Shown in pieces: positions 1 to 64,000 of a stretch of 64,000 nucleotides of DNA. The stretch covers positions 444,193 to 508,192 of the forward strand of contig NZ_FNQB01000004.1 in NCBI RefSeq assembly GCF_900107455.1, given 5' to 3'. The position numbers and the translations under genes were made by a program. Within the stretch, counting starts at the first letter, position 1. Each line of letters begins with the position of its first letter. The notes under the pieces were generated by a model, which was not told where the DNA came from, searched no databases, and saw only the letters and a program-made list of their open reading frames with translations. This stretch comes from Asanoa ishikariensis (GTDB taxonomy: Bacteria > Actinomycetota > Actinomycetes > Mycobacteriales > Micromonosporaceae).

Positions 1-1
1 G

Positions 2-235
2 GCCTTACGGGCGCGGCATCTCGACAATCACTACGTCCTGCAGCAGGCCATTGTGGACGCTCTCGGCGCCGACGCCGGCGACCCGTTCGATGCCGAGGCG
101 GCGGCCAGCGCCTGCCTTGCCGCGATGCACACCGCCCTGGTGCGGTGGGCCCAGGACGACGGCCGCAGCGACCTGGCCGGCCTGGTCGCCAAGGCGCTCG
201 CCGCGGCCGTCGGCGACCCTGTCCGCGATCACTAG
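2..235 (+). CDS. C-terminal end of a probable TetR-family regulator (partial)
   Basis: The frame is open from the window edge to a TAG at 233-235, giving the last 77 residues of a protein whose start lies outside. The tail is helical, with the pattern of aliphatic and small residues and the HTALVRWAQDDG stretch common in C-terminal ligand-binding domains of actinobacterial TetR proteins. No DNA-binding domain is visible, so the family call rests on the tail alone. It ends 10 bp before the next gene on the same strand, so the two may be co-transcribed. Confidence 0.5.
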   Translation, partial: ALRARHLDNHYVLQQAIVDALGADAGDPFDAEAAASACLAAMHTALVRWAQDDGRSDLAGLVAKALAAAVGDPVRDH

Positions 236-245
236 CTAGGGTGTC

Positions 246-776
246 GTGGTGAACAGCCTGGTTACGCCCCGAATCCTGCTGCGCCGATGGCAGGAGGACG
301 ACCTGGACGCCTTCGCCGAGGTCTGCTCCCAGCCGGAAGTGATGCGCTGGATCCGCGATGGCAGCGTTCTGGACAGGGAGGCCACCGCCGAGCGTCTGGC
401 GGCCTTCGAGAGGCACTGGGAAGAGCACGGCTTCGGGCTCTATGCCCTCGTCGTGCGGGAGACCGGTGAGCTGGCCGGGTTCACCGGGTTGGCGGTGCCG
501 ACGTTCCTTCCCGAGATCATGCCGGCCGTCGAGATCGGGTGGCGACTGGGGCGGCGACACTGGGGACTGGGGCTGGCCACCGAAGCGGCCCGAGCCGTGG
601 TCCAGCACGCGCGCGACGACCTCGGCCTCGAGCGACTCGTCAGCATCCATCAGGTCGGCAACGAAGCCTCCGCCCGCGTGATGATCAAGATCGGCATGCA
701 CCTCGAACGCGAGACGGTCGAGCCTTCCGCCGGGCGGCCGGTCCGGGTCTACGAGCTGGACCTCACCCGCGGTTGA
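246..776 (+). CDS. GNAT-family N-acetyltransferase (RimJ/RimL type)
   Basis: This 176-residue protein matches the length and order of RimJ/RimL-like acetyltransferases, which move acetyl from acetyl-CoA to an amine. It opens with TPRILLRRW, the usual first strand (TxRLxLR). The acetyl-CoA site is seen as GWRLGRRHWGLGLATEAA, where the canonical Q/RxxGxG/A loop reads RRHWGLGLA. NEASARVMIKIGM is the typical motif B helix. The start is one of two tandem GTG codons (246 or 249). The substrate cannot be told. Its 3' end overlaps the convergent peptidase gene by 14 bp. Confidence 0.88.
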   Translation: MVNSLVTPRILLRRWQEDDLDAFAEVCSQPEVMRWIRDGSVLDREATAERLAAFERHWEEHGFGLYALVVRETGELAGFTGLAVPTFLPEIMPAVEIGWRLGRRHWGLGLATEAARAVVQHARDDLGLERLVSIHQVGNEASARVMIKIGMHLERETVEPSAGRPVRVYELDLTRG

Positions 777-1419
777 AGAACTTCCACGATCCTTCGGAGA
801 CCACCTCCACGGTGCCGTCGGTCACCTTGATGGCCGTGTCGTCGTCGATCGCGTACGCCGGGCCCGCGATGTCGTCCGCCCACCGCTCCGCGGCGGCCAT
901 GCTCAACCGCGGGGTGTCGGGGAGATCGAGGTGCGGGAAGATCGAGAAGTCGACCATCCCGAGCATGCCGTCGTCGTCGGTGGGCGAGTCGACGAAGTGC
1001 CGCCCGACGCGCGGGGTCAGCACCAGGCTGCCGGCGCTTGATCCGACGTAGACCAGGTCGGCCAGTGACGGCAGGAGGTCGGCCAGCCCGGACTCCCGCA
1101 TCCAGCGGCGCAGATACACCGTCTCGCCGCCGTTCACCAGCAGGACGTCGGCGTCCCGGACCCACTGGACCCACCGTTCCCGGTCGATGCTGGGCAGCGC
1201 GGTGAGCTCCAGGACTCCCACTGACTTCCAGCCGAGACCGACCAACCTCGCGGGCGCCTGCCCGCTGACGAACCTCCACGGCCCGGTCGGGTCGTAGAAG
1301 TAGCCCGCGGTGGGAACGCAGAGCGCGTTGGACTCGGCGATCGGCTTGCCCAGCAGGTCGACGAGGGCGTCGTGGATGGCCCGGTTGTTGACGCCGGAGG
1401 AACACAGGAGAAGCCGCAT
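763..1419 (-). CDS. pepE: Peptidase E-like (family S51) dipeptidase
   Basis: A 218-residue cytoplasmic serine peptidase of the S51/PepE fold, a class-I glutamine-amidotransferase-like alpha/beta protein. The family cleaves N-terminal Asp-X dipeptides. Support includes MRLLLCSSG at the N-terminus, LLVNGGETVYL, the nucleophile elbow VGSSAGS with the presumed catalytic Ser, and a C-terminal AIDDDTAIKV stretch typical of the family. I chose ATG 1419. An in-frame ATG at 1434 overlaps the stop of the upstream M23 gene as TGATG and would add five residues. Close spacing suggests translation coupled to that gene. Confidence 0.85.
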   Translation of the reverse strand: MRLLLCSSGVNNRAIHDALVDLLGKPIAESNALCVPTAGYFYDPTGPWRFVSGQAPARLVGLGWKSVGVLELTALPSIDRERWVQWVRDADVLLVNGGETVYLRRWMRESGLADLLPSLADLVYVGSSAGSLVLTPRVGRHFVDSPTDDDGMLGMVDFSIFPHLDLPDTPRLSMAAAERWADDIAGPAYAIDDDTAIKVTDGTVEVVSEGSWKFFNRG

Positions 1420-1433
1420 GGGGCAACCTAACA

Positions 1434-2396
1434 TCAGCCCAGCGGCACCACCGGGGCCGTCGAGCGGGCGACGTAGAAGCACCCCGTGGTCGGCAAGCTG
1501 CTCGCGGCCGGCGGCGTCGCGCCGTCGTACAGAGCGAGCAGGAAGTTCTGCGGGCAGCGCCGCGTGGTGCCGGTCCTGATGCCGAAGTGCAGGTGCGGAC
1601 CGGTCGAGTTGCCGGTGTTGCCGGTCAGTCCGACCTGCTGGCCGGCGGTGACCGACGCGCCGTTCGAGACGGACCACGACGAGAAGTGGCAGTACGTGTA
1701 GATGGCGCCGTCGCTGCCGGTCAGGTTGATGCCGCGGCCGCACGAACTGTCGTCGATGACCACCACCGTGCCGGAGCGGACGGCGTACGCCGGTGTCCCG
1801 GTGCCGACCGGCAGGTCGATCGCGGGGTAGTCGTGGTGCGGGTCGTCGTACTCGCTGCGCGGCAGCGCGCCTCGGGCGAGCGGCAAGGTGATCGAGGGGG
1901 AACCGGTCGACGAGGTGATCCGGACCGCGTCGGCGACGACGTAGCCGGGCTGGCTGGTCCACCGGCTCACCCCGACCACGTTGTAGTCACCGGCGGCGAG
2001 CGTGAACGTGCCGAGGCTGACCCACCGCCCACCGTTGGCGCGCTGGTCGACCACCACACTCCGAGTGCCGCCGGTCGTGGCGACCACGAACGGAGTGGCG
2101 CCGTTGTAGCCGGCGTCCGCCGGATACCAGACCTCGACCAGGTGCGCGCCGGCGGCGGCGATGGACGCCTTGAACCAGGCGGCATCGCTCGCGACGGTGT
2201 CCGGCGTCGCGAACCGGTAGTCGGCGCCGTACCGCTGAGCCGACCACGCGGACGTGCCCCAGCCGGTGCTGGCGGTGAACCGTCCGGCAGTGCCGTTGTC
2301 GACGATGGTGGTCGCCGCGGCCGCGGAGTCGGCCGGACCGAGCAGAACCAGAGCGGCCGCGACGGCGGCGGCCGACCAACGAAGGACGGGCTTCAT
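1434..2396 (-). CDS. Secreted M23 (LytM-type) metallopeptidase with an N-terminal beta-sandwich domain
   Basis: Residues 1-30 (MKPVLRW, then a long Ala/Leu core ending in SAAAA) form a Sec signal peptide. Residues about 35-155 resemble the golvesin-C/xanthan-lyase accessory domain (GRFTASTGW, HLVEVWYPAD, GDYNVVGVS). The rest is an M23 peptidase domain with zinc ligands in HHDYPAIDLP (HxxxxxD) and HLHFG; such enzymes cut peptidoglycan cross-bridges or other glycine-rich peptides outside the cell. I prefer ATG 2396 over an in-frame TTG at 2408. The upstream DNA holds inverted repeats (2426-2442) and faces the ArsR-controlled operon. Confidence 0.87.
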   Translation of the reverse strand: MKPVLRWSAAAVAAALVLLGPADSAAAATTIVDNGTAGRFTASTGWGTSAWSAQRYGADYRFATPDTVASDAAWFKASIAAAGAHLVEVWYPADAGYNGATPFVVATTGGTRSVVVDQRANGGRWVSLGTFTLAAGDYNVVGVSRWTSQPGYVVADAVRITSSTGSPSITLPLARGALPRSEYDDPHHDYPAIDLPVGTGTPAYAVRSGTVVVIDDSSCGRGINLTGSDGAIYTYCHFSSWSVSNGASVTAGQQVGLTGNTGNSTGPHLHFGIRTGTTRRCPQNFLLALYDGATPPAASSLPTTGCFYVARSTAPVVPLG

Positions 2397-2425
2397 GAAG
2401 ATATTCAACCAACATATCGACGACC

Positions 2426-2442
2426 ATGAAAGAGAGTTTCAT
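2426..2442. promoter_or_regulatory. Inverted repeat upstream of the M23 peptidase gene
   Basis: ATGAAA (2426-2431) and TTTCAT (2437-2442) form a perfect 6-bp inverted repeat around a 5-bp centre. Outer short arms (ACATAT 2412-2417, ATATGT 2445-2450) extend the symmetry. It lies 30 bp upstream of the secreted peptidase start in an unusually AT-rich patch, so it may be an operator or promoter element. No regulator can be assigned. Confidence 0.35.
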
Positions 2443-2459
2443 GAATATGTGCCCTCGGG

Positions 2460-2510
2460 TTGACGCAACCGCTCGGTTGCTATTAAGTTGGGTAGCAACC
2501 AGATGGTTGC
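2460..2510 (+). promoter_or_regulatory. Promoter with two identical-arm operators for the SRPBCC-ArsR operon
   Basis: TTGACG (2460-2465) and TATTAA (2481-2486) look like -35 and -10 elements with a short 15-bp spacer. Two palindromes share the same arms, GCAACC-N4-GGTTGC, at 2465-2480 (filling the spacer) and 2495-2510 (just past the expected start of transcription). Their centres are 30 bp apart, about three helical turns. A strong ribosome binding site GAGGAGG (2514-2520) follows. Binding by the ArsR protein encoded in this operon is inferred from architecture. Confidence 0.7.
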
Positions 2511-2525
2511 TATGAGGAGGTCGAC

Positions 2526-2960
2526 ATGGCATTTCCCGATCGGATCGAGCGCACGGTCGAGCTGGCCCAACCCCCGGAGCGGGTGTGGGCGGCGCTGACC
2601 ACCGCTGACGGCCTGGGCACGTGGTTCGGCAACCGGGCCGAGGTCGACCTGCGGGTCGGCGGCGAGGCCAAGCTCACCTGGGACAGCGGTGACACGGCGA
2701 CCCTCACGATCGAGCGCCTGGAGCCACCGCACGTCTTCGGCTACACCTGGCCGGTGCACGGCCTGCCGGACAACGACCCGCGACGCACCTATGTGGAGTT
2801 CACGCTGGCTCCCCACGGCGTCGGCACCACGCTGACGATGGTCGAGAGCGGGTTCGCGCAGCTTCCGGACGCCGAGCACAAGGCGGCCTTCTCGGGCAAC
2901 GACCGGGGCTGGACCAACGAGCTGGGCGAGCTCGTCGCATACCTCGATGGCCAGGCCTGA
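2526..2960 (+). CDS. SRPBCC-domain (AHSA1-like) protein
   Basis: A 144-residue START/Bet v1-like protein of the Aha1 C-terminal (AHSA1) group. It opens IERTVELAQPPERVWAALT and continues GLGTWFGNRAEVDLRVGGEA, the usual signature. These small proteins have a hydrophobic cavity and are often paired with an ArsR regulator; their ligands are mostly unknown. The ATG at 2526 follows GAGGAGG by 5 bp. The gene overlaps the downstream ArsR gene by 14 bp, implying translational coupling, and lies directly behind the double operator. Confidence 0.88.
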   Translation: MAFPDRIERTVELAQPPERVWAALTTADGLGTWFGNRAEVDLRVGGEAKLTWDSGDTATLTIERLEPPHVFGYTWPVHGLPDNDPRRTYVEFTLAPHGVGTTLTMVESGFAQLPDAEHKAAFSGNDRGWTNELGELVAYLDGQA

Positions 2961-3285
2961 CCCGGAGGCGGTGGCGCAGGAGGTGTTCGCGGCCCTGGCC
3001 GACCCGAGCCGGCGCGGCATCCTCGCCGCGCTCGCGGCCCGCGGCCCGGCCACCGCGACGGACCTGGCCGCCCAACTGCCCATCACCCGGCAGGCCATCG
3101 CCAAGCACCTGGGCCTGCTGGCGGAGGCGGGGCTCGTGACCGCCGAGCCGGGGGAGGGGCGCCGGGTCCGCTACCGGCTCGACTCGGCGCCGATGAAGGT
3201 GGCGCAACAGTTCCTGGCCGCCCTGGCCCGCGACTGGGACGGCCCGCTGGCCGCCCTGCGGGAGCGGATGAACGAAGGAGGATGA
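2947..3285 (+). CDS. ArsR-family transcriptional regulator
   Basis: A 112-residue winged-helix protein. The core reads VFAALADPSRRGILAALA, then ATDLAAQLPITRQAIAKHLG (recognition helix) and LVTAEPGEGRRVRYRL (wing), as in the ArsR subgroup that partners AHSA1 proteins. No metal-binding cysteine motif is present, so metal sensing is unlikely; a small-molecule or partner-protein signal is more plausible. It is the probable binder of the two GCAACC-N4-GGTTGC sites upstream. Its TGA overlaps an ATG of the next gene, and AAGGAGG lies at its very end. Confidence 0.92.
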   Translation: MARPDPEAVAQEVFAALADPSRRGILAALAARGPATATDLAAQLPITRQAIAKHLGLLAEAGLVTAEPGEGRRVRYRLDSAPMKVAQQFLAALARDWDGPLAALRERMNEGG

Positions 3286-3287
3286 CG

Positions 3288-3962
3288 ATGGGCACGATGC
3301 CCGAGGTCGTTTCGCGCGAAGAGTGGCTGACCGCACGCGCGGAGCTGCTGGTGAAGGAGAAAGAGCTGACCCGGGCGCGCGACCGGGTCAACGCCGACCG
3401 CCGCCGACTGCCGATGGTCCGCGTCGACAAGGCGTACGAGTTCGACGGTCCCGACGGCCCGGTGGGTCTGGCGGACCTGTTCGAAGGCCGGCCGCAGCTC
3501 GTGCTGCACCACTTCATGTTCGCGCCGGAGTGGGAGGCGGCCTGTCCGAGCTGTTCCTCGGCCGCCGACCAGATCGGCGCGGTGCGGCAGTTGCACGCGC
3601 GTAACACCACGCTCGTGGCGGTCTCGCGGGCGCCGCACCCGAAGCTCGCCGCGTTCCGGGAACGGATGGGCTGGACGTTTCCCTGGTACTCCGCTTACGG
3701 CAATGACTTCAACGAGGACTTCGGCGCCACCGTCGAAGGCGGTGAGATGCCGGGCGTCAGCGCGTTCCTGCGGGTCGGTGACGACGTCTTCCACACGTAC
3801 TCCACGTTCAGTCGCGGCATCGAAGAGTTCCACAATGGATACCCTTATCTCGACCTGACCGCGCTCGGTCGGCAGGAGGCGTGGGAGGAGCCGAAGGGGC
3901 GGGCAGAGCCACTCGGCCTCCAGGCGGGCGGCCCGGCGATGCGGCTGCCCGACGAGTACTGA
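3288..3962 (+). CDS. DUF899 thioredoxin-fold protein
   Basis: A 224-residue DUF899 protein, a predicted thioredoxin-like family commonly encoded with AHSA1/ArsR pairs in actinobacteria. Recognisable parts are SREEWLTARAELLVKEKELT at the N-terminus, FMFAPEWEAACPSCS (a CxxC in the thioredoxin position) and FPWYSAYGNDFNEDFG. A redox role is inferred from the fold and has not been shown for this protein. Two ATGs are possible: 3282 touches the AAGGAGG ribosome site, so 3288, six bases beyond it, is the better start. Confidence 0.9.
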   Translation: MGTMPEVVSREEWLTARAELLVKEKELTRARDRVNADRRRLPMVRVDKAYEFDGPDGPVGLADLFEGRPQLVLHHFMFAPEWEAACPSCSSAADQIGAVRQLHARNTTLVAVSRAPHPKLAAFRERMGWTFPWYSAYGNDFNEDFGATVEGGEMPGVSAFLRVGDDVFHTYSTFSRGIEEFHNGYPYLDLTALGRQEAWEEPKGRAEPLGLQAGGPAMRLPDEY

Positions 3963-3989
3963 GGCACCCGCCCATGTGAGGATTTCTCC

Positions 3990-4691
3990 GTGAGCGCATG
4001 GGTCTACAACGAGCGTCCGACGGACGTCAGGTTCCTGACCGACCGGATCACCGAGCCGGGCCGCACCGAGATCGAGAACGAGATCTGGGACTGGGTCGTA
4101 CGCGGCGAGGACGACGCCAGCGAGTTCGTGGACTTTCTCGACGAGGACGAGGAGCGGCACGGTGCCACGGACGACGAGCTCTCCTCGGCGTACGGGACGG
4201 CGGTCGCGGCCCGGCTGGACCAGCAGCGGGGCTTCGGCGACGTGGCGAGCAACCTGAACCGCGCGTTCGCCGAGCTCAACGACGTGGGCGTGCTGGCGCG
4301 CGAGAACTTCAGTTGCTGCGGCACCTGTGCGTCCGCGGAGATCCACGACGAGCGCGACGATTCCCGCCACTGGCACGGCTATCTGTGGTACCACCAGCAG
4401 GACACCGAGTCGCTGCTCGCGAGCGCGGACGGCGAGGTCTATCTCGGATACGGCGTGTATCCGCCGGAGGACTTCGACGAGGCCGCGTACGAGGCGCTGT
4501 CGGAGGACGAGAAGCGCGCGGGCTACCAGGCCGATCTTGAGCGCGTACTGGACGAGATCGCCTTCCCGGTGCTGCGTAAGCACGGCATGCGGGTCGACTG
4601 GAACCGCAACCAGTCCAAGCGAATCCGCATCACGGGCGCCCAGTGGTACGCGACCCTGAAGGAGAACGACGACACGAGGGAGCCCGCATGA
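3990..4691 (+). CDS. Conserved actinobacterial protein resembling DUF6891
   Basis: A 233-residue acidic soluble protein with no signal peptide or membrane segment. The middle holds FSCCGTCASAEI followed by WHGYLWYHQQDTESL, a Cys-Cys-x-x-Cys cluster and aromatic block resembling the DUF6891 family; that name is from memory and needs a profile search. The end, GMRVDWNRNQSKRIRITGA, fits the same family. Function is unknown. The start is GTG 3990. The stop overlaps the next start as ATGA at 4688-4691, so it belongs to the ArsR-led operon. Confidence 0.75.
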   Translation: MSAWVYNERPTDVRFLTDRITEPGRTEIENEIWDWVVRGEDDASEFVDFLDEDEERHGATDDELSSAYGTAVAARLDQQRGFGDVASNLNRAFAELNDVGVLARENFSCCGTCASAEIHDERDDSRHWHGYLWYHQQDTESLLASADGEVYLGYGVYPPEDFDEAAYEALSEDEKRAGYQADLERVLDEIAFPVLRKHGMRVDWNRNQSKRIRITGAQWYATLKENDDTREPA

Positions 4692-5011
4692 CCGAGCAGC
4701 CGCCGGCCGCTATCAGCGCGTTCATCGACACCACGAACGCGGGTGACACCGCGGGCTTCGTCGCCGCGTTCACCGACGACGCGTACGTCCGCGACGGCAG
4801 CCGTGAGTTCACCGGGCGTGCCGGTGTCGCCGACTGGGACGGCACCGACAACATCGGGGTCGGGATGCACTTCGACCTGCTGGGGTGGGAAGCCACCGAC
4901 GTCGACACCTATGTGCTCACGATCCGGGCGACCAGCCGGCGCTTCAACGGCACCGGCGACCTGGTGCTCACCGTGCGCGGTGACCTGATCGCGCGCCTGG
5001 AGATTGGCTGA
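4688..5011 (+). CDS. NTF2-like (SnoaL-type) protein
   Basis: A 107-residue protein of the NTF2-like alpha+beta barrel fold. The N-terminal helix AISAFIDTTNAGDTAGFVAAF followed by TDDAYVRDGSREFTGR is the standard SnoaL-like opening, and LTIRATSRRFNGTGDLVLTV supplies the curved sheet. Members are small-molecule enzymes or binding proteins; no catalytic residues can be assigned here. The ATG at 4688 overlaps the previous stop, making this the last gene of the five-gene operon starting at 2526. Confidence 0.82.
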   Translation: MTEQPPAAISAFIDTTNAGDTAGFVAAFTDDAYVRDGSREFTGRAGVADWDGTDNIGVGMHFDLLGWEATDVDTYVLTIRATSRRFNGTGDLVLTVRGDLIARLEIG

Positions 5012-5085
5012 GCAGACACTTCAATTCCACCTTCCGTTCACGGTAAGGTCTCTCGCCTCGGACGGTAGATACAGGGGAGAGAGCC

Positions 5086-6003
5086 GTGGAACGCATTCCG
5101 CTCGACGAGGTGCGGGATCGCACGTACAAGACGCGGGACTCGTGGTGGACGGTGTTGCTCGTCGACCCGGTCGCCAGCCGGCTGACCCGCTGGATCGCTC
5201 CCTACCGCTGGTTCACGCCCAACCGGATCACCATGCTCGGCTTCCTGGTCGGGTTGACCGCCGCCGCGTTCTTCGCCCTGGGCGGCGTCCGCGAGAACAA
5301 CTGGTGGCTCGTCGCCGGTGCGCTGGCGTACCACGTGAGCTTCGTCCTCGACTGCATCGACGGCAAGATCGCGCGACTCAACGGCACCGGGTCGGTGTTC
5401 GGCGCGTGGCTGGACTACGTCTTCGACCGCCTGCGGATCGTGGCCTGCACAATCGCCCTGATGGGCGGGCAGTACGCGGCCACGAAGAGCATCGTCTACC
5501 TGGTGCTCGGCGGCCTGGTGATTTTCCTCGACATGTTCCGTTACCTCAACGCGCTGGAGAACGCCAAAGTCAACCGGGAGCTGAAGACCCAGCTCGAGGA
5601 GGCCGGCCTCGCGCCCAAGCCGCTGCCGCGGACCGCGGTGGCCTCGGACGAGACCGACCCCGACCGGCTCTCGATGCTCGCCATGGTCGACAACTCGACG
5701 GTCGGGCTGGGCGTGTTCCACCGCATGCGCACGGCCCTGCGTCGCAGCCGCATCCGGCCGCACCTGGTCGGCGGGATCGAGTTCCAGATGGCCGTCTTCA
5801 TCATCGCGCCGGTCGTCGGCGCGATCGTGCCGGTCACCCTGGCCGCCGCCGGTCTGATGGTGCTGTTCGAGCTGGCGCTGATCTACATGCTCTACCAGGG
5901 CAGCGCGGCGGTCGCGCGGCAGCTCGCCACCGCCCGCCACGGCGCGATCCCGGCGCAGCGCACCCCCGTCGCCGAGCCGGAGCCGGTCGCCGCGCGCACC
6001 TGA
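5086..6003 (+). CDS. CDP-alcohol phosphatidyltransferase-family membrane enzyme
   Basis: A 305-residue integral membrane protein. The family signature D-G-x2-A-R-x8-G-x3-D-x3-D is intact: Asp92-Gly93, Ala96-Arg97, Gly106, Asp110 and Asp114, preceded by Asp89. These aspartates hold the metal that activates the CDP-linked donor. A long hydrophilic insert (about 165-205) precedes further membrane segments. The acceptor cannot be read from the sequence; phospholipid or inositol-phosphate head groups are the usual ones. GTG 5086 is preceded by GGGGAGA at 5074-5080. It stands alone, 75 bp after the previous operon. Confidence 0.87.
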   Translation: MERIPLDEVRDRTYKTRDSWWTVLLVDPVASRLTRWIAPYRWFTPNRITMLGFLVGLTAAAFFALGGVRENNWWLVAGALAYHVSFVLDCIDGKIARLNGTGSVFGAWLDYVFDRLRIVACTIALMGGQYAATKSIVYLVLGGLVIFLDMFRYLNALENAKVNRELKTQLEEAGLAPKPLPRTAVASDETDPDRLSMLAMVDNSTVGLGVFHRMRTALRRSRIRPHLVGGIEFQMAVFIIAPVVGAIVPVTLAAAGLMVLFELALIYMLYQGSAAVARQLATARHGAIPAQRTPVAEPEPVAART

Positions 6004-6054
6004 CGACGATCGTTGGTCTGGTGACGCGCCGACACCTCACCAGGGAGCCCGCTC

Positions 6055-7497
6055 ATGCCCCAGACCGACACCGGTGCCCGACGTGCGATCCTGCCGTTGC
6101 TCGCGTTCGCGATGCTGATCGTCTCGCTGGACCAGTACATCGTGGTCGTGGCACTGCCCGAGATCGGGCGGGCCCTGGGTTACTCGGCACAGACACTGCA
6201 AGCGGTGATCAGCGCGTACGCGGTGGCGTCGGCCGGCTTCCTCCTGCTCGGTGGCCGGGCATCGGATCTGCTCGGCCGCCGGCGGGTGCTGGTCACGGGC
6301 CTCGTCCTGTACGGCGCCGGCTCGTTGATCGGCGGAGTCGCGACGGGCCCCGGTGTCCTGCTGGTCGGTCGCGCGGTGCAGGGTCTCGGGGGAGCGTTGG
6401 TCTTTCCCGCCACCCTCGCGCTGATCAACACGACCTTTCCCGAAGGCCCACCCCGCAACCGCGCCGTTGCCGTCTGGGGCGGCACCGGCGCCGCCGGCCT
6501 CGTCATCGGCGTGCTTCTGGGCGGCGTGCTCACCCAGGCGTTCGGCTGGGAGGCGGTCTTCTTCGTCAACGTCCCGCTCGCGGCGCTCGCGCTGGTGCTG
6601 ACGTTCGTGCTCGTCCCCGCCGACGGCGAGCGCGAGCATGGGCGCAGGTTCGACCTGCCCGGCGCACTGACCGCCGCCCTCGGCATCACCTTGCTCGTGT
6701 TCGCCCTCGTGCAGGGGCCGAACCTCGGCTGGATCTCGCCCGGCGTCATCGTGAGCGCGGTCGGCGCCGTGCTGGCGCTGACCGGCTTCGTGGTGCTCGA
6801 GCGCCGCGGAGGCGACCCGCTCGTGCCGCCGCGGCTGCTGGCCAATCGCAACCTCGTCACGGCCTCGGCGATGGCCTTCATGTTCTGGGCCACGTTCGGC
6901 TCGGTGCTCTACTTCCTGACCCTCTACTTCCAGGACGTTCGCGGGTACGACGCGCTGGGCACCGGCGTCGCCTTCCTGATCCCGACCGCCGTGGTGGTCG
7001 CCGGCTCGACGTTCGCCGGACGGGTCGCGACCCGATGGGGGCTGCGGCCCACGTTGGTCGCGGCGCTGGCGGTCGGCGCGGTCGGCGCGGTCGCCCTCGG
7101 CCTGGCCATGTCGCCCGACGCCGCGTATGCCAGCCTGATCCCGGGTCTGGTGCTGACCAGCGTCGGCGACGGCATCGCCTTCACGATGATCTTCATCGCG
7201 GCCGGCACCGGGGTCGCCGACCGCGAACAGGGCGTGGCCTCCGGCATCGCCTCGACCAGCACGTCGATCGGCGCCGCCGTCGGGCTCGCGCTGCTGGTGC
7301 TGGTCGCGGCCGCCGGCACCGAAGGGCTCGCGGGGGAGTCGCTGCGGGTGGAGACCGCCGCGGGCCTGCGCACGGCGGTGTTCGCCATCGCGGCGGGAAT
7401 CGGGGCCACCGCGCTGCTCGCCCTGAACCTGCGCCCCGATCCCCGCACCCGCGCGGAGGCTCCCTGCCCCCGCGGCGTCACCGTCAGAGCGGACTAG
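6055..7497 (+). CDS. DHA2-type major facilitator transporter
   Basis: A 480-residue polytopic membrane protein with about 14 hydrophobic segments, the size of EmrB/QacA drug:proton antiporters. Typical features are [19 protein letters not shown] in the first helix (motif D1), [17 protein letters not shown] (motif A) and [20 protein letters not shown] (motif C region). It probably exports a hydrophobic compound. The start ATG 6055 follows AGGGAG. The 3' end overlaps the convergent oxidase gene by 14 bp. No dedicated regulator is adjacent on this strand. Confidence 0.92.
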
Positions 7498-8878
7498 GGA
7501 TGACGTTGAGGCTCGGGCGGAACAGGTTGTCCGGGTCGTAGTTGTGCTTGACCCGGGCCAGCCGCGTGTACGTCTCCGGCTCGTACGCCCGGCGTGCCCC
7601 GTCCGGTGTCGCATCGTAGGTGCCCATGAAGTTGGCCATCGCCCGTCCGGTGGCCCATGGCGCCAGCGCGTCGAGGATGCCGATCAACGGCCCGCGGAGC
7701 TGCTCCTCCGCTCCCGGCTCCGCGGCCGCGCCGGTCAGGAACTGGAAGCCGGCGTCCCGGTTGCTGACCGCGTTGGCCACCAGGGGTTCCCGGCTCAGCG
7801 CGCCGCCGAGTTGGCGGACCTCGGCGATCAGCGCCGGCGTGTCCGCGTCGGGGCCGGCCACGGCGATCAGCGCCTTGGCCGCCTCGGCCGGAAACTCGCG
7901 CAGCAGCGTCGTGGCCTCGTACCCCGGCAGCGGGTCGATCGGGTCCGCATGGATTTCGGGGATCCCGGTGAACGGCATCTCGGCCACCGTGTCGATGAGG
8001 GTGGGTGCCGTCGCGCGTAGGTCCGCCACGAGGCGTTCGCCGTCGGCCGCCGAGCCCAGGTACGCGAATCGCACGTGGACGGTGAAGCGGCCGCGCAGCG
8101 GCTCCGGCACGAACGGCAGTGGCGGCAGGCGCAGGAAGGCGAAGGACACGCTGAGCGTGTCCGGGGCCGTGGCGGTCAGGCGGCGGTACGCCTCGACCAC
8201 GCGCTCCGTGTGCTCGGCCGCGAAGTACAGGCCGCCGCCGTACAGCCGGGTGACCGGAACCAGTTCGACGGTCAGCGCGGTGACCACGCCGAAGTTGCCC
8301 TTGCCGCCGCGGACCGCCCAGAACAGCTCGGGTTCGTGCTCCGCGTCGACCTGCCGCAGGGTTCCGTCGGCGGTGACGATCTCGATCGCCCGCACATGGT
8401 CGGCCGAGTAGCCGTAGGCGCGGCCCAGCGTCGGGCTCAGGCCACCGCCGAGGGTGTAGCCGACCACGCCGACGTTCGGTGACGAGCCCGCGAGCGGCGC
8501 CAGCCCCGCCTCGGCGGCGGCCTCGACCAGCGGTTGTGCCTCGACACCCGGGCCGATCGTCGCCGTACGCGCGGCGGCGTCGATCTGGATGTCGTTCATG
8601 CGGCGCACATTGAGCATCACGGCCCCGTCCGAGCCCCGCGCGGCGCCGTGTCCGGTCGCGACGACCACGATGCGCAAGCCGCCCCCGGCCGCGAACCGCA
8701 CCGCTGCCGTCACGTCTGCCACAGACGTGACGCCGATCGCGACGGCCGGACGCTGGGCCGCGGCCAGGTTCCAGGTGGCGGTCTCGGCGGCGTAGCCCTC
8801 GTCGCCGGGCAGGGTGACCGGCCCGGCCACCGCCTGGGCAAGATCCGTCAGGTCGGTGCGTTTGGTGGTGTCAGCCAT
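7484..8878 (-). CDS. FAD-linked oxidase (BBE/PCMH type)
   Basis: A 464-residue flavin oxidase. The FAD-binding PCMH domain contains [15 protein letters not shown] with His77 in the position that carries 8-alpha-histidyl FAD, and [14 protein letters not shown]. The second covalent anchor (Cys in bicovalent family members) is Val here, so single covalent attachment is expected. The C-terminus [13 protein letters not shown] is the berberine-bridge (BBE) end. There is no signal peptide. The start is ATG 8878 behind GGGGGTAAGAG. It is divergent from a LysR regulator that probably controls it. Substrate unknown; family members oxidise sugars or alkaloid and polyketide alcohols. Confidence 0.9.
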
Positions 8879-8961
8879 TTCTCTTACCCCCGTTTGTTGT
8901 TTGTGCAAGCAATTGTGTGACGGATGGGGTTGAGCGGCCACACAACTGCACGCTGGGGGTC

Positions 8962-8976
8962 ATCGCGATCCGCGAT
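8962..8976. promoter_or_regulatory. LysR-type operator (T-N11-A)
   Basis: ATCGCG (8962-8967) and CGCGAT (8971-8976) form a perfect 6-bp inverted repeat with a 3-bp centre. It contains the T-N11-A spacing (T8963, A8975) usual for LysR sites. It lies 9 bp upstream of the LysR start and between the divergent oxidase and regulator genes, the classic place for autoregulation and activation of the divergent gene. Confidence 0.5.
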
Positions 8977-8985
8977 AGTGAGGTG

Positions 8986-9900
8986 ATGGAGCTCCGCCAA
9001 CTCGAGTACTTCGTCGCGGTCGCGGAGGAGGGCACGTTCACCGGAGGGGCACGCAGGGTACGGGTCGCCCAGTCGGCCGTTTCCGCGACGATCCGGAAGT
9101 TGGAGCGGGAACTGGGCACGGCGCTGTTCGCCCGGGAGCCGCAGGCGACCTCGTTGACGGATGCCGGTCAGGCCCTGCTGCCGGAGGCGCGGGCGGTGCT
9201 GGACTCGGCGGTCCGGGCCAGGGACACCGTGGCGCAGGCGCGCGGTGGCCTGCGCGGCACGATCCGGATGGGCACGCTGTCACCCATCGGCACCCGGGAA
9301 GGGCTGGCGGGTCCGCTGGTCATCGACCTGCCGGCGATCCTGGGCCGATTCCACGCGACACATCCGCTGGTCGAGTTCCGGCTGCGCGGCGCCTCCAGCG
9401 GATCGGCCAGTCACCTGGCCGACGTCGCCGCGGGCGCTCTGGATCTGGCGATGGTCGGCACGATCGAGCGTCCGCCGGGCGTACGGCTGCATCCGATCGG
9501 GTCCGTGCGCTGGTGCTTCGTCTGTGCCCAGGGCCATCCGCTGGCCGACGCCCGTTCGGTGACCCTCGACGACCTGCGGGACGAGACGTTCGTCGACTTC
9601 CCGCTCGGCTGGGGCAATCGCACGATGGTCGACCGGGCGTTCGCGATCGCGGGGATCGGGCGCAACGTCCCGTTCGAGGCCGCCGACCACGGCAGCGCAC
9701 TCGGCCTGGTCCGCAACGGCCTGGGCGTCGCCTTCCTGCCGCGATCCGCCGGCGAGACACCGGACACGTCGGTCATCGAGGTGGCCGACGTGAACTTCGA
9801 CCTGTCCATCGGCCTGGCCACTCCGGCGCACCGACCGCAGTCGGCGGCCACCGCGGCGCTCATCCACGCGGTCCTCGGCGCGGCCCGCTCATCGGCCTGA
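8986..9900 (+). CDS. LysR-family transcriptional regulator
   Basis: A 304-residue LysR regulator. The N-terminus MELRQLEYFVAVAEEGTFT and RVAQSAVSATIRKLEREL give the winged helix-turn-helix; residues about 90-300 are the periplasmic-binding-like effector domain. The start is ATG 8986. It probably senses a substrate or product of the divergent FAD oxidase at 7484-8878, as is common for LysR pairs, and a T-N11-A palindrome lies just before the start. Confidence 0.93.
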   Translation: MELRQLEYFVAVAEEGTFTGGARRVRVAQSAVSATIRKLERELGTALFAREPQATSLTDAGQALLPEARAVLDSAVRARDTVAQARGGLRGTIRMGTLSPIGTREGLAGPLVIDLPAILGRFHATHPLVEFRLRGASSGSASHLADVAAGALDLAMVGTIERPPGVRLHPIGSVRWCFVCAQGHPLADARSVTLDDLRDETFVDFPLGWGNRTMVDRAFAIAGIGRNVPFEAADHGSALGLVRNGLGVAFLPRSAGETPDTSVIEVADVNFDLSIGLATPAHRPQSAATAALIHAVLGAARSSA

Positions 9901-9934
9901 GCCGTCGGGCGGTCAGGGAGCGGGCCTACCAGTT

Positions 9935-9972
9935 CGGCCCCGGTCCCAGCGTTGGTCGCTGGGCCGGGGCCG
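9935..9972. terminator. Bidirectional hairpin between LysR gene and a convergent membrane-protein gene
   Basis: GGCCCCGG-t-CCCAGCG pairs with CGCTGGG-CCGGGGCC around a 5-base loop, with one bulged T. It sits between the LysR stop (9900) and the convergent gene's stop (9997). There is no clear U-tract, as is usual in high-GC actinobacteria. Confidence 0.7.
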
Positions 9973-9996
9973 GTGGTCTGGGTTTAGTGCCGGTCG

Positions 9997-10632
9997 TCAG
10001 GCCATCGCGGGTGCCGCGGCCGGGGCGGCGGTCGGCTTGGGTAGGCCGATCCGGAACGACAGGTCCGGCATCTTGCGCAGGGCGCGGAAACCCCAGGCCG
10101 CGCAGACGGCCACCATCACCGCAGTGAGGATGCCGCTGAACACGCCGCGGGAGAGCACGGCCGCGTCGAGGCCCATGTGCAGGAAGCCCATGCTCATGCC
10201 GGCGTCGACGAGGCGGCCGATGCCCCACAGGGCGGCGGTCTGCACGAAGACCTTGTGCAGGCCCGGGTGGTGGCGCAGGTGCGCCGGCAGGGCGACGAAG
10301 TCACGGGCGAGGCGCTTGGTGATCGGTCTGCCGAGCAGGGCGCTGCCGAGGAAGAGTGCGGCCATGAAGACCGAGGCGATCACCGGCTGCACGAAGTAGA
10401 CCAAGGCGCTGGACAGCGCCAGTGCGACGCTGGCCCGGGCGATCATGGCGCCGGAGCAGACCAGCAGGGTGCCTGGCAGGTGCCGGCCGGAGACCCAACG
10501 GATGGTCACCGTGATCACGGACCACCCGATGACCGCCAGGAGCGCGGGCAGCAGGCCCGCGGTGTGCAGCAGGATGTACAGGAGACCGGTCGGTACGAGC
10601 ACCGTCTCCGCGAAGAGACGGGCGGCGCGCAC
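9997..10632 (-). CDS. VC0807-family integral membrane protein
   Basis: A roughly 211-residue protein with several hydrophobic segments (LVPTGLLYILLHTAGLLPALL and onward) and the block GRPITKRLARDFVALP typical of VC0807-family membrane proteins, whose role is unknown. The start is uncertain. GTG 10632 is the only ordinary start in frame, has no ribosome site, and the frame stays open upstream to a stop at 10726-10728 with coding-like sequence (HVIELGAIKPALV). A rare start codon or a sequence or frame error near the 5' end is possible. It ends in Ala/Pro-rich residues and a shared hairpin. Confidence 0.65.
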   Translation of the reverse strand: MRAARLFAETVLVPTGLLYILLHTAGLLPALLAVIGWSVITVTIRWVSGRHLPGTLLVCSGAMIARASVALALSSALVYFVQPVIASVFMAALFLGSALLGRPITKRLARDFVALPAHLRHHPGLHKVFVQTAALWGIGRLVDAGMSMGFLHMGLDAAVLSRGVFSGILTAVMVAVCAAWGFRALRKMPDLSFRIGLPKPTAAPAAAPAMA

Positions 10633-10827
10633 CAGGGCTGGCTTGATCGCGCCGAGTTCGATGACATGGGGACCTGCGTCGATGCTGATGTGAGACTCCC
10701 GAGGGGATTCAGCGTGCCGAGTTACTCACCGTAGCGGGCTTACCTGTGTACGGACTCGCAGGAAAGCCGCGTAGCCCTCGCATCCCCTGCTTATCCCGAT
10801 ATAGGTGGACAAAGCTGGTGGGGGCGA

Positions 10828-11712
10828 TCAGCCCTCGAGTACCCGATCGAGAAGGTCGACGAGCCTGGCCGCGTGTCGACCGTCACCGTCGAGGTCAGGG
10901 CGGAAGTCCGCGACGCTTACTCCGAGCAATCGTCCCGACACCGTGAGTGGCCGCAGGGTGGTGGCGAGCTGGCCGAAATCCGGCCCGCCGGCCTGCGGAT
11001 AGGTCACCGCGGGCAGAACCGCCTCGTCGAGCACGTCCACGTCGATGTGCAGCCACATCGGCAGCCCGAGCCCTTCGCCCCACGCCGAGGCCAGGTCGCC
11101 CGCCCCGGCCGGATCCCGAATGACGGCGGGCGCGTCGAGGCGAAACAGCTCGTCGGGCAGCCGGGCCACCTCGGCCGCCGACTCCGGGTCGAGGTCGACG
11201 GTCCGGTGCCCGATCAGCGCGACGTGCCGCGCCGCGACCATCGGCACCACGCCACCCAGGCCGACCAGCTCCGGGGGACCGTCGCCGGTCAGCACGGCAA
11301 GCTCGAGGTCCGCGGTCTCACCGGTCTCCGAGCCGTGCCCGTCGTAGAAGTCGGGGTGTCCGTCGAGAAACCAGAGCCCGACCTCACCGAGGGCGGCGCG
11401 GAGGTGGGCGAACACGCCGAGCAGCAGGCTGCAGTCGCCGCCGACCACGAGCGGCCGGAGCCCGGGACGGTCACGCAGGCCGGCGCCCAACGCCGACGCC
11501 AGGGACCGCGCCGCCGTGATGGTGTCGGGCAGCGCGCGTACACCCGTGTCCTGGTCGCGGTGTTGGGTGGAGATGTGGGTGGCCGCGTTGCCCAGGTCGA
11601 CGTCGACCCGCTCGACCAGGCCCGCCGCCCGCAACGCGTCGGGGGCCGCGGCCTCTCCCCGGCCCGTCCCGGAGCAGTCCCAGGGCGCGCCGAGGAGAAA
11701 CCAGCCACTCAT
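10828..11712 (-). CDS. Arginase/agmatinase-family hydrolase
   Basis: A 294-residue ureohydrolase-fold enzyme. Metal ligands are visible in VVGGDCSLLLG, FLDGHPDFYDGHG and LHIDVDVLDEAV, corresponding to the His, DAHxD-like and DxD motifs that hold two Mn ions. The second motif has DGHPD instead of DAHAD, as in many actinobacterial paralogs of unknown substrate. It begins 16 bp after the siderophore-binding-protein gene, so both are probably on one iron-regulated transcript. Whether it processes a guanidino- or agmatine-type siderophore part is speculation. Confidence 0.87.
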   Translation of the reverse strand: MSGWFLLGAPWDCSGTGRGEAAAPDALRAAGLVERVDVDLGNAATHISTQHRDQDTGVRALPDTITAARSLASALGAGLRDRPGLRPLVVGGDCSLLLGVFAHLRAALGEVGLWFLDGHPDFYDGHGSETGETADLELAVLTGDGPPELVGLGGVVPMVAARHVALIGHRTVDLDPESAAEVARLPDELFRLDAPAVIRDPAGAGDLASAWGEGLGLPMWLHIDVDVLDEAVLPAVTYPQAGGPDFGQLATTLRPLTVSGRLLGVSVADFRPDLDGDGRHAARLVDLLDRVLEG

Positions 11713-11728
11713 GGCCCGAGCGTACGGC

Positions 11729-12757
11729 TCAGGCGGCCCGCTTCACCTCGGTCGCGGGGTTGCCGTCGATGGCCGCGGCCATCTGGGGCACCAGGTTGTC
11801 CAGCACGTACGGCAGGCTGAGCGCGGTGACGAACGAGGTCGCGGCGCCGAGCGTCTCGTTGTTCTCGAGGAACACGTCGCGCGCCTCGGTCTTGACGCCG
11901 AGGGTGGCGTACAACGGATTGGCCTGGACGCTCGCCTTGTCCTTCGCGTAGTCGTCGATCAGCCAGACGAGCACGTCGGTGTCGATCAGGTTGGTCTTCT
12001 CGGGGCTCAGCGTGACGCCGAACTCGGTGCCGGTCAGCGCATCCAGGCCGTCGGGCAGCTTGAAGCCGAGGTCCTTGAGGAACCGGCCACGGGCGTCCTG
12101 CGACCCGTACACGTAGATGCCCTGGTAGTAGGTCACCACCGCGGCGACCTTGCCGGCGAACGCGGGGTTGGCCTCGCGGGCCGCCGCGAACTTCGCTTCG
12201 ACGTCCGAGACGACCTTGTCGGCCTCGGCCTTCTTGCCGACGGCGGTGCCGACGATCCGGGTGACGTCCTGCCAGCTTGTGCCGAAGTCGATGACACCCT
12301 TGGGCTGCGCGATGGTGGGTACGCGCGCCGACAGCTTGTCGTACTCCTCCTTGGTCATGCCGGAGTAGGCGCCGAGGACGAGGTCGGGGTTGAGGGCGAG
12401 CACCTTCTCGATCTCGATGCCGTCGGTCGGCTTGAGGACCTGCGGCACGGGGTTGCTGCCGAGCTTCTCTTTCGCCCAGGGCCAGAGCGCGCCCGGATGC
12501 TCGCCCCACCACTCGGTGGTCGCGATCGGTGTGACGCCGAGCGCCAGCAGCGCGTCCTGCTCGACGAGACCGACGACGACGATGCGCTTCGGCTCGGCGG
12601 GAACGGTGGTCGTGCCGTACTTGTGCTCGATCACGGCCGGGAAAGCGGTCGAGCTCGACGCGGCGGCCTCGGGGCTCTTCTCGTCGGCGCAGGCAGAGAG
12701 GCCGGACGCGAGCACGAGCAGGCCGGCCACGGCGGCGATATGACGACCCAGACGCAT
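11729..12757 (-). CDS. Siderophore ABC transporter substrate-binding lipoprotein (FecB/FepB type)
   Basis: A 342-residue class-III binding protein for iron(III)-siderophores. The lipobox LASGLSAC directs it to the outer face of the membrane. Features are EPKRIVVVGLVEQDALLALG, then a long connecting helix and a C-terminal lobe with DVLVWLIDD, as in FepB/CeuE-like proteins. It is divergent from the matching permease-ATPase operon across an iron box at 12800-12818, so it should be induced by iron limitation. The ATG is preceded by GGAAGGA. Confidence 0.93.
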   Translation of the reverse strand: MRLGRHIAAVAGLLVLASGLSACADEKSPEAAASSSTAFPAVIEHKYGTTTVPAEPKRIVVVGLVEQDALLALGVTPIATTEWWGEHPGALWPWAKEKLGSNPVPQVLKPTDGIEIEKVLALNPDLVLGAYSGMTKEEYDKLSARVPTIAQPKGVIDFGTSWQDVTRIVGTAVGKKAEADKVVSDVEAKFAAAREANPAFAGKVAAVVTYYQGIYVYGSQDARGRFLKDLGFKLPDGLDALTGTEFGVTLSPEKTNLIDTDVLVWLIDDYAKDKASVQANPLYATLGVKTEARDVFLENNETLGAATSFVTALSLPYVLDNLVPQMAAAIDGNPATEVKRAA

Positions 12758-12799
12758 GGGGTTCCTTCCGGTGAAGCATTCCTGGACTCGACCGGGAGC

Positions 12800-12818
12800 A
12801 TAGGTTAGCCTTCCCTAA
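12800..12818. promoter_or_regulatory. IdeR/DmdR-type iron box
   Basis: The 19-mer at 12800-12818 (core TAGGTTAGCC...CCCTAA) matches the actinobacterial consensus TTAGGTTAGGCTAACCTAA at 15 of 19 positions by my alignment. It lies between the divergent binding-protein gene (start 12757) and permease gene (start 12840), so one Fe(II)-loaded repressor could shut both sides. Confidence 0.85.
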
Positions 12819-12839
12819 CTGTCTACGAGGGAGGCGGGA

Positions 12840-13889
12840 TTGCTGACAGCGGTCTCTCCGGCGCCAACAGAGACCGCACCGCCCCCGCGGTCGGCTCTGC
12901 GCCGGCGCTCCACCGTCGGTGTCGCGGCCGCGACCGGCCTGCTGCTGGCGGCCGTCGTGCTCAGCGTCGCCGTCGGTACGCGCTGGATCGACCCGGCCAC
13001 GGTCTGGCACGTCCTGTGGAATCCCGACGGCTCTCCGGAGTCCGTCATCGTGCACGACGTGCGGATACCGCGGACCCTGCTGGCGATCGCCGTCGGCGCC
13101 GCGCTCGGCCTGGCCGGGGCGGTGATGCAGGCGCTGACCCGCAACCCGCTCGCCGAGCCCGGCCTGCTCGGCGTGAACACCGGTGCCGCCACCGGGGTGG
13201 TCATCGCGATCGCGTTCGTCGGCACCAACTCCCTGGGCGCGTACGTGTGGTTCGCCTTCGCCGGTGCCGGCCTGCTCTCGGTCGCCGTGTTCGTGCTCGG
13301 CGGCGCCGGTCGGGTTCCGACGCCGGACCGGCTGGTGCTGGCCGGGGTCGCCGTCGACGCCGTCCTGGCCATGCTCATCTGGACCGTGCTGATGACCCGT
13401 CCCGACTCGTTCCTGCGCTACCGCCACTGGGACGTCGGCTCGCTGACCGACCGCGGCTACGCGGTGCTCGGCCAGGTCGCGCCGTTCCTCGTGCTGGGCA
13501 TCGCCGCCGCGCTCGTGCTGGGACGCGGTCTCAACGCGCTCGCACTCGGTGACGACGCGGCCAAGGCGGTCGGCGCGCGGCCCGGGCGGATCCGACTCGC
13601 CGGCATGGTCGTCGTCATGCTGCTCTGCGGCGCCGCAACCGCCGCCGTGGGCCCGATCGCCTTCCTGGGCCTGGCCGTGCCGTTCGCCGCACGCCTGCTC
13701 GTCGGCGCCGACAACCGCGCGATCCTGGCGATGTCGCTGCTGCTCGGACCGGGTGTCTTCCTGATCGCCGACGTCCTCGGCCGGGTCGTCGTCGCGCCGT
13801 CCGAGCTTCAGGTCGGCATCGTCACCGCGCTCATCGGCGGGCCTGTGTTCATCGCGCTGTGCCGCCGGCGCCGGGTGGGTGTGCTGTGA
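12840..13889 (+). CDS. Siderophore ABC transporter permease 1 (FecCD family)
   Basis: A 349-residue membrane protein of the FecCD/BtuC fold with about ten transmembrane helices. Diagnostic stretches are RIPRTLLAIAVGAALGLAGA, MQALTRNPLAEPGLLGVNTG and GPIAFLGLAVPFAARLLVG, the last two at the interface with the ATPase. The start TTG 12840 follows GAGGGAGGCG. Its TGA overlaps the GTG of the second permease. It works with that permease, the ATPase at 14923 and the divergent binding protein in Fe-siderophore uptake. Confidence 0.94.
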   Translation: MLTAVSPAPTETAPPPRSALRRRSTVGVAAATGLLLAAVVLSVAVGTRWIDPATVWHVLWNPDGSPESVIVHDVRIPRTLLAIAVGAALGLAGAVMQALTRNPLAEPGLLGVNTGAATGVVIAIAFVGTNSLGAYVWFAFAGAGLLSVAVFVLGGAGRVPTPDRLVLAGVAVDAVLAMLIWTVLMTRPDSFLRYRHWDVGSLTDRGYAVLGQVAPFLVLGIAAALVLGRGLNALALGDDAAKAVGARPGRIRLAGMVVVMLLCGAATAAVGPIAFLGLAVPFAARLLVGADNRAILAMSLLLGPGVFLIADVLGRVVVAPSELQVGIVTALIGGPVFIALCRRRRVGVL

Positions 13890-14926
13890 GCGCCCGGCGC
13901 GCGACGGTTCGGGTGGGCGGGTGGTCGCTGCGGCTGCGCCCGCGCACCGTCGCCGTCAGCTCCCTGCTGGTGCTCGCGGCGCTGGCCATAGCCGTCGTCA
14001 ACCTGTCCACAGGGGACTTCCCGGTGCCTTTCGGCGAGGTGGTGCGCTCCCTGCTGGGCACGGCCTCCGACGGGACGGGCTATGTCGTACGCGAGCTTCG
14101 CCTGCCCCGGGTCGCGGTCGCCATGCTGGTCGGCGCGGCACTGGGCATCAGCGGCGCCATCTTCCAGAGCCTGACTCGCAACCCGCTCGGCAGTCCCGAC
14201 TTCATCGGCCTGACCGTCGGCGCGGCCACGGGCGGGCTGGTCGTCATGCTGCTGCTCGGCGGCAGCGGCCTGTCCGTCGCCGCCGGCGCGCTGGTCGGCT
14301 GCCTGGTCACGTTCGCCGTGATCTACCTGCTGGCCTTCCGGCGGGGCGCCCAGCCCGTGCGCCTGGTCCTGATGGGCATCGGGGTCTCGACGATGCTGGT
14401 CGCGTTCGACACGCTGCTCATCGTCCGGGCCAAGCTCGAAGGCGCCATGCAGGCCCATCGCTGGCTGATCGGCAGCGTCAACTCCAGCACGATGCTCGAA
14501 GTGGCGCTGATCGGCGGTGCCCTGGTGGTGCTGCTGCCGCCGCTGGTCCGCTACGGGCGCGAGCTGGAGATGCTCAGCCTCGGCGACGAGGCGGCCGTCG
14601 CGCACGGGGTCCGCGCCGAGCGGTCCCGGCTCGTGCTCGCGGTCATCAGCGTCGCCCTCGCGGCGGTCGCCACGGCGGTCGCAGGACCGATCGCCTTCGT
14701 GGCGCTGGCCGCGCCCCAGCTCGCGAGCCGGCTGACCCGCGCACCGGGCGCCAACATCGGTGCCGCGGCGGCGATGGGCGCCTTCCTGCTCACCGCCAGC
14801 GACTGGATCGGCCGGCGGGTGCTGCCGCTGGACCTGCCGGTCGGCGTGGTCACCGCCGCGCTCGGCGGCCTCTATCTGACCTGGTTGCTCGCCGGCGAGT
14901 GGCGGCGGGGACGGCAGCTCGTATGA
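13886..14926 (+). CDS. Siderophore ABC transporter permease 2 (FecCD family)
   Basis: A 346-residue FecCD permease, partner of the preceding gene. It shows LRLPRVAVAMLVGAALGISG, FQSLTRNPLGSPDFIGLTVG and GPIAFVALAAPQLASRL in the same order. The two permeases form a heterodimeric channel. The start is GTG 13886, overlapping the previous stop (GTGA), and its own stop overlaps the ATPase start (ATGA), so the three genes are translationally coupled. Co-regulated through the iron box. Confidence 0.94.
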   Translation: MSARRATVRVGGWSLRLRPRTVAVSSLLVLAALAIAVVNLSTGDFPVPFGEVVRSLLGTASDGTGYVVRELRLPRVAVAMLVGAALGISGAIFQSLTRNPLGSPDFIGLTVGAATGGLVVMLLLGGSGLSVAAGALVGCLVTFAVIYLLAFRRGAQPVRLVLMGIGVSTMLVAFDTLLIVRAKLEGAMQAHRWLIGSVNSSTMLEVALIGGALVVLLPPLVRYGRELEMLSLGDEAAVAHGVRAERSRLVLAVISVALAAVATAVAGPIAFVALAAPQLASRLTRAPGANIGAAAAMGAFLLTASDWIGRRVLPLDLPVGVVTAALGGLYLTWLLAGEWRRGRQLV

Positions 14927-15753
14927 CTTCGGAGAGCACAATGGACAACCGGCTGGGTGCGCGCGGGCTGACTCTGGCGTACGACGGCTCCCCTGTCGTC
15001 GACGACCTGCACCTCGACATCGCCGACGGGTCGTTCACCGTGATCGTCGGACCAAACGCGTGCGGCAAGTCGACCCTGCTGAAGGCGCTCGCCCGCGTGC
15101 TCAAGCCGCGCTCGGGATCGGTCGTGCTGGACGGCGCCGAGATCGCGTCGTACCCGACCCGGGAGGTGGCCCGCCGGCTGGGCCTGCTGCCCCAGTCACC
15201 GCTGGTGCCGCCGGGCATCGTGGTCGAGGACCTGGTGGCCCGGGGCCGGTTCGCGCACCAGCGGCTGCTGCGGCAGTGGTCGACGGAGGACGCCCGGGCC
15301 GTCTCGGACGCGATGCGGTTGACCAAGGTGACCGACCTGGCCGACCGCTACGTCGACGAGCTCTCGGGCGGCCAGCGGCAACGGGTCTGGTTGGCCATGG
15401 TGCTGGCGCAGCAGACCTCGATCATGTTGCTCGACGAGCCGACCACGTTCCTGGACCTGGCACACCAGATCGACGTGCTGGACATCTGCGCCGAGCTCCA
15501 CGAGGGAGGCCGCACGATCGTCGCGGTGCTGCACGACCTCAACCAGGCCAGTCGGTACGCGACGAACCTGGTCGTGATGCGTGGGGGAGTGGTGGTCGCC
15601 CAGGGGCCGCCCTCGGACGTGATGACCGCAGAGTTGGTCAACGACGTGTTCGGCGTGCCCTGCCTGGTCATTCCCGATCCCGCGACCGGCACACCGCTGG
15701 TCGTGCCGGTGGACCGCTCCCGACGGGCGCAGGGCGTGCTATTGCCGCAGTGA
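14923..15753 (+). CDS. Siderophore ABC transporter ATP-binding protein (FepC/FecE type)
   Basis: A 276-residue ABC ATPase. Walker A is GPNACGKSTLL (Ala-Cys in place of the usual Gly/Asn-Gly, common in the FepC group), the signature is LSGGQRQRVWLAM, Walker B with catalytic Glu is IMLLDEPTTFLDL, and the H-loop is VLHDLNQ. It drives Fe-siderophore import with the two permeases upstream. The ATG at 14923 overlaps the previous stop. A palindrome that overlaps its own stop codon probably belongs to the next gene. Confidence 0.95.
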   Translation: MTSESTMDNRLGARGLTLAYDGSPVVDDLHLDIADGSFTVIVGPNACGKSTLLKALARVLKPRSGSVVLDGAEIASYPTREVARRLGLLPQSPLVPPGIVVEDLVARGRFAHQRLLRQWSTEDARAVSDAMRLTKVTDLADRYVDELSGGQRQRVWLAMVLAQQTSIMLLDEPTTFLDLAHQIDVLDICAELHEGGRTIVAVLHDLNQASRYATNLVVMRGGVVVAQGPPSDVMTAELVNDVFGVPCLVIPDPATGTPLVVPVDRSRRAQGVLLPQ

Positions 15754-15766
15754 CCGAACGGTCACT
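15749..15766. promoter_or_regulatory. 18-bp palindrome, candidate operator for the acylase gene
   Basis: AGTGACCG-AA-CGGTCACT is a perfect inverted repeat apart from its two-base centre. It overlaps the stop codon of the siderophore ATPase and lies 48 bp before the acylase start. The arms GTGACC/GGTCAC with a 4-base centre are the same as those of the ArsR operator at 29751-29766. The cognate regulator is unknown. Confidence 0.55.
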
Positions 15767-15813
15767 AAGGTGCGAGGGCCAGGCGCACCCTCCACCCTCG
15801 ACGGAGGCCCCTC

Positions 15814-18507
15814 ATGCGACGTCGGCTCCTCGCCGTGCTCCTTGCTCTTGTCCTCCCGCTCACGGTTCCGCTGCCGGCCTTCGCCCACTCCTCCGGCCTG
15901 CCACGCGGGGTGTCGGTCAAGCGGGACGGCAACGGCATCGCGCACATCCGGGCCGGCAGCGAGCGTGACCTGCTGTTCGCCCAGGGTTGGGTGCACGCCT
16001 CGGACCGGCTGTTCCAGATGGACACCACGCGCCGGCAGGCCTCCGGCACGCTGGCCGAGCTGCTGGGCCAACCGGCACTGCCCGGTGACATCGAGGCGCG
16101 GACGATCGGGCTGCGGCGGGCGGCCGAGCGCAGCCTGCCCGCCTACTCGCCCGACCTGCGACGGTCCCTCGACGCGTACGCGGCGGGCGTCAACGCCTGG
16201 GTCGCGAGCCATCCCCTTCCGGCGCAGTACGCGGCCGTGCGGATCACCCGCTTCACGCCGTGGACGCCGGTCGACAGCATCGTCCTGCTCAAGGCGATCG
16301 CGTTCAACCTCTCGTTCGACCTGGACATCGAGCTGACCGTCGCCGCCGACGCGTACGCCCAGGCCGGTGCGCAGGCCGGTTTCGACGGCGCGGCGCTGTT
16401 CAGCGACGACCTGTTCCGCGCGGCCCCGTTCGACGCCGCCTCGACGGTCCCCGACGCGACCCGGCCGCGCACTTCGGATCTTTCCGACGTTGCGCTTCGG
16501 CTGGCCCGCGACTACCAGGACCGGGCCGAGCGGACACCGCTGCTGGCCGAGGCCGTCGACCGGACCTTCACCCTCGGCTCCAACGAGTGGGCCGTCTCCG
16601 GCCGGCACACCAAGTCGGGCCGGCCGATCATGGCGAACGACCCGCACCTCGGGCTGACCACGCCGGCGACGTTCTATCCGGTCGGGCTCCGGGGCGCCGG
16701 CCTCGACGTGCAGGGTGAGAGCTTCGCCGGTGCGCCGTACGTCATCCTCGGCCAGAACAAGCGGGTCGCCTGGGGTGCCACCACGAACCCGATGGACGTC
16801 ACCGACACCTTCGTCGAGCGGCTGGTGCCGTTCGCCGGGTCGCCCAGCGGTCTGGCCACCGTCTACCGCGGCCAGCCGGAGCCGGTCCTCGCGATCCCGG
16901 AGACCTTCCGCGTCAACACCCTTGGTGAGCTGGTCACCGTGCCGCCGGGTGGCGCCGTGCCCGCTGCCACGCTGATCGTGCCGCGGCGCAACAACGGCCC
17001 GATCGTCTCCCTCGACCAGTCCACCGGCACCGCGCTGTCCGTCCAGTACACCGGCTTCTCGGCGACCCGCGAGATCGAGGCCGCCCGTGGGTTCAACTAC
17101 GCCCGCGACATCCGGGACTTCCAACGGTCGCTGGACTTCTTCGACGTGGGCTCGCAGAACTGGTCGGTCACCGACGTCGGCGGCCACATCGCGTACTTCA
17201 CCAGCGCCGAGATGCCGCTGCGCGAGGACCTGGAGGCGGGCGCGGTGCGGGGCCGGCCGCCGTACCTGTTGCGGGACGGCACGGGCGGCAACGAGTGGCT
17301 GCCGGCCACCCGGCTGTATCGGGGCCAGGCCCTGCCCTACGAGATCCTCCCGCCGGCCGAGATGCCCCAGGTGGTCGACCCGTCAGCCGGATTCTTCGTC
17401 AATGCCAACAACGATCCCGCCGGCACCACATTGGACAACAACCCGGTCAACGAGCGCCGTCCGACCGGGGGCATCTACTACCTCAACGTCGGCTACGACG
17501 GCGGCTTCCGGGCGGGGCGCATCACGGCCATGCTGCGCGCGGCGATCGCGAGCGGCCGCAAGCTGACGGTGCGCGACGTTCAGGACCAGCAGGCCGACGT
17601 CACGCTGCTCGACGCCCAGTTCTTCCGCCCGTACCTCGTATCCGCCCTGCGCCGGGCCGACCGCAGCTCCGTTCCGGAGCTCGCCGCCCTGGCCGCCGAC
17701 CGTCGGGTGACCGAGGCGGTCGGGCGCCTGGCTCGCTGGGACTGCACGACGCCGACCGGCATCCCGCAGGGCTACGACGCCTCCGACGTCTCGGGCCACC
17801 GCCGCCCGCCCAAGTCTTCCGAGGTGGCCGACAGCGTGGCGGCGACCATCTACGCGGTCTGGCGTGGCCAGTACGTCAAGAACGTGATCGACGCGCGCCT
17901 GGCCCCCGCCGGCCTGCCGCAGCCCAGCGGCCCGGAGGCGCTCAAGGCCCTGCGAGTGCTGCTGGAGCGGTTCCCCGACCGGCAGGGGGTGGGCACGTCG
18001 GGCGTCGACTTCTACGCCGTTCCGGGTGTCGCGGACCCCGTGGACCGGCGCGACGTGCTGCTGCTGCGCAGCCTGTCCGACGCGCTCGACCTGCTGTCGG
18101 GCCCGTCGTTCGCGGCCGCCTTCGGCGGTTCGACGCGGCAGGACGACTACCGCTGGGGCCGGCTGCACCGGGTGACCTTCTCGGCGCCGCTCGGGGCGCC
18201 GTGGTCGATCCCGCCGGCCGGTGGCGCGTTCCCACCGCCGCTGTCGGACCTGCCGGGGGTGCCGGTCGACGGCGGCTTCGGCACGGTGGACGCGGCCAGC
18301 CACAACGTCCGCGCGGACTCGGCCTCGGAGTTCACCTTCGCCGGCGGCCCGGTCCGTCGAGCGGTAGCCCAGCCGGGCCGCAGCGGCATCGAGGCGGTCT
18401 CGTCCCTACCGGGCGGTACCAGCGAAACCCTGGGCAGCCGCTGGTACGCGAACCTCCTGCCGCAATGGCTGACCAACGAGACGTACCGGGTGGAGCTAGG
18501 CCGTTAG
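15814..18507 (+). CDS. Secreted penicillin acylase-family Ntn hydrolase
   Basis: An 897-residue precursor with a Sec signal peptide (MRRRLLAVLLALVLPL...FAHSS). The family order is clear: a small alpha-chain region with DGNGIAHIRA and LLFAQGWVHASDRLFQMD, a spacer, then the autocleavage site GSNEWAVSG with nucleophile Ser256 starting the beta chain, followed by NDPHLGL and GATTNPMDVTDTFVE. Members cut amide bonds of beta-lactam side chains, lipopeptides such as aculeacin, or acyl-homoserine lactones. The substrate here is unknown. It may have its own promoter behind the 15749 palindrome. Confidence 0.92.
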   Translation: MRRRLLAVLLALVLPLTVPLPAFAHSSGLPRGVSVKRDGNGIAHIRAGSERDLLFAQGWVHASDRLFQMDTTRRQASGTLAELLGQPALPGDIEARTIGLRRAAERSLPAYSPDLRRSLDAYAAGVNAWVASHPLPAQYAAVRITRFTPWTPVDSIVLLKAIAFNLSFDLDIELTVAADAYAQAGAQAGFDGAALFSDDLFRAAPFDAASTVPDATRPRTSDLSDVALRLARDYQDRAERTPLLAEAVDRTFTLGSNEWAVSGRHTKSGRPIMANDPHLGLTTPATFYPVGLRGAGLDVQGESFAGAPYVILGQNKRVAWGATTNPMDVTDTFVERLVPFAGSPSGLATVYRGQPEPVLAIPETFRVNTLGELVTVPPGGAVPAATLIVPRRNNGPIVSLDQSTGTALSVQYTGFSATREIEAARGFNYARDIRDFQRSLDFFDVGSQNWSVTDVGGHIAYFTSAEMPLREDLEAGAVRGRPPYLLRDGTGGNEWLPATRLYRGQALPYEILPPAEMPQVVDPSAGFFVNANNDPAGTTLDNNPVNERRPTGGIYYLNVGYDGGFRAGRITAMLRAAIASGRKLTVRDVQDQQADVTLLDAQFFRPYLVSALRRADRSSVPELAALAADRRVTEAVGRLARWDCTTPTGIPQGYDASDVSGHRRPPKSSEVADSVAATIYAVWRGQYVKNVIDARLAPAGLPQPSGPEALKALRVLLERFPDRQGVGTSGVDFYAVPGVADPVDRRDVLLLRSLSDALDLLSGPSFAAAFGGSTRQDDYRWGRLHRVTFSAPLGAPWSIPPAGGAFPPPLSDLPGVPVDGGFGTVDAASHNVRADSASEFTFAGGPVRRAVAQPGRSGIEAVSSLPGGTSETLGSRWYANLLPQWLTNETYRVELGR

Positions 18508-18742
18508 GTGGTTGGTGGGCGAGTAGCTGATCTTCCAATCAGCGCAGATGCCCAGGGTGCCGTCCTGGAGGCAGCGCACTCCGACGCTGATCCAGCGCAC
18601 CTCGCCGTCCGTGTGCGGGGCGAAGCCGACACCGACGGCGAACGCCTCGCCCCGCAGGGACAGACGGTCGCGACCAGGTCAGCGTCGACGCCGAAGGTCT
18701 TGCCGCCGCACGGGCCGCAGGCTAGTTCGTCGACGCGGGCAT
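18496..18742 (-). pseudogene. Decayed gene remnant (zinc-ribbon-like fragment, frameshifted)
   Basis: Read on the minus strand, one frame gives DELACGPCGGKTFGVDADL, with a CxxC like half a zinc ribbon. Near 18660 the protein-like reading moves to another frame, giving EAFAVGVGFAPHTDGEVRW and, later, GTLGICADWKISY before a TAG at 18496-18498. The second frame has an in-frame TGA just upstream of the switch, and no start codon or ribosome site is visible for the first. The end overlaps the acylase 3' end. Best read as a remnant of a small hypothetical gene broken by a frameshift and loss of its 5' end. No function can be assigned. Confidence 0.4.
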
Positions 18743-18772
18743 GGTCCGGGGTCTTCGACCTGTGACGACAAC

Positions 18773-18804
18773 GGGGCGGGGTGACCTCGTCGGCACCCCG
18801 CCCC
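18773..18804 (-). terminator. Hairpin terminator of the dehydrogenase operon
   Basis: GGGGCGGGGTG (18773-18783) pairs perfectly with CACCCCGCCCC (18794-18804) around a 10-base loop. It lies 17 bp past the stop of the sugar dehydrogenase gene, the last gene of the 26.5-18.8 kb minus-strand operon. Confidence 0.8.
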
Positions 18805-18821
18805 GCTGTCTCCCTACCGGA

Positions 18822-20891
18822 TCAGGTCGCGGGTGTTCCCTTCACCTTCAGGTCACGCAGCCGGCCGATGTTGTCGAACGAGCCGAAGCCCACCCGGCCC
18901 GAGCCGAACGTGGTGTCCTTCGCGGTCATCAGAGGGTCCTTGACACCGTCCACATAGACCGCGATCTCGCCGGTCGTCGGCAGGTGCTTGACCCGCACCG
19001 TGTGCCACTTGGCGTCGACGATCGCCGGGTTGGCGCCCAGCGAGCGGCCGTTCCACTGGTAGTCGATCCGCTCGCGGTCGGCGTTGTTGACTTTGAAGAT
19101 GCCGTTGTGCGGGTAGATCGTGTTGTCGGTCGAGACGTGTGCGTAGTAGAACTCCGTGTCCGACCTGTAGCCGAACACGATGATCACGTCGCGGTTGGTG
19201 ACCTCGACGGGGGTGTCGAGCCGGACCTCGGCGGTGACCTCCACGGCACCGAAGGAAGGCCCGGCGGTCAGCACCGCGTACTCGAAGGGCCGTCGCGGTC
19301 CGGGTCGTGCCTCACCGGCCTCCGCCAGGATGACCTGACCGTTGGTGAACTGCCACTTCGACGGGGTGACCGGCGCCCAGTTGGTCGGGCGCATGGTGTC
19401 CCGCACCTTGACCTCGCCGACGGAACCGCTGGCGAACTCCCGCGTACCCGTCACCTTCCAGATCTTGCCGTTGGCCTTCGCGAGGATGTAGAGCTCACCC
19501 TGCGCGTCCGTGCCGAACCGCAGGTCGACGCGGTTCGGGTCGCCGGGCGCCCCGGGTGCCGAGAGGTTCTGCATGCGCACCGACTCACCCGCGGCGTTGA
19601 ACAAGGCGAGCCGGTGGATGGTCGCCGGCGTGTGGCCGCGGCGCATCTCGGACGCCTCGGTGTACATCACCCGGCCGTCGACCAGGTCGCCGAAGACGTA
19701 CTTGCCGCGCAGCTTCGGCACGTCCTTGCCCCGGTAGACGAAGCCGCCGGCCACCGCGACCCCCACGTCCGCGGTGCAGTTCCAACCCGGTGCGGGGTCG
19801 TGGTCGTACGCGGCGACGGGGTAGACGTAGCCCGTGTCGTCCGCGGGCAGCGGGAAGATGCGGTCGCACGGGTTCGTGGCCGTCTTGTCGAAGACGAACG
19901 CGCCCTCGCGCTCGCTCCAGCCCATGTTGTCACCCGCGCGAACCTCGTAGATCGCCTCGATCGCGTGCTCGCCGATGTGGCCGAGATACAGCTTGCCGGT
20001 GCCACGGTCCCAACTGAACCGGTGCGGATCCCGGTAGCCGTACGAGAAGATCTCGCCGAGCTTGCCGGCCTGACCGACGAACGGGTTCGACGGCGGGATC
20101 CCGTACGCCCCGTTGGCCGCGTTGGTGCCCAGCGGGTCGATCCGCAGCAGCTTGCCGTGCGGGATGGCCAGGTTCTGCGGGTCGGTGTTGCGGGCGCCGA
20201 GGCCGCCGTCGCCGACCGCCAGGTAGAGGTTGCCGTAGTCGGCGTCCCCGCGCCGCGCGGTCGGGTTGAAGTTGATCTCCTGGATGCCGTGGACCTGCCC
20301 GCCGAACCCGATCCGCAGCACCTCGCGGCGGGAGCCGGCGAACGTGCCGGCCGACGGGTCGGTCGCCGTCCACTCGTTGATCACACCGTGGAAGAGCGTG
20401 CCGGTCTGCTGCCAGTCGGGCACCTCGGTTGTGGTCGAGGCCTGCTCCGTGTGGATCGTGTAGAACTTGCCGTTGCGCTTGAAGTTCGGGTGGAACGCGA
20501 CGTAGCCGAAGCCCTGGCCGAGGCCGCGGCCGGAGAAGAACTGCGGCGCGAAGGTCGCGGCGACGTCGAGGTAGACGTGCGGCACCCCGTTCTCGACGAG
20601 GTAGAGCTTGCCGTTGAGGTCCGGCACGGCACGGCGGCCAGAGCCGTCGGGGAGTTCCATGATCGTGTTGATCCGGGCCTGCCGCATGAGCCGGCCGTCG
20701 GTGGGCGCCGGGGTCGGCTCGGTCTTGGGGAACGACGCGTACTCCTCGAGCACCAGGCCGAGACGGCTCTGCACCTGTGATTCGGGCACTGGGTCGTAGA
20801 CGGCGTCGGCGGCCCGGGCGGGCGACGCGACGAGCAGAGACAGGGCTAGCGTGGCGGCGGTGAGGCAGGCGGTGGCGATGGGTCTACGCAC
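18822..20891 (-). CDS. Secreted PQQ-type sugar dehydrogenase with C-terminal LamG-like domain
   Basis: A 689-residue exported protein; the signal peptide is MRRPIATACLTAATLALSLL ending ARAAD. Residues about 70-480 are the six-bladed glucose/sorbosone dehydrogenase domain: DLNGKLYLVENG, GLGQGFGYVAFHPNF, GGQVHGIQEINFNP (catalytic His region), LLRIDPLGTNAANG, SYGYRDPHRFSWD. Residues about 490-689 are a jelly-roll domain of the LamG/3-keto-disaccharide-hydrolase type (ITLamG-like end KWHTVRVKHL, VYVDGVKDPLM). It probably oxidises an extracellular sugar with PQQ or a related quinone. Last gene of the ABC-importer operon, 28 bp after the LamG gene. Confidence 0.85.
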   Translation of the reverse strand: MRRPIATACLTAATLALSLLVASPARAADAVYDPVPESQVQSRLGLVLEEYASFPKTEPTPAPTDGRLMRQARINTIMELPDGSGRRAVPDLNGKLYLVENGVPHVYLDVAATFAPQFFSGRGLGQGFGYVAFHPNFKRNGKFYTIHTEQASTTTEVPDWQQTGTLFHGVINEWTATDPSAGTFAGSRREVLRIGFGGQVHGIQEINFNPTARRGDADYGNLYLAVGDGGLGARNTDPQNLAIPHGKLLRIDPLGTNAANGAYGIPPSNPFVGQAGKLGEIFSYGYRDPHRFSWDRGTGKLYLGHIGEHAIEAIYEVRAGDNMGWSEREGAFVFDKTATNPCDRIFPLPADDTGYVYPVAAYDHDPAPGWNCTADVGVAVAGGFVYRGKDVPKLRGKYVFGDLVDGRVMYTEASEMRRGHTPATIHRLALFNAAGESVRMQNLSAPGAPGDPNRVDLRFGTDAQGELYILAKANGKIWKVTGTREFASGSVGEVKVRDTMRPTNWAPVTPSKWQFTNGQVILAEAGEARPGPRRPFEYAVLTAGPSFGAVEVTAEVRLDTPVEVTNRDVIIVFGYRSDTEFYYAHVSTDNTIYPHNGIFKVNNADRERIDYQWNGRSLGANPAIVDAKWHTVRVKHLPTTGEIAVYVDGVKDPLMTAKDTTFGSGRVGFGSFDNIGRLRDLKVKGTPAT

Positions 20892-20919
20892 GCGATCTCA
20901 CTCCGTTCTCAGGGACGGG

Positions 20920-21861
20920 TCAACGCATGTGCCGGTACTGCTTCTCGACGTCGCGCGCCGAGACAACCGTGTCGAGGAACATCAGCGAGTCCATCCGGCA
21001 GTCGCACGGGTTCTGCTCGCGGGTGTCCTGCGGGAAGCTGCCGCCGATCTTGATGCCGCGCGGGTCCGACGCGGTGGTGACGTGCGGGCCGGGGCCGTTG
21101 ACCAGCCAGGGGTCGTCGGTGCGGGTGTAGAACCCGTCGACCGGCTTGCCGTTGCGGTAGAGGGCGAGCGTGCCGTCGGCGAAGTTGAAGGTGGCGGCCA
21201 GGTGCACCCACTCGCCGCGCGGCAACAACTCCTGCCACGGCTGGTTGGCCGCGAACGTCTGCGAGTTGCCGCCGTCGATCCGCCGGCCCAGCGCCACGAG
21301 CCGCAGCTCGCCGTTGACGTCGATCAGCTCGAGCAGCGCACGCACGCCGTGGCCGTCGGAGTCGCCGGTCAGCAGACCGGCCAGCCCGATCGCGTTGAAC
21401 CGGTCGTCGGGTGCGGCCGTGACGGAGTTGAGCGCGGGTGCGTCCATGTCCACTTTGAACCAACCCATCACGGTGGTACCCGCGACGGAGTTGAACGCCC
21501 GCAGGGTACGCACACCGGGCTGGGCGTAGATGCCGGCCTTCCAGTCGTCATTCCCGGTTGTCGCCGGGTCGACCTGTTTCGTCTGCAGCGCGTTGCCGGA
21601 TCGTTTGAACGCGCGGTCGCGTACCCGCATCGCGGTGCCGCCGTTGACCAGGTCGATCTCGGTGCCGGAGCGGCCCTGGTCGCGCTCCAGGGCGGGATCG
21701 CCCTGCACCGGGTGGTCGAAGTCGTAGTAGGCGACGAGGTCGTCGCGCAGGGACGGGTAGACGTCGCGAGGCCCGTCGTTGCTGGCCGAGGCCGGGATCG
21801 CGGCACTGCCGGCGGTTAAGAGCGTCGTGGCGAGGGCGATGGCGAGGACGGCTTTCCGCAC
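20920..21861 (-). CDS. Secreted LamG/concanavalin-like lectin-fold protein
   Basis: A 313-residue exported protein; the signal peptide is MRKAVLAIALATTLL ending ASAS. The body is one LamG jelly roll: LVAYYDFDHP at the start, TTVMGWFKVDMD, EWVHLAATFNFADGTLALYR and GKPVDGFY, the last two being the strongest LamG marks. It contains no obvious catalytic residues, so carbohydrate binding or recognition is the likely role. It lies 9 bp after the LivF-like gene and 28 bp before the dehydrogenase gene, so importer, lectin and oxidase are co-transcribed. Confidence 0.82.
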   Translation of the reverse strand: MRKAVLAIALATTLLTAGSAAIPASASNDGPRDVYPSLRDDLVAYYDFDHPVQGDPALERDQGRSGTEIDLVNGGTAMRVRDRAFKRSGNALQTKQVDPATTGNDDWKAGIYAQPGVRTLRAFNSVAGTTVMGWFKVDMDAPALNSVTAAPDDRFNAIGLAGLLTGDSDGHGVRALLELIDVNGELRLVALGRRIDGGNSQTFAANQPWQELLPRGEWVHLAATFNFADGTLALYRNGKPVDGFYTRTDDPWLVNGPGPHVTTASDPRGIKIGGSFPQDTREQNPCDCRMDSLMFLDTVVSARDVEKQYRHMR

Positions 21862-21870
21862 GGATGCCTC

Positions 21871-22608
21871 CTAGGGACGGGGTTCGGCGGGTCGGCCGCC
21901 GAGGTACAGCTCTCCGAGTTGGGGGTCGGCGATGAGCTCGGCCGCCGGCCCCGAGATGTGGACGCGCCCGAGGTCCAGGACGCAGCCGATGTCGGCGGTC
22001 TCCAGCGCCCGGCGGGCGTTCTGCTCGACGAGCAGCACGGCCGTACCGGCGTCGCGCATGCGGACGACCTGTTCGAAGACGGTGGTGGTGGCCTTGGGAT
22101 CCAGGCCCATGCTCGGCTCGTCGAGCAGCACGACCTTGGGGTCGACCATCAGCGAGCGGGCGAACTCGACCTGCTTCTGCTGGCCGCCGGAGAGCAGCCC
22201 GGCGAGGCTGGTCCACCGGTCGGCGACCACCGGGAACAGGCTCTTGACGAAGTCGGTGCGGTCGGCGATGCGGGCCTTGTCCTTGAGGGTGTACGCGCCG
22301 AGCAGCACGTTCTCCGCGACGGTCATCTCAGGGAAGACGCTGTGCCCCTGGAGCACGTGGGCCACGCCGTTGGCGAGCATCCGTTGTGGACCCTGACCGG
22401 CCACGTCGACACCGCCGACCATTATCTTGCCGGCGCGGGGCGCGAGCAGGCCGCTGGCCACCTTGAGCACGGTCGACTTGCCGGCACCGTTGGGGCCGAC
22501 GAGGCAGACGATCGTGCCCGCCGGGACTGCCACGCTCAGTCCACGTAGGACCGGCGCCGCGCGGCCGTAGCCCGCCTGGACGTCGACGAGCTCGAGCTCA
22601 GGCACCAA
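21871..22608 (-). CDS. HAAT-family ABC transporter ATP-binding protein (LivF type)
   Basis: A 245-residue ABC ATPase of the branched-chain amino acid (HAAT) class. Walker A is GPNGAGKSTVLK, the signature LLSGGQQKQVEFARSL, Walker B LLDEPSMGLDP and the H-region LLVEQNARRAL, the VEQ form being typical of LivF. It overlaps the LivG-like gene by 11 bp. With the LivG-like ATPase, two permeases and a binding protein it makes a complete importer. The adjacent sugar-related genes argue that the cargo may not be an amino acid. Confidence 0.93.
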   Translation of the reverse strand: MVPELELVDVQAGYGRAAPVLRGLSVAVPAGTIVCLVGPNGAGKSTVLKVASGLLAPRAGKIMVGGVDVAGQGPQRMLANGVAHVLQGHSVFPEMTVAENVLLGAYTLKDKARIADRTDFVKSLFPVVADRWTSLAGLLSGGQQKQVEFARSLMVDPKVVLLDEPSMGLDPKATTTVFEQVVRMRDAGTAVLLVEQNARRALETADIGCVLDLGRVHISGPAAELIADPQLGELYLGGRPAEPRP

Positions 22609-23326
22609 GATAGGCTCCCAACACGCGTTCGTCCGTGCGGATCAGCGATGGCGGACCCTCGGCGATCGGCCGGCCGCGGTCGAAGACCACGATGTGGTCG
22701 CTGATGCTCATCACCAGGTCCATGTTGTGCTCGACGATGACGAACGTGCGCCCCTCCGCGTTGAGGTCGCGGACCAGGCCGCCGATCCGGTCGAGGAGCG
22801 CCGGGTTGACGCCGCCGGCCGGCTCGTCGAGGAGCACGGTCTCGGGCTCGCTCATCAGCACGCCGGCCAGCTCCAGCAGCTTCTGCTGACCCCACGACAG
22901 GTTGCGCGCCTCTGTTTGCATCAGGTGCTCGATGCCGAGCTTGGTCAGCCAGCCCCGGGCGCGGTCGATCTCGGCACGGCCGCGGGCGCCGCGCAGCAGG
23001 TTGGCGCCGCGTGGGCGGGTGGCCGCGAGCACGTTGTCGAGCGCCGTCATCCGGGGGAAGACCCGGCAGAGCTGGAAGGTGCGGCCGAGCCCCGCGCGGG
23101 CGATCGCATGCGGGCTGCGGCGGGTGATGTCGGCCCCCGCGTAGCTGATCCGGCCGCTGTCAGGGCGGATCAACCCGGTGACGCAGTTGAAGAACGTCGT
23201 CTTGCCCGAGCCGTTGGGGCCGATGAGCGCGTTCACCTTGCCGTGCTGGAAGCTCACGGTCGTCTTGTCGAGCACCAGATTGCCGCCGAAGGCCTTGGTG
23301 AGCTCAAAGGTTTCGAGACTCAGCAT
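22598..23326 (-). CDS. HAAT-family ABC transporter ATP-binding protein (LivG type)
   Basis: A 242-residue ABC ATPase. Walker A is GPNGSGKTTFFN, the signature region LSWGQQKLLELAGVL (Trp replacing the usual Ser-Gly second residue), Walker B VLLDEPAGGVNP and the H-region VIVEHNMDLVM, the EHNMD form being diagnostic of LivG. I chose ATG 23326, nine bases after AGGAGGT; a GTG at 23338 abuts the ribosome site. It overlaps the permease gene upstream by 23 bp. Confidence 0.93.
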   Translation of the reverse strand: MLSLETFELTKAFGGNLVLDKTTVSFQHGKVNALIGPNGSGKTTFFNCVTGLIRPDSGRISYAGADITRRSPHAIARAGLGRTFQLCRVFPRMTALDNVLAATRPRGANLLRGARGRAEIDRARGWLTKLGIEHLMQTEARNLSWGQQKLLELAGVLMSEPETVLLDEPAGGVNPALLDRIGGLVRDLNAEGRTFVIVEHNMDLVMSISDHIVVFDRGRPIAEGPPSLIRTDERVLGAYLGA

Positions 23327-24362
23327 GCTGCCGGTCACCTCCTGTCGCGGCGAGCTCGGCCGCGGTCACCTCTCGGATCGAGGTGTCCGTGGTGGGGGAG
23401 AGGCGCCGCAGCAGCGCGCCGAGCGCGGGCAGGACGCCGTCGGGCATGAAGAGCACGACCAGGGCGAGCAGCACGCCGGTGGCGACCAGGTGCAGCGGTG
23501 TGTTGCCGAACTCGACCTTGAAGTACTCCAGCGCCGACCCGACGATCAGTGCGCCGACCAGCGGGCCGAACAGGTTGCGCACGCCGCCGAGCAGGGCCAT
23601 CAGCACCATGTAGGAACCGGTGAGGATCGAGAACTGGAAGATGGGATCGAGGTCGCCGAACCAGAGCGCGTATAGGCCGCCGGCCAGCCCGGTGAAGAAC
23701 GCCGAGACGACGAACACCACCAGCTTGTACGCGAAGGTCGGCGTACCCAGTGTCTCGGCCTTGTCCTCGTCTTCCCGGATCGCCTTGAGGCCGAGCCCGA
23801 ACCGCGAGCGGTCGATCAGCCACCAGACCAGTGCTGCCAGCGCTAGCAGCGCGAGGAACAGGTAGAAGAAGACGCGGTGGTGCTCGGGGCGGAGCATGCC
23901 GGGGAACGGGCGCGGCACGTTGAGCCCGCGCGACCCGCCGGTGAACGACGCCCAGCTCTGGAAGACCAGCAGCGTGACCAGCACCAGCGCGATCGACACG
24001 ATCACGAACGAGGCGCCGCGCACGCGCAGGGCGGCGTACCCGATGGGGATCGCGACGACCGCGACCAGCACCGCGCCCACGCCCAGGGCCACGAAGCTCG
24101 GCAGGCCGCCCTTGGTGATGAGCAGGCCGGTGCCGTAGGCGCCGAGGCCGGCGAGGGCGCCGTGGCCTAGCGAGATGTAGCCGGTGAAGCCGCCCACGAA
24201 GTTCCACGAGGTGGACAGGACCGCGTAGTTCAGGACGACGATCCCGACCGAGAGGATGTACGGGTTGGGCGCGAGCTCCGGGAACGCCAGCGCGACGGCG
24301 GCGAAGGCTGTTAGGGCGACGGTTGCTGCGATTTTTGTCGAGCGCTCAGAAACGCTGGGCAA
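23304..24362 (-). CDS. HAAT-family ABC transporter permease (LivM type)
   Basis: A 352-residue polytopic protein. It shows NYAVLSTSWNFVGGFTGYIS followed by LGHGALAGLGAYG, the LivM hallmark, then GASFVIVSIALVLV and the ATPase-coupling region IREDEDKAETLG. The start is TTG 24362, six bases after GGAGG, and the gene overlaps the LivH-like gene by 17 bp. It forms the channel with the LivH-like permease. Confidence 0.93.
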   Translation of the reverse strand: MPSVSERSTKIAATVALTAFAAVALAFPELAPNPYILSVGIVVLNYAVLSTSWNFVGGFTGYISLGHGALAGLGAYGTGLLITKGGLPSFVALGVGAVLVAVVAIPIGYAALRVRGASFVIVSIALVLVTLLVFQSWASFTGGSRGLNVPRPFPGMLRPEHHRVFFYLFLALLALAALVWWLIDRSRFGLGLKAIREDEDKAETLGTPTFAYKLVVFVVSAFFTGLAGGLYALWFGDLDPIFQFSILTGSYMVLMALLGGVRNLFGPLVGALIVGSALEYFKVEFGNTPLHLVATGVLLALVVLFMPDGVLPALGALLRRLSPTTDTSIREVTAAELAATGGDRQHAESRNL

Positions 24363-25233
24363 GGCGACCTCCGAAGAATCCCTGCGGCCGGACCGCCAGC
24401 GTGAGGAACAGCGCGAGGTAGAAGACCGTCTGCGCCCAGGTCGTGCCGAGCTCGATCTGGAGCAGGCTCTGCGCGAGGCCCAGCACCATCGCGGCCGCCG
24501 CGGCGCCCGGCACGCTGCCCAGGCCGCCGACCACGATGATGGCCATCAGCGGGCCGATCCAGTGCCAGTGCAGGGACGGGTAGATGGTGGTGTCCAACGA
24601 CAGCGCGGTGCCGCCGATCGCGGCGGTCGCGAGGCCCAGCCCGAAGCCGAAGCCGGCCACCCGATCGGTGTCGATGCCGACCAGCTTCGCGGCGTCCCGG
24701 TGCTGGATCGTCGCGCGTAGTGCCCAGCCGAAAGTGGTCTTCTTCATGACCAGGTAGAGCGCGGCGAGGGCCACACCGGCCAGGCCGAACGCGATCAGCT
24801 TGACCACGGCGATGCGCGCGCCGAACAGTTCGAGGCTGGCCGACCCGTACCCGAGCTGGATCCGTCGTTGTGTCCCGCTGAACACGTAGCCCAGCAACCC
24901 TTCGATCACCACCGCGATCGCGAAGGTCAGCAGCACCGACATCATCGTGAGCGTGACGGGCCGCAGCCGGGCCAGCAGCAGGCGTTGCAGCAGCACCCCG
25001 CAGCCGAAGAACAGCGGGACGGTCACCAGCATCGACAGCAGCGGGTCGATGCCCAGCTCGGTGTGTGACCACCAGGCGAGGTAGGCGGCCAGGATGAGGA
25101 ACGCCGAGTGGGCGATCATCACCACCCGCATGATTCCGAAGTAGAGCGTCAGCCCCGCCGCCAGGAGGGCGTAGAGCCCTCCCAGCAGCAGGCCGAGGAT
25201 GACGCTCTGGAAGAGCAGGGCGCCGGACGGCAT
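24346..25233 (-). CDS. HAAT-family ABC transporter permease (LivH type)
   Basis: A 295-residue membrane protein of the LivH group: LGLLLGGLYALLAAGLTLYF at the N-terminus, MRVVMIAHSAFLILAAYLAW, and the coupling region WALRATIQHRDAAKLVGID, each typical. It begins 7 bp after the binding-protein gene. Partner of the LivM-like permease in the importer. Confidence 0.93.
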   Translation of the reverse strand: MPSGALLFQSVILGLLLGGLYALLAAGLTLYFGIMRVVMIAHSAFLILAAYLAWWSHTELGIDPLLSMLVTVPLFFGCGVLLQRLLLARLRPVTLTMMSVLLTFAIAVVIEGLLGYVFSGTQRRIQLGYGSASLELFGARIAVVKLIAFGLAGVALAALYLVMKKTTFGWALRATIQHRDAAKLVGIDTDRVAGFGFGLGLATAAIGGTALSLDTTIYPSLHWHWIGPLMAIIVVGGLGSVPGAAAAAMVLGLAQSLLQIELGTTWAQTVFYLALFLTLAVRPQGFFGGRLAQRF

Positions 25234-25240
25234 GGTCAGC

Positions 25241-26458
25241 TCACCAGGCCGGCTTCGGGTAGACCAGGTCGGTTTCCTTGGCGTCGGCCGGCAGCACGAT
25301 CTGGATCTCGCCGCCCACCCACTGCTGGATCATGTGCGCGCCCTGCGGCTTGCCGGTCTCGTCCCAGGACAGTGGACCGACGACCGTCTCGACCTTGTTG
25401 GCGCGTACCCAGTCGATCAGTTTCTTCTGGCAGTCGCCCTGTTCGGCGCAGCCGGCGGCGGTGATGGCGGCGGCGACGACCTGACCTGTCGTGTACGCGT
25501 TGGCCTCGTCCTCCTCGGGCGGCGAGCCGAACTGGGCCGTGTATTTCTCGACGAACTCCTTGTTGCTGGGGTAGGGCGCCTGCTGCGTGTAGCCGGTCGG
25601 CGACAGGATGCCCTCGGTCTTGTTGCCGATCGCGGCCGCGAACTCGGGGCTCGTCGGTGCCGTCGAGAAGGCGGCGAGCTTCGGCTGGTAGTTGAGCTGC
25701 TGGAGGGCGACGATCAGGTTGACGCCGTCCTGGTACTGCGAGCCGCCGACCAGCATGTCCGCCTTCGACGTGGCGATCTTCGCGGCGATGCTGCTGAAGT
25801 CGGTGGTGTTGGGCGGGTAGACCTCGTCGACCACGGTCTTGACGCCGCCGGCCTCGAGCTTTTCCTTGAGGCCGTAGGCGGTGCCCTGCGCGAACGGGTC
25901 GTCCATGGCGGCGTAGGCCACGCTCGTCGGCTTCTGTCCTGCGGGGAGTGCCAGCAGGTATTCGGCGAGGTGGTTGTAGTGGTCGTTGGCCACCGCGGGG
26001 GCGGCGTAGAACAGGTTCTTGAAGCCCTGCTCGAAGACTTCCTTGGCGGCGCCGGCCGGCTCGACGAAGAGCATGCCGTATTCCTGCGCCACCCGGGCGG
26101 CCGGCACCACGAGCCGGGTCGAGAACGGCCCGACCACGATGTCGACCTGGTCGCTGCCGATGAGCTGCTCGTAGTCGGCCACGACCCGGTCGGCGTTGGA
26201 CTGGTCGTCGAGGATCTTCAGTTCTACTTGGCGGCCGAGCAGGCCACCGTTGTCGTTGGTGATCTTGGCCCAGGCTTCGTAGCCGCGCTGGACGCCCTTG
26301 CCGGGCTCCGAGAAGTCGCCGGTGAGCGGCAACGAGATCCCAACGACGATCGGCCCGTCGTTGGTTGTTTCTTCTGGTTCGTCTCCACCGCAGGCGCCGA
26401 GCACGAGAGCGAGGGTCGCGCCGACCGCGGTGGCCCATGTGGCTTTTCTGATCGTCAT
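25241..26458 (-). CDS. HAAT-type ABC transporter substrate-binding lipoprotein
   Basis: A 405-residue type-I periplasmic-binding-fold lipoprotein; the lipobox is LVLGAC (GGDEP follows). It shows IVVGISLPLTGDFSEPGK, GLLGRQVELKILDDQSNADR and VDIVVGPFSTRLVVPAAR, as in the Leu/Ile/Val-binding and related amide or urea-binding proteins. First gene of the operon, divergent from the LacI regulator with two palindromic operator cores between them. The cargo is unknown; sugar-related downstream genes make a sugar acid, polyol or similar plausible. Confidence 0.92.
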   Translation of the reverse strand: MTIRKATWATAVGATLALVLGACGGDEPEETTNDGPIVVGISLPLTGDFSEPGKGVQRGYEAWAKITNDNGGLLGRQVELKILDDQSNADRVVADYEQLIGSDQVDIVVGPFSTRLVVPAARVAQEYGMLFVEPAGAAKEVFEQGFKNLFYAAPAVANDHYNHLAEYLLALPAGQKPTSVAYAAMDDPFAQGTAYGLKEKLEAGGVKTVVDEVYPPNTTDFSSIAAKIATSKADMLVGGSQYQDGVNLIVALQQLNYQPKLAAFSTAPTSPEFAAAIGNKTEGILSPTGYTQQAPYPSNKEFVEKYTAQFGSPPEEDEANAYTTGQVVAAAITAAGCAEQGDCQKKLIDWVRANKVETVVGPLSWDETGKPQGAHMIQQWVGGEIQIVLPADAKETDLVYPKPAW

Positions 26459-26485
26459 CTCCGGGCGCTCCTTCGAGCCGGTGAC

Positions 26486-26510
26486 GGAAGCGCTTGCGAA
26501 AGCGCTTTCG
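26486..26510. promoter_or_regulatory. Tandem LacI-type operators
   Basis: Two AGCGCT cores centred 12 bp apart: GGAAGCGCTTGC (26486-26497, imperfect) and CGAAAGCGCTTTCG (26497-26510, a perfect 14-bp palindrome). The GAAAGCGCTTTC type is the standard LacI/GalR site. They lie between the importer binding-protein gene (start 26458) and the divergent LacI gene (start 26563). Confidence 0.8.
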
Positions 26511-26562
26511 TAGCCTAAGCTGTGGCATGCGGGGCTGGCAATAGAAAGATTTCGCTAGATCG

Positions 26563-27615
26563 ATGTCAGCGCGGGAGTCGCGTATGCCCAAGCCTGGATC
26601 ACGGTTGCGCCTCGTGGATGTCGCCGAGGCCGCGGGCGTCTCGCTGGCCACCGCCTCGCGGTCACTGACTGGTCGCGACGGGGTGAGCGAGGAGGTCGCC
26701 TCGCGGGTGCGTCAGGTCGCGGCGTCGCTCGGCTATGTGGTGAACCCTTATGCGCGCACGCTGGCGGGGGGCGCCAGCTCGTCCGTGGGACTCGTCGTGC
26801 ACCAGGTGGACGACCCGTACTTCTCCGAGATCGCGGGCGGGGTCATCCAGGTCGCCGGGGAGCGGGGGTTGATGGTCCAGATCTGCCACTCGGGGCGGGA
26901 TCCGGACTACGAGCTACGGCAGATCCGGCACCTGATCGCGCAGCGAGTGGGGGTCATCATCATCGCGGGGTCTGGGTATGACGACCCGCGCACGGAGGCT
27001 TCGACGAAGGCGGAGCTGACTGCTTTTCAGAGTCTTGGTGGTCGGGTCGCGGTGATCGGCCGGCATGCGTTGGGTGTCGACGCGGTGCTGCCTGATAACG
27101 AGGCCGGGGGTTTCGCTCTTGGTGCTCACCTGCTGTCGCTTGGCCACCGGCGTCTGGCTGTAGCGGCGGGCACCGGTGCTCTGACAACGGTCACGGACCG
27201 GATGGCGGGGGTGCTGCGTTCTTTGCGGTCGCTTGGGCTCGACCCGTCGTCGCTCCCGGTCGTGCACACGGACTTCACGCGCGAGGGCGGCTGCCGAGCG
27301 ACAGAACAGATCCTGCGGGACCACCCCGAAACGACGGCGATCATCGCCCTGAACGACGCGATGGCGATGGGGGTGCTGTCGGTCCTCCGCGGCCTGAAGA
27401 TCTCGGTGCCGAAGAAGATGTCAGTGGTCGGCTTCGACGACGTGTCGGTGGCGGCCGACCTGGCACCGTCACTGACGACCGTCCGGCTCCCGATGACCGA
27501 CATGGGGCGAATGGCGCTGGAGCTGGCTCTGAAACCGCCGTCAACGCGGGCGCGTCGCCGCTCGACGGGCCACACCCTGGTGGTCCGCGACTCAACCGGC
27601 CCGCCCAGGCGCTAA
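26563..27615 (+). CDS. LacI-family transcriptional regulator (importer/dehydrogenase operon)
   Basis: A 350-residue LacI/GalR protein. The helix-turn-helix RLVDVAEAAGVSLATASRSL and hinge helix NPYARTLAGG are clear, followed by a periplasmic-binding-like core (VGLVVHQVDDPYFSEIAGGV, AIIALNDAMAMGVL, VVGFDDVSVA). LacI proteins nearly always sense sugars or their derivatives, which supports a carbohydrate cargo for the divergent operon. ATG 26563 and ATG 26584 are both possible starts. Expected to bind the tandem cores at 26486-26510. Confidence 0.93.
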   Translation: MSARESRMPKPGSRLRLVDVAEAAGVSLATASRSLTGRDGVSEEVASRVRQVAASLGYVVNPYARTLAGGASSSVGLVVHQVDDPYFSEIAGGVIQVAGERGLMVQICHSGRDPDYELRQIRHLIAQRVGVIIIAGSGYDDPRTEASTKAELTAFQSLGGRVAVIGRHALGVDAVLPDNEAGGFALGAHLLSLGHRRLAVAAGTGALTTVTDRMAGVLRSLRSLGLDPSSLPVVHTDFTREGGCRATEQILRDHPETTAIIALNDAMAMGVLSVLRGLKISVPKKMSVVGFDDVSVAADLAPSLTTVRLPMTDMGRMALELALKPPSTRARRRSTGHTLVVRDSTGPPRR

Positions 27616-27625
27616 GTGTGGACCT

Positions 27626-27970
27626 CTACGATCCCGGCTCGCGGAGCGCCACCTCTGGCCGGCCGGGGTCGGACAAGTCTGGGTCTTGAGCCACGAACAC
27701 CTGCTCCAGCGCTTTCCAACCAGCGCTGCTGATCACGTCGGCCTCACCGGACGTGATCGGCACCAACCACGTCAAGACGACTGGCACCGAGTCGTCGACA
27801 TGGACGACGGCGAACCCTTCGGGCAGATACAACGGGCTGATCGCGACCATCGCAGTCATCTGACTGTCTGGAAACAGCGGGCCACGCGGGCCGATAACCT
27901 GCGCGTGTCGCAAGGCGGATCGGCGGCGCACCATCTCGCCAGCCACCTGGAACAACAGCCCCGCAGCGTC
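27626..27970 (-). pseudogene. 5'-truncated SUFU-domain protein gene
   Basis: The minus-strand frame ending at TAG 27626-27628 gives SPLYLPEGFAVVHVDDS, then TWLVPITSGEADVISSAGW and DPDLSDPGRPEVAL, which fit the C-terminal half of bacterial suppressor-of-fused (SUFU) proteins, a family found as immunity proteins in polymorphic-toxin systems. Sequence upstream of about 27970 no longer looks like the family in this frame, and only a neighbouring frame gives short sensible stretches. No convincing start or ribosome site was found. I read it as a decayed copy, though a divergent short gene cannot be ruled out. Confidence 0.5.
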
Positions 27971-28043
27971 ACGTCGTTTCCGATCCAGGGGACCCTGGCT
28001 GGATCGATCCCACGGTCGCGGTGACAATCGCGGAGTGCGCGAC

Positions 28044-28784
28044 ATGATCGAGGAACCGGCGGTGCTGCCCACGCCACGCGAGGTGGTTCTGGCGGCTGGC
28101 GACTGGATCGCCAGCCAGCTTCAGCAGGACGGGTTCGTCTGGTTGCCGAGCCGGTTGACGCTGCAACGCTCAGTCGGTTCGGTGCGCCATCAGATCCATG
28201 TGCAGCCGGACACGTACAACCGACGCGGCGGCCCGATCGCCGTCCAGGCCATGCTCAACGTCCGGGACACGGCGCTGCGGCGGTGGCGCAAGGCGAACCC
28301 ACAGCTCGTGTTCGACCCCGACAACGACTACGTCTGCGGCCACTTCCTGGGCTATGCCACCGGTCGGGCCAACGGATACCTGTACGGCGACTTCCGCGAC
28401 GGCGAAATCGATCTGAGCAGCCCCGGCGAACGGGAACGACACCTGGACGCGTTTGTCGCCACCGTTCGCCAGTCGGTGCTGCCATGGTTCGCCGAGGCCA
28501 GCGACCCGGACCTGATCGTCGAATCGCGCGCGGCCGATATGACGAGCTCTCCTGCGTGCATCGTCGATTGGCTGGCCAGTAGAGGGCGCATCGATCTTGT
28601 GCCGGTCTACGTTGCCCGCTATGTCGAACGCCATCCCGAGTGGGACGAGGGAGTGCGGCGAGGTGTTGCCCTGGCGGCCGACGGGCAGCGCCCGGAATAC
28701 TCCACCAACTGGGCCGATGTGTTGGGCTGGACCAGCGCCAAGGTTACCGAGAGCCACCCAGCTGGGCCTGCGACGGGCCGCTAG
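28044..28784 (+). CDS. Uncharacterised soluble protein, possibly DUF4304-like
   Basis: A 246-residue protein without signal peptide or membrane segment. The N-terminal half has alternating strand and aromatic pattern (GFVWLPSRLTLQRSVGSVRH, QIHVQPDTYN, VQAMLNVRD) reminiscent of DUF4304-type proteins; the similarity is weak and from memory. Its middle has FAEASDPDLIV and its end DVLGWTSAKV. It sits between a SUFU remnant and a HEAT-like gene, the kind of neighbourhood seen around toxin-immunity loci, but no toxin is present. An upstream GTG at 28035 is an alternative start. Confidence 0.55.
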   Translation: MIEEPAVLPTPREVVLAAGDWIASQLQQDGFVWLPSRLTLQRSVGSVRHQIHVQPDTYNRRGGPIAVQAMLNVRDTALRRWRKANPQLVFDPDNDYVCGHFLGYATGRANGYLYGDFRDGEIDLSSPGERERHLDAFVATVRQSVLPWFAEASDPDLIVESRAADMTSSPACIVDWLASRGRIDLVPVYVARYVERHPEWDEGVRRGVALAADGQRPEYSTNWADVLGWTSAKVTESHPAGPATGR

Positions 28785-29228
28785 CTACTGGTGCGTCGGA
28801 CGGCGCGGCCCCGCACACCGTCGGCGTAGCCATCGAGGAAGCTCGTGGCGCCTCGCGAACATGCCGACGTCGCACGCGGCGTGATATGCGTAACCACGGA
28901 TCTGAGAGCGACCCACTGGTGTTCGGTCGCTCAGCGCGCAACGCAACCGCCTCACCAGGTCAGCGTCGATCGACCTGTGCAGGCGGGCGTAGTGGCCCAG
29001 CGACTGCAACGCGTTGGCTCTGGTCTGGGCGTTGGGCGACACCAAGGCGCGCTTGATCCGCGGAAGCGCGACCTCAGGATCGGGACGGTGGAGCACCAAC
29101 GTCAGCAACGCGACGCCCGCGTAGGGGTCGTTTCGGTCGACAGCCTCGTCGACCTCCTCCGGACGATCGAGCACGCCGATCCAACTGCCCATGAACCAAG
29201 GCTGATCGATCGTCACGTCGCAGAGCAT
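28785..29228 (-). CDS. HEAT-repeat-like small protein
   Basis: A 147-residue helical protein. Repeating helix pairs (NDPYAGVALLTLVLHRPDPE, then RIKRALVSPNAQTRANALQ and SLGHYARLHRSIDADLVRRL) look like two to three HEAT-type units. The N-terminus begins inside the preceding miniature gene (16-bp overlap), so translation is probably coupled. The C-terminal residues are Arg/Pro-rich and less protein-like. Similar single-gene HEAT proteins occur beside bacterial immunity genes. Function unknown; ATG 29193 is an alternative start. Confidence 0.55.
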   Translation of the reverse strand: MLCDVTIDQPWFMGSWIGVLDRPEEVDEAVDRNDPYAGVALLTLVLHRPDPEVALPRIKRALVSPNAQTRANALQSLGHYARLHRSIDADLVRRLRCALSDRTPVGRSQIRGYAYHAACDVGMFARRHELPRWLRRRCAGPRRPTHQ

Positions 29229-29371
29229 GTCATTGGCTGGAACACGGTCGCGGAGCCGCCGGTCTCGCCGGTGCCGAGCCCACGAGAGAAGCCGGCCCAG
29301 ATCAGCTTCCAGGCCGGCGCCGCGGGGTCGGCCCCCGCGGACTCGAGGACATCGGCGGCGATGTCGGTCAC
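29213..29371 (-). CDS. Miniature ORF in overlapping cluster (52 aa)
   Basis: Starting at GTG 29371, the frame reads MTDIAADVLESAGADPAAPA, then WKLIWAGFSRGLGTGETGG and a stop at 29213. Codon use fits coding DNA and the start overlaps the upstream stop as GTGA, while the end overlaps the HEAT-like gene. No family is recognised. It may be genuine and coupled, or a displaced piece of a larger broken gene. Confidence 0.4.
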   Translation of the reverse strand: MTDIAADVLESAGADPAAPAWKLIWAGFSRGLGTGETGGSATVFQPMTCSAT

Positions 29372-29626
29372 CTGTGAAGCCCGAGGTTCAGAGGTACGTT
29401 GTGAACCCAGTCTCCTGTGCCCGGACGGTCCTCGTCGCGTGCGTCCGCGATGCGCGCGATGGCGGCGTCGAACGCCCGCCATTCCTCATCGCTCATCTCG
29501 CCGAGCTCATGCGCGATGTCCTCGAGCGTTGATCACCAAGTGCTCGTGCGAGTAGAGCTGGAGAAGGGTCTCGAAGCTCGCCACGGCCGACAGCAGAGCC
29601 CCGACGACACGGTCGATGTCATTCAC
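29368..29626 (-). pseudogene. Small gene split by an apparent frameshift
   Basis: From GTG 29626 one frame gives MNDIDRVVGALLSAVASFET, LLQLYSHEHLVIN and then a stop at 29507. Another frame picks up immediately with LEDIAHELGEMSDEEWRAFD and runs through DWVHNVPLNLGLHR to TGA 29368. Joined across about 29520-29530 they make one coherent protein of roughly 85 residues, so a small deletion in an ancestral gene is likely. Alternatively these are two coupled mini-genes (second start ATG 29496). The first start overlaps the upstream stop as GTGA. No family recognised. Confidence 0.4.
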
Positions 29627-29730
29627 GACTGCGACCGGAGCTGGACCAAGCCCACATACGGGCCGCCCAGCGAGCTGACCCAGGCCGAGTCCGTGAAGGA
29701 AGAGCTGACGATCACCGGCCGAGCCTCCAC
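29623..29730 (-). CDS. Miniature ORF at the head of the minus-strand cluster (35 aa)
   Basis: GTG 29730 lies nine bases after AAGGAG (29745-29740 on the minus strand), a good ribosome site. The product begins MEARPVIVSSSFTDSAWVSS and continues GGPYVGLVQLRSQS. Its stop overlaps the next start (GTGA). It is divergent from the ArsR gene and would share that promoter region. It is too short to assign a family. Confidence 0.35.
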   Translation of the reverse strand: MEARPVIVSSSFTDSAWVSSLGGPYVGLVQLRSQS

Positions 29731-29743
29731 GATCGACCGCTCC

Positions 29744-29773
29744 TTGACATGTGACCATTCGGTCACCTATTTT
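29744..29773 (+). promoter_or_regulatory. Strong promoter with ArsR-type operator in its spacer
   Basis: A perfect -35 TTGACA (29744-29749) and -10 TATTTT (29768-29773) are 18 bp apart. The spacer contains the palindrome GTGACC-ATTC-GGTCAC (29751-29766). With a start of transcription near 29780 the GTG start codon at 29781 would be at the very 5' end of the message, so the ArsR gene is probably translated from a leaderless transcript. Confidence 0.8.
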
Positions 29774-29780
29774 CGAAGGC

Positions 29781-30104
29781 GTGACAGACGGCGACCTGGT
29801 TTTCAAGGCGCTGGCCGATCCGACCCGGCGCTTCCTGCTCGACCTCCTCTTCGCGCGTGACGGCCGCACGCTCACCGAGTTGGAGTCCGAGCTGGAGATG
29901 ACGCGGTTCGGGGTGATGAAGCATCTGCGCGTGCTCGAGGACGCGGATCTTGTCGTCACCCGCCGGTCAGGTCGGGAGAAGCTGCACTTCCTCAACCCTG
30001 TGCCGATCCGGCTGATCCACGACCGCTGGATCGACAAATACACCGAACGCCAGGCTTCCGCCCTGGTGGAGTTGAAAGCTGAGCTGGAGACGACTGATGA
30101 GTGA
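29781..30104 (+). CDS. ArsR-family transcriptional regulator
   Basis: A 107-residue winged-helix protein: LVFKALADPTRRFLLDLLF, then RTLTELESELEMTRFGVMKH (recognition helix) and LVVTRRSGREKLHFLNP (wing). Like the ArsR gene at 2947 it lacks metal-binding cysteines and is paired with an SRPBCC gene, here downstream by an 8-bp overlap. The start GTG 29781 coincides with the predicted transcription start; no Shine-Dalgarno is present. It very likely binds the palindrome in its own promoter. Confidence 0.93.
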   Translation: MTDGDLVFKALADPTRRFLLDLLFARDGRTLTELESELEMTRFGVMKHLRVLEDADLVVTRRSGREKLHFLNPVPIRLIHDRWIDKYTERQASALVELKAELETTDE

Positions 30105-30591
30105 TGTCGAGACGACCGTGCAGGTCCACCGGGTCTACATCAAGGCGACGCCGGACGCGATCTGGGACGCGATCACCAAGCCGGAGTGGACTGCCCGATA
30201 TGGACACCGCGGGCTCAACGAGTACGACCTGCGCCCCGGCGGCGCGTTCGTAGGGCGCGCCAACGAGGGCATGAAAGCTATGGGCGCGCCCGAGGTGGCC
30301 GTCGACGGCGAGGTCGTCGAGGTCGACCCGCCGCGCAAGCTGGTGCAGACCTTCCGCATCCTGATGGACCCGTCGATCGCGGCCGAGGGGTTCACACGGC
30401 TCACCTACGAGATCGCCGAGGGTGTGAACGGCGTTTGCACGCTGACCGTCGTTCACGACGTGAGCGGTGCGCCCGGCATGGCGGCATTGATGCGCGGCGA
30501 CCTCGAAGCGATGGGTGCGGGCGGTGGCTGGCCGTGGGCGCTCAGTGGCCTCAAGACGCTGCTGGAGACCGGCAAGGAGATGGAGTCGTGA
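30097..30591 (+). CDS. SRPBCC-domain (AHSA1-like) protein
   Basis: A 164-residue START/Bet v1-like protein: VQVHRVYIKATPDAIWDAIT, GLNEYDLRPGGAFVGRAN, VDGEVVEVDPPRKLVQTF and FTRLTYEIAEG, all in family order. Its ligand is unknown. It is translationally coupled to the ArsR gene before it (8-bp overlap) and to the DUF998 gene after it (GTGA overlap), making a three-gene operon under the 29744 promoter. Confidence 0.9.
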   Translation: MSDVETTVQVHRVYIKATPDAIWDAITKPEWTARYGHRGLNEYDLRPGGAFVGRANEGMKAMGAPEVAVDGEVVEVDPPRKLVQTFRILMDPSIAAEGFTRLTYEIAEGVNGVCTLTVVHDVSGAPGMAALMRGDLEAMGAGGGWPWALSGLKTLLETGKEMES

Positions 30592-31214
30592 CCGCCACCC
30601 TGGCTGCGCCGGCCACCCAGTCGACGGGCCGGTTGCTCGCCGCCGGCGCCGTGGCCGGGCCGCTGTTCGTCGCCGTTGTGCTCGCCCAGGCGTACACCCG
30701 CGACGGTTTTGACCTGGCCCAGCACCCGTTGAGCTCCCTGGCGCTCGGCGACGGCGGCTGGCTACAGATCCTCAACTTCGTCGTCTGCGGTGCGCTGACC
30801 ATCGTGGCCGCGGTCGGCCTGCGCAGAGCCCTGCTACCGGGTCGGGCGAGCACCTGGGGTCCCCGACTCGTCCGCCTGGGCGGCGTGGCGTTGATCGTGG
30901 CCGGCATCTTCCAGGCCGACCCGGTCAACGGCTATCCGGTCGGTACGCCGGACGCCGTGACCGTCCACGGCATCATCCACTCGATGGCCCCAGCCGTCGG
31001 CGGCATCGCGGGCCTGGTCGCCTACGTCGTCTTCGCCCGGCGGTTCAGCGCCGACCGCGAACGCGGCTGGCTCGCCTGGACCATCGCGGCCCCGATCGCC
31101 ATCCTCGCCACGGACGCGATCGCCTTCTCCACCACCGATTTCCGCGCGATGCTGGTCGGCCAACTGATCGGCGCGGTCTGGACCACGTCGCTCTGCCTGA
31201 AGCTCCGCGGCTAG
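30588..31214 (+). CDS. DUF998 integral membrane protein
   Basis: A 208-residue protein with about six transmembrane segments. The start region AGAVAGPLFVAVVLAQAYTR followed by FDLAQHPLSSLALG is the DUF998 signature, and HGIIHSMAPAVGGIAG contains the conserved histidine region. Function is unknown. It commonly accompanies ArsR/AHSA1 pairs in actinobacteria. GTG 30588 overlaps the previous stop. Confidence 0.88.
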   Translation: MTATLAAPATQSTGRLLAAGAVAGPLFVAVVLAQAYTRDGFDLAQHPLSSLALGDGGWLQILNFVVCGALTIVAAVGLRRALLPGRASTWGPRLVRLGGVALIVAGIFQADPVNGYPVGTPDAVTVHGIIHSMAPAVGGIAGLVAYVVFARRFSADRERGWLAWTIAAPIAILATDAIAFSTTDFRAMLVGQLIGAVWTTSLCLKLRG

Positions 31215-31217
31215 GGG

Positions 31218-31952
31218 CTACAGCGGCAGCAGGTCGCGGACGAGTCGGTGTCTTACCTGCCATTGGTCATCGTCGCCCGATGGCCAGGGAAAACCGCCTT
31301 CGCTGAAGACCCAGTTCAGGTACGAGACGAACGGCATGGTCGTCTCCCAGCTGAACAGGCCGTCGACGCACCGGTCCGGAAGGACGAAGCCGTACGGGTC
31401 GCCTCCGCTGACGTTGGCTTTGTGGAAGCGGTCGGGTGCGGCAGGCAGCACGAACAGGCCGTTGTCGGGGTCGTCGTCGTTCTGCCGTTCGTTCCAGTCG
31501 GCCCACTCGTCCTCGAGGTAGTCGCGAGGGGTCGCCTCGACCTCGATCACGAGCGGGTCGGCGCTCGCCGAACCGGCCCACGCCGGGTGTGTGCCCACCA
31601 GCCAGACGTCCCCGACGATGCGTACCCAGGAGGACAGAGTCATGGGGACGGCGCCGAACTGCTGCCCCAACCAATCGACATGGGCCGCCGCGTTCGCGGT
31701 CGGCGGGATGTGCGGTCGCACGGGCGTCTGCTCGTCGTCGTTGGTGTGGAAGCGGTAGCCATCACCGGACAGCCGCTCGACGATCGCCTCGACGTTCTGG
31801 CGGGCGCGGCGCGCCATCTCGTCACAGACGAGCTGCGCCTCGTGCGCTTGTTCGGGCTCCAGAGTCGCGCCGCCGAGCTGACGCAGCTCCTGCCAGACCT
31901 GCTCGCGTTGCCCCTGCTCGTAACGGCCGAGCCAGCTCTTTGGTGATCCCAC
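31218..31952 (-). CDS. Uncharacterised soluble protein (244 aa)
   Basis: No family is recognised. The N-terminal third is helical (WLGRYEQGQREQVWQELRQL, AHEAQLVCDEMARRARQNVE), resembling the ends of small regulatory or immunity-type proteins. The middle has HVDWLGQQFGAVPMTLSSW and VIEVEATPRDYLEDEW, and the end is rich in aromatic residues (FVSYLNWVFSEGGFPW). No signal peptide or membrane segment. It is convergent with the DUF998 gene (3-bp gap) and 26 bp before the aldo/keto reductase gene on the same strand reading direction. Codon use is normal for the window. Confidence 0.7.
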   Translation of the reverse strand: MGSPKSWLGRYEQGQREQVWQELRQLGGATLEPEQAHEAQLVCDEMARRARQNVEAIVERLSGDGYRFHTNDDEQTPVRPHIPPTANAAAHVDWLGQQFGAVPMTLSSWVRIVGDVWLVGTHPAWAGSASADPLVIEVEATPRDYLEDEWADWNERQNDDDPDNGLFVLPAAPDRFHKANVSGGDPYGFVLPDRCVDGLFSWETTMPFVSYLNWVFSEGGFPWPSGDDDQWQVRHRLVRDLLPL

Positions 31953-31978
31953 GCCGCGATCTTGCCAGAATCTTGCCG

Positions 31979-33007
31979 TCAGCCCGCTTGTGAAGACCCG
32001 GCCCAGATGTTGAGTTCCGACTCGGTGGCGTAGCGGTCGATCTCCGCGAGTTCCTCCGCCGTGAAGCTGAGGTTGTCCAGCGCCGCCAGGCTGTCGTCGA
32101 GTTGCGCGACGCTGCTGGCGCCGATCAGCGTCGAGGTCATCCGCGGGTCGCGCAGGGTCCAGGCGAGCGCCATCTGCGCCAACGACTGCCCGCGCCCGGC
32201 GGCGATGTCGCGCAGCGCCCGGATCTTCCCGAGGTTCTCGTCGGTCAGCCAGGCGGCGTCGAAGGAGCCGGGCCGGGCGGCGCGCGAGTCGGCGGGGACA
32301 CCGTTGAGGTAGCGGTCGGTCAGCAGGCCCTGCGCCAGCGGCGAGAAGCCGATGCAGCCGACCCCTTCCTGGCCGAGCACGTCGAGCAGCCCGTCTTCGA
32401 CCCAGCGGTTCAGCATCGAGTACGAGGGCTGGTGGATCAGCAACGGCGTACCCAGGTCGCGCAGGATCTGGACGGCTTGCGTCGTCATCGCCGGCGAGTA
32501 GGACGAGATGCCGACGTAGAGCGCCTTGCCCTGGCGCACCGCGGAGTCGAGCGCGCCGAGCGTCTCCTCGAGCGGCGTCTCCGGGTCGAAGCGGTGGGAG
32601 TAGAAGATGTCGACGTAGTCCAGGCCCATCCGCGACAGGCTCTGGTCGAGGCTGGCCAACAGATATTTACGCGAGCCCCAGTTGCCGTACGGCCCGGCCC
32701 ACATGTCGTAGCCGGCCTTCGTGGAGACAACGAGCTCGTCCCGGTACGGACGCAGGTCCTGCTCCATCAGGATGCCAAAGGCTTCCTCGGCGGAGCCGTA
32801 CGGCGGGCCGTAGTTGTTGGCCAGGTCGAAGTGCGTGACGCCGCGGTCGAAGGCCCGGCGCGCGATGGCCCGCTGGGTCTCCAACGGCCGCTCTCCGCCG
32901 AAGTTCTGCCACAGCCCGAGCGAGATCGCGGGCAGCTTCAGCCCACTGCGCCCGGTGCGGCGGTAGCTCATCGAGTCGTAACGGTCGTCAGCGGCGGCGT
33001 AGCTCAT
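31979..33007 (-). CDS. Aldo/keto reductase (YghZ/Gpr-like)
   Basis: A 342-residue NADPH-dependent TIM-barrel reductase. The catalytic tetrad is visible: Asp and Tyr in FDLANNYGPPYGSAE, Lys in VVSTKAGYDMW, His in FYSHRFDPETPLEE. The opening MSYRRTGRSGLKLPAISLGL and the GPYGNWGSRKYLL loop are characteristic of the YghZ/L-glyceraldehyde-3-phosphate reductase group, which detoxifies small aldehydes such as methylglyoxal. A second ATG at residue 13 (32971) would give the shorter start seen in most homologs. Confidence 0.92.
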   Translation of the reverse strand: MSYAAADDRYDSMSYRRTGRSGLKLPAISLGLWQNFGGERPLETQRAIARRAFDRGVTHFDLANNYGPPYGSAEEAFGILMEQDLRPYRDELVVSTKAGYDMWAGPYGNWGSRKYLLASLDQSLSRMGLDYVDIFYSHRFDPETPLEETLGALDSAVRQGKALYVGISSYSPAMTTQAVQILRDLGTPLLIHQPSYSMLNRWVEDGLLDVLGQEGVGCIGFSPLAQGLLTDRYLNGVPADSRAARPGSFDAAWLTDENLGKIRALRDIAAGRGQSLAQMALAWTLRDPRMTSTLIGASSVAQLDDSLAALDNLSFTAEELAEIDRYATESELNIWAGSSQAG

Positions 33008-33017
33008 GGCTACAGCT

Positions 33018-34022
33018 TTACATGGCCTTCGTGAGGTAGCTCTGCACGGTGTCGTCGGCCACAGCCTGGTAGAGGGCCTTGGCCTTGGTCTTGTCCGAAA
33101 GAACGACGCTCTGTCCGTCTCGCGTGGCGGTGCCGGCGTTGGGGCTGCCCATGAAGGTCAGGTCGGCGCTGCGCAACCCGCGGAGCTCGACTGCCGTGTC
33201 GACGAGGTCGAAATCCTGGTCCACGGTCAGGGATTTGGTCGCGGCCTGGAGGAAACTGTTGAGCTTGACGGGATTCGCGAGGGTGCCGGCGCTGGCGGCC
33301 TTGTCCAGCAGGGCCTGCAGGAACTCCCGCTGGTGGCGCTCGCGGCTGAAGTCACCGTCGGCGAACTGGTAGCGCTGCCGCACGTAGTCCAGCGCCTCGG
33401 CCCCGGTCAGGTGCTGAGTGCCTTTCTTGAACGTCCGGTACGGCGCGTGGATCGACTTGATCGTCTTCTCGATCTTCAGGTCGACGCCACCAAGCGCGTT
33501 GACCACCTGGGCGAAGCCGCCGAAGTCGATCAGCGCCACGTGGTCGATGTGCACGCCGGTGAACCCTTCGACGGTCTGGACGATCAACGGCGTGCCACCC
33601 CACGCGTACGCTGCGTTGATCTTCGCCATCGTGTTGCCGTTGTTGCCGTCCGGCGAGGTCGGCACGAACACCCAGGTGTCGCGGGGGATCGAGATGACCT
33701 CGGCCTTCTTGTGGTCGGCGTCGACGTGCAAGATCATGATCGTGTCGGTACGGGAGTCGGCGGTCTTGTCCGGGTCGCGGGAGTCGCTGCCAAGTAGCAG
33801 CACGTTGAGCGCGCCCTGGACCACCTGGGTCGGCCGGCTTTCCTCAGGCACGTCTTTGAAGGCGTCAGTGCGCGCAAGGTGGTTGTTGAGTGACCGTCCG
33901 TAGGCCCAACCGGCCACGACGCCACCGACGCCCAGCAGCACCACGACTGCCAGGGCCCCGATCAAAATCCGTTTCGTCCTGCGACGCACTATCCCAAGCC
34001 CATCCGTCCCGCCGGCGACCAC
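33018..34022 (-). CDS. LytR-CpsA-Psr (LCP) cell-wall glycopolymer ligase
   Basis: A 334-residue membrane-anchored enzyme. One N-terminal transmembrane helix (ILIGALAVVVLLGVGGVVAG) precedes the extracellular LCP domain: LNVLLLGSDSRD, RTDTIMILHVDADHK, VISIPRDTWVFVP, KINAAYAWGG, GVDLKIEK and LTGAEALDYVRQRYQFADGD with the Arg residues that hold the polyprenyl-phosphate substrate. It transfers wall glycopolymers from lipid carrier to peptidoglycan. The start GTG 34022 is 76 bp from the MITE-like element at 34099. Confidence 0.92.
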   Translation of the reverse strand: MVAGGTDGLGIVRRRTKRILIGALAVVVLLGVGGVVAGWAYGRSLNNHLARTDAFKDVPEESRPTQVVQGALNVLLLGSDSRDPDKTADSRTDTIMILHVDADHKKAEVISIPRDTWVFVPTSPDGNNGNTMAKINAAYAWGGTPLIVQTVEGFTGVHIDHVALIDFGGFAQVVNALGGVDLKIEKTIKSIHAPYRTFKKGTQHLTGAEALDYVRQRYQFADGDFSRERHQREFLQALLDKAASAGTLANPVKLNSFLQAATKSLTVDQDFDLVDTAVELRGLRSADLTFMGSPNAGTATRDGQSVVLSDKTKAKALYQAVADDTVQSYLTKAM

Positions 34023-34098
34023 GCTGATCCCCGAACGTGAGCGACGTTATATGTCGTTCCTGTGTGCTTTCTTGGAGGTCTGTGTTGATCTTTCCCGG

Positions 34099-34353
34099 CT
34101 AGGGCGTGTCCTGCCGATCAACGTGAGCCGAGCCGGCCGAGCACGTTGAGCCGTGCCGCCCGGATCGACGGCAGGATCGCCGCCACGACGCCCACCATGC
34201 CCAGGTGGAGGACGATCGTCGACCACGGCAGCGTCACCGCCAGGTGGCTCGGGATTGCCGGGATACCGGTGTTGCATCTCGGTGATCCAGGCATGCCGCC
34301 AGGCGGCGGCTAGGCCCGTCACAGGCCGCGTTGATCGGCAGGACACGCCCTAG
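34099..34353. mobile_element. 255-bp MITE-like element with 25-bp terminal inverted repeats
   Basis: The 25 bases at 34099-34123 are the exact reverse complement of those at 34329-34353. The repeats begin CTAGGGCGTGTCC and end CGATCAACG when read inward. CTAG at each outer edge may be part of the repeat or a duplicated CTAG/TA target. There is no transposase. The ends resemble IS5-group style termini of actinobacterial insertion sequences (general knowledge, not checked). Inside is the 3' end of an FtsX-type permease gene. It lies between the LCP gene start and the stop of the next gene. Confidence 0.75.
34121..34273 (-). pseudogene. FtsX-family ABC permease C-terminal fragment inside the MITE
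   Basis: On the minus strand the interior reads TGIPAIPSHLAVTLPWSTIV, then LHLGMVGVVAAILPSIRAAR and LNVLGRLGSR followed by TGA at 34118-34120. AAILPSIRAARLNVL is the typical C-terminal end of MacB/FtsX-type permeases. The terminal repeat starts within the last codons and supplies the stop. About 50 residues remain; the rest of the gene is absent. Confidence 0.65.
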
Positions 34354-35003
34354 AGCGAGGGCTGCAGGTCGCTGAACCGCCGGGGAAGCAGCGCGGCCTT
34401 CTGCTCGGGAAACACGTCACCGCCGTAGCGGAAGATGCGGGCGCAGTTTTGACCGCGCGTCTCGGTCGTCAGCGCGCGCCGCGCGAGCGCCGAGTACATG
34501 GTGCTGTGCTTCACCCAGGCGGCCTCTTCGCCGTGCCGGTCGAAGCCCCGCCCGCTCCCCGCGTGCCCGAAGGCATCGTGGACCGCGCGGAACATGTCGT
34601 TCTGCCCGTCGCTGAGGTACGGGTGGGAGTTGCCGCCGGCGGCGCTGGCCCACACGTTCAGCCGGTGGGCCCGCAGGTCGTCGACCATGGACTCGACATC
34701 CGTGTACGGATCCTCGTCGACGACCCGCACGGCCACTCCCAGGCCGCCGAACTCGGTGCGGCCGATCAGGAAGTCGTACTGTTTCAGGGTTTCACGACAG
34801 AACGCGGCGTACGCGGAATAGGCGCGCTCCTCGCGGCTCGGCGCGGCCAGGTACGCGTCCGCGATGGCCGCGCCGACGCCCGGATCGAGCCGCACGCGGG
34901 CGTATACCTCGGGCGCGACTTCAGTCTTCGGGCCGAACTGGATCGAACCGCTACGCAGATACTCGACCGGTGGGAAGGGCGGTGACGGCGTGGGTACGAA
35001 CAA
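34350..35003 (-). CDS. Uncharacterised protein with HDxFGH/HGEExxW motifs
   Basis: A 217-residue soluble protein of unknown function. A conserved-looking core reads YTDVESMVDDLRAHRLNVW, SHPYLSDGQNDMFRAVHDAF then GHAGSGRGFDRHGEEAAWVK and QNCARIFRYGG. The His/Asp/Glu spacing (HDAFGH ... HGEEAAW) looks like a metal-binding or catalytic site; this is inference. The start is a TTG at 35003; GAGGAGG lies 14 bases upstream and is better placed for an ATG at 35013 in a frame that soon stops, so a frameshift near the 5' end is possible. Its stop codon TAG is provided by the end of the MITE-like element. Confidence 0.65.
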   Translation of the reverse strand: MFVPTPSPPFPPVEYLRSGSIQFGPKTEVAPEVYARVRLDPGVGAAIADAYLAAPSREERAYSAYAAFCRETLKQYDFLIGRTEFGGLGVAVRVVDEDPYTDVESMVDDLRAHRLNVWASAAGGNSHPYLSDGQNDMFRAVHDAFGHAGSGRGFDRHGEEAAWVKHSTMYSALARRALTTETRGQNCARIFRYGGDVFPEQKAALLPRRFSDLQPSL

Positions 35004-35088
35004 CGGAGTTCATGGTCCTCCTCAGGCAGTGCGAACTGGGGAAACGTTGGCATCGGGTCGACGGCGGCTAACCGGCCGGTGTCCGGGT

Positions 35089-35271
35089 TCAGCGGGCCGC
35101 CGAGCGCTCCCTGGTGCTGGAGATCGACGGCCGTTCCTCGGCCGCCTGCTGTTCGCGGCGCAACTGCTCGCGGCGCAACTGCTCGCCGAACAGCCGGATC
35201 TCGGACGCCCGACGGTCCTGATAGAACTTCGCGATCTTGCCGATGGTCGTGCTGTGCCCCCGACGCGGCAT
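35089..35271 (-). CDS. Small basic helical protein (60 aa)
   Basis: ATG 35271 follows GGAGGGG by 5 bases. The product MPRRGHSTTIGKIAKFYQDR continues RASEIRLFGEQLRREQLRRE and ends in a Ser/Arg tail. It is charged, predicted coiled or long-helical, with a short tandem LRREQ repeat that arose from duplicated DNA (CAACTGCTCGCGGCG at 35161-35182). It lies 85 bp before the HDxFGH gene on the same strand and is divergent from the methylase gene, so it may be a small partner or regulator. No family recognised. Confidence 0.6.
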   Translation of the reverse strand: MPRRGHSTTIGKIAKFYQDRRASEIRLFGEQLRREQLRREQQAAEERPSISSTRERSAAR

Positions 35272-35366
35272 TGGACCCCTCCGTGGCAGTACGTAACGAG
35301 GAACGTGAACAACGTAGCGACTGTGAACACTATCCACAAGCTGTTTACCGATGGTAGCGTTCACGT

Positions 35367-37478
35367 GTGACAAACGAGCCGACAGCGACCATGGGCGAGG
35401 CCACGCTGACCGCCAGCGGCATCGCGCGACTTGCCAACGTCGGCAGGGCCGCGGTGAGCAACTGGCGCCGCAGATACGCCGACTTCCCGGAACCCGTCGG
35501 CGGCACCCCGGCGAGCCCGTCCTTCGACGCGCGGGAGGTGGAGCGGTGGCTGAGCCGCCACAACCGGCTGCACGAGGTCGGCACCGACCAGTCGGCGTGG
35601 CGCCACATCGGGAGCTATCAGCCGGCGGCGGAGGTCAGCGACCTGCTCGCCCTCTGCGGCGCGCGCCTGCTCACCCTGGCCAACGGCGCCACGGCCGGCA
35701 CCGTGCCGGCACCGCGCGAGCTCGTCACCCAACTCGACGCACTCGACCCGGGCCTGGCGCGGCTCGTCGCCGGTGTCGTGCCGAAGCGCTGGACGCCACA
35801 ACAGAGCATCGCGCTGTCCACGATCGACCAGCTCGCCGCTGAGCAGGACCCGGAGACGGCCTTCGAATACCTGCACCGCCAGTTCGTGTCCTCGGCCCAT
35901 TCGCTGTCGGGCCTGGCCGGCACCCCGGACACCGTCGCCGAGGCGATGCTGACGATCGCGGGCTCCGGTCCGGTCACGTTCGACTTCACCGCCGGCACCG
36001 GATCGCTCCTGCGGATGGCCGCCGACCGCGCGCTGGCCGGCGGCTCGTCCACCCGGTGCTACGGCCAGGAGATCAGGTCGGAGTACGCACTGGTCGCTCT
36101 GCTGCGGCTGTGGTTCGTACACCTGCGGGCCCGACGCACGGGGTTTGCGGCGGAGCCGCCGGTCCTGCATGTCGGTGACAGCCTGCTCGCCGACGCGACG
36201 CCGGGATTGGCGGCCGACATCGTCGTGGCGAACTTCCCGTTCGGCCTGCACGACTGGGGGAATGAACGGCTCCCCTACGATCCACGGTGGACGTACGGCC
36301 TGCCGCCCCGCACCGAACCCGAGCTCGCGTGGGTGCAGCACGCGTTGGCCCATCTCGCGACCGACGGCACTGCGGTCGTCCTCATGCCGCCCGCTGCCGC
36401 GTCGCGGCCCGCCGGCCGCCGGATTCGCGCGGAGCTGATTCGTAGGGGAGCGCTGCGGTCGGTCATCGCGCTGCCGCTCGGGCTGATGCCGCCCACCAAC
36501 GTCGGCCTGCACATCTGGGTGCTGACCCAGCCCTCGAAGCGGGTCGGCGAGCTGCTGATGGTCGACGCCACGGTCACCCCGCCGGGCCGGACCCTCGCCG
36601 ACGTCGTGGGGACCATTTGGCGTTCCTATCTGTCGTCCGCGTACACAGAAGAGCCTGGCCTCCATCGCGCGGTGGCCGCGATCGACGTGCTCGACGACCA
36701 GGTCGACCTGACACCGCAGCGCCATCTGCCGCAGGCCGACGAGCTCGCCGCTGATCCGGCGCAGGTCGTCACCCGGATCAAGGCATTCGACCGGCTCATG
36801 GGGCAGGTGCGCAGCAGCCTGCCCGCCGTGACGGCGACGCCGACAGGGTCGTTGCGTTCGGCTCCCCAGGCGGAGATCAGCGACCTGCTCCGGTCCGGCA
36901 GCGTTTCTGTGCATCGCGCGGTCTCCCGCAGCCGATCCAGCGAGTCCGACACGACCGTGGTGGTGCTGACCCCTGGCGACGTGGTGGCGGGTGGGCCGGC
37001 AACCGGCTCGGTGACGCGAGCGGCGAGCGACGGTGGGGGTCCGCAGGTACGCACCGACGACATCCTCATCCCGGTAGTCGGCCACTCGATCACCGCGCGC
37101 GTGGCAGCCGCGGATCACGTCGGGGCGGAGCTAGGACCCGGCGTCCAGTTGATGCGGGTGGACACGACCCTCTTCGACCCGTGGTTCGTCGCCGGCGTCA
37201 TCTCCCGGACGGACAACGCCCGCGTCGCCGGCCGAACCCTGAGCACGGTCAGCGGCACCTTCCGCATCGACATCAGGCGCCTGGCCATTCCTGTCCTGCC
37301 CTTGGAGCAGCAGCGGCGATACGGGCTGGCCTTCCGGCGGGTCGCCGAGTTCCGTGCACAACTCGACCTGGCGGCGGCGGCCGGCGCGGCGTTGGCTCGC
37401 GACATCGGCGACGGGCTCACGGCGGGTGCTCTGGAGCTCTTGCCTGAAGGCGATCCCGAAGCTCGGGTCCGACTTTGA
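35367..37478 (+). CDS. HTH-N6-adenine methylase-TRD fusion (type I M/S-like)
   Basis: A 703-residue protein. Residues 14-60 form a MerR/AlpA-like helix-turn-helix (LTASGIARLANVGRAAVSNW RRR). Residues about 165-430 are an HsdM-type methylase: motif I FDFTAGTGSLL (205-215) and motif IV VVANFPFGL with Asn289-Phe-Pro-Phe in place of the usual NPPF. Residues about 520-690 resemble an HsdS target-recognition unit (VRTDDILIPVVG, FDPWFVAGVISR, LAIPVLPLEQQRRYG). No restriction endonuclease is adjacent. It may be an orphan methylase or a regulator that kept the fold. GTG 35367 has no clear ribosome site. Confidence 0.82.
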   Translation: MTNEPTATMGEATLTASGIARLANVGRAAVSNWRRRYADFPEPVGGTPASPSFDAREVERWLSRHNRLHEVGTDQSAWRHIGSYQPAAEVSDLLALCGARLLTLANGATAGTVPAPRELVTQLDALDPGLARLVAGVVPKRWTPQQSIALSTIDQLAAEQDPETAFEYLHRQFVSSAHSLSGLAGTPDTVAEAMLTIAGSGPVTFDFTAGTGSLLRMAADRALAGGSSTRCYGQEIRSEYALVALLRLWFVHLRARRTGFAAEPPVLHVGDSLLADATPGLAADIVVANFPFGLHDWGNERLPYDPRWTYGLPPRTEPELAWVQHALAHLATDGTAVVLMPPAAASRPAGRRIRAELIRRGALRSVIALPLGLMPPTNVGLHIWVLTQPSKRVGELLMVDATVTPPGRTLADVVGTIWRSYLSSAYTEEPGLHRAVAAIDVLDDQVDLTPQRHLPQADELAADPAQVVTRIKAFDRLMGQVRSSLPAVTATPTGSLRSAPQAEISDLLRSGSVSVHRAVSRSRSSESDTTVVVLTPGDVVAGGPATGSVTRAASDGGGPQVRTDDILIPVVGHSITARVAAADHVGAELGPGVQLMRVDTTLFDPWFVAGVISRTDNARVAGRTLSTVSGTFRIDIRRLAIPVLPLEQQRRYGLAFRRVAEFRAQLDLAAAAGAALARDIGDGLTAGALELLPEGDPEARVRL

Positions 37479-37675
37479 CGAGGCTCGGGTAGTCGCCACG
37501 CTACGTCGGGGTGCCTCCGGCCTCAGGTCAGGGGACCGCGACGACATCGAGGCCTCCTTGCACCCGTCGACCGCCGCCGACCTGGACCTGGTGGCGGCCG
37601 CCGGGTCCGGTTTTTCGACAACCCCGGCGTCGTACGCGGCCCAACGGGCGGTGATCCGCCGCAGTCCGTCGACCA

Positions 37676-37912
37676 ATGGCGGCGCCGCGGCGCTGTCCGG
37701 TGTCCTGGGTGATCGTGGCCGTGGTCTCCCTCGCGCTCACGTCAACCGCTTGCCAGTCGGTGTCGCCGGTGCTGGCGCCTCGTCGTGCACCGCCGCGATC
37801 GCCGCCTACCGGCCCGACCCGTCGCCGGCGTCGAGGTGTCCGAAGCACGGCGCGCACGCTGGCGGGGCCGCCTTTGGCGTCCACTCCAGCTCTAGACCTG
37901 GTCGCATTGCGG
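37676..37912 (+). CDS. Possible lipoprotein signal fragment (weak)
   Basis: From ATG 37676 the frame reads MAAPRRCPVSWVIVAVVSLA then LTSTACQS, a good lipoprotein signal peptide with lipobox LTSTAC. After about residue 35 the product becomes Arg/Pro-rich and no longer looks like protein, while another frame gives CTAAIAAYRPDPSPASRCPK. The frame stays open into the convergent SARP gene; I give the region that could matter. Either a decayed lipoprotein gene or chance. The rest of the 37479-37944 gap shows nothing convincing. Confidence 0.25.
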
Positions 37913-37944
37913 TGCCTTTCCAAGGGCGTCCCGGCGCGGGCGCT

Positions 37945-40899
37945 TCAGCCGTCGAGGTCGCGGAGAAATGCGCTGATCCCATGTCGTTCGCTGCGTCCCA
38001 GGGCCGTGAAGATCTCCAGTGACTCGGTCGCCGCCGCCCGTGCGGCCTTGATGTCCCCGGCCGCCCGTTGAGCTCGGGCCAGGTGATGCAGCACCGACGC
38101 GACGCCGACCGGAGCGCTCTGCGCACGTGCGATCTCGAGTGTCGCTGTGAACAGCTCCAGCGCCGCCGGCACGTCTCCGCCGGCCAGCGCCACCTCGCCG
38201 GCAAGGTCGAGTGCGTCCTTGCGGGCCAGGGTGAAAGGCGCCCGCTTGGCCAGCGCCAGCGCCTGCTCGGAGTGCGGACGGGCCGCTCCCAGGTCGCCGG
38301 CCCGCAGACTGACCCGGCCCAGTGCGATCTCGACCATGACCAGCCCCAGCGGCTCGTCCACCTCGCGGAGGATCTGTACCGCTTCCTGATAGCGCATCAT
38401 CATCTGCTCGTACCGCCCGCTCCGGCGCAACGACTGCGCCAGGGAGATCAGCACGTTGGCCTCGCCGGCCCGGTCGCCGGCTGTGCGCATTACCGCCAGT
38501 GCACGGGCGTAAGCGGCCCGCGCGGCAGGCGGGTCGTCCATCTCCAGCAGCAGGTTGCCGAGCGCCAACTGCGCCCACCCGAGCTGAACAGGCGCCGGAT
38601 CGGCGTCGAGCCGCACGACCGCCCAGCCGACAGCGGCCAGCGCCGGCCGCCACCTTCCCATCACCCGATAGGCCATGCTCAGGTAGGTCGCCGCCGTCGC
38701 CGCGCGCAACGAGTCGCCCCGAACCGCGTACGCCCGCCGGGCCGAACGCAGCGGTCCGCGCGCCGCCAACGGCCGCCCGCTGCGCTGCCACACCATGCCC
38801 AGCCCTAGCCGCAGCGCGGCGGAGCCCTCCGCATCGGGCCCGGCCGCGAGCACCCGACCCGCAGCGTCAGTCCACTCCGGACCGTACGCGTGCGTCAACG
38901 CGACGTTGGTCGTCGCACACACCAGCCGCCACGCCAGCTCGACCCAGCCACGGGCGACGCAGTCGAGTGCCGCGGACAGCACCAGGGCCTGATCGACCCG
39001 CGACGCTGGTGGCCCGGCCGGAGCAGGCTCCGCCGGATACGGGCGCGAACCCAGATCGGCCCGCAATGCCTCACCCAGCAACGCCTCGTAACCATGGCGC
39101 AGTGCGGCCACATCAAGGTCGTCGCAGTCCTCGCGGGCGTACAGCCGCACCAGGTCGTGCATCTGGTACCGGAGCTCCTGTCCGCTGTCCCACGTGGACA
39201 CCAGCGACGCGGCCGACAGTCGCTCCAACCGCCGCTCCGCCTCCGGCAGCCCGACGTCCAGCAAGGCAGCCGCGAGCCGAGCGCCGGCCGACGGCACCGG
39301 AAGCAGCGCGAGCCGTCGCAACAACAGGGCCGCCGACGCGTCGACCAGCCGGAGGCTCTCCGCGAACACGGCCCGGACGTCCCGGTCGCCCACGGTCAGC
39401 TCGTCCAGCCGCGACCGTTCGTCGTCGAGCCGGGCCGCCATCCGTTCCAGCGAGGTGCCTGGTTGGCGGGCCAGCCGGACCCCGACGATGCGCAGCGCGA
39501 GCGGCAGGCCACCGCAGAGTTCGAGGAGTCGGCGGGCCGCGTCGGGCTCGTCGGACGTACGCGGCTGGCCTGAGACGTTGTCCAGCAGAGCCGCCGCGTC
39601 CCTCGGGTCCAGCACGCCCAGCTCCACGGCGGTGACCCCGTCGAGCCCGGCCAGCGTCGACCGTGACGTCACGATTGTCCGGCAGCCAGGGGCACCCGGC
39701 AGCAGCGGCCGCACCTGCGCCTCGCCGGCCGCGTTGTCCAGGACCAGAAGCGGGCCTCGTTCGGCCATTGTGGACCGGTACAGGCCCGCCCGGGCGTCCC
39801 GGTCCGAGGGGACCGACGGGCCGGGCAGCCCCAAGGAGCGCAGGATCGAGCCCATCACCTGGTACGCCTCGGGCGGTGAAGGCTCGGTGCCGTGCAGGTC
39901 GACGAAGACCGCCTCGGTGTCGAGTTGGTGGGCCAGGCGGACCGCGAGCGTCGTCTTGCCGGCGCCGCCCATCCCGGAGACGCAGACCGTCACGGGCCGC
40001 GCGGCGGCGCCGTCGAGCAGCGCGCTGACCCGGTCCAGCTCGGACGCCCGCCCGGTGAAGTAGGAGATGTCGGCCGGGAGCTGCCGCACCCGCGGCGCCG
40101 GTCGGGCCGGTGATCCGCCGAACCACGAGCGGACCAGAGCGACGCCCGCGACGGTGTCGCCGAGGAGCAGGTGCCGTTCGATCGCCCGTAGCTCCGCGCC
40201 GGGGTCGAGGCCCAGTTCGTCGGCGAGTACGCGCTGTGCCCGGCGGTACGCGGCCAGCGCTTCGGCCTGTCTGCCCTCCAGGGCGAGTCCGAGCACGTGC
40301 AGCACCCAGAACCGTTCGCGCAGGGGCTCGGCCAGCACCAGGTCGGCGGTCTGTTCGGTGATCGGACGGCCGGCGAGCAGGTCGACGGCGAGGTGCCGTT
40401 GCAGCGCCTCCATCCGTTCGGCGTCGAGCAGGCCGCCCGCCGACCGGATCCGTTCGCCGGCCGCGTCCTGGCACGCCCGCCCGCGCCACAGCCGCAACGC
40501 CGCGGCGTAACCTCCGCTCGCGCCGGACCAGTCCGCGGTCGCCGCCCGTTGTGCGGCCCCCGCTGTCAGGGATCGGAAGGCGCCCAGGTCGACCTCGACG
40601 GCGTCCGCGGCCAGCCGGTAGCCGGCCGGGTGGGTGGCCAGGAGCATCTGTGGGTCGACCCCCGCCGGCGCGAAGGCCCGCCGGATCCGGTGCACGGCGA
40701 TCTGTAGCTGGTTGACCGCGGTACGCGGCGGCGCTCCACCCCACACCATGTCGACCAGGTCCTCGACCTGCACCAGCACGCCGGACCGGAGGGCGAGGGC
40801 GGCCAGCACCGTCCGCGCCGGGGCGCTGGCCAGGGCCGCCACCACACCGTCCGCCACGATCTCGACGGCACCCAGGATGCGAACTTCGACAGCGGGCAC
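37945..40899 (-). CDS. SARP-type AfsR-like regulator (wHTH-BTAD-NB-ARC-TPR)
   Basis: A 984-residue pleiotropic regulator. Residues 1-95 are the OmpR-like winged helix of SARPs (VEVRILGAVEIVADG, VDMVWGGAPPRTAVNQLQIA, VHRIRRAF). Residues about 96-245 are the bacterial transcriptional activation domain (AEALAAYRRAQRVLADELGL). Then NB-ARC: P-loop SGMGGAGKTTLAVRLA near residue 310, Walker B PLLVLDNAAG, TIVTSRSTL, CGGLPLALRI. The C-terminal third is TPR repeats. AfsR-like proteins use ATP-driven oligomerisation to activate secondary-metabolite or other genes. It is divergent from the hydrolase gene at 41072, a candidate target. Confidence 0.93.
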   Translation of the reverse strand: MPAVEVRILGAVEIVADGVVAALASAPARTVLAALALRSGVLVQVEDLVDMVWGGAPPRTAVNQLQIAVHRIRRAFAPAGVDPQMLLATHPAGYRLAADAVEVDLGAFRSLTAGAAQRAATADWSGASGGYAAALRLWRGRACQDAAGERIRSAGGLLDAERMEALQRHLAVDLLAGRPITEQTADLVLAEPLRERFWVLHVLGLALEGRQAEALAAYRRAQRVLADELGLDPGAELRAIERHLLLGDTVAGVALVRSWFGGSPARPAPRVRQLPADISYFTGRASELDRVSALLDGAAARPVTVCVSGMGGAGKTTLAVRLAHQLDTEAVFVDLHGTEPSPPEAYQVMGSILRSLGLPGPSVPSDRDARAGLYRSTMAERGPLLVLDNAAGEAQVRPLLPGAPGCRTIVTSRSTLAGLDGVTAVELGVLDPRDAAALLDNVSGQPRTSDEPDAARRLLELCGGLPLALRIVGVRLARQPGTSLERMAARLDDERSRLDELTVGDRDVRAVFAESLRLVDASAALLLRRLALLPVPSAGARLAAALLDVGLPEAERRLERLSAASLVSTWDSGQELRYQMHDLVRLYAREDCDDLDVAALRHGYEALLGEALRADLGSRPYPAEPAPAGPPASRVDQALVLSAALDCVARGWVELAWRLVCATTNVALTHAYGPEWTDAAGRVLAAGPDAEGSAALRLGLGMVWQRSGRPLAARGPLRSARRAYAVRGDSLRAATAATYLSMAYRVMGRWRPALAAVGWAVVRLDADPAPVQLGWAQLALGNLLLEMDDPPAARAAYARALAVMRTAGDRAGEANVLISLAQSLRRSGRYEQMMMRYQEAVQILREVDEPLGLVMVEIALGRVSLRAGDLGAARPHSEQALALAKRAPFTLARKDALDLAGEVALAGGDVPAALELFTATLEIARAQSAPVGVASVLHHLARAQRAAGDIKAARAAATESLEIFTALGRSERHGISAFLRDLDG

Positions 40900-41013
40900 A
40901 GCCGCACGCTACCGCCGGGGAGTCCGACTCCGATCAGCACTCTCGCGCGATGGGACACCGTCTGACCCATCCGCCCCACTCTGGCCGCGCGGGGTTTGGT
41001 TTCGCGGCTGGCG

Positions 41014-41045
41014 GTTACGGGTGGGTTTGGCCCACCGTGCGTAAC
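41014..41045. promoter_or_regulatory. Nested inverted repeat upstream of the alpha/beta hydrolase gene
   Basis: GTTACG-GGTGGG (41014-41025) pairs with CCCACC-gtg-CGTAAC (41031-41045) around TTTGG, giving two nested 6-bp arms with a 3-base asymmetry. It lies 27 bp before the hydrolase start and between it and the divergent SARP gene. Either an operator or an mRNA hairpin. Confidence 0.45.
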
Positions 41046-41071
41046 GGGCCGATCAGACAAGGGGGACCACC

Positions 41072-41800
41072 ATGGCATTGCCCACGATCGTCCTGGTGCA
41101 CGGAGCATGGGCCGACGCGGCCAGTTGGAACGGCGTCGCGTCCGTACTGCAGGGGAGGGGATTCACGGTCTACGCCCCACCGAACCTGCTACGCGGTGTG
41201 ACCACCGACGCCCCGTACATCGCATCGTTCATCGCCCAGCGTACGAGTGGGCCGGTGGTCCTGGTTGGACACTCGTACGGCGGCCTGGTCATCACCAACG
41301 CCGCCCTCGGCGGCGGCGACGTGAAGGCGCTCGTCTACGTCGACGCGTTCATCCCCGACGAGGGCGACACCACCTTCGGGATGCTGGCCAACGCCGGTTC
41401 GGCGCTCGACGTCCCGGACCCGACGACGGTGTTCGACGTGGCCGGCTATCCGGGCGCCCCCCAGGGCGATGCCGACGCGTTCCTGAAGCCGGACGCTGTG
41501 CACACCTCGTTCGCGCAGGACCTGCCCGAGGCGGACCGGTGGCTGATCGCCGCGGGTCAGCGTCCGCTGACGCTGAGCGCGAACCAGATCCCGTCCGGCC
41601 CGCCGGCGTGGAAGACCCTGCCGAGCTGGACCGTGGTCGGCACGCAGGACAAGATCATTCCGCCGGTGGCGCAGCGCCGGATGGCCGAGCGGGCGGGCTC
41701 GACCGTCAGCGAGGTCGACGCCTCGCACGTCTCGCTGATCTCGCACCCGGAGGCGGCCGTCGACGCGGTGGTGGCCGCAGCGACCGCCGTCGGCGGGTGA
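41072..41800 (+). CDS. Alpha/beta-fold hydrolase
   Basis: A 242-residue hydrolase of the hydroxynitrile-lyase/esterase-like group. It opens PTIVLVHGAWADAASWNGV (oxyanion-hole HGAW), has the nucleophile elbow VLVGHSYGGLV, and ends with VDASHVSLISHPEA carrying the catalytic His. An acid residue is in WTVVGTQDKIIPP. Substrate unknown. Cytoplasmic. ATG 41072 follows AAGGGGGACC. It is divergent from the SARP regulator. Confidence 0.92.
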   Translation: MALPTIVLVHGAWADAASWNGVASVLQGRGFTVYAPPNLLRGVTTDAPYIASFIAQRTSGPVVLVGHSYGGLVITNAALGGGDVKALVYVDAFIPDEGDTTFGMLANAGSALDVPDPTTVFDVAGYPGAPQGDADAFLKPDAVHTSFAQDLPEADRWLIAAGQRPLTLSANQIPSGPPAWKTLPSWTVVGTQDKIIPPVAQRRMAERAGSTVSEVDASHVSLISHPEAAVDAVVAAATAVGG

Positions 41801-41803
41801 CCT

Positions 41804-42478
41804 TTGGGTCGCGATCCGCGAGCACGCGGTGTGGCCGCCGCCGGGCAGCGACCACAGCGCCGCATCGCCCTGGCCACCGCGATCGAGGAAGTGGCGGCCA
41901 GGGACCGGACGCTGGCGCAGTTGGTGGCGACGGTAGGCCCGATCCGGTACCTCCCGCGAGTCCCTGACGGGCCCTTCGGCATGCTCGTCCGTTCGATCTG
42001 TTCACAGCAGATCTCGGCGGCGGCCGCGCAGGCCATCATCGCCCGGCTGGCCGCCGCGGTCGGCGGCCTGTTCACACCGTCAGGCTTGGCCACGGCCTCG
42101 GACGAGCTGATGCGGGAGGCCGGCCTGTCCCGCAACAAGATGGTCTCGCTGCGTGACCTGTCCGCGAAGGTGCTCGACGGGACGGTCGACGTCAGCCCGG
42201 CGACCAGGCAAAGCGACGAAGAGATCATCGAACGACTGACGGCGGTACGCGGCATCGGCCGCTGGAGTGCCGAGATGTACCTCATGCACTGCCTACGCCG
42301 CCTCGACGTCTGGCCCGCGGGCGACCTGGACGTCCGTGAAGGCTATGCACGCACGTGGCAGGTCGAGCCGCGACCGACCGAGAAGGAACTGCTGCCGCTG
42401 GGCGACCCGTTCCGCCCGTACCGGTCAGTCGTGGCCCGCTACTGCCAGGAGGCGGTGTTCCGCGACCTCCGGAGTTAG
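41804..42478 (+). CDS. HhH-GPD DNA glycosylase (AlkA-like)
   Basis: A 224-residue base-excision repair enzyme, the size of the short AlkA/Mag1 type. Features are FGMLVRSICSQQISAAAAQA, the helix-hairpin-helix LTAVRGIGRWSAEMYLMHC and the downstream DLDV with the catalytic Asp. It should remove alkylated purines such as 3-methyladenine. There is no iron-sulfur cluster motif. The start is uncertain: TTG 41804 (3 bp after the hydrolase stop) or GTG 41831, since the family domain begins near residue 20. Probably co-transcribed with the hydrolase. Confidence 0.88.
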   Translation: MGRDPRARGVAAAGQRPQRRIALATAIEEVAARDRTLAQLVATVGPIRYLPRVPDGPFGMLVRSICSQQISAAAAQAIIARLAAAVGGLFTPSGLATASDELMREAGLSRNKMVSLRDLSAKVLDGTVDVSPATRQSDEEIIERLTAVRGIGRWSAEMYLMHCLRRLDVWPAGDLDVREGYARTWQVEPRPTEKELLPLGDPFRPYRSVVARYCQEAVFRDLRS

Positions 42479-42492
42479 TTAGGGTCCTCCGC

Positions 42493-43227
42493 ATGGCAAC
42501 GCGGCTGGTGCACATCACCATGAAGGCTCGGGACGAGAACGCGCTGGGCGGTTTCTGGGCGAAAGCGCTCGGCTGGGGCGCCACTGTCGAAGAACCCGGC
42601 GTCATCAACCTCGAACCCGAAGGCTTCGACTATCCCGACCCGGTCGCCATCTGCATCGACCTGGTCGTCTCCCCGGAGCCGAAGACGGTGAAGAACCGGG
42701 TGCACGTCGACCTCGCGACCACGTCGACGGCCCACCAGGCGGAGCTGGTAGCGCGCTTGACGGAGCTCGGCGCGAAGCCCGTGGACGTGGGCCAGGGAGA
42801 CGACGCCTCGTGGATCCCCATGGCCGATCCGGAGGGCAACGAGTTCTGTGTGTTGGCCCCCGGGCCGCTCATCCAGGACACCGGTCCGATCGCCTCGGTG
42901 GTGGTCGACTGCGCGGATCCGCGCGCCATGGCCCGCTTCTGGGGCGAGGCCACGGACTGGACGCTACTCAAGGTGACCGACGAGAGCGCGGTGCTGCGCT
43001 CGTCGGCGGGCGTCGGCCCGTACCTGCAGTTCCTCCGCACCCCCGACGTGAAGACCGGGTGGAACCGGGTCCATCTCGACGTCCGCCCGTACCCGGATGA
43101 CGACCCGGAGGCCGAGGCGGCCAGGCTGCGGGCTCTCGGTGCCACCGAAATCGAGCTGGGCGACATCCCGTGGCAGGTCTTCGCCGACCCGGAGGGCAAC
43201 GAGTTCTGCCTCCTGGCCCCGCGCTAG
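42493..43227 (+). CDS. Two-domain VOC (glyoxalase-fold) protein
   Basis: A 244-residue tandem of two vicinal-oxygen-chelate modules. Each half ends in the same metal-ligand block, DPEGNEFCVLAP (about residue 117) and DPEGNEFCLLAP (about 237), and each begins with a strand like LVHITMKARD or ASVVVDCADPRAMARFWGEA. Actinobacteria carry many such proteins, acting as dioxygenase-like, resistance or unknown enzymes. ATG 42493 is 14 bp after the glycosylase stop, so it probably belongs to the same transcript. Its TAG overlaps the stop of the convergent gene. Confidence 0.88.
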   Translation: MATRLVHITMKARDENALGGFWAKALGWGATVEEPGVINLEPEGFDYPDPVAICIDLVVSPEPKTVKNRVHVDLATTSTAHQAELVARLTELGAKPVDVGQGDDASWIPMADPEGNEFCVLAPGPLIQDTGPIASVVVDCADPRAMARFWGEATDWTLLKVTDESAVLRSSAGVGPYLQFLRTPDVKTGWNRVHLDVRPYPDDDPEAEAARLRALGATEIELGDIPWQVFADPEGNEFCLLAPR

Positions 43228-43814
43228 CGGGCCAGGTCGGCGGCCCGCCGCAGATGTGTCGCTCGCAGGGCCGCCCAGCTTTCCTGGTCGTCGCTGTCGC
43301 GCACGGTCGTGCCGCCCAGCACGACGAACTCGCTCGATCGGGCCCGTTCGCCGATGCGGTCGGTGAGCATCGTGGTGCGCATCGCCTGGTAGCAGCCGGA
43401 CGACTCGAGCTCGGCGACGGTGTAACCGGCCGTGCAGAGCATCAGAGCCTTGCGCGCCGGGCGCAGGCGGGCCGGTTTGTACGCGTACCCGACCGTCCAC
43501 ACCCGATCGAACCAGCCCTTGAGTAGCGCCGGGCAGTCCGCCCACCAGACGGGGTAGACGAACGCCCAGACCTCGGCCGCGTCGAGTTTGGCGTGCTCGG
43601 CGGCCACGTCGTCGCCCACCGGCGCGGTGGCGTCACGGCCGCCTTCCCGTTCGTACTCGTCAAGGGTCAGCTCGGGGCGGAACGCCATCGCGTAGAGGTC
43701 CGAGACGGTCCACGTGTGGCCGGTGTCCGCGAGCCCGCCGAGGAAGGCGTCGCGGACCTCGCGGGTGAAGCTGTGCGCGCTCGGATGCGCGTAGACGACG
43801 TGAACATTGGTCAC
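43224..43814 (-). CDS. NAD(P)H dehydrogenase (quinone), flavodoxin-2 fold
   Basis: A 196-residue FMN/FAD quinone reductase-like protein (NQO1/KefF group). VHVVYAHPSAHSFTREVRDA is the phosphate-binding start, and FVYPVWWADCPALLKGWFDR is the family signature. AYKPARLRPARKALMLCTAG follows as in YwrO/KefF proteins. I chose GTG 43814 directly before VHVVYAHP; the frame is open further upstream. It ends at a CTAG shared with the VOC gene stop and lies 14 bp after the SDR gene, suggesting a two-gene redox operon. Confidence 0.9.
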   Translation of the reverse strand: MTNVHVVYAHPSAHSFTREVRDAFLGGLADTGHTWTVSDLYAMAFRPELTLDEYEREGGRDATAPVGDDVAAEHAKLDAAEVWAFVYPVWWADCPALLKGWFDRVWTVGYAYKPARLRPARKALMLCTAGYTVAELESSGCYQAMRTTMLTDRIGERARSSEFVVLGGTTVRDSDDQESWAALRATHLRRAADLAR

Positions 43815-43828
43815 AAGGCGATTCTGGC

Positions 43829-44770
43829 TCACCCCAGGTTCGGCAGGGCAAGCTCCCACAGGCGGTCGGCGGCCTCCGGGTCGAGGGCGTGTGCGGCGAC
43901 ACCGGGGGTCGAGTTCGGGCCGCCGGGTACGACGGGGGACTCACGGTTGTCCTCGAAGTAACGCCCGGTCACACCCTCGACCGTCGGCGACGCGGCTACC
44001 AGCACCGTGGCCGAGGCGCCTTCGGCGGGCGTCTTGAAATGCGCCGGGACCAGCAGTTCACCGGTCTCGGTCATGGCGCCGAACCCGACCATCGTCGCGC
44101 GGTCGAGGTGCCGCTGGAGCTTGGTGTGAATGGACCCCGGCGCCACGGCGTTGGCTGTGATGCCATCCGCCGCCCAGCGTTGGGCGACCCCGACCGCGAG
44201 CAGCACGTCGGCCGTCTTGGACTGGCCGTATGCGGCCCACCCCGCGTACGGCCGGCGGGCGAAATGGGGGTCGTCGAAGTCCATCGGCCACGCGAGATGC
44301 GCACCCGAGCTCACCGTCACGACCCGCGCTCCGTCAGCGGCGGCAAGCGCCTTGTGAAGGCCGTACACAAGCGCGAAATGACCCAGGTAGTTGGTGGCGA
44401 GCTGGAGCTCCCAACCGGCCGCCGTGGTCTGGCGGGTCGGCAGCGCCATGATCCCGGCGTTGGCGACGAGGGCATCCAGCGGCCCCGTCCAACCGTCGGC
44501 GAACGCCGCCACGGAGTCGAGGTCGGCGAGGTCGAGCCGGCTGGCCAGCACTCGACCCGCACCGGACTGGGCGGTGATCTCGTCGATGATCGGCTTGGCG
44601 TCAGCGGGCTCGCGGGTCGCCACGGTCACCTCGGCGCCGGCTCCCGCGAGGGCGCGGACGGTCTCGGCCCCGATCCCAGAGGCGCCGCCGGTGACGATCA
44701 TCCGGCGGCCGGTCAGGTCGACTCCGGCGAGGATCTGGGCTGCGGTGGTACGAGCGTCGAACTCAGTCAT
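43829..44770 (-). CDS. Short-chain dehydrogenase/reductase (retinol dehydrogenase-like)
   Basis: A 313-residue SDR. Cofactor motif TGGASGIG, structural LVANAGIM, catalytic Ser in VVTVSSGAH and YGQSK (YxxxK). The extended C-terminal region with TGRYFEDNRE is common in actinobacterial relatives of the WWOX/retinol-dehydrogenase group. Substrate unknown. It is divergent from an AraC regulator (74-bp gap) and upstream of the quinone-reductase gene, and probably under that regulator. Confidence 0.92.
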   Translation of the reverse strand: MTEFDARTTAAQILAGVDLTGRRMIVTGGASGIGAETVRALAGAGAEVTVATREPADAKPIIDEITAQSGAGRVLASRLDLADLDSVAAFADGWTGPLDALVANAGIMALPTRQTTAAGWELQLATNYLGHFALVYGLHKALAAADGARVVTVSSGAHLAWPMDFDDPHFARRPYAGWAAYGQSKTADVLLAVGVAQRWAADGITANAVAPGSIHTKLQRHLDRATMVGFGAMTETGELLVPAHFKTPAEGASATVLVAASPTVEGVTGRYFEDNRESPVVPGGPNSTPGVAAHALDPEAADRLWELALPNLG

Positions 44771-44844
44771 GGCTGCTACGGTACGAAGGGATCATCGGAC
44801 GATGAATAGTTGATACTCCGGCCTTCTTTAGCGAGCGTCCAACC

Positions 44845-45756
44845 ATGGATCCACTGGAAGACGTCCTGACCCTCACTGCCGCCACCGGCCACCTCTCCAC
44901 GAGCATGGCCGCCGGCGGGCGCTGGGGGCTGCGATTCACCCCGCTCGACGGCGTCAAGTTCAACGCCATCCGCCGCGGCGCGTGCCAACTGCGGGTCGAC
45001 GGTCTCGCGGACCCGATCGCACTCACGGCCGGTGACTGCTTCCTGCTCACCCGCCCGGTGCCGTTCGAACTGGCCAGGGACGACGACGTACCGGTCGAGC
45101 CGGCCGATCCGGTCTTCCGGGCCGCGATCGACGGCGTCGCCCGGGCCGGCACCGGTGACGAGGTCGCCCTGATCGGTGGGCGGTTCAGCTTCCGGGGCCG
45201 CGCCCGCGCGCTGTTGCTCGACGGCCTGCCACCGGTTATTTACGTCCCGGGCGCGACCCCCGAGGCCGACGCTGTGCACTGGGCGATCGACCGGATCGAG
45301 CACGAGGTGCGGCGCGCGCAGATCGGCTCGACGCTGGTGGCGGAGCACCTGGCCGTGGTGATGCTGATCCAGGTGCTCCGGTTCCACCTGGCCACCACGG
45401 CCGCCCCCGCGTCCGGCTGGCTGGCCGGGCTGACGGATCCGGTGGTCGGCCCGGCGTTGCGAGCGATGCACGCCCGCCCGGCGGACCGGTGGTCGGTCGA
45501 GACGCTGGCGGATACGGCGGCGGTGTCGAGATCGACGCTCGCGGCCCGGTTCCGCGCTCTCGTCGGCAAGGGCCCGCTCGACTACCTCACCGGTTGGCGC
45601 ATCGAGCTCGCGGCGGACCGACTCCGGCGCGGAGACGGCACGCTTGCCAGCATCGCGCGGGACGTCGGCTACGGATCCGAGAGCGCGTTGAGCGTGGCCT
45701 TCAAGCGGGTCACGGGCGCGTCGCCCGCGGCATACCGGGCGAGCTCCTTGACCTGA
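44845..45756 (+). CDS. AraC-family transcriptional regulator (cupin_6 type)
   Basis: A 303-residue regulator. The N-terminal cupin-like sensor reads MDPLEDVLTLTAATGHLSTS, then DGVKFNAIRRGACQLRVDG and CFLLTRPVPFEL. The C-terminal double helix-turn-helix has VETLADTAAVSRSTLAARFR and LASIARDVGYGSESALSVAF. This is the group often divergent from an SDR or oxidoreductase that it controls, as here. Confidence 0.93.
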   Translation: MDPLEDVLTLTAATGHLSTSMAAGGRWGLRFTPLDGVKFNAIRRGACQLRVDGLADPIALTAGDCFLLTRPVPFELARDDDVPVEPADPVFRAAIDGVARAGTGDEVALIGGRFSFRGRARALLLDGLPPVIYVPGATPEADAVHWAIDRIEHEVRRAQIGSTLVAEHLAVVMLIQVLRFHLATTAAPASGWLAGLTDPVVGPALRAMHARPADRWSVETLADTAAVSRSTLAARFRALVGKGPLDYLTGWRIELAADRLRRGDGTLASIARDVGYGSESALSVAFKRVTGASPAAYRASSLT

Positions 45757-45819
45757 CCGATTCGCCCGTTTCGCTCGGCCGGGACGGCGCAGGCGTTCAC
45801 ATCCTGGTCTGATCTCGGC

Positions 45820-46734
45820 GTGAAACCTGCGTGGGCCGCGTTCGTCTCCGTCGCCGCGGTCCTGGCGGTGGTCGCCCTGCTCGTAACAACCTGGCCGTCG
45901 ACCACGCCGACACCGAGGTTCGTCGCCACGTCGCCGGAAGTGGTCGCGCCGACGTCCGACGTGCCGCCCTCGACTCCGCCGCACACTCCGTTGGCGACGT
46001 CCAGCCCCAGTCCCAGAGTCCCGGAACGCACGTCGGTGCCGGGTGCCACGCGACGGGGGAACCGGCCACCGGTGGTCAACAGCGGTCCGCGTACGGGCAA
46101 TCTCGTCGCCTTGACCTTCGACGCGGACCTGACCGTGTCGATGCGGGAGTCGCTCGACTCGGGGCGCGTGAAGTCCTACGCCAACCTGCGCATTCTCGAC
46201 CAGTTGGAACGCGACCGCGTGCCCGCGACGTTCTTCCTGACCGGCATGTGGGTGGAGCAATATCCGCAGGTGACACGCCGGATCGCCCGCAACGACCGGT
46301 TCGAGCTCGCGAACCACACCTACGGCCACGAGTCCTTCGTGGACAACTGCTACGGGCTGCCCCGGATCCCGCGGTCGAAGATGACGTCCGATGTGGACAA
46401 GACCTTCGACATCATCGGCCGGTACGGAGGTCGGCAGACCCGGTTCTTCCGCTTCCCTGGTCTGTGTCATGACCGCGCCGCCCTGGACGCGCTGGCGCCG
46501 CTGGGTGTCACGGTCGTGGACGGCGACGTGGTCAGCGGCGACCCGTTCGCGAAGCGGTGGCAGCCGATCGTCAAGGCGGTGCTGACGAACGTGCGCCCCG
46601 GGTCGGTCATCATCCTGCACGTGACCGAGGCGAACGCGGCGATGACGGACGACGCGCTGCCGCACATCCTCGCGGGCTTGAAAGAACGGGGACTTCAGCC
46701 GGCGATGTTGTCGGAGGTGCTCGCGGCGCGGTAA
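45820..46734 (+). CDS. Membrane-anchored or secreted polysaccharide deacetylase (NodB, CE4)
   Basis: A 304-residue protein with one N-terminal membrane helix (AAFVSVAAVLAVVALLVTTW), a Ser/Thr/Pro-rich linker (about 30-85) and a NodB domain. CE4 motifs: ALTFDADLT (motif 1, with FDAD instead of FDDG), ELANHTYGHES (HTxxH metal site), FFRFPGLCHD (motif 3) and SVIILHVTE (motif 5 His). It probably removes N- or O-acetyl groups from cell-wall glycans. GTG 45820 has no strong ribosome site. The 3' end overlaps the convergent TetR gene by 40 bp. Confidence 0.9.
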   Translation: MKPAWAAFVSVAAVLAVVALLVTTWPSTTPTPRFVATSPEVVAPTSDVPPSTPPHTPLATSSPSPRVPERTSVPGATRRGNRPPVVNSGPRTGNLVALTFDADLTVSMRESLDSGRVKSYANLRILDQLERDRVPATFFLTGMWVEQYPQVTRRIARNDRFELANHTYGHESFVDNCYGLPRIPRSKMTSDVDKTFDIIGRYGGRQTRFFRFPGLCHDRAALDALAPLGVTVVDGDVVSGDPFAKRWQPIVKAVLTNVRPGSVIILHVTEANAAMTDDALPHILAGLKERGLQPAMLSEVLAAR

Positions 46735-47393
46735 CGCTCGAGCCCGTCCAGCAGCAGGTCGAGGGTGAACTCGAACTCGACCTGGCTGTCACACCACCCC
46801 AGCGTCGGATCGGTGGCGCCGTGCATCTCGTGCGCCACCATGGCGGTCAGGTTGGGCAGCGCCTCGGCCATCGCGGCCAGGTCGGCCTCGGCGTCGTCCG
46901 GTTCGAGACTGCCACCGGCGGCCGCCGGACTGAACACCTCCTGCGCGAAGCCGAACGGCATGCTGCCGAACGCGTGGATGGCCCGGTGCGCGAGGTGGTG
47001 TGAGAAGCCGGCGCGCAGGAGGGTGCCGACGATCCGGTCGAAGTACGCGTAGACGCCGCCGGGGATGGTCCGCCTGGTGGTTAGCAGCCCGGGCGCCCAC
47101 GGATGGCGCAACATGACCTGACGGGCGGCGAGGAACTGCTCGCGCAGGTGTGCGCGCCAGTCGGTTTGCTGGGTGGAAGTCTCGACGATCTCGTCGAGCA
47201 CGGTGGAGATGACGCCGTCGAGCAGTTCCTCCTTGCCGGCGACGTAGAAGTAGAGCGACATGGCCTCGACGCCGAGCTCCGATGCCAGGCGGCGCATGGT
47301 GAGCGCCTTGATCCCCTCGGAGTCGACCAGGCTGACGGCGGCGGCCAGCACCCGCTCGCGACTGAGCGGTTCCCGAAATGTCTTAGCTGTCAT
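46695..47393 (-). CDS. TetR-family regulator with TetR_C_1-type domain
   Basis: A 232-residue regulator. The N-terminal helix-turn-helix reads SRERVLAAAVSLVDSEGIKA then LTMRRLASELGVEAMSLYFY. The rest resembles the C-terminal domain of TetR itself (AHLREQFLAARQVMLRHPWA). Divergent from a DUF4386 membrane protein with two matching palindromes between them, so it probably represses that gene and itself. Confidence 0.92.
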   Translation of the reverse strand: MTAKTFREPLSRERVLAAAVSLVDSEGIKALTMRRLASELGVEAMSLYFYVAGKEELLDGVISTVLDEIVETSTQQTDWRAHLREQFLAARQVMLRHPWAPGLLTTRRTIPGGVYAYFDRIVGTLLRAGFSHHLAHRAIHAFGSMPFGFAQEVFSPAAAGGSLEPDDAEADLAAMAEALPNLTAMVAHEMHGATDPTLGWCDSQVEFEFTLDLLLDGLERYRAASTSDNIAG

Positions 47394-47418
47394 CCACTTC
47401 CCAACTCTTGTGCGGCCA

Positions 47419-47450
47419 CCTTACCATGTAAGGCACCTTACGTTGTAAGG
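47419..47450. promoter_or_regulatory. Twin TetR operators
   Basis: CCTTAC-CAT-GTAAGG (47419-47433) and CCTTAC-GTT-GTAAGG (47436-47450) are two copies of one 15-bp palindrome with identical arms, 17 bp centre to centre. They lie midway between the divergent TetR gene (start 47393) and DUF4386 gene (start 47474). Confidence 0.82.
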
Positions 47451-47473
47451 CCGACACCGAGGGAGCCGCCAAG

Positions 47474-48163
47474 ATGGACCCGTTGATCCGCACCGCACGC
47501 GTGACCGGGCTGCTCTACCTGGGCCTCGCCGTCTCGGGAGCGCTAGGTTTCCTGCTGATCCGATCGCGCCTGTACGCGCCGGACGACGCCGCGGCAACGT
47601 TGGCCAACGTGGTCGCACACCAGTCGCTGGCGCGCGCGGGCATCGCCTTCGAACTGCTCACGGTGCTGACGCAGGCCCTGGTCGCGGTCTGGTTCTACCG
47701 CCTGTTCCACGCGGCCGACCGCTTCGCGGCGGGCGGCATCGCCGCCTTCGGCCTGGCCAACGCGATAGCCGTCCTGTCCAGCGCGGCCCTGCTGGCGACG
47801 GCCCTGGACGCGGCCCTCGACGGCGAGGCCGGCACTGTCCAGTTGCTCTACGGCATCAGCGACAACCTGTGGGGCGTCGGCGCACTGTTCTTCGGCTTGT
47901 GGCTCATCCCCATGGGCCAGGTCGCGCTGCGCTCGGGTTGGTTGCCGCGCGCACTTGGCTGGCTCCTGATCGCAGGCGGCATCGGCTACGTGCTGAGCGC
48001 GTTCCTCCGCTATCTGACGCCGGACGCGCAACCGATCGCCGACCTCCTCGCCTTTCCGGCCACCGCCGGCGAATTCTGGATGATCGGCTACCTCCTGGTA
48101 CGCGGCGTCCGCCGGCAGGCCACCGAACACACCTCTGCCCCGCTCGAACAAGTGGCTGCCTAA
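47474..48163 (+). CDS. DUF4386 integral membrane protein
   Basis: A 229-residue protein with about six transmembrane helices. RTARVTGLLYLGLAVSGALG and the later SDNLWGVGALFFGLWLIPMG are typical of DUF4386. Function unknown; genes of this family are frequently TetR-controlled. The ATG is preceded by GAGGGAG. It is expected to be repressed by the divergent TetR protein through the twin palindromes. Confidence 0.88.
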   Translation: MDPLIRTARVTGLLYLGLAVSGALGFLLIRSRLYAPDDAAATLANVVAHQSLARAGIAFELLTVLTQALVAVWFYRLFHAADRFAAGGIAAFGLANAIAVLSSAALLATALDAALDGEAGTVQLLYGISDNLWGVGALFFGLWLIPMGQVALRSGWLPRALGWLLIAGGIGYVLSAFLRYLTPDAQPIADLLAFPATAGEFWMIGYLLVRGVRRQATEHTSAPLEQVAA

Positions 48164-48338
48164 CCCAAGGTGTCGCAGCGATCGATCGTCGGCCAACTCA
48201 GGGCACACTTGGCGGACTCGCAGCAGGTAAGTTGGTCGGTGTATTTATCCTCAAACCACACGGGCATCCCGTGAACACGCGTCGAGAGAACCGATGAAAA
48301 TCGCAACTCCTGATCTGTAACGACGCTGGTCGACAAGT

Positions 48339-48793
48339 GTGCTTCCCGCTCACGTGGGGATGGTCCGTACGTCTGCACGTTTTACGACGATGAAGTCTAG
48401 TGCTGCCCGCGCACGCGGGGATGGTCCGGAGGAGACATGAGCTCTGGCCAGGGCACGACGTGCTCCCCGCGCACGCGGGGATGGTCCGCGATTCCCGACC
48501 ATGCCGACAGAGGATTACCCATGCTCACCGCGCACGCGGGGTGATCCCCAGATCGTCAAGCCGCAATGGTTGGCGGCGGTGTGCTCCCCGCGCACGCGGG
48601 GATGGTCCGGCGGAAGGGCCTGGCGCCAGGATCGCCGGGCCGTGATCCCCGCGCATGGCGGGGATGGTCCGCGAGGACGATTCCGTGCTCCATCGGCGGG
48701 GCGATGCTCCCCGCGCACGCGGGGATGGTCCGGACCTGAAGATCGCCGGCTCGGTCAACCGCGGGCGCTCCCCGCACACGCGGGGACGGACAG
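48339..48793 (+). CRISPR. Degenerate type I-E CRISPR array, 8 repeats and 7 spacers
   Basis: The consensus repeat is 29 bp, GTGCTCCCCGCGCACGCGGG followed by GATGGTCCG, the actinobacterial type I-E (CASCADE) repeat with a hairpin (CCCCGCG/CGCGGGG). Repeats start at 48339, 48400, 48460, 48521, 48581, 48642, 48704 and 48765, a 60-62-bp period with 31-33-bp spacers. Repeats 3 and 5 are perfect copies; 2 and 7 differ by one base; 1, 4, 6 and 8 are clearly degenerate, including both outer copies. No cas gene lies in the window. The leader side, by repeat orientation, would be left of 48339. Confidence 0.95.
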
Positions 48794-49030
48794 ATTCGTG
48801 CGTCCGTACCCGGGTTCGCGTGGACCCGACAGCGGCGAAAAAGCGTTGGCAAAGCAGCCTCAGCCATGCTGGCCACGTCATTCAGCCTCGGGGGGTGAAT
48901 GGCAAACCCGGGCGCCAAAGAGGAGACACAACCTCCGGCCAGGGCGCCACGCCCCGGTCGCGACGTCACATAGACCTAGCGACCGCCGACCGGTTCCGCT
49001 CCGTCCCAGTCCAAGGGACGGGGCGGACGT
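48794..49030. other. Non-coding stretch containing an imperfect copy of CRISPR spacer 2
   Basis: No coding sequence is convincing here. Positions 48920-48950 match spacer 2 (48429-48459) at 25 of 31 bases without gaps, including the first nine. The flanking bases do not look like CRISPR repeats; the base triplet 5' of the match is AAA. Confidence 0.5.
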
Positions 49031-50077
49031 TCATGTTGGTCGGACGGTCAGCGGCAGGCTGGCCCGAGGCGGCGGGGGAAACGGCCGGCAAGAGGACCGC
49101 ACTACGAGCTCCGTAGGCAGCCGGATGTGGGTGGACCGCTCCACCCCCGCGATCAGGTCCACGAGCAACCGCAGCGCCTCGGCACCCATTCGCTGCAAGG
49201 GCTGCGTGATAGTCGTCAGCGGCGGATTGACCAGCGCTGACTCAGGCACGTTGTCGAACCCGATCACCGACAGATCATCAGGCACCGACAACCCCATGCC
49301 GCGCGCCACATCCATCGTCGAGATGGCCGACAGGTCGTTGCCGGCGAATACCGCCGTCGGTCGATCAGGCAGCGACAACAACTCAAAAGCAGGCGCCTCG
49401 GCACTTTCGACCCGGAACCCGCCAACCCGGACCAGCCGCTCGTCAACAGCGACCCCGGCATCAGCCATCGCCTTGCGGAATCCGGCCTCCCGCAGGCGAG
49501 CGGACTCCAGATCAGGCCGACCACTGAGGTGCCCGATCCGCCGGTGCCCCAACGAAAGCAGATAGTTGGTAGCGAGCACCGCCCCCGCGAAGTTGTCCGA
49601 ATCAATAGTCGGCAACCCGGACGGGCCGGTATGCGGGTCGACAGCCACCACATGGAAGTCCTGCTTGGTCTCCACGACGGTGGGCGTGACGATCACCGCG
49701 CCGTCGATCAAGGTGCCCGACAGCCGCGCCAACGAGCGACGTTCCCAGCCGATCGAGGTCCCGCCGCCGTCGCCGCTGGAGTAGGCCAACAACTGGTATC
49801 CAGTGCCGGCCACCTCCTTCGACGCACCCTTCAGGAGCTCCGTCGAGAACGGCTCGAACTCCGCCACCAGGATGCCGAGGACGTTCGTGCGGTGGCTGCG
49901 CAACGACTGCGCGCCCAGGCTCGCCTCGTATCCGAGCTGGCTGATGACCTGCTGCACCCGCTCCACGGTGGCCGCCGCGACGCCATAACGCCCGTTCACG
50001 ACCTTGGACACGGTCGCCACGGAGACGCCGGCCGTGCGGGCCACGTCCGACATCTTCACACGCTGCGGGAACGCCAC
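49031..50077 (-). CDS. LacI-family regulator of the CUT1 sugar importer
   Basis: A 348-residue LacI/GalR protein. HTH: RVKMSDVARTAGVSVATVSK, VVNGRYGVAAATVERVQQVI; hinge SLGAQSLRSHRTNVLGILV. The effector core shows TIDSDNFAGAVLATNYLLSL then GHRRIGHLSGRPD and FAGNDLSAISTMDVARGMG. GTG 50077 gives the usual short lead before RVKMSDVA; ATG 50053 is possible. Divergent from the importer, whose promoter holds a palindrome touching a perfect -35 box. Confidence 0.93.
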   Translation of the reverse strand: MAFPQRVKMSDVARTAGVSVATVSKVVNGRYGVAAATVERVQQVISQLGYEASLGAQSLRSHRTNVLGILVAEFEPFSTELLKGASKEVAGTGYQLLAYSSGDGGGTSIGWERRSLARLSGTLIDGAVIVTPTVVETKQDFHVVAVDPHTGPSGLPTIDSDNFAGAVLATNYLLSLGHRRIGHLSGRPDLESARLREAGFRKAMADAGVAVDERLVRVGGFRVESAEAPAFELLSLPDRPTAVFAGNDLSAISTMDVARGMGLSVPDDLSVIGFDNVPESALVNPPLTTITQPLQRMGAEALRLLVDLIAGVERSTHIRLPTELVVRSSCRPFPPPPRASLPLTVRPT

Positions 50078-50128
50078 GCCGATGATGATAGATGCCGCCG
50101 CGGGGAGTGTCGGGGGCGTTTCGAAAAC

Positions 50129-50148
50129 GATATCGATAACGATTGACA
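50129..50148 (+). promoter_or_regulatory. LacI operator and -35 box of the sugar-importer operon
   Basis: GATATCGATAAC (50129-50140, perfect core TATCGATA at 50131-50138) is immediately followed by a perfect -35 TTGACA (50143-50148). A weak -10 (GCAAAA or CAAAAC near 50165-50171) would complete the promoter. The dyad resembles LacI sites with a central CG. Repressor binding would hide the -35 box. Confidence 0.65.
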
Positions 50149-50217
50149 CTGGCCGAGCGGGGCTGCAAAACTCGCCGTCAATGCCGAGTACCGCGACTGC
50201 TGGTCGAGGAGACATCG

Positions 50218-51528
50218 ATGGCAACCAAGCACCGTGCAGCCCCATTTTTGGGGATACTTTTGTCCGGATCGCTGCTGCTGACCGCCTGTGGCGGCGGTGG
50301 GGAGAGCGAAGAACCGGCCGCGAACGAGCTATACAAGAACCCCGTCACGCTGACCTGGTGGCACAACGCCTCGCAGGACGGTCCGGGCAAGACCTACTGG
50401 ACAAAGGTCGCCAAGGACTTCTCCGCGGCGCACCCGACCGTCACGATCGAGATCGAAGCGATCGAGACCAACCAGCTTCAGCGCACGCGGCTCCCCGCCG
50501 CGCTGCTGACCAGTGACCCGCCGGACATCTTCCAGGCCTGGGGCGGCGGCGAGATCCGCGAGCAGGTCGAGGCCGACTACCTCAAGGACATCACCGACCA
50601 GGTCAAGACCGAGGTCGCCAACATCGGCAGTGCCTCCGAGATCTGGCAGGTCGACGGCAAGCAGTACGGGTTGCCGTTCCGGATGGGCATCGAGGGCATC
50701 TGGTACAACAAGGACATGTTCGCGCAGGCGGGCATCGCGGCGCCGCCGACGACGTTCGACGAGCTCAACGACGCGGTCACCAAGCTCAAGGCGATCAACG
50801 TCGTGCCGATCGCGCTCGGTGCGGGTGACAAGTGGCCCGCCGCGCACTGGTGGTACAACTTCGCCCTGCGGGCGTGCTCGGTGGACGTGTTGAAGAAGGC
50901 GTCGATCGACCTCACCTTCGACGACCCGTGCTTCGTCAAGGCCGGTGACGACCTCAAGACCTTCATCGGCACCGACCCGTTCCAGAAGAACTTCATCGCC
51001 ACCCCCGGTCAGAACGACCCGACCAGCGCCAACGGCCTGCTCGCCAACGGCAAGGCCGCGATGGAGCTGATGGGCGACTGGAACAAGGGCACCCTGGAGA
51101 CGGTCGCCCAAGACCCCGCCAAACTGACCAAGTTCCTCGGCTGGTTCCCGGTGCCGGCGATCTCCGGCTCCGCGGGCGACCCGAAGGCGGCCCTCGGTGG
51201 CGGCGACGGCTACGCCTGCGCCAAGAACGCGCCGGCCGAATGCGTCGAGTTCCTGAAGTACATCGTCAGCCCTGAGGTGCAGAAGGCGTACGCCCAAACG
51301 GGTGTCGGTCTGCCCGTTGCCAAGGGTGCGGAGTCCGGCGTCGAGGACCCGGCGCTCAAGTCCATCCTGGACGCGACCTCCAGCGCCACCTACGTCCAAC
51401 TCTGGTTGGACACCGCATACGGCAGCACCGTCGGCAACGCGATGAACGACGCCATCGTCGCCATCTTCGCCGGCAAGGGCTCGCCTCAGCAGGTCGTCGA
51501 CGCCATGAAGTCGGCTGCCCGCAAGTGA
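50218..51528 (+). CDS. CUT1 ABC sugar transporter substrate-binding lipoprotein
   Basis: A 436-residue type-I extracellular solute-binding protein; the lipobox is LLLTAC (GGGG follows). Family marks: VTLTWWHNAS at the start, DPPDIFQAWGGGEIREQVEA, GLPFRMGIEGIWYNKDMFAQ and NGLLANGKAAMELMGDWNKG. It captures an oligosaccharide or similar sugar for the two permeases that follow. ATG 50218 lies 5 bases after GAGGAGA. First gene of a LacI-controlled operon. Confidence 0.94.
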   Translation: MATKHRAAPFLGILLSGSLLLTACGGGGESEEPAANELYKNPVTLTWWHNASQDGPGKTYWTKVAKDFSAAHPTVTIEIEAIETNQLQRTRLPAALLTSDPPDIFQAWGGGEIREQVEADYLKDITDQVKTEVANIGSASEIWQVDGKQYGLPFRMGIEGIWYNKDMFAQAGIAAPPTTFDELNDAVTKLKAINVVPIALGAGDKWPAAHWWYNFALRACSVDVLKKASIDLTFDDPCFVKAGDDLKTFIGTDPFQKNFIATPGQNDPTSANGLLANGKAAMELMGDWNKGTLETVAQDPAKLTKFLGWFPVPAISGSAGDPKAALGGGDGYACAKNAPAECVEFLKYIVSPEVQKAYAQTGVGLPVAKGAESGVEDPALKSILDATSSATYVQLWLDTAYGSTVGNAMNDAIVAIFAGKGSPQQVVDAMKSAARK

Positions 51529-52508
51529 CCTCGACACAACACCTCGCCGGCGGCGCCACCGCGTCGCCGGCGAGGCCCGTCTACCGCGGGTCCGGACGAG
51601 CTGCCGAGACCAGGCGCAAGTGGTACGAGATCATCGGGCTGACCACTCCGGCGATCGCCGTGTACGTGATGTTCGTACTCGTGCCGATGGGCTTCGCGGT
51701 CTACTACAGCCTCTACCGTTGGCGCGGGGTCGGTCCGCCGACCCAGTTCGTGGGGTTCGACAACTACGTCCTGGCCTTCCAGGACCCGATTTTCATCGAC
51801 GCCCTGCGCAACAACGCCATCATCGTGGTCGGCTCGCTGCTCGTGCAGGGCCCGATCGCCCTCGGCGTCGCTCTGCTGCTGAACCGCCGGTTCCGCGGGC
51901 GCACCGTGTTCCGCCTGTTGGTCTTCGTGCCCTACGTGCTCGCCGAGGTCACCGTCGGCATCATGTGGAAGCTCATTCTGACCGACGGGGGCACGGTCGA
52001 CGCGCTGCTGAAGTCGCTCGGGCTGGGCAGCCTGACCCAGGCCTGGCTGGCCGACCTCGACGTGGTGATCTGGACGCTGCTGTTCGTGCTCACCTGGAAG
52101 TACGTCGGCTTCGCCATCATCCTGCTGCTCGCCGGACTGTCCAATGTGCCTGCCGAGCTGACCGAGGCGGCGGCGATCGACGGCGCGGGGTGGTGGCAGG
52201 TCCAGCGGCACATCACGCTTCCGTTGCTCGGCCCCACGATCCGGATCTGGATGTTCCTGTCGATCATCGGCTCGCTACAGGTCTTCGACGTGATCTGGGT
52301 GACCTCGGTGCCGGCCGTGCGCTCCCTCGGGGCCTCGGGAACCATGGCGACGTACATGGTGGACAACGGCTTCTTCGCTCGGCTCTGGGGTTACGGCAAC
52401 GCGGTCGCCGTCATCCTGTTCGTCATCTCGTTCGTCGCGGCGTTGCTGTTCCAGCGTTTCCTGCTCCGCCGGGACATCGAGGGCGCCATCACAAGAAGGG
52501 TGGGCTGA
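51525..52508 (+). CDS. CUT1 sugar transporter permease (MalF type)
   Basis: A 327-residue permease with six transmembrane helices. YEIIGLTTPAIAVYVMFVLV opens the membrane part; the ATPase-docking EAA loop reads ELTEAAAIDGAGWWQVQRHI. GTG 51525 overlaps the stop of the binding-protein gene (GTGA). Works with the MalG-type permease; no ATPase gene is in the operon. Confidence 0.94.
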   Translation: MTSTQHLAGGATASPARPVYRGSGRAAETRRKWYEIIGLTTPAIAVYVMFVLVPMGFAVYYSLYRWRGVGPPTQFVGFDNYVLAFQDPIFIDALRNNAIIVVGSLLVQGPIALGVALLLNRRFRGRTVFRLLVFVPYVLAEVTVGIMWKLILTDGGTVDALLKSLGLGSLTQAWLADLDVVIWTLLFVLTWKYVGFAIILLLAGLSNVPAELTEAAAIDGAGWWQVQRHITLPLLGPTIRIWMFLSIIGSLQVFDVIWVTSVPAVRSLGASGTMATYMVDNGFFARLWGYGNAVAVILFVISFVAALLFQRFLLRRDIEGAITRRVG

Positions 52509-53341
52509 TGACCGAGCGTCGGCCATTCTCCTGGGGCAGCCCGCTGACCTACTCGTTGGCGTTCGCCGTCGCGGCCATTTCGATCGCGCCGGTGGTCTAC
52601 GTGATCGTCGGCGGCTTCCGGACCACGCCGCAGATCGTCGCCGACCCGGCCGGGCTGCCCGACCCGTGGGTGTGGGACAACTACGCCCGGGTGCTGACCC
52701 AGAGCGACTTCTGGGGCCAGGCATTCAACAGCGCGGTGATCGCCCTGGGCACGACGATCGCTGTGGTGGCTCTGGGCGTCAGCGCCGCGTACGTGCTGGC
52801 CCGCTACACCTTCCGCGGCCGCGAGGCGCTCTACACGTTCTTCACCCTCGGCCTGCTCTTCCCTGCGGGCGCGGCGATCCTGCCGCTCTACCTGATGCTG
52901 CGCGACCTCAACCTGACCAACTCGTACTATGCGGTGATCCTGCCGCAGGTCGCGTTCTCGTTGCCGTTGACCATCGTGATCCTGCGCCCGTTCCTGAGCG
53001 CGATCCCACGCGAGCTCGAGGACGCGGCGGCGATCGACGGCACGGGCAAGCTGGGCTTCCTGTGGCGCATCACGCTTCCACTGTCCAAACCGGCCCTGGT
53101 CACCGTCGGCGTCCTCGCGTTCGTGGCGAGCTGGAACGCGTTCCTGCTGCCACTGCTGGTCCTCAGCGACGCCAGCCTGCACACGCTGCCACTGGGCGTG
53201 CAGAACTTCTCGAGCCAGTACACGTCCGACACGGCCGGCATCCTGGCCTTCACGTCCCTGGCCATGCTCCCGGCGCTCGTCTTCTTCACGTTCGCGGAGA
53301 AGCAGATCGTCGGCGGCTTGCAAGGTGCCGTAAAAGGCTAG
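52508..53341 (+). CDS. CUT1 sugar transporter permease (MalG type)
   Basis: A 277-residue permease, six transmembrane helices, EAA loop ELEDAAAIDGTGKLGFLWRI and C-terminal QIVGGLQGAVKG, the standard MalG end. ATG 52508 overlaps the MalF-type stop (TGATG). The operon ends here without ATPase or glycosidase, so the importer must borrow an ATPase (MsiK-type in actinobacteria, by family knowledge). The 3' end overlaps the convergent gene by 56 bp. Confidence 0.94.
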   Translation: MTERRPFSWGSPLTYSLAFAVAAISIAPVVYVIVGGFRTTPQIVADPAGLPDPWVWDNYARVLTQSDFWGQAFNSAVIALGTTIAVVALGVSAAYVLARYTFRGREALYTFFTLGLLFPAGAAILPLYLMLRDLNLTNSYYAVILPQVAFSLPLTIVILRPFLSAIPRELEDAAAIDGTGKLGFLWRITLPLSKPALVTVGVLAFVASWNAFLLPLLVLSDASLHTLPLGVQNFSSQYTSDTAGILAFTSLAMLPALVFFTFAEKQIVGGLQGAVKG

Positions 53342-53774
53342 TCACCGACCAGCCGAGGGCGAGCAGGAGTGCGGCGGGGACCACGGGGGTCAGCACCCAG
53401 GGCAGGGAGCGCGGCGAAAGCACCCAGGCCTGCCGGGAGTCGGCGAGCACCAGTTGGCGCTTCGCCGACTCCGGCACGGTCAACTCCCACTCGCCGGCGT
53501 CGTTCGGTTCGACGGTGGTGGCCTGCCACGACCGGGAGACGTCGACGCCATGAATCGGCCCGCTGTAGCCGCGGTCGCCGCGGGTCCAGTTGCCGACGCA
53601 CCGCGAGTGCGTGTTCTCCTGCCGGTCGTAGGTGAGGTAGCAGTGGTCCACGATGGCGCGCGGCCCGTCGGCCCCCGGCCACAGTCCCGCCGACCAGGTC
53701 AGCATCCCACCGAGCACCAGCACGACCGCACCGACGGCGGCGATTCGAAGTCCCAACGCGCGCATGAAGGCCAT
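53286..53774 (-). CDS. Uncharacterised two-helix membrane protein
   Basis: A 162-residue protein with an N-terminal membrane helix (IAAVGAVVLVLGGMLTWSAG), an extracellular stretch of about 90 residues with two cysteines (VDHCYLTYDRQ, SRCVGNWTRG) that may form a disulfide, and a second helix (VLTPVVPAALLLALGWSV) before a basic tail. The tail overlaps the MalG-type gene by 56 bp. No family recognised. It lies 12 bp after the MFS transporter on the same strand. Confidence 0.7.
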   Translation of the reverse strand: MAFMRALGLRIAAVGAVVLVLGGMLTWSAGLWPGADGPRAIVDHCYLTYDRQENTHSRCVGNWTRGDRGYSGPIHGVDVSRSWQATTVEPNDAGEWELTVPESAKRQLVLADSRQAWVLSPRSLPWVLTPVVPAALLLALGWSVTSLLRHLASRRRSASPRT

Positions 53775-53786
53775 CGAACCAGTTGA

Positions 53787-55193
53787 TCAGGCGTTTCGGC
53801 GGCCCGGAATGAGCAGCGACAGGACGACGGCGACGGCGGCGGTCGCCGCGATGGTGAGGAAGGCGACCGCATAGCCGGTCGACGTGGGCAGCCCGTTGGG
53901 CGCGATCGTGCCCGTCACCAGAGCGCTGACCGCCGCCGTGCCGATCGCGCCGCCGATGTTGCGGATGTTGGCGTTCATGCCCGTGGCGGCGCCGGTCGCG
54001 GACGGGCTGACCGAGTGGACGATGACGCTGGTCATGGCCGCGTATGCGAGGCCGAGCCCGAGCCCGAAGACCGCGGCCGCGCTGGACACCTGCCACGGCG
54101 CGTCGTTGAAGAGGGCGAATCCGGCGGCGCCGGCCGCGAGGAACGCCGACCCGTAGGCGAGTTGCGCGCGGAAGCCCACGACCGTGTGGATGGGTCCGCT
54201 GATCATGCCGCCGACGGCCATCGTGACCAGCATCGGGAAGATCAGGAAGCCGGCGACGGTCACGCTGGAGCCGAAGCCGTACCCGGCCGCCTTCGGGGTC
54301 TGGATGAACTGGGGCAGGAAGGTGATCACGGAGAACATGGCGGCGCCGAACAGGAGGGCGACCAGGTTGGTCGTCCACACCGGACGGTGGCGCATCATCC
54401 GCATGTCGATCACCGGGTTCGACGACCGGGTTTCCACCAACACCCACAGCGTGAACGCGATCGCAGCCACCACGAACAGCCCGAGGGTGGGCGCCGACAG
54501 CCAGCCCCAGCGCGCGCCGATGCTCACCGGCAGGAGCAGCGCGACCAGCCAGCCGGCCAGCAGTGCGGCGGCGGGCCAGTTGACGCGGCCCCCGCCGCGG
54601 ACGGGGGAGGCGGGCACGAACTTCCACGCCAGCGCGGCCACGGCCACGACCAGGACGAGCGGGATGCCGAACAGAGCGCGCCAGCCGAGGGCGGCGGTGA
54701 TCGGGCCGGCCAGCACGGTGCCGAGGCCGCCGCCGACGGCGATGACGCTGGACATCGCGCCGATCGCCCGCGGTACGCGGTGTGCCGGGTACTCGTCCCG
54801 GATGATGCCGAACACGATCGGGAAGATGGCGCCGCCGAGACCCTGGATGATCCGGCCGACGATCAGCACGCCCAGGTTCGGGGCGAGCGCGGAGACGAGG
54901 CTGCCCACCGCGATCGCGCCGAGCACGATCAGCAGGGCGCGGTGCTTGCCGATCAGGTCGGCGATGCGGCCGAGGATCGGGGTGGCGACGGAGGCGGAGA
55001 GCAGCCAGGCGATCAGCACCCAGGACACGCCCGCCTGGGTGGTGCCGAGGTCGTGGCGGATCACCGGGAGCACCGGGCTGATCAGTGACTGAAGGATGGC
55101 GAACGTGCCGGCGCCGAGGCCGAGCAGCACGAAGACCAGCGACGTGGTCGATCGCGCCGGAGCCGCGGCGGGCGGGGTTGCGGTGAGGGTCAT
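53787..55193 (-). CDS. DHA2-type MFS drug exporter
   Basis: A 468-residue polytopic protein of the EmrB/QacA class: LIAWLLSASVATPILGRIAD then LIGKHRALLIVLG (motif A) and GRIIQGLGGAIFPIVFGIIR (motif C region). About 14 hydrophobic segments. It is divergent from a TetR gene with a three-copy operator between them, the standard design for inducible drug efflux. Confidence 0.93.
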   Translation of the reverse strand: MTLTATPPAAAPARSTTSLVFVLLGLGAGTFAILQSLISPVLPVIRHDLGTTQAGVSWVLIAWLLSASVATPILGRIADLIGKHRALLIVLGAIAVGSLVSALAPNLGVLIVGRIIQGLGGAIFPIVFGIIRDEYPAHRVPRAIGAMSSVIAVGGGLGTVLAGPITAALGWRALFGIPLVLVVAVAALAWKFVPASPVRGGGRVNWPAAALLAGWLVALLLPVSIGARWGWLSAPTLGLFVVAAIAFTLWVLVETRSSNPVIDMRMMRHRPVWTTNLVALLFGAAMFSVITFLPQFIQTPKAAGYGFGSSVTVAGFLIFPMLVTMAVGGMISGPIHTVVGFRAQLAYGSAFLAAGAAGFALFNDAPWQVSSAAAVFGLGLGLAYAAMTSVIVHSVSPSATGAATGMNANIRNIGGAIGTAAVSALVTGTIAPNGLPTSTGYAVAFLTIAATAAVAVVLSLLIPGRRNA

Positions 55194-55220
55194 CGGAACG
55201 CTTCCTGCGATGGATAGACT

Positions 55221-55279
55221 GATAACCAGACTCCGGTAAAACGGAGCCGCGTTATCGGATTACTGATAACCGTACTCCG
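55221..55279. promoter_or_regulatory. Three-copy TetR operator region
   Basis: The unit GATAAC-N4-CTCCG occurs directly at 55221-55235 and 55265-55279 and inverted (CGGAG-N4-GTTATC) at 55242-55256. The first and the inverted copy form one symmetric 36-bp dyad; the third is 44 bp from the first, close to four helical turns. It lies between the MFS gene (start 55193) and the TetR gene (start 55297). Confidence 0.78.
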
Positions 55280-55296
55280 CTTCGAGGGGAGCGCCA

Positions 55297-55866
55297 ATGC
55301 CGGGCCTCGACCTGTCCGTGGTGGGTGCGCGCCGACCCCACCGGGCGGACGCCGCGCGCAACTTCGACGCGTTGGTGGCGGCGGCGCGGGACGTGTTCAC
55401 CGAGTACGGCGCGGACGCGCCGCTGGACGAGGTGGTCCGGCGGGCCGGCGTCGGCATCGCCACCCTCTATCGCAACTTCCCCACCAGGGAGCAACTCCTC
55501 GAGCAGGTGTACCTGACCGAGGTCGACGAGGTCTGCCGTGCGGCCGAGCCCGCCGCCAGCTTGGCGCCGTGGGAGGGCATTACCACCTGGCTGCGGCGCT
55601 TCATCGACTACGTGGCGACCAAGCGCGCGGTCGCGACCGAGCTGGACCGGGGATCGGTCGCCTACCGGGCCGCCACCGAGGCGCTCATCGCGTCCGGTGG
55701 GCCGCTGCTCGCGCGGGCGCAGGAGGCCGGCGCCATGCGCACCGACGTCGACATCGACGACGTCATGCGCTTCGTGATGGCGTACACCACCGTGAACTTC
55801 GCCTCGGCCGAACAGCGCGACCGCATGCTCGCGGTCGCCTTCGACGGCCTAGCCGCGACGCGGTGA
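55297..55866 (+). CDS. TetR-family regulator of the MFS exporter
   Basis: A 189-residue TetR protein: NFDALVAAARDVFTEYGADA, PLDEVVRRAGVGIATLYRNF with the typical recognition helix, then an all-helical sensor domain (ATKRAVATELDRGSVAYRAA). It should repress the divergent DHA2 exporter through the GATAAC-N4-CTCCG sites. ATG 55297 follows GAGGGGAG. The end overlaps the convergent GNAT gene by 18 bp. Confidence 0.93.
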   Translation: MPGLDLSVVGARRPHRADAARNFDALVAAARDVFTEYGADAPLDEVVRRAGVGIATLYRNFPTREQLLEQVYLTEVDEVCRAAEPAASLAPWEGITTWLRRFIDYVATKRAVATELDRGSVAYRAATEALIASGGPLLARAQEAGAMRTDVDIDDVMRFVMAYTTVNFASAEQRDRMLAVAFDGLAATR

Positions 55867-56436
55867 CGACCCCGGGCCGCCCGGAGCCGAGCCCCGCAGC
55901 ACCACGCCGGGATCGCGGCCGAGGTCCAGGAACATCCGCACGTCGTCGAAGCGTTCGGCGCCGATCTCGATGACATTGGGGAGCCGTCCCCACTCCCGGA
56001 AGCCGAGCCGCTCGTAGAGCTCGATGGCACCGTGGTTGTTGCCGCGGACGCCGAGCGCCAGGGTCTCGATCCCGGCCTTGCGGGCGTCGTCGATCAGGGC
56101 GGCGGTGACGAGCCGGCCGACGCCGCGACCGCGCGCGGCCGGGTGCGTGGCCACCTTCTGCACGTCCGCGGAGTGGGCGAAGATCGGTTTCGGGCCGCGT
56201 CGCCACAGGCCGGTGCCGACCACCTCGTCGTCGAGCGTCGCCAGCGCCAGCGCCGCGTCGCCCTCGCCGACCTGAGTCAGCACCTGGTCCAGCCAGGCAT
56301 CCGTCTCGGTCCGGCTCGGCGGCGCCGCATATCCGATCGCGCCACCGCGGTCGGCCACCGCGAACAGCACGCGGTGCACGCCGGCGCGAAGCTGCTCGTC
56401 CGCGACGGTCGGCCAACGGAGTTTGGCGCTTTCCAT
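55849..56436 (-). CDS. GNAT-family N-acetyltransferase
   Basis: A 195-residue acetyltransferase. The core shows LALATLDDEVVGTGLW, then VQKVATHPAARGRGVGRLVT (acetyl-CoA loop RGRGVG) and GNNHGAIELYERLGFREWGR (motif B). The C-terminal PGGPGSSPRRG tail is probably disordered. Substrate unknown. It lies 10 bp after a TetR gene on the same strand. Confidence 0.9.
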   Translation of the reverse strand: MESAKLRWPTVADEQLRAGVHRVLFAVADRGGAIGYAAPPSRTETDAWLDQVLTQVGEGDAALALATLDDEVVGTGLWRRGPKPIFAHSADVQKVATHPAARGRGVGRLVTAALIDDARKAGIETLALGVRGNNHGAIELYERLGFREWGRLPNVIEIGAERFDDVRMFLDLGRDPGVVLRGSAPGGPGSSPRRG

Positions 56437-56446
56437 GATCGAGATC

Positions 56447-57007
56447 CTAGGTGGCGGGCCGGCCGAGGCCGCGCAACAGGGTGTCGACGACCAGGTCGGC
56501 CGCCTGTGGGGGAGTCAGGTCGGGGAAGCGGTACGCGGCGGTGCTGACCAACTGGTCGAGGACCGCACGGGCCCAGGGCACGTCGCCGCGTAGGAGGCCC
56601 TCGTCGACCGCGCGGCGTACGAACGCGTCCACGCGGGCGCTCTGCTTCTGGGCGCGGCCCTCGGCGGAGGGGTCGTCGCGCATCATCCGCCGGGTGTCGA
56701 CCGGCCATTCGCGGCTGACCGGGACGATGCCCTCGACGTAGCGGTGCAGGGCCACGGCCACCGGCGCCTCCGTGAGCCGGGCCTCGTCGAGCACCCGCTC
56801 GGCGGAGTCGAGCTTTGCCTCGAACACCGCGCTCAACAGCGCCTCGCGGGTGGCGAAGCGGCGGTGGACGGTCGTGCGGTCGACCCCGGCGGCGCTGGCG
56901 ATGGCCGCCAGTGAGGTGCTCGGGTCGTCGGCCAGGAGCCGGGCCCCGGCACGCAGGACCCCGGCCAGGTTGCGGGCGGCATCAGCTCTCATCGTGCTGT
57001 ACATCAT
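56447..57007 (-). CDS. TetR-family regulator divergent from SDR/ALDH operon
   Basis: A 186-residue TetR protein: NLAGVLRAGARLLADDPSTS, LAAIASAAGVDRTTVHRRFA, TREALLSAVFEAKL. Starts ATG 57007 and 57004 are tandem after GAGGGGT. Divergent from the SDR-aldehyde dehydrogenase operon (84-bp gap), which it likely controls, and upstream of the GNAT gene. Confidence 0.92.
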   Translation of the reverse strand: MMYSTMRADAARNLAGVLRAGARLLADDPSTSLAAIASAAGVDRTTVHRRFATREALLSAVFEAKLDSAERVLDEARLTEAPVAVALHRYVEGIVPVSREWPVDTRRMMRDDPSAEGRAQKQSARVDAFVRRAVDEGLLRGDVPWARAVLDQLVSTAAYRFPDLTPPQAADLVVDTLLRGLGRPAT

Positions 57008-57091
57008 ACCCCTCGTAGTAGATCAGTCGAGAAACACCACGCTAGCGTCGCACTTACGGTTCGACCATCTACACGGAACGGGAGTTTCGCA

Positions 57092-57943
57092 ATGACACGC
57101 ACGTGGCTGATCACCGGTGGTTCCCAGGGTCTCGGCCGGGCCCTGACGGCGGCAGCGCTCGCGAAGGGCGACCGGGTCGCGATCACCTCACGGCAGGCCG
57201 ACGCCCTCGCCGACCTGCGCCAGGCGTACCCGGACCGGCTGTTGACCTTGGTACTGGACCTCACCGACGAGGCTGCCGCCCGGGACGCGGTGGCGGCCGT
57301 GGTCGAGCGGTTCGGCTCGCTCGACGTGGTGGTCAACAACGCCGGGTACGCCACCAGCGGCACCGTCGAGGACTTCCCGGCGGACGAGTTCCGCGCGCAG
57401 ATCGAGACGAACCTCTTCGGCGTCGTCAACGTCAGCCGGGCCGCGCTGCCGGTCATGCGCCGCCAGCGGTCCGGGCACTTCGTGCAGGTCTCGTCCGTCG
57501 GCGGACGGGTCGGCGGCACGCCGGGGCTCAGCGCCTACCAGGCCGCGAAGTTCGGCGTCGCCGGCTTCTCCGAGGTCCTCGCCAACGAGGTGGCCCCGCT
57601 GGGGATCAAGGTGACGATCGTGGAGCCCGGCGGCATCCGGACCGGCTGGGCGGCCGGCGCGGCGAAGACCTCGGGCCCGACGCGTCCCGAGTACGCGGAG
57701 TCGGTGGGGAAGTGGCAGGACATGTTCGCCGCGTACACCGGCAACGAGCCCGGCGACCCCGCCCGGATGGCCACCGCCATCGTCGACCTGGTCGAGGGTC
57801 CCGAGCACCCGCGCCGGCTGCTGCTCGGCAACGACGCCCTGGACATCGCCATGGCCGCCGAGGAGGGCCGGCTCGCCGAGGCCCGCAAGTGGGCCGCCGT
57901 CAGCCGCAGCACCGACCACCAGAGCGAAGGAGCCAACTCATGA
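57092..57943 (+). CDS. Short-chain dehydrogenase/reductase
   Basis: A 283-residue classical SDR: WLITGGSQGLGRALTAAALA (TGGSQGLG cofactor loop), VVVNNAGYATSG, catalytic Ser in FVQVSSVGG and Tyr/Lys in YQAAK. It belongs to the long-tailed group that includes KR-like alcohol dehydrogenases. ATG 57092 follows ACGGGAG. It is translationally coupled (ATGA) to the aldehyde dehydrogenase gene, so an alcohol-to-acid oxidation route is plausible. Confidence 0.93.
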   Translation: MTRTWLITGGSQGLGRALTAAALAKGDRVAITSRQADALADLRQAYPDRLLTLVLDLTDEAAARDAVAAVVERFGSLDVVVNNAGYATSGTVEDFPADEFRAQIETNLFGVVNVSRAALPVMRRQRSGHFVQVSSVGGRVGGTPGLSAYQAAKFGVAGFSEVLANEVAPLGIKVTIVEPGGIRTGWAAGAAKTSGPTRPEYAESVGKWQDMFAAYTGNEPGDPARMATAIVDLVEGPEHPRRLLLGNDALDIAMAAEEGRLAEARKWAAVSRSTDHQSEGANS

Positions 57944-59388
57944 TCGTCCGCGACAAGCTCTACATCGGCGGGGAATGGGTCGCGCCTAGCGCGCCGAACC
58001 TGCTGGAGATCCGCTCACCACACGACCAGTCGGTGCTGGGAGCCGTGGCCCAGGCGAATGATGCGGACGTGGACGCCGCCGTGGCCGCCGCCCGGGCGGC
58101 CTTCGACGACGGCCCGTGGCCGCGCACCGACCCAGCGCAGCGCCAGGCGGTCGTCCGCCGGCTCAACGCGCTGCGCGAGGCCCGGGCCGACGAGATCGCC
58201 GCGATCATCTCGGCGGAGAACGGCTCGGCCGGCTGGTTCACCAAGCTCGGCCAGCCGTTCCTGACCCGGCAGGTCAACGCCTATCTGGCCGCCGCCGAGG
58301 GGTTCGGCTGGGAGGAGGTGGTCGAGCCGTCGGACCCGTCCGTCGCGTTCGACACCATCGTCCGGCGAGAGCCCATCGGCGTGGTCGCCGCGGTCATCCC
58401 GTGGAACTCGCCGTTCTCCGCGGCCACCGCCAAGCTGACGCCCGCGCTGCTGGCCGGCAACACCGTGGTCCTCAAGGTCTCGCCGGAGAACTCGCTGAGC
58501 ATGACGCTGCTGGCCGACCTCTGGCACGAGGCCGGGCTCCCGGCGGGCGTGCTCAGCATCCTGCCGGCGGACCGGGACACAAGCGAGTACCTGGTCTCGC
58601 ACCCGCAGGTCGACAAGATCGCCTTCACCGGGTCGACCCGGGCCGGCCGGCGGATCGCGTCGATCGCCGGCGCGCAGCTCAAGCGGGTCAGCCTGGAGCT
58701 CGGCGGCAAGTCCGCCGCGATCATCCTGGACGACGCCGACCTTGCCGCCGCGATCAGCGGACTGCGGTTCGGCGCGCTGGCCAACAACGGCGAGGCGTGC
58801 ATCCTGCAGACCCGGATCCTGGCGCCGCGCGGCCGCTACGACGAGGTGGTCGCCGCACTCAAGGACATGGTGGAGTCGCTGAAGGTGGGCGACCCGGCCG
58901 ACCCGGACACCTTTGTCGGCCCGATGATCAGGCGGGACCAGCAGGAGCGGGTGCGCGACTACATCCGCACCGGCGTCCAGGAAGGTGCCCGGCTCGTGAG
59001 CGGCGGCCCTCAGGTGCCGCCAGGGCTGGAGAGCGGCAACTACGTGACGCCCACGCTCTTCGCCGACGTGCACAACGGCATGCGGATCGCCCGGGAGGAG
59101 ATCTTCGGTCCGGTGCTGGTCGTGATCCCGTACGACGACGAGGACGACGCGGTCCGGATCGCCAACGACTCCGAGTACGGCCTGTCCGGCGGCATCTGGT
59201 CAGCCAGCACCGAGCGCGCGTTGGACGTGGCCCGCCGGTTGCGCACGGGCACCGTCACGTTGAACGGGTCACCGATGAGCTTCGACGGGCCATTCGGGGG
59301 CTACAAGGCGAGCGGGATCGGCCGGGAGTACGGCGTGGTGGGGCTGACGGGCTACGTGGAGCACAAGACGGTCACCCGTCGGCGCTGA
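57940..59388 (+). CDS. Aldehyde dehydrogenase (NAD(P)+)
   Basis: A 482-residue ALDH. Motifs in order: VIPWNSPFSAATAKLTPALL (Asn-loop), FTGSTRAGRRIAS, catalytic Glu in VSLELGGKSAAIIL, nucleophile Cys in NNGEACILQTRI, and EIFGPVLVVIPYD. It oxidises an aldehyde, probably made by the SDR encoded just upstream. The start overlaps the SDR stop (ATGA). Confidence 0.95.
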   Translation: MIVRDKLYIGGEWVAPSAPNLLEIRSPHDQSVLGAVAQANDADVDAAVAAARAAFDDGPWPRTDPAQRQAVVRRLNALREARADEIAAIISAENGSAGWFTKLGQPFLTRQVNAYLAAAEGFGWEEVVEPSDPSVAFDTIVRREPIGVVAAVIPWNSPFSAATAKLTPALLAGNTVVLKVSPENSLSMTLLADLWHEAGLPAGVLSILPADRDTSEYLVSHPQVDKIAFTGSTRAGRRIASIAGAQLKRVSLELGGKSAAIILDDADLAAAISGLRFGALANNGEACILQTRILAPRGRYDEVVAALKDMVESLKVGDPADPDTFVGPMIRRDQQERVRDYIRTGVQEGARLVSGGPQVPPGLESGNYVTPTLFADVHNGMRIAREEIFGPVLVVIPYDDEDDAVRIANDSEYGLSGGIWSASTERALDVARRLRTGTVTLNGSPMSFDGPFGGYKASGIGREYGVVGLTGYVEHKTVTRRR

Positions 59389-59408
59389 GCCGGGTCAGCC
59401 CACGAGCG

Positions 59409-59627
59409 TCAGCCGCGAGCCGGTCCCTGGTAGTCCGGGGCGACGTAGACCGGGAGCCGGTCGTCGCCGCCCGAGCGCACGTACCGCCGGGTGTAGTTGA
59501 CGTGCCTCGGCCGGACACCGTCGAAGGTGGGCACGGCGAAGTGCAGCGGCAACCGGCCGGCGGACTGCCGGGTGGGGGTGACGTCGTGGCGCTGGTCGTG
59601 CCAGGGACCGCCAAGGAAGAGCACCAT
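59409..59627 (-). CDS. Small conserved-looking protein coupled to methyltransferase (72 aa)
   Basis: ATG 59627 overlaps the stop of the methyltransferase gene (TGATG). The product MVLFLGGPWHDQRHDVTPTR continues through PTFDGVRPRHVNYTRRYVRS and LPVYVAPDYQGPARG. The pattern GGPWHDQ...YTRR...VYVxPDY is familiar from small actinobacterial hypothetical proteins of no known function. No signal or membrane segment. Confidence 0.65.
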   Translation of the reverse strand: MVLFLGGPWHDQRHDVTPTRQSAGRLPLHFAVPTFDGVRPRHVNYTRRYVRSGGDDRLPVYVAPDYQGPARG

Positions 59628-60274
59628 CACGGCCGCGCTCCGGGGTTGCGGGGCGTGAGCACGCTGGCGGCGGTTACGTACGTTTCTTCGCCGGTCGCGG
59701 GCGACACCGGATACGTCATGACGACCTGCCAATCTCGGGAGGGGATCCGACCACGGCCCGGGTCGCCGGCGAGGACCAGCGCGTCGCGGCGGGCGGCTGT
59801 GAGCAGGAAGGGTAGGACCTGGTCGGCGAGCTGATCATCGTAGAACGCGTCGCCGGCCAACACCACATCGGCCTGGATATCGAGTACGGCCTCGGGTGTC
59901 AGGTCGAGGAGGTTGGTGGAGAGGGGAACGACGTGCACGCCGTTCGCCCGGGCGTTGGCCCGGATGGCGGCGGGGGCGTAAGGGTCGATGTCGTTGGCGA
60001 CGACGACCGCGGCACCCGCCTTGGCCGCCGCGATCGCGACGAGGCCGGACCCGGAACCCAGGTCGAGCACTCGGCGACCGGCCACGATCTCGGGGGCATC
60101 GAGAACGTAGCGGGCGACGGCCTGGCCGCCGCCCCACGCTGTAGCCCAGAAAGGTGCCGGGAGGTTGTGGCCCACCTGGGCCTCCAACCGCGCCCAGAGG
60201 ATCGTCGGATCCTCCGCAAGGAAAAGGCGCACCTCAGGTACGAGCCGCGCCGAGGTGAGTCGGAGACCATCCAT
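59627..60274 (-). CDS. Class I methyltransferase (METTL20/ETFB-lysine type)
   Basis: A 215-residue SAM-dependent enzyme. APFWATAWGGGQAVARYVLD precedes motif I VLDLGSGSGLVAIAAAKAG, acidic motif ANDIDPYAPAA and VVLAGDAFYDDQ (the DxxxD-like post-I element). This arrangement fits the protein-lysine methyltransferase group related to METTL20 and nicotinamide N-methyltransferase-like proteins; the target protein is unknown. I chose ATG 60274, before which the frame is open but not protein-like. Confidence 0.83.
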   Translation of the reverse strand: MDGLRLTSARLVPEVRLFLAEDPTILWARLEAQVGHNLPAPFWATAWGGGQAVARYVLDAPEIVAGRRVLDLGSGSGLVAIAAAKAGAAVVVANDIDPYAPAAIRANARANGVHVVPLSTNLLDLTPEAVLDIQADVVLAGDAFYDDQLADQVLPFLLTAARRDALVLAGDPGRGRIPSRDWQVVMTYPVSPATGEETYVTAASVLTPRNPGARP

Positions 60275-60325
60275 GTCAATCCCCGCTCTGATGTTGTCCG
60301 GACCGACGCCCGGGATTCTGTCGGT

Positions 60326-60366
60326 GGCCGTGCCCCCGTGCACGGAAAGTGACCAGGGGCACGGCC
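60326..60366. terminator. Hairpin after the cold-shock gene
   Basis: GGCCGTGCCCC (60326-60336) pairs exactly with GGGGCACGGCC (60356-60366) around a 19-base loop. It lies 14 bp past the cold-shock stop (minus strand) and upstream of the methyltransferase gene, separating the two. Confidence 0.7.
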
Positions 60367-60380
60367 GCGACAGGTCTAGA

Positions 60381-60584
60381 TCAGATCGTGCGGATGTTCG
60401 CGGCCTGCGGGCCCTTCTGGCCCTGCTCGACGTCGAACTCCACGCGCTGGTTCTCCTCCAGCGACCGGAAGCCGGACGCCGCGATGGCCGAGAAGTGGGC
60501 GAACACGTCCGGGCCGCCACCATCGGGGGTGATGAAGCCGAACCCCTTGTCAGCGTTGAACCACTTGACGGTGCCTTGAGTCAT
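60381..60584 (-). CDS. cspA: Cold-shock domain protein (CspA family)
   Basis: A 67-residue OB-fold RNA chaperone: [15 protein letters not shown] (RNP1) and DVFAHFSAI (RNP2), then [19 protein letters not shown]. It binds single-stranded nucleic acid and melts mRNA structure. A GAAAGG ribosome site precedes the ATG. The leader to about 60750 is long for this window and contains a CCCGCAC/GTGCGGG hairpin, as in cold-regulated csp mRNAs; cold induction is inferred. Confidence 0.96.
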
Positions 60585-60758
60585 TTCTTAAAACCTTTCG
60601 GAATGGCGCCCGCACCGTGCGGGGACCGTGATTGCCGAACTCATCCATCCCGACCGGTTGACCCGGCACAACACAAAACGCCCGTGGCTGGAGACCCGGG
60701 CGTCTGCAAGGTATGAACGTGAAACCGCAATACCGGAACTTTAGCACGTCCGGGCGGC

Positions 60759-61394
60759 TTAGTTGACCAGGGTCCGCGAGTTCGTCGGCACCTGGAGGAG
60801 GTCCAGGCAGTCGCGCCACAGCGTGTCGAGCTGGGCAGGGTCGTTGAGCAGCTTCGCGAGCAGCACGCGGCCCTCGATCTGGGCCACGATCGAGCGGGCG
60901 GCGCCGCGGCTGTCGACCGCCCCGCCGGCCTCGCCGAGGTCCTTCGCCTGGGTGACAACGGCCTCGATCAGGTCGATCTGGGCGTCGAAGATCGCCTGGA
61001 GTCGCTCCCGGATCTCCGGGTGCTGGTTGCTGAGCTCGAGGGCGAGGTTGCCGAACATGCAACCGACCACCACGCCGGAGCGCCGCTGCGCGACCCGCTG
61101 CACCTCCTCGGTGGCCTCGAACAGCTCGCGCAGCCGCCGCAGCGGGTCGCGGTCGGTGCCGAGCACCGCCTCCCACTGGGCACGCTGGGCCACCCAGTGC
61201 TCGTCTATCACTGTCAGCGCGAGCGCCTGCTTGGACTCGAAGAAGTAGTAGAAGCTGCCCTTCGGCACCCCGGCCGCCGCGCAGATCTCCGCCACGCCCA
61301 GCGCCGAGTAGCCCCGCTGCTCGATGAGCTGCTTGGCCGCTTCGAGGATCTTGTTTCGCGCGTCACTTGTCCGTCCCACCCTTGGAGAATACAT
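60759..61394 (-). CDS. TetR-family regulator (AcrR-like) of divergent SDR
   Basis: A 211-residue TetR protein: ARNKILEAAKQLIEQRGYSA, LGVAEICAAAGVPKGSFYYF (classic KGSFYYF recognition helix end) and TetR_C_16-like helices (CMFGNLALELSNQHPEIRER). ATG 61394 or GTG 61379 may be the start. Divergent from the SDR gene at 61471 with a direct-repeat motif between them. Confidence 0.93.
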   Translation of the reverse strand: MYSPRVGRTSDARNKILEAAKQLIEQRGYSALGVAEICAAAGVPKGSFYYFFESKQALALTVIDEHWVAQRAQWEAVLGTDRDPLRRLRELFEATEEVQRVAQRRSGVVVGCMFGNLALELSNQHPEIRERLQAIFDAQIDLIEAVVTQAKDLGEAGGAVDSRGAARSIVAQIEGRVLLAKLLNDPAQLDTLWRDCLDLLQVPTNSRTLVN

Positions 61395-61395
61395 G

Positions 61396-61431
61396 ACCGG
61401 TCGTCTAGCGTCTTAGTCGACCAGTCGTCTA
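61396..61431. promoter_or_regulatory. Direct repeats in the TetR/SDR intergenic region
   Basis: ACCGGTCGTCTA (61396-61407) and ACCAGTCGTCTA (61420-61431) are 11 of 12 identical and 24 bp apart. The first contains the palindrome GACCGGTC (61395-61402). They abut the TetR start and precede the SDR gene by 39 bp; probable TetR sites. Confidence 0.6.
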
Positions 61432-61470
61432 CCGGCGACATCCAGTCGGATTTGCGAGGTTAAGACAGCT

Positions 61471-62187
61471 ATGAGCACCAACTCAGCACAGAAGGTCGTC
61501 GTCATCACCGGTGCGTCCCAGGGCATCGGGGCCGGGCTCGTCGAGGCGTACCGCAAGCTTGGCTACGGCGTCGTGGCCACCTCCCGGTCGATCGCACCGA
61601 GCGACGACCCGGACGTCGTGACCGTGCGCGGCGACATCGCCGACAAGGCCACGACCGACGCCGTCGTCACGGCCGCCCTGGACCGGTTCGGCCGGATCGA
61701 CACCGTGGTGAGCAACGCCGGCGTCTTCATCGCCAAGCCGTACACCGACTACACCGCCGAGGACTACGACCTGGTCTTCGGTGTGAACGTCGCCGGCTTC
61801 TTCAACCTCACGCAGCGCGCCATGCCCCACCTGCTCGCCAGCGGTGGTGGTCACATCGTCAGCATCACCACGAGCTTCGTGGACCAGCCGAACTCCAACG
61901 TGCCGTCCGTGCTGGCCTCGTTGAGCAAGGGTGGGCTGACCTCCGCGACCAAGTCACTGGCCATCGAGTACGCGAACCGGGGCGTACGGGTGAACGCGGT
62001 CGCACCGGGCATCATCAAGACCCCGATGCACTCGCCCGACTACTACCCGACGTTCGACGCGCTGCACCCGGTCGGCCGGATGGGCGAGACGAGCGACATC
62101 GTCGAGGCCGTGCTCTTCCTGGAGTCGGCGCCGTTCGTCACGGGCGAGATCCTGCACGTCGACGGTGGTCAGAACGCCGGTCACTGA
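61471..62187 (+). CDS. SDR-family protein lacking the catalytic tyrosine
   Basis: A 238-residue Rossmann SDR: VVVITGASQGIGAGLVEAYR (TGASQGIG), TVVSNAGVFIAKPY, VRVNAVAPGIIKTPMH and GEILHVDGGQNAGH. In the usual YxxxK position it has Ala149-Ser-Leu-Ser-Lys153 (PSVLASLSKGGL), so the proton-donating Tyr is missing while the Lys stays. Ser131/Ser135 may cover the catalytic Ser. A related actinobacterial subgroup with PSxLASLxKGGL seems to share this (from memory), so it is probably a family trait, not a local mutation. Role unknown; TetR-controlled. Confidence 0.9.
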   Translation: MSTNSAQKVVVITGASQGIGAGLVEAYRKLGYGVVATSRSIAPSDDPDVVTVRGDIADKATTDAVVTAALDRFGRIDTVVSNAGVFIAKPYTDYTAEDYDLVFGVNVAGFFNLTQRAMPHLLASGGGHIVSITTSFVDQPNSNVPSVLASLSKGGLTSATKSLAIEYANRGVRVNAVAPGIIKTPMHSPDYYPTFDALHPVGRMGETSDIVEAVLFLESAPFVTGEILHVDGGQNAGH

Positions 62188-62199
62188 CCAGGGCTCAAG

Positions 62200-62229
62200 T
62201 TGGGGGCGGCGCGTACGCGCCGCCCCCAA
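62200..62229. terminator. Strong palindromic terminator after the SDR gene
   Basis: A perfect 30-bp palindrome: TTGGGGGCGGCGCG, TA centre, CGCGCCGCCCCCAA. It lies 12 bp past the SDR stop and 84 bp before the STAND gene. The stem of up to 14 bp is the strongest hairpin I noticed in the window. Confidence 0.85.
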
Positions 62230-62313
62230 GTCTGGGAAAATTGGATCTCCCGTTGGGAAACTGCGCCGGGTGGAGGTAGTTTCGGCGTTAATCGGGGGAT
62301 GTGATGGTTTTTC

Positions 62314-64000
62314 ATGGCAGGCTGGGGCGACTCCGTGATCCAGACTCCGGATCACCGACTACGCATCTTCATCTCTTCGGCACTCGAGGAACTCGAACCT
62401 GAGCGCCTCGCCGTCCGGGACACCATCGCCCGGATGCGCCTGGTGCCGGTGATGTTCGAGCTCGGCGCCCGCCCGGCCGGCGGCTCGGAGATCTACCGCG
62501 AGTACATCGACGCGAGCCAGCTCTTCATCGGGATCTACTGGGAGCGGTACGACCACGCCGGCATCGAGAACGAGTACCTGGCGGCCGACCAGCTTCCCAG
62601 GTTGATCTACGTCAAGACCCCGGCGCCCGGCCGCGACGCGCGGCTCGCCGCCCTGCTCGACCGGATCCGTGACGACGCCCGGGTCAGCTACCGCCAGTTC
62701 CGTGACGCCGACGAGCTGCGCCGGGCCGTGGGCGAGGACATCGCCCTGCTGCTCAGCGAGCGGTTCAACCCGGCCGGCACGGAACCGTCCACCGACGCGC
62801 GCGTCCCGCTGCCCCTGCCGGTGGCACCCAACCGGCTGCTCGGCCGCGCAGCCGAGCAGCAGGCCCTGAGCGACCTGCTGACCGACCCTCAGGTGCGGCT
62901 GGTGACGCTCACCGGGCCCGGAGGCGTCGGCAAGACCCGGCTGGCGCTGGCCCTCGGGTCGTCACTGCGCGAGAAGTTCCCCGACGGGGTGGCGTTCGCC
63001 GACCTCTCCACCGTCGTCGACCCGGACGCGGTCGGCATGACCATCGGCAACGCGCTCGACCTGCGGACCATGCCCAACCAGTCCGCCATCGAGAACGCGG
63101 TCGCCTACCTGCGGGACCGCTCGGTGCTGCTCATCGTCGACAACATGGAGCACGTCACCCCCGCCGCGACCGACCTCAGCACCATGCTGGACGCGTGCCC
63201 CCGGGTCACGATCCTGGTGACGAGCCGGGTCCCGCTGCGGCTGACCGGCGAGCACGTCTTCGACGTACCCCCGTTGCGCATCCCCGAAGCGACCGACGAC
63301 CCGACCGTGGCGGTCGACCGCGACGGTGCCGCCCAGTTGTTCGTCGAGCGTGCCCGGGCGGTCAACGCCGGCTTCCGGTACGACGCCGACGGGGCCGCCG
63401 CGATCGTCGAGATCGTCCGCCGCCTCGACGGGCTCCCGTTGGCCATAGAGCTCGCCGCCGCCAAGGTCCGGGTGCTGCCCCCGCGGGCCCTGGTCGACCG
63501 GCTCACCCGCCAACTCGGCACGCTGACCGGCGGCGCCCGCGACCTGCCCGCGCGCCAGCGCACCCTGCGGGACACGATCGACTGGAGCTACCAGTTGCTG
63601 CCGCGGGCCGAGCAGGAGATGTTCGCCCGGTTCGGCGTCTTCTCCGGCGGCTTCGACCTGGACGCGGCCCGCGCGGTGGCCGAGATGAAGGACCGGTACG
63701 CCGGCCTGGAGTCGCTCACCGAGTTGATCGAGAGCAGCCTGGTCACCCAGGACAACCGCGGTCCTGAGCCGCGCCTGTCGATGCTCGGGGTCGTCCGCGA
63801 GTTCGCGCTGGACAAGCTCCGCTCGGACTTCGACTGGGAGGACACCCAGGAGCGGCACGCCCGCTACTACCTCGCCTTCGCGGAGGCGACCGCGCCGCCG
63901 GTCGGGCAGACGTCGACCGACCCCGCCTCGGTCGACCTGTTGGAGCACGAGCACGACAACCTTCGTACCGCCATCAACTGGCTCATCGACAAGGAGCACA
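62314..64000 (+). CDS. DUF4062-NB-ARC STAND ATPase (5' part, runs off the window)
   Basis: At least 562 residues are visible with no stop to the edge. Residues about 15-130 are a DUF4062-type domain (RLRIFISSALEELEPERLAV, MFELGARPAG, EYIDASQLFIGIYWERYD). NB-ARC follows: NRLLGRAAEQQAL, Walker A LTGPGGVGKTRLALA with Lys207, Walker B VLLIVDNMEHV, sensor ILVTSRVPLRL, GLPLAIELAAAKV, then a winged-helix-like part (QRTLRDTIDWSYQLLP) and the start of a helical, probably TPR, region. ATG 62314 has GGGGGA 14 bases upstream. STAND proteins act as signal-triggered oligomeric switches; a defence or regulatory role is inference. Confidence 0.9.
   Translation, partial: MAGWGDSVIQTPDHRLRIFISSALEELEPERLAVRDTIARMRLVPVMFELGARPAGGSEIYREYIDASQLFIGIYWERYDHAGIENEYLAADQLPRLIYVKTPAPGRDARLAALLDRIRDDARVSYRQFRDADELRRAVGEDIALLLSERFNPAGTEPSTDARVPLPLPVAPNRLLGRAAEQQALSDLLTDPQVRLVTLTGPGGVGKTRLALALGSSLREKFPDGVAFADLSTVVDPDAVGMTIGNALDLRTMPNQSAIENAVAYLRDRSVLLIVDNMEHVTPAATDLSTMLDACPRVTILVTSRVPLRLTGEHVFDVPPLRIPEATDDPTVAVDRDGAAQLFVERARAVNAGFRYDADGAAAIVEIVRRLDGLPLAIELAAAKVRVLPPRALVDRLTRQLGTLTGGARDLPARQRTLRDTIDWSYQLLPRAEQEMFARFGVFSGGFDLDAARAVAEMKDRYAGLESLTELIESSLVTQDNRGPEPRLSMLGVVREFALDKLRSDFDWEDTQERHARYYLAFAEATAPPVGQTSTDPASVDLLEHEHDNLRTAINWLIDKEH

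Follow-up and report, generated by a model that had tools for sequence, protein, structure and literature searches.

The actinomycete Asanoa carries a new family of IS5-derived hairpin MITEs, and in Asanoa ishikariensis one copy of this family holds a piece of a host gene. This copy lies in a 64,000-nucleotide stretch of contig NZ_FNQB01000004.1, referred to below as the window, and six Asanoa genomes were compared in all (G000 denotes the genome of the window, which spans G000:C5:444193-508192; G002, G003 and G005 are congeners). The element is a MITE: it is short, bounded by terminal inverted repeats, devoid of a transposase and present in many copies. The perfect 25-bp terminal repeats and the 205-bp interior reported in the initial annotation were both recovered (25 of 25 positions are complementary), and a weaker extension beyond the repeats lengthens the arms to 38 nt at 84%. 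The terminal T-A pairs are most simply read as the target-site TA, which would make the element proper run from G34102 to C34350 (Table 1). The same annotation had described a transposase-free element built around a captured coding fragment; it is a transposase-free MITE, but the FtsX piece proved to be patched into one arm of an element that is otherwise a standard non-coding fold-back. A 58-aa open frame spanning this piece found no match among Pfam or NCBIfam families, for which reason the assignment of a function to it was dropped, and it is taken to be a by-product.

Table 1 Features of the MITE and its neighbourhood in the window (positions are those of the window).
Feature	Position	Strand	Basis or remark
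LytR-CpsA-Psr gene, neighbour	33018..34022	-	PF03816
Left terminal repeat, 25 bp, including target CTA	34099..34123	+	
TA, presumed left copy of duplicated target	34100..34101	.	TA at both ends in 27/42 copies
MITE proper (G...C), variant B with FtsX insert	34102..34350	.	limits inferred from TA flanks of other copies
58-aa open frame spanning the FtsX piece	34118..34294	-	ends at TGA within left repeat
GC common to MITE and FtsX, left junction	34136..34137	.	read from sequences
Captured 3' piece of FtsX-type permease gene	34136..34236	-	96/101 aligned bases plus 9-bp gap to G000:C3:1568329-1568438
GCGTCA common to MITE and FtsX, right junction	34231..34236	.	read from sequences
Remainder of MITE: hairpin core and right arm	34237..34328	.	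up to 93% identity to other copies, query 154-265
Right terminal repeat, 25 bp, including target TAG	34329..34353	-	
HDxFGH protein gene, TAG stop at junction	34350..35003	-	no Pfam or NCBIfam match
TA, presumed right target copy	34351..34352	.	with C34350 gives TAG stop of minus-strand gene

A search of G000 with positions 34090-34360 returned 35 matches, including the self-match, the element's own repeats and two FtsX genes; these were MITE pieces (query positions of about 7-48 and 154-265) and, separately, the centre of the query (47-147) on the FtsX genes. The 22-base end pattern, with up to three mismatches allowed, occurred 13 times, against none for the reversed control. The further copies with the same ends and different interiors, which had been proposed as a sign of mobility, do exist: genome searches found the same MITE family in all six Asanoa genomes. 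Copy counts are based on 42 of 66 terminal-repeat pairs, the 24 dropped pairs comprising complete IS copies, chance pairings in which the partner was weak, alternative pairings, and loci with short flanks or odd ends (including L108, L109, L110 and L112). Among the 42 paired copies, 22 measure 164 bp (from the A of AGG to the T of CCT) and 33 fall within the standard 163-166 bp; nine lie outside this range, copies of 73-97 bp are internal deletions, a few hold other inserts, and the window copy is the longest (251 bp). The exact terminal pattern is present in 28 stretches of named genomes, one of them from Streptomyces scopuliridis (a single end found); 27 of the 28 belong to genera that we take to be Micromonosporaceae. 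Two unusual arrangements were also seen, namely a 31-bp remnant in which two MITE ends meet in an almost perfect palindrome (L193 1355-1385, G000:C2:882954-882984) and a partial tandem array containing the variant-B arm three times (L107 150-850, G002:C31:21150-21850).

The match of the captured piece to FtsX scores 140 bits and is safe against decoys (300 reversed pieces searched against the 64-kb window gave at most 43.7 bits, with a median of 28.3, to which a whole genome would add an estimated 7 bits or so). The piece is closest to the gene of G000 itself, with 96 of 101 positions identical, versus 93, 92, 92 and 90 of 101 and 84 of 99 in five congeners; the G000 gene and that of the nearest congener differ at 9 of 110 positions. 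Three of the five mismatches are G in the piece and A in the G000 gene, and three, five and four of the five congeners, respectively, have G at these positions (read from the alignment); hence either the G000 gene was altered after the capture, or a different allele served as donor. Where the initial annotation had suggested looking for an intact FtsX gene, an uninterrupted one is present elsewhere in G000, with 541 codons open to the stop and a start beyond the stretch retrieved; its frame carries PF02687. The element therefore encloses a fragment of a host gene with a relative persisting elsewhere in the genome, which is a trait of Pack-MITEs. No second FtsX-bearing MITE copy was found in the six Asanoa genomes, so movement of this element with its cargo is unsupported, and given this single copy we describe it as resembling a Pack-MITE rather than filing it as one. 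The fragment had been described as the last ~50 residues of the permease, stopping at a TGA in the left repeat. The FtsX homology and the position of the TGA stand; the length does not, as the piece comprises 101 bp (~34 codons) and ends before the last five residues of the donor, and the TGA belongs to the MITE rather than being the stop of the permease gene. The codons for LAVT were likewise dropped from the FtsX piece, identical bases being present in variant-B copies free of FtsX. The uninterrupted parent arm, CCGAGCCGGCGTCACCGCCAGG, is found in one other copy of the same genome (L009) and at two G002 loci (L107 and L109), other loci listed with it being overlapping stretches of these three; when the insert is set against this arm, no MITE base is missing.

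Taken as a whole, the explanation that we hold to be probable is that the element is an IS5-derived MITE of Asanoa, which inserted at TA, rebuilding a TAG, and received its FtsX patch by templated repair. The standard copy would be a fold-back hairpin of ~164 bp that is mobilised in trans when an IS5-type transposase recognises ends like AGGGCGTGTCCTGCCGATCA; it would insert at TA, often within CTAG, and its initial G would produce TAG at gene ends. A break or a stalled fork in one hairpin arm of a variant-B copy may then have been mended with 101 bp copied from the 3' end of a host FtsX permease gene, with the copying entering and leaving at microhomologies of 6 and 2 bases and without the loss of any MITE base. 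Within this account, we infer the TA duplication at the window site, the movement by an IS5-type transposase and template switching as the capture step.

Two other origins of the structure were weighed. It could be a deletion product, formed if two MITEs had flanked an FtsX gene and an internal deletion had left part of one MITE, the end of the gene and most of the other MITE. MITEs do land beside such genes, as in G002, where a variant-B MITE stands directly after the stop of another gene, read by eye as an FtsX-type permease (L112 344-475, G002:C15:202343-202474). However, the MITE sequences to the left and right of the insert join up into the complete parent arm; a deletion would need the same MITE position to have been hit twice, and no MITE end lies just after the stop of the donor gene, so that we regard this course of events as improbable. 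The initial annotation itself had named a chance inverted duplication without mobility as the alternative. The presence of FtsX in one copy only would agree with it, but a repeated family with the same ends and core, found in all six Asanoa genomes and in other genera, leaves it next to no probability, and it was rejected on copy number.

A different reading concerns the family rather than the insert, and holds that it is mainly a transcription terminator or structured RNA kept by the host at gene ends, its spread being secondary. The aligned copies (27 sequences, taking in rows with other end types such as L008, L012, L018, L021, L028 and others) fold as one full-length stem of 71 pairs, 33 of which are changed on both sides in at least one row. 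Left and right ends agree far better within a copy (mean 0.98 mismatches in 20) than between different copies paired at random (3.20), and in 10,000 permutations the mean never fell below 2.48. These features, together with the location of copies at gene ends described below, favour such a role; nevertheless, the paired changes could have selection, arm correction or subfamily spread as their cause. In addition, the window gave no Rfam match at the gathering score, and a known structured RNA was rejected as a candidate (five loci yielded one chance-level match, to mir-1990, E 0.93). No site shared across species, and hence no orthologous MITE pair, was found among the flanks of the 42 copies, the only matching pair (L067 and L080) coming from one genome, so that turnover seems likelier than maintenance at constant sites. 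We therefore consider a primarily terminator-like or RNA function unlikely, although less so than the deletion. Related copies combine the common core with other ends, e.g. AGGCCCTGTTTCGTATCTGG or AGGGGGTGTCTCGTGGATCA. Several MITE families (L012, L018, L021, L028, L029 and L008) appear to share one hairpin core with different self-complementary ends, as if different transposases carried it.

A full insertion sequence with the same ends, the existence of which had been raised in the initial annotation, is present in the congener G005. This 926-bp element has both ends identical to those of the window element over 20 of 20 bases and contains two overlapping reading frames, both matching the IS5-family transposase model NF033580 (161 and 133 bits, with a cut-off of 110) and carrying the Pfam domains PF13340 (DUF4096) and PF01609 (DDE_Tnp_1). 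The full-length partner of the Asanoa MITE thus has the features of IS5-family insertion sequences, i.e. an IS5-type transposase and CTAG-rich targets, and its two-frame layout is like that of the IS427 group. Similar elements of 934-942 bp occur in Micromonospora and Planosporangium. In G000, no match to the transposase of this G005 and Micromonospora kind was found and the IS5 model gave only matches below the cut-off, with no intact partner in the same genome, so the MITE copies of G000 look stranded today.

TA is present at both ends of 27 of the 42 copies (a count helped by the search patterns, which favoured a terminal A), and in 14 of these 27 the target is CTAG; the other 15 copies have no TA on one or both sides. 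The four G005 IS copies inspected were all located in CTAG. Escherichia coli IS5, according to the accessible part of PMC5493358, targets YTAR (CTAG in 15 of 24 listed cases) and duplicates four bases, whereas the Asanoa element is without a transposase and the flanks of the MITEs seem to fit a two-base TA duplication better. As copies insert at TA and begin with G, TAG is recreated at landing; when the TA hit is that of a TAG or TAA stop, a TAG still stands there and insertion would thus be tolerated at gene ends, and with a CTAG target the stop is rebuilt on both strands. In line with this, the TAG stop of the HDxFGH gene at the right repeat, noted in the initial annotation, was confirmed as formed at the right end of the element. 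The wider observation that the repeats double as stop codons finds its explanation (TA target plus initial G) on this side, the TGA of the left repeat being simply part of the MITE. A junction TAG ends a gene-like frame on 25 of the 66 sides of 33 Asanoa copies, versus 10 of 94 control CTAG sides (Fisher p = 7e-5; the control sites, 24 from the window and 23 from 32 loci, may include overlapping loci, and for MITEs and controls alike, frame length and codon G+C, not annotation, decided what counted as a gene end). When any stop within a few bases is counted, the figure rises to 32 of 66 sides; by copy, frames end on at least one side in 23 of the 33, on both sides in nine and on none in ten. 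In the window, CTAG itself is rare (29 occurrences, against 177 expected from base composition).

At the insertion locus, G002 has the same two genes, its flanks being identical to those of G000 at 92% and 84.5%, but lacks the MITE. A place without the element, for which relatives were to be examined, is thus there; the exact ancestral site is not visible, as ~66 bp of G002 between the aligned flanks are unmatched. The G002 gene runs four codons further, to a TGA (translation read by eye). G003 has a relative of the HDxFGH gene (72% identical protein), and the 700 bases that follow the stop of this relative contain no MITE; the gene had no match in the other three congeners.

Inserts were also seen in copies from two congeners. 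In a 198-bp copy (L109 217-414, G002:C20), a piece of 50 bp matches an RHS-type gene in both G000 and G003 at 88% identity (64.4 bits); G002 itself yielded no donor. A 230-bp copy (L189 1263-1492, G003:C138) contains 37 bp that are 92% identical to a hemE-like gene of G003 (54.5 bits), and hemE-like orthologues in three more genomes match this insert more weakly. Both pieces are probably gene scraps, their names resting on translations read by eye. The decoys suggest that the hemE-like match is near the edge of noise and the RHS-like one better. Further matches of the hemE-like query, scoring 41-50 bits, look like chance hits. A search of four genomes revealed no donor for the insert of a 232-bp copy (L104 1356-1587, G002:C18:472295-472526).

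The Asanoa MITE can be compared with several known systems. As described in the available part of PMC2229807, Correia/NEMIS, ERIC and RUP elements are likewise ~100-200 bp long, have TA termini, are mostly intergenic and would form long stem-loops in transcripts; in the Asanoa MITE, by contrast, the stem spans the whole element, a stop codon is rebuilt and one copy carries a host-gene piece. Hairpin MITEs with fused reading frames are described in the same source, and MITEs have been reported in Thiomargarita (PMC4853749). TIMEs of Pseudomonas (PMC4133298, accessible part) are also transposase-free bacterial elements able to carry other DNA, but they derive from Tn3 and their cargo lies between two copies or forms a module, whereas the Asanoa cargo is a patch inside one short element. 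The plant Pack-TYPE/Pack-MULE elements (PMC8903248) are, as far as the text available shows, likewise non-autonomous terminal-repeat elements around a piece of a host gene, the gene itself still being present elsewhere; the Asanoa element differs in being bacterial, IS5-derived, with a 101-bp fragment and known from one cargo-bearing copy. A term search of the same text gave no mention of bacteria. A literature search for gene-capturing bacterial MITEs, Micromonospora MITEs, insertion at CTAG or stop codons, and bacterial Pack-type elements found no such case within its scope, which left most subscription papers outside.

The window element illustrates clearly that a bacterial element without a transposase can take up coding DNA of its host, and the capture step is testable because the closest donor, the junctions and the type of the parent element have all been identified. 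More broadly, the full-length hairpin MITEs of Micromonosporaceae might be recurrent traps of gene fragments, a possibility to which we give somewhat less than even weight: breakage of the hairpin would be repaired by short templated copying of host genes (FtsX here, RHS-like and hemE-like in the two congeners), and stop-recreating ends would make the elements' spread into gene ends largely harmless, as a bacterial counterpart of plant Pack-TYPE shuffling. The simple rule by which a TA target and an initial G give TAG indicates a way in which small elements can occupy gene ends and leave the genes intact.
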